This document shows, in pieces, positions 1 through 64,000 of a stretch of DNA of 64,000 bases. Both the position numbers and the translations under genes were made by a program. This DNA is from Hyperoplus lanceolatus (lineage: Eukaryota > Chordata > Actinopteri > Uranoscopiformes > Ammodytidae), in contig CM049397.1 of NCBI GenBank assembly GCA_026929865.2, positions 28,539,198-28,603,197 of the forward strand. The letters run 5' to 3'. The notes beneath the pieces are model-generated. The model made no database searches. It was not told where the DNA came from and worked only from the letters and a program-made list of their open reading frames with translations. Numbering within the stretch: the stretch's first letter is position 1; each line of letters begins with the position of its first letter.

Positions 1-240
1 AATTCTGCGGTATTTGTTACAGTTATACATTATGTAGGCCTTACATGATCATTTGTCTTATAAAATGCTTTGTTCAATATTCCACTTGGCTTGTGACTCC
101 TTCTGCTCGGGGTTATGTGAACGATCAAACAACTGAGAGGATCTCTCATGCAGACAACAGTAACGGTGAAACGTTTAACAGTTTGTTATGATATTAACTA
201 ACAGTTACCTTTTTTTAAACATTTTTTACCTTTCTTTTAG

Positions 241-3200
241 ATCGGTGGAGGTCACAACTTTCATGAAGTGGTGCTCAAAGTGGGAGAAATGGTCATCAGA
301 GAGTCTAGAGTAGCACGTGTGCAGCCTTTCAATGAATACAGGAAGAAGTTCAACCTGAAGCCATACAAGTCTTTTGAGGAATTCACAGGTAAGCAGGAAA
401 AATGGTGTCACTATAAAATTTGTACATTTATTGCATGCTCACCTTTATGTATCGCTTTCAAAGTGCATATAGGGTAATACTATGGTATTTGCACTTTTGA
501 CTGCAGGCTTATTCTAACTGGATTTCCGTAGAAAAAAGGAAAAGAAAATTACCATTGCGTGCAAAAGTCTGATTATCATCACTGATATATCTTTGGTTAC
601 GGGTCACTGTGGTTACAGTTTGCATAGATAAAAAAACAAAAAATGGATATCATTGTAGAGATTAGCTGTGTTTTTTTCTGTGGCTACTATGGTAACTCCT
701 CGCTATCACAAACACACCATACCCTTTGCTAAGTTTTTTGCACTTTGCAGAATCTTAGCAGATGAATCATGAACTGAATTAACATGTGGAATGAAGTAAA
801 CCATAACAACTCTTTCATCAAAGAGCGCTGAGATAACTTATTGTTGTAACGTCAAACACTTAATACACTGCCTGATTATATACTGTATATACATACAGTG
901 GAGGAAATAAAGAAATGAGCGGTCTATAATTTTAAAGCTAGGTTTATTTTAACAGTGATAGACAGAATATCAAAAAGAAAATCCAGAAAATCACATAAAA
1001 GAAAATAAATATAAATTATTTTGCATTTCATTGAGTGAAATAAGTATTTGATCCCCTACCAACCATAAAGAATTCTGGCTCCCACAGATTAGTCCTCGTG
1101 CTTTAAGAAAGTGTTCCTAATCTCAACTAGTTTCCTGTATAAAACACACCTGTCTCAACTTGTTACCTGTATAAAAGACAGCTGTCCACAGAGTCAATAA
1201 ATCAAACTCCAACATCTACATCATGGGCAAGACCAAAGAGCTGTCTAAGGACATCAGGGACAAGATTGTAAACCTGCCCAAGGCCGGAATAGACTACAAG
1301 ACCATTGGCGAGAAGCTGGGTGAGAAGGAGACAACTGTTGGTGCGATTATCTGCAAAGGGGAGTGGTCCAAATATCCTCCTGAGATGTGTGCAAACCTGA
1401 GCCCTGTTTCAGGTAGCAGGTTTTACAAACTCTGGGTTTAATCCTGCAACTCTGGGTTTTCGGTTTCAGAACAGTGGATCAGCGTTGGGTCAATCAACTC
1501 TGAGCGTGTTCAGTCTGGTTGATCGCATGCGTAAAAGCAATCGTCAATGGATCGCTGATAACATGATTCACCATGGAAACATAAGAAACAAATGCTTGAT
1601 CCTTCCACTTCTAAAAAAAAAAAAAAAACTTCTCCGCTCCTCCCACTAGAGTAAGAAATATTAACGAATGAGTTTATGGTATGGAGAAGAATTAACGGGG
1701 ATATTATCTCATAACTCTGATCTAATCACCTCGGCCATTCAGAAAAAGAACGGGGGGAATTTCTTTTGAGAAGCAAGTCTATTTTAAGAATTAAGTTACG
1801 CATATCAGCAGCAGCAAAAGTGTTAAACTGGCGCCGCACAGCATTGCTGACAGGGTTTTTATTTATTATGTAGGCAAGCTATGATAGCCTACTGTCCAGT
1901 AAACAGACTGTCGCTTCTTTTAAATGACGAGTGAAAGACATTAGATGACAGTTTCCATTGTAGAGCCTGATTGATGTATTACCAGATTCCTTGTCCTCAA
2001 GTGATCACAGTTTAAATTATTATATTATTTCTATATTCATATACGGCTATTTAACGGGGCTCGTCTGTGACTTTGGGATGACACAAGTGAACAGTAGGCT
2101 AACAATTGCGTGCAGCCCCAGCCGCAGAATTACATTTCAACCTGACATAGGCTAAATTTGTTCAGTGGCATTGATGTTAAAAAATCCCTATTGATAAAAA
2201 GAAGAATGATATAGGCCTACATACAATACAAATAGGTGTATTAATCTGAATGTAGAACATGTTCACAATGTGTAAGGTGGCCGCCATATGAACGAACGAG
2301 GGCTGAGAACAAGGCTACTGATCAGATAAATGATCGATCAAACGTAAAATCATAAAAAAGTAAAAAGAATTTGATCCCTCACTGATTTTGCAAGTTTGCC
2401 CACTTACAATAAAATGAACGGTCTATAATTTTAATGTTAGATTTATTTTAACAGTGATAGACAGAATATCAAAAGAAAATCCAGAACATCACATTAATAA
2501 AAGATAAAAAATTATTTTGCATTTCATTGAGTGAAATAAGTATTTGATCCCCTATCAAAACATTGCTTAGTACTTGGTGGAGACACCCTTGTTGGCAAAT
2601 ACAGAAGTCAGACGTCTTGCAGTTGATGACCAGGTTTGTACACATCTCAGGAGGATATTTGGACCACTCCTTTTTGCAGATCCTCTCCTAATCTTTAAGG
2701 TTTCGGGGCTGTCGCTTAAGCTTCAGTTCCCTCAACAGATCTATTGGAATAAGGTCCAGAGACTGGCTAGGCCACTGTTATGCCCCGGTCTAGGGGAACC
2801 CAGAGACACAACACAAATACAAAACATGCCCACTCCCTGATCCCCAAACCACTACGCAAAGAACATAACAAAACTAACAATATACGGCCAGGGCCGTAAC
2901 ACCCCCCTTCCTAAGAATCGAACATTTCCCCCAAAAAAGTTCGAGTCACTAAGTGAAAAACAGAGCGTCCCCATACTTATCCTTACCCTTCTTGTCATAT
3001 ATAGCTAAATAAAGTCCTGCCCCAGCAAGGACCACCACATCAGCCTCTGGTTAGGGTTCCTCATCTGTGCCAGGAAAACTAACGGGTTGTGGTCTATCTG
3101 GACCTCGACTGGCATCGAGCTGGACCCCGAAACGTTGGAGGCCAAATAGCGGCGTGCACAGCAGGGAACGAAGAGACTGCGGCGCCTCCACGGGCGAAAT

Positions 3201-4384
3201 AGGGCCTGATCATACTTATGTGACACACCCGAGACTTTATCCATCGGATCCGGGGTGTGAACGACATAATCAGTGTCACTTAATCTGTTTTCGATTTCAT
3301 ACGGACCACAGAACTTTGCCTGAAGGGCAGAACCAGGGATTGGCAACAGTGTTAACACTTTATCGCCAACTTCGAAAATTCTCCGCGCTGTTTCTTTGTC
3401 AAATTTTTTTTAAAAATTCTGTTCTGAGGCACAGAAAGGGCGCTATGCACGGCCCCGCGGACCAGCGGAGCAGGAGGAATAAACCGATTTGGTCTGCCAC
3501 TAACCTGACAGACATGGCACGAGCGACAAAATTTGGTCACGTCGTATTTTAATCCTGGCCAAAAGAAGTACCGCAGGATCAGATGGTAAGTCTTTTTAAT
3601 GCCTAGATGACCAGCAAAGCTGTCATGTGCCAACCTGAGTACCTGAGGACAACTTGTTGAAACTAATTCCTACCTAGATCACCAGCTGAGGGTGGATACC
3701 ACTTACGCATTAACACACCGTTGTTAATGCTGTACACACAGGGATTCCCATCCCTATGTTTAAGACTAAACTTAACTTGGACAGCGTCTCACTTTCCCCC
3801 ACAGCATTTGGCTCACTTTCCCCCACCACCACAATTTGAGAACAAAACTACCTCTCTTAGCATTTCAGGCTAATCTTTAGCTAATATCATGAATATGATG
3901 GTTTTTATATGCTGGTAGTTCATCAACACGTATGATAGAAGTTTATCTACGTGAATACATTTGCTTTGGCACAACAGCTGATTAAGTTGACAGCAAGAAA
4001 ATGTACTTTTACATTTGAACTCGACACCATTGTAAATGAGGGTCACCCCTCAATTGGTCTCTCGAGGATAAATAAAAGTTAAATAAAAAATAAATAAAAA
4101 AAATAAACATGCAAAATACCTATTTTGGTGAAAAAAAACATGCTTACCAGAGCAGCAAATGTATGAGGTCCTCACTTTCAGGGCCAAGGGGAAATGAGAG
4201 GGGCTTGAAAACATATATCTCACATGACCACAAATGTTTTCCATTGCCTAGATACAGGGGGTGGCTCACATTACCGGATGCCTCAGATTCCCCCGTTTTC
4301 CCCTATACTTAAAAAAATATCTGCTCAAATGTTCCTCATATTGGTTCATCCTTCAGTCTATCAGCAAGCTAAACAGAGACATCC

Positions 4385-4478
<94 letters not shown>

Positions 4479-4897
4479 AAATGTAATGGATAAATAGATG
4501 GTCAACAACCTCTGAGTGAACTAAGAGCAGGTTTCTTTTCTCTTCAGGTGACATAGAAATGGCCAGAGAATTAGAGGAACTCTATGGTGACATTGATGCT
4601 TTGGAGTTCTACCCCGGCATGATGCTGGAGAAAACACGTCCTACCAGCATATTTGGTGAGAGCATGGTGGAGATGGGCGCTCCCTTCTCCCTGAAAGGCC
4701 TCCTGGGAAATCCCATCTGCTCCCCCGTGTACTGGAAGCCCAGCACCTTCGGAGGTGAGACGGGTTTCGATATCGTCAAAACGTCCACTTTGAGGAAACT
4801 TGTGTGCCTCAACACCAAGTGGTGTCCGTATGTGAACTTCCATGTTCCACGCAATGAAGAGGAGGCAAAACCAAGGAAACCAACCACTGAACTTTAA
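241..4897 (+). CDS. ptgs1: Prostaglandin G/H synthase 1 (cyclooxygenase-1), last two coding exons
   Basis: Coding exons are 241-388 and 4548-4897, joined in phase (a split Gly codon) across a GT-AG intron; upstream exons lie outside the window. The enzyme turns arachidonate into prostaglandin H2 on the lumenal face of the ER and nuclear membrane. Visible marks are the IGGGHNF start of exon 1, the FNEYRKKF stretch, and [12 protein letters not shown] in the last exon. The Ser codon at 4688-4690 matches the aspirin-acetylated serine. The protein ends in TEL, like the family's ER-retention tail. COX-1 is preferred over COX-2 because the tail after [10 protein letters not shown] is short and lacks the COX-2 C-terminal insertion, and because [19 protein letters not shown] follows the COX-1 pattern. 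The catalytic Tyr and haem ligands are in exons not shown. The 4.2-kb intron is swollen by Tc1, Gypsy and LINE debris and an (ATCT)n tract. Confidence 0.95.
896..1399 (+). mobile_element. Tc1-like transposon, 5' end with internally deleted transposase
   Basis: Begins TACAGTGGAGGAAATAA and carries the terminal-repeat block ending aagtatttgatcccct (to about 1070). A transposase start follows at 1223 ([16 protein letters not shown], the N-terminal helix-turn-helix DNA-binding region of Tc1 transposases). After about 45 residues the frame jumps from the N-terminal domain to the C-terminal [13 protein letters not shown] motif, so the whole catalytic DDE core is missing, and the sequence then leaves the element. 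This is a dead relic inside the ptgs1 intron. Confidence 0.85.
1400..2403. other. ptgs1 intron sequence, nothing recognised
   Basis: Intronic DNA between two Tc1 fragments. It contains a poly-A run near 1612-1628 and no open frame or motif that I can support. Confidence 0.5.
2404..2778 (-). mobile_element. Tc1-like transposon, 3' end fragment
   Basis: Positions 2410-2560 repeat the terminal block of the 896-1070 fragment in the same orientation, but what follows is the reverse-strand C-terminal transposase region. On the minus strand it reads WPSQS, a Leu-Lys-rich stretch, an in-frame stop, then [13 protein letters not shown] and a frameshifted end. It therefore faces the opposite way to the first fragment and represents the other end of the same family. 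It is cut off at 2778 where Gypsy-like sequence begins. Confidence 0.82.
2779..3660 (-). mobile_element. Ty3/Gypsy-like retrotransposon pol remnant, rearranged
   Basis: Minus-strand frames at 3633-3352 and 3358-3005 show an integrase zinc-binding domain (H...H...CRSCHVC) and the region typical after the integrase core ([18 protein letters not shown]). A piece of RNase H follows (DHNPLVFLA, then NPNQRLMWW), then a stretch like the end of RNase H, then a possible LTR-proximal segment. The integrase catalytic core is deleted, frames are broken, and RNase H lies downstream of integrase, the reverse of the usual pol order. It cannot encode a working polyprotein. Confidence 0.8.
3661..4017. other. 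ptgs1 intron sequence, nothing recognised
   Basis: AT-rich intron DNA between the Gypsy remnant and a LINE tail. No feature seen. Confidence 0.5.
4018..4108 (+). mobile_element. LINE 3'-tail fragment
   Basis: The stretch with gagggtcacccctcaattgg, followed by aataaaagttaaataaa and an A/T-rich tail, is the reverse complement of the 3' end of the LINE at 48660-48740. This marks it as a short 5'-truncated copy of the same LINE family. Confidence 0.7.
4382..4477 (+). repeat. (ATCT)n microsatellite
   Basis: About 24 uninterrupted tetranucleotide units in the ptgs1 intron, roughly 70 bp upstream of the last-exon acceptor. The Ile-Tyr-Leu-Ser open frames across it are artefacts of the repeat. Confidence 0.97.
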
Positions 4898-5444
4898 TGA
4901 ATACTAACTTGGCAATCTGTGTCTCTGGATTTTAAATTGAATTAAAATGCAATTCCTTGTGAAATATAGTAAAGAGTGATCGACAAAAAAATTTAAGTTG
5001 ATTATTACAAAAGCATGTCTCATTTGAGATGAAATAACGTTCCTTGAATGGCATAATCTTGTAAGGATTTTTTTATTTTGCACCAGGTCCCCTCACTGGT
5101 TTCCTGCTTATTTGACCATTTGAGTTGGGTGAAACAATGTCTGAATTGATACCTTCAAATGCACATACATTCGGTCTGAGTTTTTGTCACATCATACATC
5201 AGTTGTTATGTAAATGTGCACAACACACATAGCATAACGCACAAACACTATAATAATACACAATCATTTTAGAATTCTATCATAGTTTTTAACTACGCTA
5301 TCTGACCGACCAGACTGAGATAGTTCAACCACGATTAAATCTATTGATATTTCTTTTTGATGATCAATAGCTATTGCCCATAGCGATTAATATTTTATCC
5401 GAATGAAACATATCCAATACTTTGTTTAAATGATTGAGTCCCAA
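4898..5444 (+). other. ptgs1 3' UTR and downstream region
   Basis: Non-coding sequence after the ptgs1 stop. An ATTAAA-type element at about 4941 is a possible early polyadenylation signal. No other feature is seen before the TIR element at 5445. Confidence 0.5.
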
Positions 5445-6408
5445 AGGGCCCACTCACACTAGGGCTGTTTGCCTGTTCCGTGCAGTAGGAAGATTCAGCA
5501 CGATTCCCCCCCTCCCCACTCCCCCCGCTGGCCCGTGGTCACACTGCTCGTGGCCTGGGCACGATTGCACCTTGCCTACGTCACCGTGCGCGTTTAGGAT
5601 TTGGAGCGTAGTCTACTTGTAGGCTATACGACTGTTTGTGAATATTTTCATCCGGCCAAATTTGCATCACTTCCACATTAGAGCAACGAGAATCCTTAAG
5701 CTATTGTTTTTTTTAAATGTAGCCTTGACGTAATAGTGGACAGTCTCATATTTGTGCAGCACGCTGTTTATTATTAATATAATGGCCCGTTATCACACCA
5801 TACGTACCGGATGGTTTTATACACATTGATCGCTCTATCAAGTAATCCAAGTCAGAACTTTTTGTATGGGCAGAGATCGTTATTATTAGTGTCTTTATAA
5901 AGTAGCTACTGTTTCCTTATCACCGGGCCGCTGAGTACCGCTGTGTGTTGTGTTGGGTTCGTCTCAACCGCCATGCGTAAAGGCAGTATTATGACAGCTG
6001 ACGTGAGTAAACACGAAAACCTTCTTTCTTTGCTTTCTGCGCTCACCTATTTAGCTCTCTCCCTTTTATTAGCCCACACCTAGGCCTATACACACATGTT
6101 AATTCTCACACATTTTATGTAGCTACAAGTCCAAGTGGTGGGCAATTCTGGTGCCGACTAGTAAGGCAGCGGACGTTAACGGACTATGCATCCTTAATAA
6201 ATTCACGTCAGGAACGCCGCCTTTGCGCTTGCTTGTGCACGTGTCATCTCATTAGCATCTGTACTTTGGCCAGGGCACACCTCTCCCAAGTGTGCCGTGG
6301 CCAAGGGGCTGTTCCGTGCTGGAATACGGATGACTAGCCAAACGTTCTAGACTTTAGTATGCAAATGAGCTTGGGCACGGGGCCGCGGCCCTAGTGTGAG
6401 TGGCCCCT
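5445..6408. mobile_element. Non-autonomous DNA transposon with terminal inverted repeats
   Basis: The left end, agggcccactcacactaggg, is matched by the reverse complement of the right end (aggggccactcacactaggg) about 960 bp away, with GC-rich subterminal motifs (ccgtgc / gcacgg) on both sides. There is no transposase frame. I found no clean target-site duplication, so the superfamily is not assigned. Confidence 0.75.
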
Positions 6409-7100
6409 AAGAGACTAATCCCATTCCCGTCAGCCTCAGCTGCACTTTCTGTTTGGTCTCCATAGGCAGTTGTTAGCACATTGTACCTAGCTTAGTGAAG
6501 CATGAAAAAGCCACTAGCATGATTCTTAAGGCTTTATACATTATATGCAGTTATTATATGTGCTTGTACAAAATGTGTATACAGAAAACCCAACAACCAC
6601 AATTACCGTTTGAGTTCTCACACTGAGTTGCTGACAGGATGCAGAGGGTGGAGTTTCACCTTCTATGTGTGACAAAATTGCACGCACTTTAGGTTTCAGT
6701 GGTTTTATTGATGTCGCAAGATGGACAGTCATTGACCGAATCATGTCTGTATTACACTTGAGTTTAAAAGGTTAAAACTCTAAAAGGTGCACTGGGTCAA
6801 GCATTACACCAAAAAGTATGAGCTATGGTCATGGTTGCGGGGCACCCTACTGGGGTGTATGGTGTATAGGCTACCCCTAGTTCATAGAGATAAACTCAAT
6901 AAAATTCAATAAAAGCATTCATGTAAGAATGTATCATGGTATACAGTCAGATGACATAATAACTCACGTGATAGGAATTAACTTTGCAAACAAAAAAAGG
7001 AAATTTGTGTGGCAAAAAATCTTATACCTTTTGAAACCTGTTTATTTGCATTTTAAATGGTTGACTACACAAATGACATATGATGGAGAATCAATGTTCC
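6409..7100. other. Intergenic, nothing recognised
   Basis: AT-rich DNA between two small transposons in the convergent ptgs1 / Ig-gene interval. The open frames here show no recognisable protein. Confidence 0.5.
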
Positions 7101-7169
7101 AACCATGCTGCAACTGCAGTTTGAACAACACAAACTACAGTGTTGTTCAACTGCAGTTTGAACAACACA
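7101..7169. repeat. Short composite direct and inverted repeat
   Basis: A 21-bp sequence at 7112-7132 recurs exactly at 7149-7169. Between them, gtgttgttcaactgc (7140-7154) is the inverted match of gcagtttgaacaacac (7116-7131), giving a small hairpin with an 8-nt loop. Confidence 0.85.
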
Positions 7170-7273
7170 TGCTGGAAGAATATGAGACCTGATTGCGTTT
7201 CTCTTGATGCTACAGTAATAGCAGTGCTCATCCTCCATTGTCACAGAACAAGGCCAGCAAAATTACTCTTTAA

Positions 7274-7461
7274 AGGCGCAAGGAACTTTAGAATATTTAC
7301 GATTTCATTTTTTCCCTCTGATGATCATGAATAACAGCAAACAAGACTATGAGTGCAAATAAATATTATTTTCTACCCTGGAACTACTGTTGGTAAACAC
7401 TACCACTTTTGTCCAAAGGTGTGCAAGAATGAACATAAACTGAAAGTTCCTCGGAGCACCT
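7274..7461. mobile_element. 188-bp TTAA-flanked MITE
   Basis: Inverted ends AGGCGCAAGGAACTTTAG and AGGTGCTCCGAGGAACTTTCAG are bounded on both sides by TTAA (7270-7273 and 7462-7465), the target duplication of piggyBac- or Kolobok-like elements. Its subterminal sequence matches the larger element at 30250-31145. Confidence 0.75.
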
Positions 7462-7465
7462 TTAA

Positions 7466-8354
7466 ATGTGTCATGAAACTCAACTATTGTGAAATGTCTC
7501 AGTGACAATGGTTGACCTTATGTCCCATAAAAATGTAGTCTTCCTATACAAATGAAACAGCATTTATGTTTGGGTACCATGTGAGCTGATTACTGGGTAG
7601 AAACCATTGCATGAGTAATGAGGTTTGGAGCACATGGTAATAAGTGGAGCTTTTAATCAAGTATTGCAACTTACATTTCGGACATAACACATTTCTTCAT
7701 CTACTGAACATAAGAATCATACGCAACATGTCTGTGTCACATGCAAACACATCATTAGAGACTTTGGTTGTATTCTCAAGACTCTAAATGTTTATTTATA
7801 TAGCCCCTCTTACCCTCCTTTGGTTTCAAAAAAGGTGTTAACAGTCATGTAATTTGATATACAGTGCGAGAATGAGCAGGTCACTGAATCGCAGTGTGTA
7901 CAACAAAATGCAATATTTTGTGAATAAGTAAAATATCCTTGGCTGTTAAACTAAAGAAATCAATACTGTAAAACACAATTAAAATCTTCATGTATTTGAA
8001 CTAACCGATAACAGAATGAATCCGATTGAACACACAAGTAATACATAATTCAAAATTAAACCTACATTTTCTCTTTCATGATTCAATAGTCAAATAAAGA
8101 AACGTATTAGGTAAAATACTTTTCCCAAGTATAGAACTAGTGTGTAACATGACAGTTATCAACATAACCACAGAGTTTAATACAGAAAGTGCTGTGCTAA
8201 AGCTATGAAATACACATTAAAAAAAGACATGGATGCTATTACGGACTCTTAGCCCCATTGTTTAAAATTATTTTCAAATGTATGAAGCACATTTTCCTCA
8301 TAATGGCTAAAGAGGTGTAGTTACAGTTGGATGATTTGGTGCCTTAATCTCTAG
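7466..8354 (-). other. Probable 3' UTR and downstream flank of the Ig-domain gene
   Basis: AT-rich non-coding DNA below the stop codons of the minus-strand Ig gene. No separate gene or repeat is recognised. Confidence 0.4.
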
Positions 8355-8641
8355 CTACTTATTCTGATGAACTCTGGCAGCCGACTGGTCATTCTCCTGA
8401 CTGTTAACTTGTGGGGAACTGAACAGAGGAGCAGCCACTGGGGCGGTATTAGAGACTGAATTGATATGAGTGCTGGTTCCTACTGCCATCGAAGTGGTGG
8501 CTGCTGGGTAAAAATGGACATCCACTGCAACCGTAGTGAGGCCCAAGGAGACGTGGTGCGAAAGGAGCAGGGGCGGGTTGCCGTGTGAGACGCTGAGGCT
8601 GTGGTGGATGGGTGCTACACATGCCTCTGTGCTTTGCAGGG

Positions 8642-11600
8642 TTAGCGAGGAGCGCAGGCCCTCCTCAGGTCTGGATGGTGAGGAGGGGGAGGGGGAGGGG
8701 GAGGGGGAGGGGGGGGGGAGGGTAAGGACGATGGAGGAGGCAAGGCATCCTGGCACGGGCTGCGGTTGTCTCCTCTGTTACTGCTCCAGTCCTCGGCACA
8801 CTGGATTTGGATGCTGGGCTGGGACAGACTGCAGCCCTTCTCCTCGTCCAGGGAGGGGTCAATCTGAAACAGCAAAGAAGCGTTTCTTAAAGATAACTCA
8901 GTTATATTCTAACTGAATGAATAAGATTTCAATCAGGAGATATCTAATGAATCAGAGATTTTAAGAACAAAGTATGAAGTAGTTTATTTGACATGCATGG
9001 ACAAAATAAATATAGAATAAGAACTGTTGGCGAGTAGACCCCATCGCGACATCATGTAAGGTAAAGAAACCAAGTGTTGTGCAAAATGATGTCATATTTT
9101 TCACCTTGTCATGTTCATGAGATACTGTGTTTTCAAACCTTTGTATCCAGAATGGACTCAGGGTAAGTCTCTACAATGACTGAGTGGTTGCCCAGAGAGT
9201 GTTGTGTGTCTTCCTGAAGATCTTCACATGTGGGCTCCATCTGCACCGTGACCAGACTCGGTCCTGGAGGTCGCGCTCTGGTGTCTGATGTATTTGGGCT
9301 TTGCTCAATCACTGCCACACATTCGTCATCTTCAAAAGCTCTGTGCAAGTAACACAACACTCTGTTTTACGCATATTTTACAAAAAAAATATCATCATCA
9401 CTTGTGTTATTCATTGATTCATCCTGTATGAGTGTTTTTACCTGTTTTCGTACGTACGTCCTCCAGCTCGGCGTTCAGCGTGTTGTACGGGGACACCTAG
9501 ATTCCTCTGAGCTGTCAAGGACATGATAATTGGCTCTGAAGGAATAGTTTGAAAATTTGAAATTTTGGTAAATATGACTATTCGCTTCTTGCTGTAGAGA
9601 AAATTGACCCCACTCTCATATCAGTTTATCAAATATGAAACTACCATGAGCAGCTGGTTAGCGTTACTTTGCACAGTGGCTTGAAACAAGGAGAAAAACA
9701 AGAATTAAAGAGATAAGCAAGTTCATTGAAAAGCTTTAGAGCTGCTAGGCAGATTTAGTAACTTTGGACAGAGCCAGACTGGCTTTTCCCTCCTGCTTCT
9801 AGTCATTGTGCTAAGCTAAACTAAACTCATCTGTTGCTGGTGTGTAGCCTTATATTTGATTAAGAGCACTCAACCAATTTAGCATTACACTAATAAACAT
9901 TGAATTAGCAAACCATAGATATCGTCAGATGATGAGGTGTAAAATCAGCATAATTCTCATTTAACAGACAGAAATGAGAGTGGTGTAAATATTATTTCTA
10001 ACAGTCCACAAATAAACAAACAGTCGTATTTCCCAAAATGTCAATCTATTCCTTGAACAATAAGAAGTCTTAAGTTTTACATGCTCAGACATTAAAAACT
10101 GTTATTGTGAAATTTGATTAGGCTGAGGATCTCTGACCTGCTCGGCATGTTGGTGCAAGTTCATTCTTCTGGACCACTGAATAGAAGGTGACAGTGATGA
10201 AGATGAAGGCCAAAGACACACCCACTCCCACTACAATGGGGATGTCATGTTTCTCTAGAACTGGCAGCCATGACGGAGACTGCTGCGTTTCTCTGGAGTA
10301 TAACAAACACAAACTGAAGTTAAGTCTTACTGCTTTGCTACAGTATTAATCGCTTCACTATGTTTTTGTATTTTTCCTACCTTGGATCATTGCTGGTCAT
10401 AGGTGATTGGGAAGTGTTCCTCTTCAGCAACTCTGTAAGTTCTGTGTCATTGGCTGGTTTAGCCGGTTGAAATGGGTGGCTTTTCTGGGTAGCATTAAGT
10501 TTTACCTGATCGGAACTGTTGACCTGATTGACCAAAGGAATCACAGTGTCCAACGTTGAAGGATCGGAGGTCTGATCAGGAGGATGGATGGTTGAGATGG
10601 AAGGCTGGATGGTAAGAAGGTTTTTGTGTTTGAGTGGAGAAGTTTCTCTTTGTGGTAGAGGAGCTTGTGAGTGTAGCAGTGGATGTTGTGTTACAGATGA
10701 TTGAGGAAGTGCAGATATGGTTGGTTTAGGCAGTGTGGGCGATTTGGCGATTTGGGTTTGTTGAGGCTGTGTGACTGCTGGCGAAGGTTCTGCGGAAGGT
10801 TGATAATCCTGGATTGTTGGTAGCTCAAAATGGAACTTCGGAACAAGTCTTTGAGTGTGTGATTGTTGAGGACCAGACTGGGATATTTGTGAGAAGGTTG
10901 GCGAGGGCTGCTGATTTGTTTGCTGGTGTAAAGTTTGAGAAATCTGGGTCGAGGTTAGATCATGGAAGGATTTGTAAAATGTACCTTTCGTAACCAGCTG
11001 GTTAGGTTGACTTTGAAGTTGATGCAATTCAGCTTGTGAAGCAAAAGGCTTAGTGACTGATCCGGAGTATCTTGTCTTAGTTTGGCTTACAGGACTTTGC
11101 GTCGGACTCAGCGAATGCGAATCCAACTTGAGAAAGCCGAAGGATCCAACCACGGGAAGCGACTCAGTAGGGATGTTTGAGCGTTGAGGATCAGCCTTTA
11201 TAGACAATTTGTCACTTACTGGATACTTTAATTGTGTACGTGATGTTGTTAAAGTCAAATGGGATTGACTTTCAGGGACTGTATATTGAAGGGTTGTAAC
11301 CAAAACTTCACTTGTGACTGCTGAAGTCTGGCTGTGCGTTCTTGGCGGTTTACTATAACTTAAAAGGGAATCACTAGTTGCTGGCAGTTGGTTGTAGAGA
11401 TGTGCTGACTGGAAGTTTGGACGGGGAGGAGGTGGTAACATAGGAGGCTGCATCTGGGTCACTAATGGCTGGGTTGGACTGGTTGTCGGCCGATTAAGGT
11501 GTTGCTGTAAAAGACGGACAAGTCCACGTGGTGGCATCCTAAGCTCAGCCACTGCTCCCCTTGATAATATGTTAGCTTTTTTGTTGTAGCTTCACAGTTT

Positions 11601-14447
11601 GATGTTGAGCCTGGAAGTAGTAAAAAAAAGAAAAAGATTAAGTATTTACAAAATGTGTTGATTACAACTTGGGTTTCAAACCGTAATTGCATACTTCTGC
11701 AACTACGGAATGGAGAAGCAAAGGCAACTATCACAACACAACTGCCATAAAAAATATTAAAGACATACGTTCTGTTGGTAAATTAACGTGCTAAAAGGTC
11801 ATTCCTGCTCCATTCACCTTTGTTTTCACTTTGAAATACTTTTAAATTGTTCACTGTTGCTGCAGTACTAAGTTATCATGAACTTTTTTTGAGGGATACA
11901 TACATGTGGCCTCTTCATGATGTGCCTGTAAATGTGGTGGATGTGTTGTCTCAAGGTGTGGCTCGGCCATAGAGTCATTCAGTTGGGAAACTGGAAACTC
12001 CTTGCTAGTGTTGGTGCTCTAGAAAATATGAAAACAAAGATTTTTGACACATTCAGAGTTGGGCTTAACTACATTAGAGTGATAAGAAGGTAATACGCCA
12101 CAAATATCAGAGCAGTGATGTCACCCATATAAAGTTGTTAAAAGCACAAAAAATAAGTTATAATTCAAAGCTGCTGGACAGAGACCACACATAAAACCCC
12201 AAATACACACTCTGCACACTGATTTTGGAGCCAAACAGTGTCACCACACAAGCCACAGCAGATATTTTCACAACGTCATTACTCACAGCAGACAAAACCA
12301 ATCTTGTCTGCTTGCCTCTATCAGTTGGACGAAGTTCAGCTTAGGATAGAAGACAGTATAAAAGACAATCAGCAAGAAAAAGAAACTTGTGCAAATGCAG
12401 TCAAGAAAGCATCTTGCATGTGTGTCTTCAATTTGGACCGCAAGGCTTCATGAGTGGGCTATTTTCCAAATTTGAATCTTAAAGTACATAAAATTAAATA
12501 CAATTCCCCATGTTATCTCGCTCCCGATACACACGCATACACGCACACACACAATCACACTGAATATTTTGTGATAATAAGATTATACGTTTTTGGTTAT
12601 ATGATTACTCTGCCATTAAAGAAGAATTAATAGTTTTAGAAATACCTGAAACAGTGAGGATGGTACGTCTTTGTTGTTGTCCTGCTCGGTTCTCAGCGGT
12701 GCAGTACAATTCCCCTGCATCGGAGTGCTGCACACTGGAAATGTGCAGAGCTCCATCTTCTATATAAAGCACAAGATAACACCTTAAATCACAGAGATTT
12801 GAAATTAATCAACAGCGTTTTTAAGTATTGGAAGATCAAAGTGTTCATGTTCGTTTCCACCTAGTCAAAGGATCCTATTCTTGTTGAACAGCTTTTTTTA
12901 ATGAGGACTTGGTGAACAACTTTAAGGACATAAACTCAAGATGGCACCAATTAAAAATTGGACTCACCATCAACGTATCCGGGATCGATGGGAGATAGTG
13001 TTTCTGTTCTGCCCCTGGTCCAGGTATACGTAATGGGTAGAATCCCTACAGCCCTGCAGGGCAGCACAGCTCTAGCCCCGATCGTGCAGCTCACCTGACC
13101 TACAAAGGTCACTATGATTGGACTCACTGGGGTGAGGAAAGGTGAAAAGGGAGTCATATTCTGCAAAATGTTGGATATTTGACTTAGGTTGCTCCCTCAA
13201 AGACTGTCAAACAATAGTTGACTGAATATCTATGAAATGCCCCAGAACATTTCTTAACACTTGTATTACAAAATAATAACTTCCACAATCCTAGTTTTAA
13301 CATCAAACTTATTGTTAAATATACTGTATGTAATATTTGTAATATTGATTATTGGAGGTACAATCCTGAATCGGTGCACAGCATTTCTCTGCCCACAACA
13401 TATGAAGGTTACGTCATTTTGTCTGCATCGCAACTGAAGCCAGTGTATATACATGTGCATATTTTGTATTTGAATACAGTCTTTACTGAGAAATAATAAA
13501 CTCTAAACATACATTGTGCCTTAACCATTAGTGTAACAATTACCAGCAACTCTCAGCATCGCTGTGTTGTGGCTTTTGCCCAGTGTGTTGGAGGCCTGGC
13601 ACACATACACTCCCTCATCATAGATCCTAGCTGACTGGAAGAAGAGAGTGGCATTTCTCAACCTGTGTGAAAAATATGTAAATGGTTAAATAATATAATT
13701 ATTATATTATATAATATTATCATTGAACTTCATGTTGGTTACAAGAGAGAACATATGGTAAACTCTTGTTTTTCCCACACATGTAAAACACATGAACTCA
13801 CCCCAGAGCGATCTTGCCTCCAGTCTGTTTGGTGTTGCCTCTCTTCACCCAGCTGATGGAGGGTGGAGGGTGACCGGACACCTGGCACTCCAGGGCCACT
13901 CGCGCACCCACGGGTACAGTCAACACCTGGGGCTGCACTGTCACTAATGGAGGGACTACCAGCGAAAATGGACAGGAATCAGAACGAGCTTGAACATCCG
14001 ATGACACAGTATGGCAGGTCTATTATCTTTCTATAATATCATACCCAGAACAGTCAGGGCTGCTCTTCTTGAGGTGAGAAATCTTTGAAGGTGGATGTTG
14101 GAGGCCCTGCAGAAGTAGCTCCCACTGTCTTTCTCCTGGACGCTGCAGATCATTATGTCAAGATACATTTATAGAAAACCTTGAAAGCCTGACATTTTTT
14201 TGAAGGTTCATAAAACAATGATAATCGAATCGAGTTGAGGTAAGTTAAAATACACTCTTAGTTATAGGTATTCATATATGCACGTTTATCTTATTTCTCT
14301 ATAGAAAATTGTGAATTTATCTATCCATATCATACATTTTCAACATCTTTAAAAACAGAAGAAGATATTCAAAACAACATACAAGCACATAGACCCACAC
14401 TTGGGAATATCACCTTTTACACACAGAACACCTGGTATATCTTTACA

Positions 14448-14484
<37 letters not shown>

Positions 14485-16446
14485 TTGGAACAAAAGGTCG
14501 CCGCTTGGCAGCACAGTGACTTTAGCTGTGGGAGTGAGAAGTTGGTTGTCTTTGAACCAGGACACCTGGGCAGCTGGTCTGCTGTACGGAGGCCTGCAGG
14601 TGATGGTTACATTTTCTCCTCTCTTTACCGTCCTGTTTGTGGGCTGCTGGACGAAACTCCAGTCCATCTCTGCAAACACAGCGTGTGCGTAACTTAAATG
14701 TACGTGTGTTGTTCTAGTGTTTTGCTTCTCACAGTATCCCATTTAGCAGCAAGATTCATGTTGTGTGAGTAAAAGTAAAATAACTTATATAATTGTATCT
14801 CTGAAGCTACAGTATTTTGACATTTAAAAGTCTCCTAACCGGTCTCGTTCATTTAATGTACTATCTCGGATTAAGTTAGTTTCTTTCCTTGCTTTTATGG
14901 AGACACATGAGCCAAGTAATGTTGTTGAGCTGTTATTTGATATTCAACTGGACAAAACACATATTATTGAATTACAATATATACAGGGATATATTACAAA
15001 ATAAATACAACAAACTATCTACTATTCTACTAATTCTACCATACTTTTTGTATTATTTAGGCCATGCATGTTTATTGAGCCTTTATGGATTGGGCCATTG
15101 TCTTATTAGTTCCAACACAGTACCGGCTGGAAGCAGGAAGGCTGGATGTGACTTGATCCAGTCTTTCTGGTTTGATGCTTCACAGTGATACGAGCCCTCA
15201 TCCTCTCTGGTCAAATTCCTGAAAACAAAGAAAGAAACTTAAATAGAACTTTTGCAGCATCATACAGTGCGGATGACAACTTGTTACAACCTATGTTTCA
15301 AACATATTCCTGACCAAATACAATAAGGATAAGTCCTATGGTGCATACTAGTTCTTGGTATAGCATAACAATGTGGTAAAAAAAACAAAAAACAAAACAT
15401 TAAAGAATTAATATTCCTCTTGTCCCATGCGGTGCCGGACCTGAATGTGAGCAGCTGTCCATTGTTGTGGAGGTTGAACGAGGTGGAGCAGTTCATGAGG
15501 AGGCAGCCGTCTTTGAACCAGTGCACCATGGGAACAGGGAAGCCGCCAACAGCACAGTGCATGGATACCTCTGTTCCTATAGCAACCGTGATGTTGTCAG
15601 GGCCCTGGATGATCTGCAGTCTTCTAAGGACCCCTGCTAAGTAGTAATAGATGAACCCCATTACAAAAAAAATGAATGTAAATAAGACATTTAATTTAGA
15701 ACTAGGTCTGTGTGTAAGAGTAAAACTCACCCTGAACAGTTAGTTTAGCTGGCTTGCTCTCTTTGCTGATGTTCAATAAAGTATTGTGTGTGACACAAAA
15801 ATATGTCCCATCTTCCTCTAATGTTACGTTGAAGAGGTGCAGAGTGCCTGAGGTCTTCTTCTGCTGACCACCACCATACGCACCCTGGACATGAAAGCTC
15901 AGCTTGATGCATAGAGTGTAATACATCGGGGTCTAACTAAAGAACAAAAATATTTTAACCTGTACCTACCATATTTAAGGTCTAGCAATCATTAAATGTG
16001 AGCAGAATACCGCTTTAAAGGTTCAAATCCACCACAAGAAACCGTCTGAAGCTCAATCGTTGCTCACCTGAATCTGACTACCTCTTATGACCAGCGACCC
16101 ATCTTTGAGCCAGGTGATGTTTGCAGGAGGGGTACTGTCCCCCGACACACACTGGAGGAAAACTCCCTCTCCTTCTCTGACTGTCTGATCCTGGGGACTG
16201 AAGAAAACATCCTCCAAACCTGGAACACAGCATACATGAATTATAAAAATACATTTAAATAGGAATGTCTAGAAGTATGGTGACATTTAGTAGATTTAAC
16301 TGCATTCTCAACTAGTGACACACAATGCATGTTGTTTAGGGAAAGTTTACATGCGTATTAAATCACAATATAAGTTACATGGACTCACCCAGCTGTGATG
16401 AGACTGCCAAGCTGGATAGGATGAGAAGGCAGAGGTGAGAAGTCAT
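8642..16446 (-). CDS. Five-Ig-domain type I transmembrane protein, family not identified
   Basis: Coding exons, 5' to 3': 16446-16389 (signal peptide MTSHLCLLILSSLAVSSQLG), 16219-16068, 15884-15731, 15633-15441, 15218-15124, 14669-14483, 14142-14045, 13955-13802, 13662-13544, 13126-12968, 12759-12646, an unresolved junction, a large exon ending at 10381, then 10292-10138, 9535-9442, 9340-9139 and 8863-8642. Phases agree through the eleventh exon and again from 10381 on. Each Ig domain spans two exons and shows C...W...DxGxYxC marks (DEGSYHC, DSGSYFC, DEGVYVC, DAGELYC). The large exon encodes about 390 residues rich in Ser, Thr, Pro and Gln, a mucin-like stalk. Exon 10292-10138 has the membrane helix IPIVVGVGVSLAFIFITVTF. 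The rest is cytoplasmic. No fibronectin III or kinase domain is seen. A role in cell adhesion or guidance-type recognition is inferred from architecture only. Confidence 0.85.
8681..8722. repeat. G-rich (GGGGGA)n tract in the last Ig-gene exon
   Basis: A purine tract encodes polyproline on the minus strand. Open frames shift across it: the frame spliced from exon 9139 stops at 8642, while another frame stays open from 8756 to 8355 with a coding-like composition. Confidence 0.85.
9540..9870. repeat. Interspersed repeat common in spiny-rayed fish
   Basis: Intronic segment with the pattern ggaatagtttgaaaatttg, gaccccactctcatatcag, ttggacagagccagactgg, then the run gtgctaagctaaactaaac. From memory this phrase order recurs widely in perciform genomes. 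No coding content. Confidence 0.55.
14448..14482 (+). repeat. (CA)n microsatellite forming the start of an intron
   Basis: On the minus strand this is (GT)n that begins directly at the 5' splice site of the Ig-gene exon 14669-14483 (CAAAG|GTGTGTGTG). Confidence 0.93.
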
Positions 16447-18632
16447 ATGTGGGGACGTCCAGACGGAGACATAGACATGCATCCTACGGCAGAGGAAACC
16501 ACCATACAGCTTCATCCATGGTGTCAGCTGGGAAAGAGTGCACACATAATAGACAGGTCTTTGGAAATGTAGTCAATGTCACCGTTAGCCGGTATTTCAG
16601 TTTGCTTCGCCAACGGCATACAGAGCCCTGACACTTTGGTTCGAGGACAACTACCTCACTAATGTCAGCAAAACAAAATATCCGCCCTCAAACGTACGAC
16701 TTTAGGGTTGTGAAAAAAACAGCACATCACCAGGACCAACAGGCCATACAACTCTAGGAGCTAATATCAATTGTTGGTTCATTTTAGTTTGGGTTAATAA
16801 CCAAACACCAAAAATAACACTAAAGCTGGTTCAAAACCATCTTCTCTCTTGAGTTTTTTTTTTGGGGCTTTGGGGTATATACTAGTGACCCGGTGACTTC
16901 ACGTGTTTCATATTATGCAATAAAACATATGATAATCTCCTGTGATAAAATATCACTTCATCTTAAACTGAACCATAACCACATCCTACTGTCAGCTATC
17001 ATTTCATCACAACAAACACATTTGAACCTGCCGTTGGCATAGATTCCCTTTTTATCAGTTTCTAGTAAATGTATTCAGCAGATGAAATTAACATCACTCT
17101 TCGCTCTGATTTTGTCTCTCTCTTGTGCTCTTCACACCCTCCCCTCTCTTCTCCCTTTGCTTCGTTCCTATTTTGGTTATGAGTCTGTGGCAGCGCAGCG
17201 AGCTCAGCTTTGTCCTTGAATGGGCCCAGCCACTTTACAGAGCTGGCACTATGGCCCTCCACTCAATGAAAGTGACATGAAAAGAAGCTGCGGAGCTTTG
17301 TACTATGAAGATCAGTTATTGGTTCTGTGCAAGGAAAGCTGCCCGTCTGATCACATATGCTTTCATGATCCTCAGTGTGGCCATGTAGGGGTAGAACTGC
17401 TCAGGCAATGCTGGATTTGCACGGGTGAATATTATGGGATATTGATAGTTTTGATCTCGGGAGCTTAATTTTTTGATTAAACAGGATGTGTAAAGAAAAA
17501 ATAACCAAAGAAAATACAAATTAATGCACATTTCCAACCCCAACATTAAGTATTGGGCACATTGAGATAAATGCCTGTTTGTCAAAAGAGCGCCAGCCTC
17601 AAAAAACATTTTGTGATTTAATCTGAGGAACATTACTTTCTCCTTATCCGTGTACAGAGATCTGTTTTGCTTTTTCAAAATTTTCTTGCAATATTTGGAG
17701 ATTCTTCCTGAAATTTCCAGCATTCCTTCAGTGTTCAAAAAAGTAGCTGGAGTAAACGCATTCTTCCTGTGTGAATGTGTGAAGTTTGTTGACATGCTTT
17801 TAGAAGATCAAAAGACTGAAATAAATGAAAATGGTGACCGAAAAAAACTCCCGTCTGTGATTACATGCTTGAGCCAATGACAAATAACTTGATTTCAGAC
17901 ATTAATACATTAGTCATCCTTGTTGAACTAAATGCACCAATGAATTTCTTCATTGGTTCAGCACGGCTCGTGGATGGTTACTCACAAAATGCTAAGAGCC
18001 TGTGGGTGTGTATTTGTTTGACTCAGATCATTTACACTGCTTAGCATGTTATTAAAATGTGTTAAGCCCACACACACTGACTTGTCTGCGTCCTTTCACT
18101 AAATATTGTCAAGGGCTTTTCTATTTACTCTACATCAAATAAAACAGTGAGCGCAGAAGCTGAATGTAAGCCACCATGAAAAGCAATCCAGCGTATTATA
18201 TTGCACTGTGTTGTACTAATGTAAACATGTGACACAACTCTGTGTTTAGCAAATTGTTACATTTCTCCAAATGTTGTTGCAGTCTTTCAAACAATGCAGA
18301 AACCCACTAAATGAATGAAAATGTCCCTGTTCAGTCCATCACAGTCGCTGGCAGGTAAACAAGACTATGGTTGAAGCTTCATGGCGGTCAGTAATGAAGG
18401 CCTATGTTTTAAAACCTGAACCACAAGTCTTACTACATTAATGTAACATACAGAATGCCAATATGGGCCACTGTGCATTATGAGTTCTTTTGGCATATTT
18501 ACTGGTATGTGTTTGTTTATTTTGATGCGTATTATTTTGACCAATAGGGAAAATGCAGGACTTTTAATTGTAACTTTAGCATTTATAATGTACATCTAAT
18601 ACTACTTCTAACACTGTTAACTGGTAGTTTAT
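16447..18632. other. Upstream flank of the Ig gene and intergenic DNA
   Basis: Should hold the 5' UTR and promoter of the minus-strand Ig gene. I see no TATA box or CpG-rich block that fixes a start site. The open frames around 17062-17880 have no recognisable domains. Confidence 0.4.
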
Positions 18633-18761
<129 letters not shown>

Positions 18762-19444
18762 GTCTGTTATTTGTACGTGTAAATAGTAAATTAGCTAGAT
18801 TTTGAATTACTATAGTTCTTTTTCATATCCACCTCATCTGGTGATTCTTTTTCTTTGTGTTATTGCCAAAGAGTCCTCAGGAAAAAGAAAAACATTAATT
18901 AAACAATTAAGTATGTGCTGGTTTGCAGGCACTCTCTCCTTCTGACGAAAATCCACACTACTACTACTACCATTAGCAGGCCCAATAATGAACTCAGTAC
19001 AATGCTTACATGCATTCAACAGATATAACAAACACAAATTCAGTGCTGGTTTCTATTGCAACATGTTGCACAACAATACATTTCAGAAATTTGATAAGGT
19101 CTGCATTTGCATACAAATAAACACAGCACATTACAGTGAATAATCAAATGCACACCATCAACTAAACATAAGACAACATGGATGCTACTTACAAAAGATG
19201 TTCAAGATGCAACACATTTCTATCCATTCCAGTGCCACTGAAAGACCATTGAGTGGATTGATACTAAATCTGAACGTGTCCAGTGTTTGTTTCTGTGTTG
19301 GTTTGCAATAAGCCCATTCGTCTTCATTCGTGTGTCTAGTCTGTGCACATCCTCTATTCTCCTGATGCATTTGCCGAGCTTCCAGCTGCAGAACAGTGAG
19401 CAACCGTAGCACGCATGTACTAAACACGCTCCATCCCCCTTCTC

Positions 19445-19529
19445 ACACACACACACACACACACACCCACACACCCACCCACCCACACACACACACACAC
19501 CCACCCACCCACCCACACACACACACACA
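19445..19529 (+). repeat. (CA)n / (CCCA)n compound repeat
   Basis: Alternating CA dinucleotides and CCCA tetranucleotides in three blocks. Nothing else is recognised between 18761 and 20016. Confidence 0.93.
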
Positions 19530-20016
19530 TAACCACAACATTTAGTGAACATTATTTGCGAGTAAAGAGATGCAAAATTGATAACACACTGCACTCTCCT
19601 CACAAAACAATAAATTAAAATGTGAAGCCTATTGTCCAATGTGAGTAGCGAGTGAGAAAAGTAGGATGTTAGAAGACGTGTGAAGGTTTTCAAGGACTTA
19701 ACATCACTTGGTTGTCCACCAGTGTTTGTATACAGCAATATACATTATGCTCCACATCTGATTGTTAAACATCTCATTCTAAAAAGGTGGGGATTACGTA
19801 ATCTGCTGCTATTACAGCCTCCAGTGTTCTGTGAAGGTTTTCAAACAGCATCAGTGAGGTCCAAAGTCAAAGTTCCACTTCATTACAAAGGTGTTGGATG
19901 GATCGAGACAATATTATTGATTTGTCAATGTAATGTGTAAGTGGTTGAACTTTTGAATGTAGGTTAATGGGGGGTAGCCTAATGTTGACTGCTGCACAGA
20001 CACTCAATCAATCTAT

Positions 20017-20648
20017 AGCCCCTTTTACACAGCCAGTGAAAGCCGGGAATATGCCGGAATTTCGGCCCTCCGCCCTGCTGTTTAAATGCGACCGTTGCGG
20101 AACGAGGGAAGAAAGGTGCGAGAGATTGTTCCGGGAATTTTACTACCTCGGGGGGTAGTAAGATTCCCGACACAATCAGTTCCGCCTCTCTGTTTAAATG
20201 CTCCAGCTTGTTGTTGCGGAACAGGGGGGCGTTTGACGTTCCATAGCCTACGTTCTAAACACGCGACCATGTTAGCAGTTGAAGGACGTGTGTTTAACAT
20301 TAATCACGGCGGCCTGATGTCCCGTAAAAATCACCAAATAAAAGGAACGGCGTATAATCTAGCTGATCATAAAGTCCGTTGCTCAATCCAAACCCCCACG
20401 CTTCATTTTGCAGAGTATATGAGTCTATTTCTGCCCAGGAGAAGTTGTACAATGGGAAAGCTAGGCTAGGCTAAGCTAGGCTGCGACCGGATCGCCGCCG
20501 CTATTATTATCCTAAGTCTGAGCGTATATCCACACTTTATTTCTGCCTACAGTAACGTCACTTCACACACTGTGTGTATGTGTATGTTTATGTCTGATTG
20601 GCAGATCTCTGCCCTCACAAAGAGACTCGCTCACAACCAACCTGTCAC

Positions 20649-20679
<31 letters not shown>

Positions 20680-21067
20680 CAGAGGTGAAGCGGATTGATT
20701 TTGTCAGTTTGGTTAACAGTCCCAGTGATGTTGGACTCAGCGCGTAGCGAGATCAACTGGCACATCGTGGGGACAGTAAAATACGGCCCTCTTACTGCAA
20801 GCTCCAGCACTCATCTGCTCTCAATTCACCAGCCAGTGTTGTTGTTGTAAAGCAGCTGACCGGCGCGGCGCTAAATGTTTAAGTCACACCTGACGCTGTT
20901 TACAAGCACCTCTTTCATTCCGGTCCGGAACGCTGTGTAAAAGGAGCTAATGCGCCAGCAGGCCGGCGTTGCTTGGTTCTGTGTAAATAACACAGAAGCA
21001 AGCAAAGCCGGCATTTTGGAGTGATGTTGTTCCGTCAATATGCCGCAATCTCTGTGTAAAAGGGGCT
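20017..21067. mobile_element. Non-autonomous TIR transposon, internally palindromic
   Basis: Left end agccccttttacacag and right end ctgtgtaaaaggggct are perfect inverse matches 1.05 kb apart. An additional end-like copy (tgtgtaaaaggagct) lies at about 20936-20950, and the interior is full of hairpins, for example cgggaattttactacc near 20133 paired with ggtagtaagattcccg. A (CA)n tract sits near 20652-20674. There is no transposase. Target duplication is unclear (ATA versus TTA). Confidence 0.75.
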
Positions 21068-22266
21068 TATGAAGCGCATTTTAGGACAAGCGTGTAGGAA
21101 GCAAAACTGTGAAGATTTCCCTGTAAAAGATACAGGTCCGTACTGTTTACTCAAAATTGTCACTTTCTTACATAGAGTTAACAAGAAATATGCCAGTAGG
21201 TTTGTTTATTTCATCCAGCATTACCACAACGTTTACAATTATGTTTTTGAGTGAAATGTCTCAACAAATATTGGATGGATCACATTGAAATTTGGTTTAG
21301 ACATTTGTGATGTTAGCATTGAGCTGTACCTGAGTGCAGCCTCAAAGATCTCCTTTTATGTTCAAAGAGGAGGAGAGTACATAGAAAACAGAGCTGTGCA
21401 TGCAGTGGCTTGTGTCTCACTCACTCACATGCAATGCTGCAGCTAACATACTGCAGTCTTCTTGCTACATGTCTACTGGGGGCCCAGATGAAGCCCTTGC
21501 AAATGTAAATTGACCGTCCATTCAGCATAATCAAATGGAAATGAAACTACAAATGCACCGATTTATAATCTATGCAGGAGGGGTCACTTTAATTAAGCAG
21601 ACAAAGACTGGTTTAGCAGGCGAAATGTAACAATGTTGGATTCAGGACGACATCAAACACCTTCATCCACCAAAGGAGGTGTAGTGTCCCAGCTTTGCCA
21701 AATAATGTGTGTGAGAGCAAAGTTGAATCTAGGTCTGGAAATAAAAGGTCTGTCTTAAACATCCATTTACTTTAAGACCCATACAGAAGTAACTGTTGAT
21801 ACACTGAGAGATAAAGAATATACAAAAATTTTCATTTATACTTGAATTCAAATTGATAAATATTAAGTTGAGGCAAAAGCTGTATGTGCATCAAATATAG
21901 GGCAAAAAACCTTCAAGCAAAAAGCCAGTCAGTTACAGAAGTCAAATTTACTACTAATTCTTGGTTTGAGTTCCGTTTTAGTAGATTGTTTAGCTTTTAA
22001 AGTCAGAGTTATCTTTGATTCTGCAGATGTATGCAGATCATTGAATAGGACTTTAAAGTCAAACGTCATAGAAGACCTCATCGTGTTGGGACAATTACTT
22101 CCAGACATGAAGAAATTCAGTGACATGTTACCCCCCAGAAACATGTGTTAAAATCATAGATAGTATAATAAAATTAAAATGTTAAAATGTGAAGAAAATG
22201 TCTAGCAATTTCTCACTGGCCCGCTCAAATTGTACTCATTTATAGTCAGATATTGAGATAACTAAC
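21068..22266. other. Intergenic, nothing recognised
   Basis: No supported gene. Short frames at 21929-22151 on both strands overlap each other and show no known domain. Confidence 0.4.
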
Positions 22267-22394
22267 CTTTGTCATGCTCTGTCAGCAGAAGTTTCAAATC
22301 TCGGAGAGTGTGGATGAGGTTCTTCAGTCAAAGCTGAAGGTGGAAATGTTCTCCCCTCAGAATGTGGATGGTGTCCTGGAGCTCATAGGCCGAG
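22267..22394 (-). pseudogene. Possible exon relic with splice signals and an in-frame stop
   Basis: On the minus strand a 128-bp segment is bounded by a good acceptor (tctgctgtcactctgcag) and a donor (gacaaag|gttag). One frame reads SAYELQDTIHILRGE, then HLQL, a TGA stop, then LKNLIHTLRDLKLLLTEHDK, a pattern of amphipathic helices. The plus strand also has an open frame here (SVDEVLQSKLKVEMF), so the assignment is weak. It may be a decayed exon or chance. Confidence 0.25.
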
Positions 22395-23145
22395 CTGCAG
22401 AGTGACAGCAGATAAATCAACCACAAAAGAGTGGTGGCAGGCAGGTTGGCTCAAACTCTGGTGAAAGTGCTGATGTTATTCAAGTCGGACTATTTCTGTG
22501 TCAACATTGATTCAGTAATAAGCTACGCTTAATGCATTTAACCCTCAGGGATCAATTGTTCTGTTTTTGGTGAACAGAACCAGAATTCAAGATTTGTTTC
22601 TGGAATCTTTGCATGCAGCTTTCAGTGAGCACACTACTTGCTCAAGATTCTGAACCATTGTTGTTTTTGAGTTATGTGCGTAAGAAAAGAAAAGAAAAGA
22701 AAAGAAGAAAAACAGTGTTGGTGCTGCTTATTATAGGCTGGTACAGGGAGATTTTGCTTCATGGAAGATGGAAACAAGAACTTTTTTTAAAGAATAATTA
22801 CAATTAAGTAACTAGAGTCAATTAAGAGTAGGCGTACTGTGAAGTATAGTCTGTATATTGTTCATTTGGATTCATGATATTTTCCAAATATCACAAGGTT
22901 AACAACTCTTCTCTAGGCCTATATCTTAGAAATCAAAACCTATGCAATCCTCCAAGTCTGTCCAAAGCTTTATGGAACATAGCATAGCAGCCATAAAAAA
23001 AAGTGTAGGCTACTGTTTTGGTTTCAAAGGCTAACACAAAAAGTATGACACCAAAAAAAGTGAGTGCGCGTGCGTGCGTTTGGCGGAAGTGCGTCACCGA
23101 ACTTTCATCATCATCCGGGTCGTCGTTAGTGGTCACAGAACGATC
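22395..23145. other. Intergenic DNA upstream of pmpca
   Basis: AT-rich to about 23050, then a more GC- and CpG-rich segment approaching the pmpca start, as expected for a housekeeping promoter. No TATA box is seen. Confidence 0.4.
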
Positions 23146-23149
23146 CAAG

Positions 23150-27455
<4,306 letters not shown>

Positions 27456-29812
27456 ACCCCGCCCCCTTCCCCTCGCCACCATTGAGCCGGTCATCACTGG
27501 CAAAGCACCACTGTAAATAAACTGGACTGGAAAATTTCAGCTATCGTTCCCTCCCGCCACAGACCCGGACACAGCTCACTCTGGGAGGGGACTAGAGACC
27601 GGGCTCTCCACTGAAAGCAGGAATTTTTAAAAGCAAGGTTTCATTTTAGTCTACAGTAAACTTAGTCTTCATACAGTTGGAGTATCTGTATTTATTGTTT
27701 GTCGGCAGAAAGCCATAATCATTATGTACTGGGATGGTTTGCAGGTGCTTAGTTTTAAAGGAACAATCCACCCAAAAAAAGCCCAAATCAAAATTTGATT
27801 TTGTTTATTTCCCATTTAAAAAAGCCTAATACCAACCTGCGATGTTTTTGAATGAATGTTATACATTGTGAAAATATATTGGAAGTTAAGTAGCTTACAT
27901 CCCCAGCATTGTATACACTTGTTATCTGTTATTACTTTCCTCTGAGCTTTCACCTCAAGCTGTCTCTTTTTCAAAAGTGGATCGATAAATTTTTAAAAAA
28001 AATATTACCATTATATCACAGCACTTAATCTCCCTTTACTGGCACAGGCGACTATATACAGAGATAGTAAAATGATTAATTAAATAATATTTGGTATTGT
28101 TTTTGGATAAATGTGACAAAGCTCACGTCAAACTATCCAATTTGTCCTAAAGAGTGAGATCATGGTTTATGTCATCGCGTCTGATGCACTGTAAAGAAAT
28201 TGAAATCCAAGTGAAACCTGCTTTATTATTTTTGTTTGAGATTGTTTGGACACCCCGTGGAAAAGACCCCCATATTGAATGGGATAATAGGAAGGAAATG
28301 TTTGACCTTGGGAAATCCATCTTTGCTTTTTCTGCTGGAGAATTGACATTTTAAAACTTTGTTTTTTGTACAGATAAAACATATGAGCTTCAACAAGTTA
28401 AAAAAATGCTAGTAGTCAGGTTTTGGTACCGTAGTGTTGAACCTCTCATCTATAAATAACTGTCTACCTGCTATGTAGTCTGTCCCACTATTCCTTTCAA
28501 GAGTCTCCTCTGTGTTGGAGTGAATTTACTGGCTGGCATTTGCAAGATAAAATATTTAGAATTGTATTTTTCTGAACACTGAAATACACCTATGTGTTTT
28601 TATTCTGCTTGTATTTCAACAGCTTCTCACTACAGCAAATATGTCAAACTTATCCGTAACCACCCTGGCAAATAAATGTTATTAATTCCCTAAATAAATT
28701 TATATTTTAAGGGTTGTTGCATTGCAGTGAAATGGACAAACTTTAGCCGACAAACATTTTTAAAACATTTTATTATGGGCTGTTAGGATGAAGATAAAGA
28801 GGTCCTGAAGAAATGAAAACAAGACCAACAGGCACTTTTTCCTTGGAGCAGAAATCTCTTCATGCTGGGAATGTAAGTTCATTAATGTGGTACTTACAGT
28901 ACATGGACAGTATATGTAAAGTTACAGATGAGCGGTAAGGCATTAAGTTACAGTCTGTTGCACAGTATCACTTGGCCCATAAAGTGGAAAAGTAGTGACA
29001 GGTGTTAACAGTATAAATAAAATGCCCCATCTATTTTATAGGAAGTACATTCCTTAAAAAAATACAGTTGATCTCCCTGAAATTCAAGAATAGCATGTAA
29101 CAGGCAATTACAACCTCCTGACTGTAGCATTCAACAATGTCATGCTCATATTTGATCTCAAGCTCCCCTCAGTCGCATTGTATCTCTCCTGCAACACATT
29201 CAACATAAAACAAAACAAATTCAAGTTAAAATCCACTAATGGCAACAAATGGAATTGTTAGGTTAGCTGTTTTATGAAAAATGAACAAGGCATTTAAACA
29301 CCGATGTAGCATTCAGAAAAAACGTAAAGGTTGTGGTTCATGATGTTTTTGTTTTTTTTTGTAACGCATGCAAAATATATTAGAAAGCGGGATGCGGTTA
29401 CAGAGGCCTTTGAGGTTAAATCAGTTCACATTGGATCATGTAACTGAAGGGTAAGCCACGACGTCAGCCTCTCATCTACCTCAGTCATGTTTTAGTAGAG
29501 AGGGCTGAATAAATAGAGGCCACACTGCTGTCTGCAAAACCTCTCCCTGTCTGTCTGGCCTCAAGGTCCCTGCCCTCAAGTACAGCCACTTCTCTTGACC
29601 AGGACTTACAGACACACATGCACACTAGTAACAATGCCCAACAGAGGGCGCACTATGGTCACTGGGCTCTGTGTAGTTAAGACAACTGTGGTTTCCTTTT
29701 GGTCCTTTTTCAGCCCGTCAGGCTTTTTACTACCCAGGTCTGGCACGGTTGGATCCAGTCTAGGCTGGTCCAGTCCGGTCTGGTATTGGAGAGAGAGTTT
29801 GTTTCAAGGGCT
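27456..29812. other. Convergent 3' region between pmpca and inpp5e
   Basis: Holds the 3' UTRs of both genes. A polyadenylation hexamer AATAAA at 27516-27521 lies 60 bp after the pmpca stop, and further AATAAA motifs are at about 28673 and 28694. The rest is AT-rich with no supported gene. Confidence 0.55.
27516..27521 (+). terminator. Polyadenylation signal of pmpca
   Basis: AATAAA 61 bp after the stop codon, followed by a GT-poor stretch. It would make a very short 3' UTR. Confidence 0.6.
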
Positions 29813-32800
29813 TTAGGAGATGGTGCAGATGGTGCTGCTACTGTTGTTCTTCATAGCCTCCCTCCTCTTCAGTTCTCTGGTGATCCTCCTCCTGATGCCC
29901 TCCAAGTACAAGCCTCGGTCAAACTGTCCCGCGCCCAGGGGAATACTACAAACACGCAGACAGACAAATACAACACAGCAGATTTAAAATAAGTCCAAAT
30001 AAAGGAAAGATTACTTAAATTCATATATTCGCGGAGATTTACACATGCTGCTATTGATAAAACTCCTCTAACTATACTAGAAACCGAGTGCATTTTAAAT
30101 TGTGTACAGTACTACAGGAAACGGGCCCTGAAATATATTTAAGTAAAGGCAACTTGTAAAAGGTGCAGTGTGTAATAGCGGAGTGTTAAGCGGCATCTAG
30201 TGGTGTCTATTCCCTTTACACACTGCACCTATAGATAAACTTGTATTAAAGCGGCTACGAGTAACATTTAAAAATCTTTTAAACAGCCTCATGTTTCCTC
30301 TGATAATCATAAATTACCTTTAACAGCAAACGAGACCATCAGTGCAAAGAAAGACGTTTTTAAATAGTTTTTATTACTGCTTTTGGTCTGGTCGCACACC
30401 CAGTCCGATTTTCGGTTCGCTCGTGCAAGCTCTATGGTCACATATCCGTATTGGTCGCAGATTTCAGTGTGGCGCAGCAACGTGAATTGAGAAGCCTATC
30501 CCTCCAGGTGAGGGAAGGGGAGCGGGAGCCTTGTTTGATACAGTTATTTGTCGTCATAATGACTGATAACGGGGCTGAACCATCAAAGAAAAAAAAGAAA
30601 ATGCAATGAAGAAAAGCTAAAAGGGAGAGTGATATAGGCTACGGGAGGGACGAGGGCGTTGCCAAGCAACGTGTATACAATTTCACGAGACTGCAGTGTT
30701 TACTCCTAAATGAATGAGCGGTTGGTACTAACACAAAGTTTGCTTTGCTTCACCATCATCAGATAACCATTATCTGAAATAGTCATTATTTACATCAACA
30801 ACACAAACACATTACCTCATCGTGATCCATACTAACTGCCGTCTATCGTTCATTCGCTTTCTGTAAGGACACGTAATCTTTCAGCTCCGAGAGAGAGAGT
30901 AGTTAGGTGACACTGCTGCATCAACTGACTGGCATTAGTTGATGCAGTGTCAAAACCACTCTCACGGAGCCAAAAAGAGTCCTCACACTTTCAACACACG
31001 GACATGCACTATATTGCTCCCTTCTCAGTTCACACTCACGCGCCTGGCACGAGCTAGAAAACAGCTTTGCGACAGCGGGCGTCGTAAAAATACTACCGCT
31101 TTTGTCCAAAGGGGACGCCAACGTGCCATGTTACTCGTAGTGGCTTTAAGCATTGTTATATATCACAACCCTTAAAGAGCTCATGAATTAAGCTGGTTTA
31201 CTGTAAAACTACCAGCTGTTGAGAGAAATCCATACATTTTCCATACAATTCATACATGCATCCTTATTTTACATAATGTTTTTTCATTGCAATGAGACTC
31301 ACTTGTCTCTGCCGGGCCTGAGTTTGACCTGGAAGACCCCGATGACGGGCCGATGGTCGGAGGTCTTGATGCCGGAGCAGCTGGTGTACTTGAGCACTTT
31401 AATGTCATCCGTCTGCCTGTTCCTGAACAAGATCCTGTCCTGTGAACACAGAGAGAGAGAGAGATGTAAGATGTCATATTAACAATTAACAGAGCAGTTG
31501 ATTGTGTTTTTCGCTTTTTTTCTCCTCACTGTGTATGATGGCGTTCTCTGTTTAGAAGTAGTGTCGTAGGTATCACTGCCGGAGTTAAACTTGTATGTGG
31601 GGAAGAAGTGTATTGGTGCTTCTTGGAACCCTTTAAAGATTGAACCTATAGGGAGAGAATAAGTACATTTGCAGGGTGAGAATCAATCAAACACAATAAT
31701 GTACTTCTATGAAAACTTCTGTAAATGTTTTTAGTTTTCACATAGATTTAGCCTCCTAAGTGCATGCGTACCATCCTTAATTTCCTTGGAGAGCTGGTCA
31801 TGTTCTAACAGAGGGCCCATTTCGCCACCTACTGTACGTTTCAGGATGCTCTCCACGAACACACGGGGCTTACTCAGCCGAAAGTTAAAATCTCCAAACC
31901 AAAAGACCTGGTCGAATCTTGTGGTGACATCAGCTACAATGAAAAAAGACTCATTACCAAAAGATTGCAAAATTCTGAAAATACATAAAATAATATTTAT
32001 CCCATTCATTGCCTGAATATGACATGTTTGAGAAACATGATACTGTAACACACAATGTAAAACTAACTACAACAGAGTTTGAACATGTTTTTCAAGGGTC
32101 TTACATGATGTGGAGCGGTAAGGGTTGGTGTCTGGAAGGCCTTTCGGTAGTGCAAGAGCCTCCACGATCTTGTTGTAATCTAGTATTCTCTCGTAAACTT
32201 TGGCATCTCCAGCTGGAAGAAGAACAGAATAACATGTTAAGGGAATGTGTAAAAACAGGGAATGGAATAACTCATAAAATACCTCTTAGACAATGTATGG
32301 ACAGTATTTAATATTCACAAGAAGCTTGCCAATATGCTGAAAAATGAAAATAATACCATTACTTTTTCCTAGACGTGGAAGAGACACATTTCCCACTGTT
32401 GACACTCTTTCACTATGTTGCCACATCCTTCCTAAACTTAAGTACAAATCTCCGACCAGGCCTAGCTACAGCTCTCCTGATAAGAGCCTCTGGCTGTAAT
32501 AAATCACTGCCTCAGCCCTGCAGCCTGCCTGACTTTGGGGAAATCCCCTCACTACTCACAGGTGAAATGTGATGTGATGAAGAGGAAGGAAGTGCCAAAA
32601 AAGGTAAAGGCGATTCCCACAGCCCCTTTGGTCTTGATCTGAGAGATGATCCTGGTGGTGACCGTGGCATGTTCCACCTCTGCATGGGTCGACAGGACAA
32701 ATGTTGTAGGGAGTGGCAGAGACATAATAGTGTAATCAGTACAATACAAACAAACAAACACACACACATTTTTCACAAAAAACGTGCATGCAGTGCACAT

Positions 32801-35445
32801 AAAAAAAACGACATTGTCACCACATTAAAATACTTTTGCCTAAAAATGATGAAGCATCTGGACTTATTTAAAGAGAGGCATGGCAGGTAAATACATAATT
32901 TGTTCTCATTCAACTGGTACATTTAGAGACTTTTGACTATTTAGCTTCTATCACATGCCTTCTTTCACACTAGTATACATAATAGGTCCAAAATGTACAT
33001 TTAGGCGATTATTTTACTAAACCTTGTCTGCTTGCATCTTTAATGGCCATTATTTAAAAAAAAAAATCTAAATTCTCTGAACCACAAATCTCAACTTCTA
33101 AAGCGCATATATCAACTAAGCTTTCCATAATCATTCCTTTTCCTGTATTATATGAATTGGGACTGACCTGAGCAGAACCAGATGAGGTCTCTTCTGACAA
33201 ATACGGTGAGATACAAAACACCATGCGACGCCGCGTAAAGCATAACGTAGTAAGGTCCCAGAGTCTCCTGAAGACGGGTCTCCCACTCCCTCCTGCACAC
33301 ACAGTCACATACACAGTAGTCACACACACAGCCCTGATAACTCATCTTTATTTTGTAATCACGATCAAATGAAACACAATGTACCTGTCAGGACAGCCCT
33401 CCTGGACCCCAATAATATAAAAGTCTTGTGCAAATTCAGAGTCTGTGGGAAGAAGGAGATCATCTAAGTTGCCAGGGAGTCCCTAGGAAATGATGGAAAC
33501 TTGGTTAGAAGTTTGAAGTTCTTGGACTGTCAGAAGCTTCAGAATCATGATTTCCACCCTACCTTCTCTCCCTGCATGTTCCATGTGGCTACGTAGATGC
33601 CCAACTTCCTCTCAGGGAAATAGCGGTCCAGCTCCTCGGCCCCGAGCAGGGCTCCGCTCCCCAGCACGCTGCCCTCCAGAAAGCTCCTAGAGAATACACA
33701 CGGGAGAGGAAACGTTAGCACTTCTACTGGCAGCCAAGTCGCATGGCAGGAGGCAGTGGAGGAAAAAGCAGGAAGCAAGTTTCTCTTAGATGTTCCAGGA
33801 ATAATTAAAAAGTTAAAAATAGACTTTTGTGTGTCACTGGTGAGTCGGAGAAGGGTAAACATAATAACAGTGAAAGGAATTCTTATTTTCTGACACTTTT
33901 ATTTTTTTATATATAAGAAAAGCAACGATTCTGCTTTCACAGATCTTCATAATCTTCACTGTAACATTGCTTTTCTTAGAATAAATACGTCAGCAGAAAA
34001 CGAGACAGTGTGCGAGAGTTCCTTTCATTGTCAGGTTGTCACTTTCCTACATCTAAATGAGAATAATTTAACTTCAGGTGTCCGTGAAAGAGAGCTTCTA
34101 ATAGCCTTCTGACACCTTAAAGAGTGAGCCTTAACATGTAGCTAAAAGAGGGACTCCGGGTCCATTATCTACATGGTCTACAATCCCTTCCACTGTACCT
34201 GTTCCTGACATCCTGTGGTCTGATGGGGCTGAGCACGCTGCAGGTGGACCTCATGGAGTTGACAGAGGCGCTGTCCGACCCAATGTTGTCCAGAAGCCGG
34301 CTGTCGCTCAGGTTCCTGTGGAGTCTGCTGTCCGTGGATTTGCCTCTGGCCAACACGCCATAATCCAAACAGTCCCTGTTAATCCTATTAGCCTCCTTCA
34401 AAGAGGTTGACCCAAAGCTCTTGTCCAGCGGGGGCAGTGGCCCTGTGGCCTGCACCGGAGCCAGGCGCACCTTGGCAGACTTCACCCGCCGGTCGGTGGG
34501 GTCGCTCTGCTGGCTGGACGGACGGCTGCTTTCATTATCAGACAGACTTCTTCTTCTGGCCCTCAACGCTGGGGATCCTGTGGTGTTTCAAAAATAAAAC
34601 ACATGAATAAGATCCAATACAACGATCATTTTAACTATGAATTGTTGCCTTTGCCAACAAAAAAATTATGAAAAATAACTTTAAATGTATGACACTGCCA
34701 TGACTCATTAACATGAAATAAAAGAAAAATAATGAAAACTGACTTCTGAGAATCCTGTTGCATTTAATCAGTCATGTGTCTTAAAAACATAAGCAATGAC
34801 ATCATCCAAAACACGCAGACTTCTCATCTGATCTCATCTAAATGGATTAATGTTAACATTCTATCTTATTTGTTCCCATTCAAACCACATCCTGAGCTAA
34901 ATAAAAGTCAAACGTTAATAGTGATTCTTAAGAAGAGATTGAAAAAGAGGATACTGACTGTGCCTGCCTGAGGTCTCCAGACCAGGAGTTCCACCACTCT
35001 CAAGCCCAATATGTAAAGGCTTGGTCACTTTGGAGTCGCTCCTGACGGTGGCAGAACCTTCCAGAACCAACCCATCTGGAGCGGCAGGTGTCCTTTCCTC
35101 TTTGAGCGAGTCTGTGGATGAACCAATCCCAGCCGGGTCGCTCAAACTATCCTGGCTATTCTTCCTCAGCCTCCATGTTTTTCTTTTAGCCCCCTCCGCC
35201 GAGACACTTTTGCTAGTCTTTGAATGCCTGGGAAGCAACGGAGGCCGAGGCTGGTATGGACTGACCTCTCCCTGTTTGTTCTTAGCAGCAGCAGTGAGTT
35301 TGAGGACGTCATTGTTCTCCTCCTTGCAGGCCTTGGCGTCGACTAGAGAGGGCTTGAGTGGCCTGCTGTCGTTGACAAGTGAATCTCCTTTCTCAGGAGC
35401 CTCTCGGGACCGATGGAGGGGATTTTCCTCTCCATCCTCAGTCAT
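29813..35445 (-). CDS. inpp5e: Phosphatidylinositol polyphosphate 5-phosphatase type IV (ciliary)
   Basis: Eleven coding exons: 35445-34959, 34577-34199, 33686-33563, 33482-33385, 33292-33168, 32679-32560, 32212-32105, 31933-31772, 31645-31530, 31439-31303, 29945-29813. All phases agree, giving 1989 nt and 662 residues (human 644). The enzyme removes the 5-phosphate from PI(4,5)P2 and PI(3,4,5)P3 and keeps the ciliary membrane PI4P-rich. The N-terminal 290 residues are basic, Ser/Pro-rich and disordered. The catalytic domain starts at [13 protein letters not shown]. It shows [10 protein letters not shown] and TPSYTDR (the two 5-phosphatase signatures) and [10 protein letters not shown]. The C-terminal FDRGLYL matches the known ciliary-targeting motif, and the last four residues, CTIS, form a CaaX prenylation box. 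An upstream non-coding exon is suggested by an acceptor at about 35522 and a donor at about 36172. Confidence 0.97.
30161..30230. repeat. 70-bp foldback element
   Basis: Arms aggtgcagtgtgtaa and tttacacactgcacct are inverse matches around a 40-bp centre, in inpp5e intron 10. It is probably a very small MITE. No clear target duplication. Confidence 0.7.
30250..31145. mobile_element. 896-bp TTAA-flanked non-autonomous transposon
   Basis: Ends agcggctacgagtaacat and atgttactcgtagtggct are inverted repeats, each bordered by TTAA (30246-30249 and 31146-31149). It lies inside the last inpp5e intron. It contains no transposase, and its subterminal regions match the 188-bp element at 7274. Confidence 0.8.
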
Positions 35446-37176
35446 CCTCTCCTCATGTCCGACACCAGCTGTGGTCGGCTGGATGGAGCGTTCTCATCGC
35501 TCACTGACACACACCTGAACACACAGGAGCAGACAAAATTATAAATTGAGTTATTATCTTAGTTAGTTAACTTGCCACAGGAGACATGGTGTAGAATAAA
35601 CTATTACATATATCCGGTTATACATGTACATATGTTTATTGCTTAAATCTAGAGACATCTTCATTGTTTACCACACAGTAAAGCCAGAAACTTTTATTAC
35701 TTAAAATTTTAAATTGAATTTACTTTATTACTACTTTAGTTATATGATTATAACTATAGCTATGGGATTTTACATGAATTAATATGTTTATATTTGGCAA
35801 TATTGTGTTATTACATTTATGCAGCTAATAAAGCTTGTTAAATTTAAATTGAGTATTAGCCACGTTAACAGCATTTGCGAAGTGTGTTAATAAGTTATCT
35901 GTTTCTTCAGGTTATAGTTAGGAAGCTTTATTTTTAACACTTGCCATTAAATACACTTTTAGCGTAGCAAATGATCATATAGCATACAATTCAAGTTTAC
36001 ACATAAAACGCTAACATTAGCGAGCTCATAATAATTAGCTAAATACAGCTAAATATTAGCGATGTAAAGGCAAGCCGAGCTAACGTTTGACTGTATTAAT
36101 ACATAGGTAATGTTGGTATTCTCCGTCAGCTTATGCAGTGATTTCACTATTTTCAAGATGTAGTAAAGTTACCTCTCGTTTACTTTCAGAGTGGCTAATA
36201 TATGTAGGTAAAGTAGCCTTAGCTTGATGACTTCCTTAGCAACGTTTGACAACAGATTTTGTAACCAAGACAAGACAGTCAGAAGAGAGAGCAGAGCGCG
36301 TGCCACAGCGCCACGCGGTGCTGAGGAGGTGGAAGCACATGCAACACAAACCAGCTGTGTTTCACCTGTCTGGTGATTATCTACCACTTACCACCTACGA
36401 TTGAATACATAAGCCAGGAAAATATAGCATGAAAAAAATTATTGCTCAATGTGAATACCTCCAAACAAGCAAAAGGTATTCCTCATATTTATTTTCTCAT
36501 TTAATGTCAGTTGAACACTTTGACTGGCAATGTGTGATGGATAAAACACATTTCTATTTTAATCAGTAAAATGTATGACGATAAACTGAAAATCCACACA
36601 AAAATGATCAAGTTATTTCAAGTGATGTAATATTTTATTTTTTTAAATGACATTTTCAAATGTATTCCCATTTCCCTTACATCTATTAAAACCACCTGCA
36701 CTAATATGTATTTTAATTCATGTTTCTACATATTTAAATGTATTCAAAGGACACCTTGCTACTTTTTTAATCCAAACATTACTGGGTGTTATCCTATTTG
36801 TGTACACAAAATCACATATTTCATTTGCATGTTTCGCTACAATATTATTATATTGTTTTAACCATGTTAAGCTTTCAAGAAAGTATTATTATTACTGTGC
36901 TTTTGGATTTACATGTCACTGGGTGTTTTCATGTAACCTATGCAAGTTAACACGTTCAAAAAATGTCCACACACTACTGAAGTCAAATATCTAAAACACA
37001 CTCTTTGTCAAGAACAAAAAACAAAAACAAAAAAACAACAACAACAGAAACAGTTGTTGCTAGCAAAACAGTGACTGAATGCCCCATGTCAAGTGTGTTA
37101 CCCCTCTAACCATGTCGGTGGCCCCTGGAATCATGGACAATCCTTCCAAATATTCTGTGCCTTTCTATGACGTTTT
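35446..37176. other. Divergent region between inpp5e and the crystallin gene
   Basis: Holds the likely inpp5e 5' UTR exons and promoter (35446 to about 36300) and AT-rich DNA upstream of the crystallin. No other gene is supported. Frames in 36647-36994 look random. Confidence 0.45.
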
Positions 37177-37187
37177 TGCTGGCTCAG
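37177..37187 (+). promoter_or_regulatory. Possible Maf-response element of the crystallin promoter
   Basis: TGCTGGCTCAG, about 45 bp upstream of the TATA box, resembles the MARE half-site pattern (TGCTGA..TCAG) used by large Maf factors at lens crystallin promoters. Confidence 0.35.
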
Positions 37188-37222
37188 GGGGTTTAGACAA
37201 AAGGGCCAGTCGGTGGGCCAGG

Positions 37223-37229
37223 TATAAAA
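37223..37229 (+). promoter_or_regulatory. TATA box of the gamma-M crystallin gene
   Basis: TATAAAA lies 78 bp before the ATG. This predicts transcription from about 37255 and a 5' UTR of about 50 nt, usual for gamma crystallins. Confidence 0.8.
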
Positions 37230-37306
37230 GCAAAGGGTTAAACCAGGTAGAGTACAGTTTAGTGCAAGAGCAGCAGCATAGCAGCAACAACCCACTGACC
37301 AGCAAC

Positions 37307-38515
37307 ATGACTTCCTCTGGCATGAACATGATGAGCAAGGTCAGCTCTCTCTCTAGTCTTATGCATTTTTTATTTCAGTAATATTTTAATACTTCTATGA
37401 TGTGCAACACACATCTCTACAACATGGCTCCTGTGCTTGACATATAACCAAAGCCTTTTCCCTTCTCTCTCTCTCCCTCAGATTATCTTCTACGAGGAGA
37501 GGAACTTCCAGGGTCGTTCTTATGAGTGCATGAGCGACTGCCCCGACATGTCCTCCTACCTGAGCAGGTGCCAGTCCTGCAGGGTGGAGAGAGGCTGCTT
37601 CATGGTGTACGAGCGCCCCAACTTCATGGGCAACCAGTACTTCATGAGGAGGGGCGAGTACGCCGACTACATGAGCATGATGGGAATGACCGAGGGCATC
37701 AGGTCCTGCCGTATGATCCCCATGGTAAGATCTCACACCTGGCTGGATTTACTGTAGACCACATCTCCACATTCCACACAATATCTCTAATATTATCATT
37801 TGCAAAATTGGCATTAATTTTTTCCACACCAGATAAAGTGGCTAAAACACCCTGTAGATTGTCTTCTTGACTTGGCCTAAGAATGTAATATAATGCGACT
37901 TGGTCTACCATTCACGCACTGCCAGGATGATATGTATATCACAATAGGTGATGTATCATGATTTATTGAAGAAACCAAGCAATGCCATGTTGAATCAGAC
38001 TTTAAACATGCTATATAGCCGTTATAGAATGATCCTTGCTTCAAAACCACATTTTGTGACACTGGACTGTGGGATTGGCAGTCAAATCGGGCTCCTTCCA
38101 TCATTATTGTCGAATAGTCGACTATTCAGAGTCACCCCCCTAGATTCATATAGCAAGCTTTGTAGAGCCCATGCTAAAAAAAACATTGAATCAATCGTAT
38201 TAACCCCACTCCTCTTGTGCCCCCCCCCCCCAACAGTACAGGGGAAACTACAGGATGAAGATCTACGAGAGGGAGAACTTTGGCGGTCAGATGCAAGAGC
38301 TGATGGATGACTGTGACAACGTGATGGACCGTTACCGCATGTCCAACTGCATGTCCTGCAACGTGATGGACGGCCACTGGCTGATGTACGAGCAGCCCCA
38401 GTACAGAGGCAGGATGATGTACATGAGGCCCGGAGAGTACAGGAACTTCATGAACATGGGCGGCAGCAGCATGAGGTTCATGAGCATGAAGCGCATCACC
38501 GACTCCTGCTATTAG
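37307..38515 (+). CDS. Gamma-M crystallin with an N-terminal extension
   Basis: Exons 37307-37339, 37482-37724 and 38237-38515, all phase 0, give 184 residues. The layout is the classic gamma-crystallin one: a short first exon, then one exon per two-Greek-key domain. Domain 1 starts [16 protein letters not shown] and ends CRMIPM. Domain 2 starts [18 protein letters not shown] and ends RITDSCY. The protein is extremely Met-rich ([23 protein letters not shown]) and lacks most of the tryptophans of mammalian gamma crystallins, the hallmark of fish gamma-M types that pack at very high density in the lens. An 11-residue exon 1 ([11 protein letters not shown]) is longer than the usual M-G-K-type start. 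It may belong to the gamma-MX group, but I cannot confirm that. The exon 3 acceptor follows a 12-C run. Confidence 0.95.
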
Positions 38516-38533
38516 AAAACACTCTATGCACTG

Positions 38534-38539
38534 AATAAA
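38534..38539 (+). terminator. Polyadenylation signal of the crystallin gene
   Basis: AATAAA 19 bp after the stop codon, giving a very short 3' UTR, as is common for abundant crystallin mRNAs. Confidence 0.8.
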
Positions 38540-38785
38540 TCTGTCACCACCTCAAACCGCTCATGTGTTCATGTCATAGTTTTTTTATTCTGGGTATCTA
38601 AAGTCTTTCCTCTTAGTAACACAGTTAACACCACAAACACTGCCATTGCTGGATGTTAGTTTTTAGACAAAGCTGAGAAGGTTTCTCATTCATATTAGCT
38701 TATAACTCTGATTTTCCATCCACATTTTCACAACAACTTTATAATCTCAAGTTTGCCACTTAGTTTTCAGTCATTTACAGAAATG

Positions 38786-38786
<1 letters not shown>

Positions 38787-38872
<86 letters not shown>
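38787..38872 (+). repeat. (TAA)n microsatellite
   Basis: About 28 uninterrupted TAA units, 270 bp after the crystallin gene. Confidence 0.96.
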
Positions 38873-42759
<3,887 letters not shown>

Positions 42760-42912
42760 ATTGTATATGTTTATCTTTTCATCAAGCACTCAAAATTGAA
42801 ACTTGTAGTTTGATGACTAAATACCTGCAGTGAGCAGTTGATCAGTTTAACACTGTGTCACAATCAATCAATCCTCCCCAGAGGTCATGTTTTGCCGAAA
42901 CATGCTGAGTTA

Positions 42913-43983
42913 CAGTTTTTCTCAGTCGCTTTGGTGCTTTTCTCACATCACTATTAACATTTGCACAGCAGTTAGTGCATTTCTCAAAACAATTAGTGCA
43001 AACTGCAAAACCTAGTGGATAACCTGCAAAAGTATGTCACTTGCTCAAAATGGATAGTCTATTCCTCAAAAGCAAGTATTCATGTCAATGAAACTGACAG
43101 TGTCATCAAAATGAGAAGTTTTGACACCATCGTTTATGAACAAGATAGTCAAATGGCTTTGTCATGTTTTCATTATGACAGTTTATTCTCTCAGTGTTTT
43201 CCAATGCAAAAAAAAGGTCAGAACTCGGTGACACTACCTGAAAATGCTCAAGACAGCACTAAACACTACTTGTACAGCCATTTGAAAACTACAGTAAAGT
43301 TACACATTGCTGTAGTTAGGGGAGTAAGTGAGTACAAGACACTGAATACGTATGTTTCACATTTTTACTGTATATGCTCTTTGCAATTCTACAGCATTGT
43401 GCAAAAGAAAAATACACTTCAGTCACTTATTTAGATCAAACATAAAAAAACACCCTTTTGGTAGAGCTGTGCACAAATGTGAACAATATAACAGGACATA
43501 TTGTAACTGAACACATATAGGTAAATCATTCTGGCACATCCAGACGTTCCTGTCTGTCTGGCCACATATTTTCATCTACATCACAACGGATATTATCCCT
43601 TGCAATGCAGCGAGGAAAGTATCTATGATAAAGAAAAGGTATAAAATTTGCTTGACAGAATTTGATAACTAGTTCAACAATGTTGTATGTAATGACTCAA
43701 GCAATGAAATGAAGACTATTAGTTTTATTGGGAACGACTATTCAGCATCCATAAGTATAGTTCATTTTGACTGACATGACATAAGCAAATGACAATGTTA
43801 TAAAACAGCAGAGAATTGTATGAAAGCAACTGATACATGTCCAAAAGCATTTGCAATTTGTTCAGAGGAAGGAGAAATTGCTATGATGTGCTCAAATGAC
43901 TAAATGTTGTGGAGGTTGAACTAATAGTTATGATAATTTTCATTCTGATCTAAGAAAAGCACCAAAGCAACTGAGAACAACTG
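42913..43983. mobile_element. Mariner-like non-autonomous element, copy 1
   Basis: Bounded by TA on each side. The inverted ends begin cagtttttctcagtcgcttt and pair over about 35 bp with the other end. It is 1071 bp and nearly identical to the copy at 51707-52775. The 139-residue open frame inside shows no transposase motif and is broken in the other copy, so I treat it as non-coding. Confidence 0.85.
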
Positions 43984-44184
43984 TAAATCCTTACCAATCC
44001 ACTGGCTCATTTCACATACATTTGCATCTCTGATCCTCTGGGTCCCAAACCCCACAACCCCAATGACTACATGTCTGACAAGGGCAGCGTAATGACTGCT
44101 CAAGTACGATGGGCCTCAACACACACTGACAACTTGATCTCATCCCTGCAAATGACTCCATTTACATGCCACATTTCCCTCCTG

Positions 44185-44308
<124 letters not shown>

Positions 44309-44559
44309 TGCTGTGTTACCTGTTTGCATTTGGCAGACACAGAGGCAGGTGCAGCGGTTTTCTCCTCGGGGCAGCTTACAACTGTGACGGCTGTAACTGC
44401 TAGCTGAACATGTGCCAACTTACACGCTGTTCTAATTACACATGATAGCAGCCAACAGACAGCAGACACACATTACAGGCCTCGGGCACTCAAGCAGTGG
44501 GGCTGCAGCCAGCCGTGACCACATCAGGCACACACTAACACACACACACATACACATAT

Positions 44560-44570
<11 letters not shown>

Positions 44571-44656
<86 letters not shown>
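44571..44656 (+). repeat. (CA)n microsatellite with a CG/TA-interrupted leader
   Basis: The pure part is 86 bp. It is preceded from about 44527 by degenerate CA/TA/CG units, an older part of the same tract. Confidence 0.96.
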
Positions 44657-44658
<2 letters not shown>

Positions 44659-45366
44659 ACACAGTGCAAGATAGAAACAAAAAACGGGAGTAAAACATAA
44701 CCCTGTCCACTGCTTAGATTAAGGTGGCCCCATTTTCTATCAAGAAGAGATGACAGTCTACACAACAATGGAAGTACTCAATGTGCTCCCTGATCCAAAT
44801 TCTTTATGATGTTTTTCATCTTATTTTTGCTATTTTAGTCTGTTCGGTACACTAGAACAGCTAGTGCATGCCTGTCCCTCCTCTGTAGCTCTTCTGAAGA
44901 TGCCTTCCATATTTTTCCAACCAAAGGTTTTAGTGTGGAGTTTTTCTATATTCGAATCGAGGGTGTTAGGATAGAGTGATGTTTGCTGTACAGATTGTAA
45001 AGCCCCGTGAGATAAATCCTTTGACAAAAAAAGCTGATAACTGGACTTTTAGTTAAAGTTTAACTTTATTGTCACCAAAAGGGGATTTGTCCACAACATT
45101 TGGGCCATTTACTCTTCTTTGTAAAATCTTAATTTGCAATAAACACAACAATAGCTGAATACATTTAGGCTGCAACAAGTGCTGTTATTTATTTTTTTAT
45201 TTTTTTAAATACTGGAGTTGCCACTTGTCACTGTAGTTTGGATCCTTTTATGTTCTTTTGTCAGATTTAATATGCGTCTGCCGCCCAAAGTATCATTAGT
45301 TTTTGCCTTTACATCGAAAACACAAAACGAAGAGTCCTCTCCCTCCTCTTGTGCTTCACTTAACCC

Positions 45367-46332
45367 ACACGTGTCAAACTCAAGGCCCGCGGGCCAGATG
45401 TGGCCCGCGACACGTTTTGATCTGGCCCGCAAATCAATTCGGCCGATTTGAATCAATTCTGGTCAAAAAAAAAAAAAAATTTCTTCTTCTTCTTCATGGA
45501 GCCTGTGCCATATCCGCAAGTCGCACACGCTCCCAACTGTTAGGAAACTTACGTGGCTTACAGCTAGGAATGTCTGCTGAAAGTTCTACAGCTCAGGATT
45601 TTAAGCCATGAATTGATGAACTTGCTTCTAAGAAGAGCTGTCAGTTTTCTGAGGGCTGTAAATAGGCCAATATATGTGGCCAAATAGCATGCTAATATTG
45701 ATGATTGATTGTGTCAAGTGTCTAAGGCAGTGGTGTCAAACATCCGGCCCGCGACTTGTAGAGCACACATTTCTGAGCATTTAAAAAAAAAGTAAGTTAA
45801 ATTAAAATTAAATTAAATTGGGTAAAACGTATTCCAAAACAACAAATAACCTCTGTATTTAAAAATAAATCAAAACAGTAGAAGTTGCACTTTTATTTAA
45901 TTGTATTTTGTACAGTCTGCATGTTTGCACAAAATGTGTCCCTGTACATATAGTAAACAAAATTGGACAACTGTAAGGTCAGTGCCTGTTGTATTTGTGT
46001 ATTCAAATAAACAGTTGTTTATTTCATTAGTGTGTATTGGCATCTTTGAGCAAAATACCCCCAAAATTTTTGCTACGGCGCACCTCCTATTCCCATGGCC
46101 AGCAGCAACCTTTACTAAGACATTTCGTGGGGGCTACAGAGATCCCTTGTGATCCGTGATAATGTAGGTTACATATGTAGGGTGAGTTATAAAGCATATA
46201 ACTGAAAAACAAAGCTAAAGATTTGGATTTGACATATGTACGTTATTTTGCCATTATTTTACTCGTCCGGCCCTCTTGAGATCAGAGAGGCTGTATGTGG
46301 CCCTCCAACCAAAATGAGTTTGACACCCCTGA
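45367..46332. mobile_element. hAT-like non-autonomous transposon with 8-bp TSD
   Basis: The 8-bp CTTAACCC occurs exactly at 45359-45366 and 46333-46340. Between them the ends pair as (ac)gtgtcaaactca and tgagtttgacacccctga. Subterminal blocks are rich in ggcccgc / gcgggcc, and a second internal gtgtcaaac block at 45733 suggests a nested or composite history. There is no transposase. An 8-bp duplication is diagnostic of hAT. Confidence 0.85.
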
Positions 46333-46340
46333 CTTAACCC

Positions 46341-48659
<2,319 letters not shown>

Positions 48660-48775
48660 GTTTGTTTGTTTGTTTGTAACCTTTATTTAACCTCGAAAGA
48701 TCAATTGAGGGGTGACCCTCTTTTACAATGACGTCGAGTACAGATACACAATATACAATGAGAATACATAACAAG

Positions 48776-48811
<36 letters not shown>

Positions 48812-50930
48812 ACAACAATTTAAAACATTCAGATCAATTGAATGAAATAAATAATAGCCTAATTAAAACAGTTACAAGTGTGGAGGGGTTGATTCAAAAT
48901 AATACTTTTAAATTGGTTAACAGATATGAGTGTATTTATTTTAATTGTATGTTGTAGGCTGTTCCAGGAGTCAGGGGCACTATAGCTAAAAGCGGTTTTA
49001 CCAAGCTCAGACCGGACATAGGGGACATATAACATGATCATGTCAGTTGAGCGGGTTTGATAAAGCCCATCTGAAATAAGCAGCATTTCTGTCAGATAGA
49101 GTGGTAGCTTTCCAGTCAGAGCTTTATATATAAAAATATGCCAATGTGCATCCGTCTCTCCTTAAGGGAGGACCACCCAACCTTTTCATATAAAACACAA
49201 TGGTGTGTATCATAAGCATCTCCTGTAATGAATCTCAAAGCAGAGTGAAATACAGAGTCAAGGAGTTTAAGGCATGAACGAGATGCATGCCGATAAACCA
49301 CATCACCGTAATCAAGGACAGACATAAAAACTGCCTCAATAATCCTTTTCCTACTAAACAACGGGAAGGTAGCTTTATTCCTATAAAAATATCCAATCTT
49401 TTGTCGCAGACGACAGACAAGATTTTTATGTGAAATGTAAAAGAGAGTTTTCATCTAGCCAGATACCAAGGTACTTATATTCAGAGACTTTTCGATCAAA
49501 GAACCGTTTACAGCATAGATGCATGCACTATTGTCTAAATCTCTAGCCCTAGAGAACAACATGAATTTAGTTTTAGACTGGTTAAGGACAAGTTTAAGTG
49601 AAATAAGAGCATTCTGAAGAGCATTAAAGGACAGTTGCAGGTTCTCAATAGCTGACTTTGCAGAGTCAGCAACACAATACAAGATGGTGTCATCAGCATA
49701 TAAATGGATTTGACAACCACTGACAAGAGACACAATATCATTGATGTAGATGGTGAATAGTACCGGACCTAAAATTGAACCTTGTGGAACACCTTTGGTT
49801 ATGGGTAAGAAACCAGATTGGATATTACCTAGCTTCACACATTGAGATCGGTCAGAAAGGTAATTACTGAACCAGCTACACGCATTTTCACTAAAACCAA
49901 TGTTAGCCAATTTATCTAATAGTAAAGAATGGTCTACTGTATCAAAGGCTTTACTGAGATCAATAAAGAGGGCAGCACAGTGATTACTATTATCTAAGGC
50001 AGAGACAATATTGTTAGTAACCAGAGTGATGGCAGAGATAGTGCTATGGTTAGTTCTAAAACCAGATTGGTGAACAGATAAAATAGTGTGACTTGAGAGA
50101 AATGTTTTCAATTGGTAATTAATAAGGGATTCCAGCGTTTTTGACAGACATGACAGTCTGGATATTGGCCTATAGTTATTAGGGTCAGTTTTTTCTCCCG
50201 CTTTATACAAAGGAAGGACACAAGCTGATTTCCAGATCCTTGGAATAACGCAGGAAGATATAGAAAGGTTAAAAATGAGGGTAATACACTCTGCAATTAC
50301 AGGGGCTGAGAGTTGGAGAAAGAATGGGTCTAGGTTGTCTTCTCCAGTGGATTTCTTGGGGTCAATGCTTAAGAGAGCATCAAGAACCATACTGGAGGAC
50401 ACAGGAATAATAGAAAACAGAGGAACATCATTGGCGGTAGGCATATGAACCTGTTCAAGGGGTAGCTGGTTGTCTGCTAGAGAAGATCTAGAGTTGTCCT
50501 CTTTGAAGATATGGCCAGCAACATTAAAATGTCTATTAAAACCAGCGCAGATCTCGGTTTGATCGGTAATAAAACTATCATCAAATTTAACCTGAATTGG
50601 AATAGAAGCTGATGTAGCAGAGCTATTTTTGTTGGTTTTAACCACCTTCCAGAATTTTGCTGGGTTAGAATAGGTGTCTGTGATCAATTTTAAATAGTAG
50701 TCAGATACATTCTTCCTCACTAAGGATGTACATTTATTTCTTAAGGCTCTGAATGCAGCCCAATGTGAGGCGTTATTAGTACGTCTAGCAAGAGACCAGG
50801 CTTTGTTTCTAGTTCGGAGAAGAGATGTAAGTTCTGGACTAACCCAAGGACTGGATCTATCCTTAACTCTATACTTCTTAAAGGGGGCATGTGTATTTCT
50901 TCAACTTCATTACATTTATCTGACTGCTAT
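48660..50930 (-). mobile_element. 5'-truncated LINE with broken reverse transcriptase
   Basis: The minus-strand frame 50720-49455 encodes a non-LTR reverse transcriptase: SKAFDTVDHSLL, KGVPQGSILGPVLF and the catalytic LYADDTILY box. The C-terminal part continues in other frames at 49454-49116 and 49086-48859, so at least two frameshifts break it near 49450-49500. The 3' UTR (gtcacccctcaattgatc region) and a (CAAA)n tail lie at 48660-48740. A short (CA)n tract sits at 48781-48808. No apurinic endonuclease domain remains. The L2/Rex-like clade is a guess from the RT style. Confidence 0.88.
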
Positions 50931-51534
50931 TAGTTAGACAATAAAAATCACTCATGAAAACTGACCCAGTGAAGGGCAATCTTTTGCCAACGCAATTGTG
51001 GGTTAACTTTGCACCCACACTGTAAAAATTAAAACGATAGGGAAAACTCACTCAACTGCCTATATTTTGAACCAACTAATGATCTTTTGTTAAGATAACT
51101 TATCATTCATCAGTAATGTAACTTCAAGTTTTAAGTTCTATTTACTGAAAGTTGTGCCAACTCATTATTTAAAAAATAAGTATGAAAGTAAAATTTTCCT
51201 TAGGCTACATATGAATGATAGGTTGCTATGAAAGTTTGAGTTCTTAAGTGCACAGGTTGAATAACTGTTTACTTTTACCTCACTTGTATTTGTGTTGGAG
51301 TGTTTTTGTATTGTCTTATTACTTTAACCTAAGTAAAGTATCTGAGTACTTCCTCCAACACTGCCACAGCTGATGCAGCTACTGATGCATACAAAAATAC
51401 ATGGTATAAAGTCAGCAGGGTGATACATTAGCTTTCATCGCCAGAAGGGGGCAGTGGTGGCACCTCACTTGTATCTCAGTTGCTGTTGAACCAAAATGGG
51501 ATTCTCCAATTCTACAGCGTATCACATAAACCAT
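50931..51534. other. Intergenic, possible small MITE start
   Basis: AT-rich DNA beginning cactgtaaaaatt at 51017, which resembles a terminal repeat, but I did not find its partner. Confidence 0.3.
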
Positions 51535-53549
51535 AGGGGTATACTACGAAGCGAGATTAAGGGCTGAGCGAGGTCTGTTGAGTCTCAAACCAGAGTTTTC
51601 AGTATCACGAAAGGTGGCTCTCTTTCTACCTGGCTAGATCACCGTGGTAACAGAGGCTGCACGGCTAACCTGCCCTGACCAGTTTTTGTTGCAGAGTTTG
51701 AGCTTACAGTTTTTCTCAGTCGCTTTGGTGCTTTTCTCACATCACTATTAACATTTGCACAGCAGTTAGTGCATTTCTCAAAACAATTAGTGCAAACTGC
51801 AAAACCTAGTGGATAACCTGCAAAAGTACGTCACTTGCTCAAAATGGATAGTCTATTCCTCAAAAGCAAGTATTCATGTCAATGAAACTGCCAGTATCAT
51901 CAAAATGAGAAGTCTTAACACCACGTTTATGAACAAGATAGTCAAATGGCTTTGTCATGTTTTCATTATGACAGTTTATTCTCTCAGTGTTTTCCAATGC
52001 AAAAAAAGGTCAGAACTCGGTGACACTACCTGAAAATGCTCAAGACAGCACTATACACTACTTGTACAGCCATTTGAAAACTACAGTAAAGTTACACATT
52101 GCTGTAGTTAGGGGAGTAAGTGAGTACAAGACACTGAATTCGTATGTTTCACATTTTTACTGTATATGCTCTTTGCAATTCTACAGCATTGTGCAAAAGA
52201 AAAATACACTTCAGTCACTATTAGAACAAACATAAAAAACACCCTTTTGGTAGAGCTGTGCACAAATGTGAACAATATAACAGGACATATTGTAACTGAA
52301 CATATATAGGTAAATCATTCTGGCACATCCAGACGTTCTTGTCTGTCTGGCCACATATTTTCATCTACATCACAACGGATATTATCCCTTGCAATGCAGC
52401 GAGGAAAGTATCTATGATAAAGAAAAGGTATAACATTTGCTTGGCAGAATTTGATAACTAGTTCAACAATTTTGTATGTAATGACTCAAGCAATGAAATG
52501 AAGACTATTAGTTTTATTGGGAATGACTATTCAGCATCAATAAGTATAGTTCATTTTGACTGACATGACATAAGCAAATGACAATGTTATAAAACAGCAG
52601 AGAATTGTATGAAAGCAACTGATACATGTCCAAAAGCCTATGCAATTTGTTCAGAGGAAGGAGAAATTGCTACTATGATGTGCTCAAATGACTAAATGTT
52701 GCGAAGGTTGAACTAATAGTTATGAGAATTTTCATTCTGATCTGAGAAAAGCACCAAAGCGACTGAGAAAAACTGTAAATTCGGCTCTTAGAGCGCTGGC
52801 CTTTAAGGAAACTACACATTTTGAAATCCCGCGGAGGCGCGGACCTGACTATATTGTCTAAGCGATACTTCTCACTGAGTAAACTAGTTAAATCAGTAGG
52901 CTAAACTTATTGATCAGTAAGTTAATGAACGAAACGAAGCCGTGACATAAGGCTTACAGCAGAGTGAACTGTCACATCGCGCTGGGGCTTTTTGCCACAT
53001 GCAGTTATTGATGCAGAAAATGTTAAATAGCCTAGACCTACTGTATGCAGCACCACTCTATGCTCTCACCTCAAATGGTTATACCTGGCGATCTACACAC
53101 ACTGGCTCTTAATGAAGCGTTCTATAAAATCACAGGTTGCAACATTATTTCACTGTAGGCTTCTTTCTTTTCATCAGTAGTGATTACAGTTGGGACGTGA
53201 CAGGTGACAGCTGTCACAGTTCGGACATCGTTGCAGACTCGCAGGTTAAGCTTATCACAGTAGATTCATATTTGGCCGAAAAATAAAGACTATAACCTAC
53301 ATGTTTTTTTTAATGTAGGCCTATTGGTATTTGTAAGATTCAAATAAAAGGATAGTCTAAATCAAAATTACATTCGCCCCCTCTCATGGGGACGCGCACA
53401 GAGCCTGAAGTTGAAACCCTCGTTCAACATAAGAGGTTGATAACTGCCTTCGTGATACCGGTTAGCTTTGAGCGAGGGTATGTGTTATGTTGAACCAGAT
53501 CAAGAAAAGAGAGCCGGGCTCTGTTGAGTTTGCTTCGTAGTATACCCCT
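51535..53549. mobile_element. TIR element A (interrupted by a mariner-like insertion)
   Basis: Ends aggggtatactacgaagc and gcttcgtagtatacccct are perfect inverted repeats. Removing the 1069-bp insertion and one TA leaves a core of about 945 bp that is also present, inverted and interrupted, as element B. No transposase frame. No clear target duplication, so the superfamily is left open. Confidence 0.8.
51707..52775. mobile_element. Mariner-like non-autonomous element, copy 2
   Basis: Same element as 42913-43983, here inserted in element A with TA at 51705-51706 and 52776-52777. The uninterrupted host sequence exists at about 56919-56945 and 58787-58813 (agccgaatttaagctcaaac), which fixes the ends exactly. 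Confidence 0.93.
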
Positions 53550-54079
53550 CTGATATCTTCAAAAAGCCAAACATCTGCTACAGAAACTTGACAGGGAAGC
53601 TGAACTTTCCCTTTGTCGACACCAGATCTAAGACGGCGCAGAGATCTTTGTTATCAGAGTTTCAGTATCAGGATGAGGGGAAGACACTGTGGTGCAGAAA
53701 ACTACCCATTGTCTAGCCCCTTACCTTGTCCTCAAACTGTGCTCAAAGATTTAGCTTTGTGTGACTATGGGTGTTAATGTACCCAGTGGACAATGGTTTC
53801 AGATGGACACTCCACAGGGACAAGTGTTCTGAGATCTATATTTAAAACTGTATATCCCTGTGTTTTGTTCCTGCTCCGGGCTGCGTATATAGGTTTTCTG
53901 TATTGTTGTGTGTAGGTAGGGGGCTGATGGGACAGAGGACATCCTCTTTGTAAAGTGTAACAGGTGCTGCAGGGGGGATGGGGATTCCCCAGGGACCAAT
54001 GGGGAAGAGAACTGTCTGCGAATAGAACATCTGAAAGACAATACAAGGTGATGCAGCAGCAAAAATAGGTAATCGTCAG
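53550..54079. other. Spacer between inverted elements A and B
   Basis: About 530 bp of apparently unique DNA between the two inverted copies. Frames at 53774-54062 on the minus strand show no known domain. Confidence 0.4.
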
Positions 54080-54383
54080 AGGGGTATACTACAAAGCAAA
54101 CTCAACAGAGCCCGGCTCTCTTTTTTTCATCTGGTTCAACATAACACATACCCTCGCTCAGAGCTAACCGGTATCACAAAGGCAGTTATCAACCTCTTAT
54201 GTTGAACGAGGGTTTCGGCTTCAGGCTCTGTGCGCGTCCCCATGAGAGGGGGCGTTTGGCCGTCATTTGACTCTGCTTCCGCACAGACTGGACTGATCTT
54301 GTGCTGCTAACTTTACACAAACGGACTGATTGCGAGCAGCTGACTTCACTGACTTCACTCAAGAGGAAGAGTTTGTCAGTCTG

Positions 54384-55414
54384 AGGGTGTATTCACACTG
54401 GGAAAGTCCGCTAGTTCACTTGCTTTGGTCCAGACCAAATAGAGTTTTGATTTTTTTGTTTGGTGTGGTCCACTTTCATATTGACCCCTTTTGCAAGTGA
54501 ACCAGCATTACGAAGCAAAAACACGTGATCAGTTGAGGTCATTCATTCATTGGACAGCATTCTGAGAGAAACAGCTTCCTCTTAGTTAAGACTTCAGGAA
54601 GTATATAATTGATATAATATGGGGTTAAAAATAATAAAATGGCCTACATATAACCTATAAATAAAGATGAAAAACATAAAATTATTGTTGTTTCATATGG
54701 TTATAATACTAGTCCTGTGTTCATGCCACGTTATGTGGCTTTTAGACCTACAATGTGAAATTTTATTTTTACTTATTGTTGGTGCTTGACGCGTGTCCAC
54801 GAGAAGAATAGGCTCAAGCTGACACTCATCTGATTAAGCTGTGTATCAGCACTCAGCTGTCTGTTCAGCTCAAACTGACACGGGGACAGTATTGACGGTC
54901 CGTAGGTACATGGGAAGCAAAATAAAAACACACACTTCTTGCGCAGCGTGAACCTGTTGGCACTGTGCGGAGACTCACACCTCTCTTTCATCTGATCGCT
55001 GAACACATTCAGCATGTTGTTAGGTGTCTTCTCGATCAAATGTAATATATTGTTCTGGTCTCCCGGTCAAACCACAACTTATCAGTCCTAACAATGGCGA
55101 CAACAAACACTTTCCCATAATGTGAAGCTAACTGGCTCGATTTATTAAATAAGAAAAGAAAGAAAGGCAAAGTGCCTCCTGCATTGTGGGGCGGATCGAG
55201 TCCGGACAAATTCACACCACAAACGAACTGCAGCAGAGTGCGTTTGGAAACCCGAAACTACCTCTTCAGCTGGGTCTCGGAGGTTTGTTTAGTCCGCACC
55301 CGAGGGAATTGCTGTATTCACACCTGCCTGAAAGATGCGCAACCGTCACATAGTCAGAATTGCAGTCTAAATGCGTTTGAACCGCACTAAACACGGCATG
55401 TGTGAATACACCCT
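54384..55414. mobile_element. Non-autonomous TIR element nested in B
   Basis: Inverted ends agggtgtattcacac and gtgtgaatacaccct lie 1.03 kb apart. The interior has frames without domains. No target duplication could be fixed. Confidence 0.72.
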
Positions 55415-55519
55415 GACTGATCACAGAACAGCAGCAAACAGAGAGCCGAAAAAAAACCTCATACTGCAAATAAGGAGAGAGTGGAATGTTGTCAGAAAAT
55501 TGGGCTACTGAATTGATTA

Positions 55520-55567
55520 ATTTATTTTACAGATCGCTCTCACAGTGAGAACGATCTGTAAAATAAA
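55520..55567. repeat. Near-perfect 47-nt hairpin
   Basis: TTTATTTTACAGATCG on the left pairs with CGATCTGTAAAATAAA on the right, and the pairing continues through ctctcac / gtgagaa with one mismatch and a 1-2 nt loop. Confidence 0.85.
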
Positions 55568-55646
55568 TGACATTATAAAGCAATTAAAGGTTGAACTCGG
55601 ATTTAAACAGTACACCATTTAGCCTAGTTGATAATCCTACACTTAA

Positions 55647-56228
55647 AGAGGACCTATGATGCTTTTTGACTTTTATGACCTATAAACGTTGTTATGATGA
55701 TTCATAGTCATGCTTAACCATACTAAATGATCAAATAATGACTTACATGCATTTCGACATATTCCCTGCTGACCGTCTGGGGTGTCTGTGCAGAGCACTA
55801 AACACTATTCTAGCCAGTCGAGAAGTCACGTCTTCAAAGCGGTCTACCCTTTCATAATTTGTGACGTCGCATAAAACTTTGTGACGTCTCCACGCGGATG
55901 TTTCCATGTATGGTAATGCTGTCACTTCCCTGTTCGCGTCTGCCTCGCACCCTTATAGGTCCATGCTCGCGCTTCCCGCCACTGAAAGTGTTCCGGAAGG
56001 AAGGTAACCAATCACAACGGAGTGGGGTTTGCAGGAGGGGGGGGAGGGGAGCGGAGATGGCCGAAGCACACACACTCAAGTGTTGAAAGAATGTGCTGGA
56101 TCGCCAAAATAAGAGAAAGAGCTTCCCGAAAATCTACATAGTTTTTTGTGATGTGATTCGTGTCAGGTTGCTCTATAGCAGTGTAAAACAAGAAATTAAG
56201 ACCAGAAAAGTAGCATAATAGGTCCTCT
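55647..56228. mobile_element. TTAA-flanked MITE, copy 1
   Basis: Ends agaggacctatgatgc and gcataataggtcctct are inverted repeats, flanked by TTAA at 55643-55646 and 56229-56232. Both flanks belong to the DNA inserted in element B. At 582 bp it is the likely parental left copy of the tandem array. Confidence 0.88.
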
Positions 56229-57100
56229 TTAAGAATCTGATTTAAGTCTGACACTGTCCCCTAATGAATAGCATAGCCTATATGGAAAATCACGTTAGTT
56301 TTAGGCCACATCAAAATTAATACAATTTTGATTTTGAGTTAGGCTAATAGGCCTTTATTTGCATCTTATAAATACCATTAAAATAAATAGCCTAGATACA
56401 AAACCTGTAGGCTAGTCTGTATTTTCCGGACAAATATGAATCTACTGTGAGAAGCTTAACCTGCGAGTCTGCAGCGATGTCCGAACTGTGATAGCTGTCA
56501 CGTCACAACTGTAATCGCTACTGATGAAAAGAAAGAAGCCCACAGTGAAATAATGTTGCAACCTGTGATTTTATAGAACGCTTCATTAAGAGCCAGTGTG
56601 TGTAGATCGCCAGGTAAAATCATTTGAGGTGAGAGCATAGAGTGGTGCTGCATACAGTAGGTCTAGGCTATTTTACATTTTCTGCATCAATAACTGTATG
56701 CATGTGGCAAAAAGCCACAGCGCGATGTTACAGGTCACTCTAATGTAGGCTAAGCCTTATGTCACGGCTTTGTTTCGTTCATTAACTTACTGATCAATAA
56801 GTTTACTGATTTAACTAGTTTACTCAGTGAGAAGTATCGCTCAGACAATATAGTCAGGTCCGCGCCTCCGCAGGATTTCAAAATGTGTAGTTTCCTTAAA
56901 GGGCAGCGCTCTAAGAGCCGAATTTAAGCTCAAACTCTGGAACAATAACTGGTCTGGGCAGGTTAGCCGTGCAGCCTCTGTTACCACGGTGATCTAGCCA
57001 GGTAGAAAGAGAGCCACCTTTCGTGATACTGAAAACTCTGGCTTTAGACCGCTTTAGACTCAACAGACCTCGCTCAGCCCTTAATCTCGCTTCGTAGTAT

Positions 57101-57510
57101 ATGAATGAATGAACACTTTATTCCGGACTCAATGTTCCATATAAAAGACAATACAAATACATGACAACACAAATTAAAATACATACAAGCATCGATTCCA
57201 ATGTTTCCACAACCCAGAGGAGAACCTTGTATCACTCTGTTTAGTGTCAGTCAGTGCAGTTATTACTTTGTTTTTTGACTCTAGGAGTCGACACATACAT
57301 TTATACATTAAATTCCTCAACACAGCATGAAAGGTGGGGACATTACTAGTCACAAACAAAGAGCTAGCACTAGTCCATCTAGGAAGCTTAAGGAGGATCC
57401 TAAACGCATCGTTATACGCTACCTGTAACTTTTTCAGTTTTGCTGTTCTATATTTACACCAGAGGTGAGCTGTGTAAAATGGAGTACAGTAGGCTCTGAA
57501 GAGACTAACT
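57101..57510 (-). mobile_element. LINE 3' fragment, duplicated copy
   Basis: Minus-strand 3' end of the second LINE family, with an (ATTC)n tail at 57101. It ends at MITE2, not at the RT region, because it is a tandem-duplicate piece. The intact continuation is at 58969-60778. Confidence 0.8.
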
Positions 57511-57514
57511 TTAA

Positions 57515-58096
57515 AGAGGACCTATGATGCTTTTTGACTTTTATGACCTATAAACGTTGTTATGATGATTCATAGTCATGCTTAACCATACTAAATTATC
57601 AAATAATGACTTACATGCATTTCGACATATTCCCTGCTGACCGTCTGGGGTGTCTGTGCAGAGCACTAAACACTATTCTAGCCAGTCGAGAAGTCACGTC
57701 TTCAAAGCGGTCTACCCTTTCATAATTTGTGACGTCGCATAAAACTTTGTGACGTCTCCACGCGGATGTTTCCATGTATGGTAATGCTGTCACTTCCCTG
57801 TTCGCGTCTGCCTCGCGCCCTTATAGGTCCATGCTCGCGCTTCCCGCCACTGAAAGTGTTCCGGAAGGAAGGTAACCAATCACAACGGAGTGGGGTTTGC
57901 AGGAGGGGGGGGAGGGGAGCGGAGATGGCCGAAGCACACACACTCAAGTGTTGAAAGAATGTGCTGGATCGCCAAAATAAGAGAAAGAGCTTCCCGAAAA
58001 TCTACATAGTTTTTTGTGATGTGATTCGTGTCAGGTTGCTCTATAGCAGTGTAAAACAAGAAATTAAGACCAGAAAAGTAGCATAATAGGTCCTCT
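57515..58096. mobile_element. TTAA-flanked MITE, copy 2 (recombinant)
   Basis: The left flank is LINE, as for copy 3. The right flank is element-B DNA, as for copy 1. Base 57597 is T as in copy 3 (copy 1 has G), while the right part (gttgaaagaatg, no 22-bp insertion) matches copy 1. Confidence 0.9.
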
Positions 58097-58968
58097 TTAA
58101 GAATCTGATTTAAGTCTGACACTGTCCCCTAATGAATAGCATAGCCTATATGGAAAATCACGTTAGTTTTAGGCCACATCAAAATTAATACAATTTTGAT
58201 TTTGAGTTAGGCTAATAGCCCTTTATTTGCATCTTATAAATACCATTAAAATAAATAGCCTAGATACAAAACCTGTAGGCTAGTCTGTATTTTCCGGACA
58301 AATATGAATCTACTGTGAGAAGCTTAACCTGCGAGTCTGCAGCGATGTCCGAACTGTGATAGCTGTCACGTCACAACTGTAATCGCTACTGATGAAAAGA
58401 AAGAAGCCCACAGTGAAATAATGTTGCAACCTGTGATTTTATAGAACGCTTCATTAAGAGCCAGTGTGTGTAGATCGCCAGGTAAAATCATTTGAGGTGA
58501 GAGCATAGAGTGGTGCTGCATACAGTAGGTCTAGGCTATTTTACATTTTCTGCATCAATAACTGTATGCATGTGGCAAAAAGCCACAGCGCGATGTTACA
58601 GGTCACTCTAATGTAGGCTAAGCCTTATGTCACGGCTTTGTTTCGTTCATTAACTTACTGATCAATAAGTTTACTGATTTAACTAGTTTACTCAGTGAGA
58701 AGTATCGCTCAGACAATATAGTCAGGTCCGCGCCTCCGCAGGATTTCAAAATGTGTAGTTTCCTTAAAGGGCAGCGCTCTAAGAGCCGAATTTAAGCTCA
58801 AACTCTGGAACAATAACTGGTCTGGGCAGGTTAGCCGTGCAGCCTCTGTTACCACGGTGATCTAGCCAGGTAGAAAGAGAGCCACCTTTCGTGATACTGA
58901 AAACTCTGGCTTTAGACCGCTTTAGACTCAACAGACCTCGCTCAGCCCTTAATCTCGCTTCGTAGTAT

Positions 58969-60778
58969 ATGAATGAATGAACACTTTATTCCGGACTCAA
59001 CGTTCCATATAAAAGACAATACAAATACATGACAACACAAATTAAAATACATACAAGCATCGATTCCAATGTTTCCACAACCCAGAGGAGAACCTTGTAT
59101 CACTCTGTTTAGTGTCAGTCAGTGCAGTTATTACTTTGTTTTTTGACTCTAGGAGTCGACACATAAATTTATACATTAAATTCCTCAACACAGCATGAAA
59201 GTTGGGGACATTACTAGTCACAAACAAAGAGCTAGCACTAGTCCATCTAGGAAGCTTAAGGAGGATCCTAAACGCATCGTTATACGCTGCCTGTAACTTT
59301 TTCAGTTTTGCTGTTCTATATTTACACCAGAGGTGAGCTGTGTAAAATGGAGTACAGTAGGCTCTGAAGAGACTAACTTTAAAGAGGACCTATGATGCTT
59401 TTTGACTTTTATGACCTATAAACGTTGTTATGATGATTCATAGTCATGCTTAACCATACTAAATTATCAAATAATGACTTACATGCATTTCGACATATTC
59501 CCTGCTGACCGTCTGGGGTGTCTGTGCAGAGCACTAAACACTATTCTAGCCAGTCGAGAAGTCACGTCTTCAAAGCGGTCTACCCTTTCATAATTTGTGA
59601 CGTCGCATAAAACTTTGTGACGTCTCCACGCGGATGTTTCCATGTATGGTAATGCTGTCACTTCCCTGTTCGCGTCTGCCTCGCACCCTTATAGGTCCAT
59701 GCTCGCGCTTCCCGCCACTGAAAGTGTTCCGGAAGGAAGGTAACCAATCACAACGGAGTGGGGTTTGCAGGAGGGGGGGGGGGGGGAGCGGAGATGGCCG
59801 AAGCACAGGCGGAGGGAGCCGAAGCACACACACTCAAGTGTTGACAGGATGTGCTGGATCGCCAAAATAAGAGAAAGAGCTTCCCGAAAATCTACATAGT
59901 TTTTTGTGATGTGATTCGTGTCAGGTTGCTCTATAGCAGTGTAAAACAAGAAATTAAGACCAGAAAAGTAGCATAATAGGTCCTCTTTAACATCATCCGT
60001 GCACATATGAAATTTGTGTGCCAACATATTGGCCTGTGCATAAAGCTTACAGCACTGGCGCTGGACATCATCATCATCACATAGATCATCAGTGATGATG
60101 TGACCTAAATACCGTACCTTCTTAACCACCTCTAGAGTACGGTCAGATAGCAAAAATGAAGGAAACGTTTGCTTTTGATCCTCCTTAGTTTTAGCAATCA
60201 TAATAACGCTCTTCTTAGGATTGAACTTGATGTCATATTGAACTCCGTAGCTAGAGCACACTTTAAGCAGTTGCTGTAGCCCAGCACTATATGGAGACAT
60301 GATGACCAAATCATCAGCGTAAATTAGGTGGTTGATAAGACTGTCTCCCACCATACAACCAGTCTTACATTAAGCTTCTTAGAAAGATCATCCATATACA
60401 CATTGAAGAAGACAGGTGACAAGATGCCACCCTGTCTCACCCCATTGGTGACTTGAAAGGGTGCAGATAAACTACTGCCCCATCTAATTTGCATGGTCTG
60501 TTGTGTGTACCAGAACTGCAAAATCCTTATCAGGTAAGGTGGAACTCCTCGCTCTTGTAGTTTGGCAAACATCTTACCATGGTTAATCCTATCAAAGGCT
60601 TTTGATGCATCTAAGAAGCACATAAACATGGTAGAGTTATGTCGTCTGTATTTACTTATGACTTCTTTAAGTGCATATATACAATGATCTGTTCCATGTT
60701 TACTTTTAAAACCAAACTGGTTGTCAGTGGTTTCCACATACTCACTAATCCTATCCAAAATAATTATTTCTACCCCTT
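58969..60778 (-). mobile_element. Second LINE family, 5'-truncated, split by MITE3
   Basis: The minus-strand frames 60758-60324 and 60354-59990 encode a non-LTR reverse transcriptase: FLDASKAFDRINH, GVRQGGILSPVFFNVYMDD and HLIYADDLVI. A one-base loss near 60365 shifts the frame between the RQGG and YADD motifs. MITE3 interrupts it at 59383-59986, and the 3' end with the (ATTC)n tail is at 58969. It is 5'-truncated at about 60778 and not functional. Confidence 0.87.
59383..59986. mobile_element. TTAA-flanked MITE, copy 3
   Basis: Flanked by TTAA on both sides (59379-59382 and 59987-59990) and by LINE sequence on both sides, so this insertion is in its original place. It is 22 bp longer than the others through an extra agcacaggcggagggagccg block and a longer G run near 59773. 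Confidence 0.9.
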
Positions 60779-63700
60779 TCTGTGTTTATTTTTTTTACGA
60801 AACGTTGGGTTGATGGATTAGTCCACTGGTAAGAAATGAACTGCCTGCAATTTTTATAATCATTATTCTATGAAGCAGGTGCACACCTTAAGTTGTGTAG
60901 AATTAGAAACTTTACTTTGATTTGTTTAAGGACCATAACCATCAAAAAATGAGTGCAAGTAATGAAGTGTGCGGGATTCCTTTGGTCATTCACTTCTCAA
61001 GTTATGTGTCGATGTGCTTTTCTCCTTTTTATATGATTTCAAAATGACAACGTTTGGGTTGTTTTCGACTGGTTGGACACATCATTTCAAGAAATCACAT
61101 TGGGTCCATAGCTGAAACACTGAGCTGTAGTTCACTTTGGAGACGACCAAACAGCCTCCAAATAATGTCTGATGAAACTTAACGGGGAAACATCTGCCAG
61201 GGAGAAAGAACTGTCCAATTTGCCAGTAAGACATTTCCGATTGCAGTATTAATTGAGATAGAAAAAACATCCCCAGAATTCTTTATCTTATTTTCTTTGA
61301 CTGAACAGTCTACACTCAAGGTCCACTTACTTGCTTATTTCAGGGGTTTCAAAAGGTATCACAGTCCACATAAGAGGATGAGATGTTCAAAGTCTCCATT
61401 ATAGTGAGCACTTGGCAAACCTTTATACACAGTCAACAAGTTGAGCTTGACCTATCCTTTTTGAACTGATGAAGATTTGATGATGTGATCAATACAAGAG
61501 AATAAAAATTGCTTCAAGGTCAAGAGTGAACTGTCAAGCTATATCCTCCAACTCTATTATTGCAGCTGTAATGATAGTTGACATAATTTCAGAAATACCT
61601 GAGAAAAAAAAACTATAACTACTCAAGTCCTCGCCCTTTACTAAGAACAATAGCATGGACACTCATTTAAATATTTCTGAGTCTTGTTGCCATGTAATCT
61701 AACAAACAAGCAATCGGCAGCCAAGATTCTGAGATTAATGAGGAGGGTTAAAAATGTCTTCTTTATTCCATTCTTAGCTGGGACTACAATATATCGCAGG
61801 AGGACGTCTATTCAGACCTGGACGTATCCGATTTACAGCAACCCCCCTTTGGCATTTTTCACAGAGGATCTGAGGTCATTTCCTGTTTGTTACCCCCGAC
61901 GCTATCATCCTGAATGGCCCCAGCAGCTGTTTTCCAAGCATCCCGGAAGTCCTTTCTTAATTTGTTATGCCTCAATCACCTCCTCTCCTTCTTTTTCTTC
62001 TAATTCCCAAAGAGAACCCAGCACAAAGCGAGAGGGCGCTTATCAGTCACGGACTTTAAAGATGTTTATTTACAGATCATCAGGGAGCTTGGGAAGGGGC
62101 CTTTAAAGAAAGCCGCCCGCTGGTCCTCAAACCCAGAGATTTGGGTCCCTCGGTGCGGCGTCAGAGGCCACGCTCTCGTTGCCAAGTTCCAATGGTGTCG
62201 ACAGCCGCTCGCAGGGGGCTTCAAAGAGTGTAACGTGGCTGCTGCAGATGTGTGACTGCTTACAGGCTCCTAATCTGTTCAGAGGAGGGGAGGATCCAAT
62301 CCGGATCTTTTTCATCCCGCCGCGCAGAGACAGGGCTTTTTCCAAGAGGCCTGCTGTAATACAGTGCATTAGTGAGATAAAGGCCTCTCCTCACGGCTGT
62401 CTCATGCTGACAGACTCTTGGAAAAAAGCGTCTCGGGGTGGATCTGGGGAGGATCCTTTCCGTCTCTGCCGCTGTATCTCTTCCACAGGTTTCTTTCTTT
62501 GCAGCCTCACACCTCCCCTCAAACCCCTTGATCCTAGCCTCCTTTTTTTAGCCACAAATCTCTTTTATCGTTGTCTCCGTTCATAACACTGTGTACACTT
62601 CACATAGAAAAAAAAGCCCCAGCCATTTTTCCAATTTTTCTCAGACACACGAATAACTAAACATGGTGAAACCTCACTTTTCCTTCAAACGTGTCCGTAT
62701 TTACGTTGGAAGGTTTTGAACAGGTTTTTTTTCACCACAATCATTCCTCCTGTTTATACTGGACATCGAAGAAATCTCCTCTTAATGCAGTTTCAATGTA
62801 AGCGATAGGGGACAGAATCCACAGACCTCGTTCCATGCAAATATACATTGCACATGGTATTTCAGGGTCAAAAGAAAAGGGATTCATTCTTGTATAGACA
62901 CAGAATAGAAAAAATAAAATGAATAAGACTGCTTGAACTATTTTGCAGGATCAATTTTCTCAGGGGACAAAATCTTGGTTTAGTTTATTTCACTCATTTT
63001 CCAACTTATGGACAATAGACTTAGTCATGACTTAGATAAACATTAAAACAAATAAAATTCAGCTCCCTTTTAATTTTACAGAGCAATGCAGGAAGGTCAC
63101 AGAAACCAAGTAGGCTATATACATGCCTTTCTTTCGTCTACCCAAACATCTAAAACACATTTCATTTAGCACTCTATTTGTTAATCATCTTCTGTTTACA
63201 TACATTTAAAGAAAACAAAATATTGTCTGTATTACACATTTTGAACCATTCCACAAAATTCCTCCATATACTGAAACACATCTTTGTTGTGAATTTGTAC
63301 AGCTCTCTCTTTGTGAGAAAAGTTCCCCTCACAGTTCATACTGACATTTTCTTACTTAAACAACCTCTGGATACAGACTGGTAACATACCAGATCTCTTT
63401 TCCATTGGACAAAATCCTGAGGTTACAAAGTTGAGCTTATCCAATGAGAATCAGTGTTGGGTCTGTTGGGTTTGTATTCATAGAGTGAGGAAGACAGAGT
63501 GATGGATTAGACAGGCAGCAGAAGCAGTCAGGACCCACAGTGGACAGCAGACCAGGGAGGAAGGGAAGTAGTGGTAGATGAAGGGAGGGAGGCCGGGTCC
63601 CAGACGTCACATCTGCCACCACTACTCCCCAGGGGCCTCAGGGGCATGGGAACCTCCATGGACTCCACCTAACCCCCCCTCTCCTCCTCCATGCTGCGGC

Positions 63701-64000
63701 CAGTCCCTCCACTGGCCTGGGACCTGCTCTGCCTGGCTCTTCTCCCACTCGTTTCTCTGACTCTGTCACACGACTGTCGTTTATATGCTTTGTCTCGTAA
63801 TCTTTGTCTTTTCCTTCCTTTCTTTCTCTCTGTTTGTCTCTACGTATCTGTACAAGCTCCGCCCTCAATACTGATGATGATGATTCCAACTCAGTGTCAT
63901 CTGTGTAGAGGTGTGTTTTCATGTCTATATGCACATTCTCATACACAGCTTTGATATTTGCATATCTATGAAAATAAGGTGCAGTCAATAACTGGTAGAA
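60779..64000. other. Intergenic, no gene supported
   Basis: 3.2 kb without a recognisable protein, RNA gene or repeat. A GC-richer patch at about 61680-62600 carries frames up to 140 residues on the plus strand, and 63440-63760 is C-rich. None shows a domain or splice-consistent structure, so I leave them uncalled. Confidence 0.45.

Follow-up and report, generated by a model that had tools for sequence, protein, structure and literature searches.

Three directly repeated MITEs and a 1.9-kb tandem duplication consistent with unequal recombination between two of them

The window, which is the whole 64,000-nucleotide stretch of DNA that was analysed, contains three TTAA-flanked MITEs in direct repeat, here termed MITE1, MITE2 and MITE3, together with two larger elements into which they are set, the DNA transposon-like element B and a LINE fragment (Table 1). 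Comparison of the window with itself places the MITE starts at 55643, 57511 and 59379, so that the start-to-start spacing is 1868 bp in both intervals, exactly as reported in a preliminary description of this locus. A search with the TIR pattern, allowing up to three mismatches, returned six occurrences in the window against 0.03 expected, and all six of these lie at the ends of the three MITEs. In viral_contigs and genome_contigs, which are described as viral and prokaryote collections, the terminal pattern gave 0 stretches each; further family copies with which to polarise the differing bases were thus not obtained, and zeros in collections of this kind carry no information about the family. 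The two consecutive 1868-bp units (55643-57510 and 57511-59378) differ at only seven positions and by no insertion or deletion, which corresponds to a divergence of 0.37% (95% interval 0.15-0.77%). The spacers, each 1278 bp long, are likewise free of length differences and are separated by five substitutions. Because the longest period considered by Tandem Repeats Finder was 500, the 1868-bp unit was invisible to that program. Apart from the two LINE pieces, no open reading frame of at least 110 codons is listed inside the units, and a tRNA scan returned 0 genes. Of the 39 listed ORFs of the window six were scanned against Pfam, and three of them matched domains: M16 peptidase, Exo_endo_phos2 and beta/gamma crystallin. 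Taken with general features of fish repeats, these matches make the DNA appear vertebrate and most likely teleost.

Table 1. Positions of the MITEs, spacers and host elements in the window.
Feature	Position	Strand	Description
Element B, copy 1 (B1)	51536-53548	inverted, just upstream of B2	terminal GGGGTATAC motifs
Element B, copy 2 (B2)	54081..57101 (end approximate)	+	TIR-bounded, DNA transposon-like; inverted similarity to B1, matching termini
MITE1	55643..56232	+	590 bp, both TTAAs included; within element B2
Spacer 1	56233..57510	+	right part of element B to ~57101, then LINE 3' end from ~57102
MITE2	57511..58100	+	590 bp; junction MITE, proposed crossover product; left LINE flank, right element-B flank; differing columns
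Interval most likely to hold the crossover	57511..57912	+	from flanks, differing columns and a crude model
Spacer 2	58101..59378	+	second copy: right part of element B and LINE 3' end
LINE fragment split by MITE3	58970..60785	-	reverse transcriptase frame with YADD; frame change within 60324-60369
MITE3	59379..59990	+	612 bp, TTAAs included; within LINE reading frame; 21-bp imperfect tandem copy and one extra G

MITE1 is enclosed, together with an element D, by the second copy of element B. The right end of B2 abuts the LINE tail, and at the point where this tail starts the right TIR of B2 is without its last four bases (GGGG on the other strand). The first copy of the element aligns with B2 over pieces of 179 bp (96.1%), 47 bp (80.9%), 541 bp (91.7%) and 177 bp (92.7%), and is without the stretch that matches approximately 54255-56330, which comprises MITE1 and both of its immediate flanks. 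The earlier statement that element B lies on both sides of MITE1 is borne out only in part: this MITE is inside the TIR-bounded B2, but B1 lacks the sequence immediately on either side. B1 was considered as a possible empty site for MITE1 and was ruled out, as the region in question is absent from it. For this reason an empty site of MITE1 is not seen in the window, whereas that of MITE3 is supported by the structure of its host.

When MITE3 is excised to leave one TTAA, the LINE sequences on its two sides form one open frame of 239 codons, with 127 before and 112 after the join, and the other two frames across the join are open for 1 and 64. Given a long frame on each side, the two would meet in phase by luck in one case in three. 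A single frame of this length across the joined flanks supports, short of proof, an earlier state of the LINE in which MITE3 was absent, MITE3 being a later insertion; the previous assignment of both MITE3 flanks to a LINE is supported by the same observation. A match to RVT_1 (residues 2-81 of 228) is located on the right LINE arm only, and the join is not spanned by it. A search for relatives of this LINE in a viral contig collection gave one matching stretch, which was unconfirmed by tblastn, and none with which the left arm could be checked. A second LINE in the window (49458-50900) has 27% identity to the split LINE over 122 residues and was set aside as too distant for comparison.

The position of the duplication breakpoint can be read from the sequences that surround the three MITEs. 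The 40 bp to the left of MITE2 are identical to the left flank of MITE3, in the 3' part of the LINE, and the 40 bp to its right are identical to the right flank of MITE1, in element B, which is the arrangement that had been described before. Neither flank of MITE1 is the same as the corresponding flank of MITE3, and there is a TTAA at every end; the left flank of MITE1 is the left part of element B2 and the right flank of MITE3 is the remainder of the LINE. The view that the LINE piece to the left of MITE2 duplicates the piece to the left of MITE3 is supported by the 239-codon frame described above. Since MITE2 combines the left flank of MITE3 with the right flank of MITE1, the breakpoint of the duplication lies inside the MITE, and the flanks of MITE2 are those of a direct duplication that begins and ends within two copies of one repeat in the same orientation. 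It is this exchange of flanks, rather than the pattern of bases within the elements, that places the breakpoint.

The base pattern was read from an alignment of the three MITEs. Over the left 402 columns MITE1 and MITE3, which are in the same orientation, have one difference, and at the other end they share an identical 142-bp suffix. The left-hand difference is at column 87, where a G is found only in MITE1 (55729) and a T in both MITE2 (57597) and MITE3 (59465), in agreement with the bases first reported. Differences confined to MITE3 begin at column 403. The feature of MITE3 originally described as a 22-bp insertion does comprise 22 extra bases, but these represent two events, namely an imperfect tandem copy of 21 bp at 59808-59828 and a single additional G. 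With both removed, MITE1 and MITE3 differ only at MITE1 columns 87, 403, 445 and 448, and because just these four differences remain, the further mismatches seen beside the alignment gap are placement effects. The 21-bp pair within MITE3 was also reported by Tandem Repeats Finder.

Neighbouring 20-mers within MITE3 differ at three of 20 positions, which is far above the 0.37% between the units. This seems excessive for a copy postdating a duplication of such low divergence, and suggests that MITE3 was probably already distinct from MITE1 before the duplication. A difference of that age would make the right side of MITE2 informative; MITE2 matches MITE1 at all of the right-hand MITE1/MITE3 differences, and its missing 21-bp copy points to MITE1 ancestry for its right part. 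At column 307, MITE2 has a private G (57817), to which the preliminary description did not refer, and both MITE1 and MITE3 have an A. A base present in neither parent is a point against a recombination model, as is the position of the substitutions between the units, four of the seven falling within the 410 bp of LINE sequence (binomial P 0.046).

The two sides of MITE2 differ in how much they say about its ancestry. On the left, descent from MITE3 has one supporting base; on the right, three substitutions and two length changes resemble MITE1. At the rate of change since the duplication, MITE1 would have acquired one or more private changes in its left 402 bp with a probability of about 0.53, and the G at 55729 could be a later private mutation of MITE1. 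The observed order of internal sites would arise by luck in between one in four and one in six cases. At the rate seen between the units, at least three right-hand substitutions in 195 bp are expected with P 0.038, and at least two, with the G-run left out, with P 0.17; the right-hand substitutions of MITE3 alone are not decisively above later private change, and the 21-bp copy is the stronger mark. The base-by-base alignment that had been proposed for mapping a switch point yields right-hand differences at which MITE2 is MITE1-like, but a MITE3-like left side that amounts to the one base at column 87.

The crossover was next placed with a crude model that has a uniform prior, and whose ranges reflect which of the right-hand events were counted. 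The model assigns a probability of 0.67-0.93 to the interval 57597-57912, of 0.06-0.10 to positions left of 57597 and of 0.01-0.23 to positions right of 57912. The likelihood ratio against a MITE2 derived entirely from MITE1 is only 1.8-4.1, and that against a MITE2 derived entirely from MITE3 is 2.8-83. The internal pattern thus agrees with recombination between MITE1 and MITE3, short of proof. The crossover could fall anywhere from the left TTAA of MITE2 to approximately 57912, and would be within 57597-57912 if the single base at 57597 came from MITE3. The interval of about 57597 to 57900 proposed initially is close to the one that this model favours, but its left bound may have to be moved back to the left TTAA, and any exact crossover point would be an estimate within these limits.

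The explanation that accounts best for these data, with a probability of about two in three, is that unequal homologous recombination between MITE1 and MITE3 made the 1.9-kb tandem duplication. In the proposed order of events, a LINE would first have become positioned next to one end of element B, and two similar copies of one TTAA-targeting MITE would then have inserted in the same orientation, MITE1 in element B and MITE3 in the LINE, 1868 bp apart. Between misaligned chromatids, homologous exchange could have joined the MITE3 of one to the MITE1 of the other. In one product the 1868-bp unit would be directly duplicated, and the MITE2 at the join would be composed of the left part of MITE3 and the right part of MITE1; the reciprocal product would have a single MITE and would have lost the spacer. 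Each copy would subsequently have gained a few private substitutions. Unequal crossing-over between these two MITEs had been advanced from the outset and is still the best reading, as the flanks at the junction require the break to fall within the MITE, but the original wording, that MITE2 is exactly the product expected, overstates internal evidence that has one base on its left side. MITE2 was also considered as a third independent insertion, which was rejected because the spacers would then not be duplicated, and as a whole copy of MITE3, which was rejected because all of the MITE3 right-hand differences are missing from it.

The duplication is probably real in the genome. An assembly artefact, in which each haplotype has one unit and the two spacer versions were placed one after the other and joined at the repeated MITE, is unlikely but far from negligible; it predicts the same sequence as recombination does, including a MITE with the left flank of MITE3 and the right flank of MITE1. 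The difference of 7 in 1868 between the units is compatible with an allelic difference between haplotypes, 0.37% being an ordinary value for alleles and within the usual heterozygosity of fish. The array also resembles known false duplications in presenting two slightly different copies of one stretch; such duplications, chiefly of divergent haplotypes, are reported to have made up 4-16% of earlier genome assemblies for three vertebrates (PMC9516828). Against an artefact, the window contains no N, the best 80 matches from comparing the window with itself include no second case of a long, nearly identical tandem copy, and modern long reads would easily exceed an array of approximately 4.3 kb, a point that depends on how this genome was assembled.

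If the duplication is real, homologous recombination appears a better candidate for its maker than a template switch in the course of break-induced or microhomology-mediated replication repair, in which synthesis would leave MITE3 and resume in MITE1 with no reciprocal crossover. Among the sources given for rearrangements at transposon junctions, including duplications, is microhomology-mediated break-induced replication (PMC9675761), and the internal data permit a wide switch interval. However, the junction MITE has kept its full 590 bp, and its two parts meet at corresponding positions with nothing inserted between them, as plain homologous recombination leaves. This is a weak argument, because a switch within long homology looks alike, and template switching is judged improbable. 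A duplication made by transposase, in which MITE ends would be cut and then joined to the sister chromatid and the breakpoints would coincide with those ends, is very improbable, although maize provides examples of alternative transposition involving paired elements. Should the base at 55729 be private to MITE1, the data would permit a join at the left TTAA of MITE2 (probability 0.06-0.10 for positions left of 57597). The right end is a less favoured place for the join because MITE2 is without all of the MITE3 right-hand differences, and no transposase match was found among the six of 39 listed window ORFs that were scanned.

Recombination between MITE1 and MITE3 would have well-documented parallels. 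In human genomes 493 transposon-mediated rearrangements, comprising deletions, duplications and inversions, have been resolved, with chimeric Alus among them (PMC9675761). The suggestion that such events are rarely caught holds only in part given these cases, although duplications and inversions in the survey were too few for one of its significance tests (PMC9675761). The length given for the transposon-mediated duplications is 1,085 bp, and in 91% of deletions and duplications taken together the elements are in direct orientation (PMC9675761). Duplication would seem to be the less common product in that survey, since the starting call set held 239 duplications against 4,997 deletions and the duplications were too few for one test (PMC9675761). 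As in human non-allelic homologous recombination between Alus, the array here has a direct pair of the same family approximately 1-2 kb apart and a breakpoint within the elements, and its junction is occupied by a single composite element (PMC9675761). The human cases differ in their substrate, which is Alu or LINE-1, whereas here it is a DNA-transposon MITE in an apparent teleost, known from a single assembly.

More generally, non-allelic homologous recombination is one of the listed mechanisms (PMC6499320), two nearby same-orientation elements can yield a reciprocal deletion and duplication (PMC8232201), and exchange between nearby elements has been discussed as a route to satellites (PMC12628747). 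The process is thus already established, and the array is one more case that leaves knowledge of the mechanism unchanged. Literature searches for duplications made by MITEs or other transposons listed reviews and, for the most part, studies of plants, fungi, insects, livestock and satellites. If real, the array would display side by side the two parents, both 0.6-kb non-autonomous DNA transposons, and the product of their recombination; it would bear on how short and how similar elements must be for segmental duplication in a teleost-like genome, and it could be typed by PCR. A more speculative and improbable extension is that the MITE pair has seeded a tandem repeat so young that it is still polymorphic, that breaks arising from MITE mobility triggered the exchange, and that the three direct MITEs let the unit expand and contract. 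If true, the beginning of the path that leads from a mobile element to a satellite array could be observed here.

The MITE ends, AGAGGACCTATGATGC and AGAGGACCTATTATGC, are bordered by TTAA and read AGAGG. Non-autonomous piggyBac elements share the TTAA target site duplication with these MITEs; piggyBac ends usually start with a run of C, whereas those of the MITEs start AGAGG. Kolobok elements (T2-MITE and XKol of Xenopus) have in common with the MITEs both the TTAA target site duplication and a start with AG (PMC6004289). The terminal sequence is given as RR, and is AG in ten full-length XKol copies of Xenopus; the T2-MITE terminal motif AGGRR, in contrast, is not that of the AGAGG ends seen here (PMC6004289). 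Judged from the ends alone, Kolobok may be a better lead than piggyBac for the family of these MITEs. The MITE ends match those of XKol A5 at 12 of 16 terminal bases (PMC6004289); for the ten remaining reference ends the figure is 3 to 8 of 16. When the left end was shuffled with its AG fixed, 1068 of 200000 sequences reached 12 of 16 against any of the 12 reference ends.

Element B, which resembles a DNA transposon and is bounded by terminal inverted repeats (TIRs) of sequence GGGGTATACTAC[G/A]AAGC, is present in two copies, B1 and B2, that are mutually inverted and separated by approximately 0.5 kb. B1 and B2 could pair to form a large hairpin. Approximately 2 kb of B2 is absent from B1, and element D and MITE1 form part of that stretch. 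B1 in turn carries a nested element with ends ACAGTTTTTCTCAGTCGCTTTGGTGC, which by appearance we take to be a non-autonomous element of the Tc1/mariner type, and a second copy sharing 97% identity with it is also present.

Features in and around the two element B copies
Feature	Position	Strand	Remarks
ACAGTTTTTCTCAGTCGCTTTGGTGC-ended element, second copy	42906-43988		
Second LINE	49455-50900	-	481-codon open stretch; RVT_1 match
B1	51536-53548		
ACAGTTTTTCTCAGTCGCTTTGGTGC-ended element	about 51706-52776		inside B1, at a TA
B2	54081-57101		
Element D	54385-55413		ends GGGTGTATTCACAC; within B2, left of MITE1

The second LINE shares only 27% identity over 122 residues with the LINE at 58970-60785, and so probably belongs to a different family. 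The 410 bp LINE part of the two tandem units (57101-57510 versus 58969-59378) holds four of the seven unit differences (binomial P 0.046), and three of these four are nonsynonymous in the LINE reading frame. Within the possible crossover interval of MITE2, position 57817 is a private G that creates a CpG, where both proposed parents, MITE1 and MITE3, have A.
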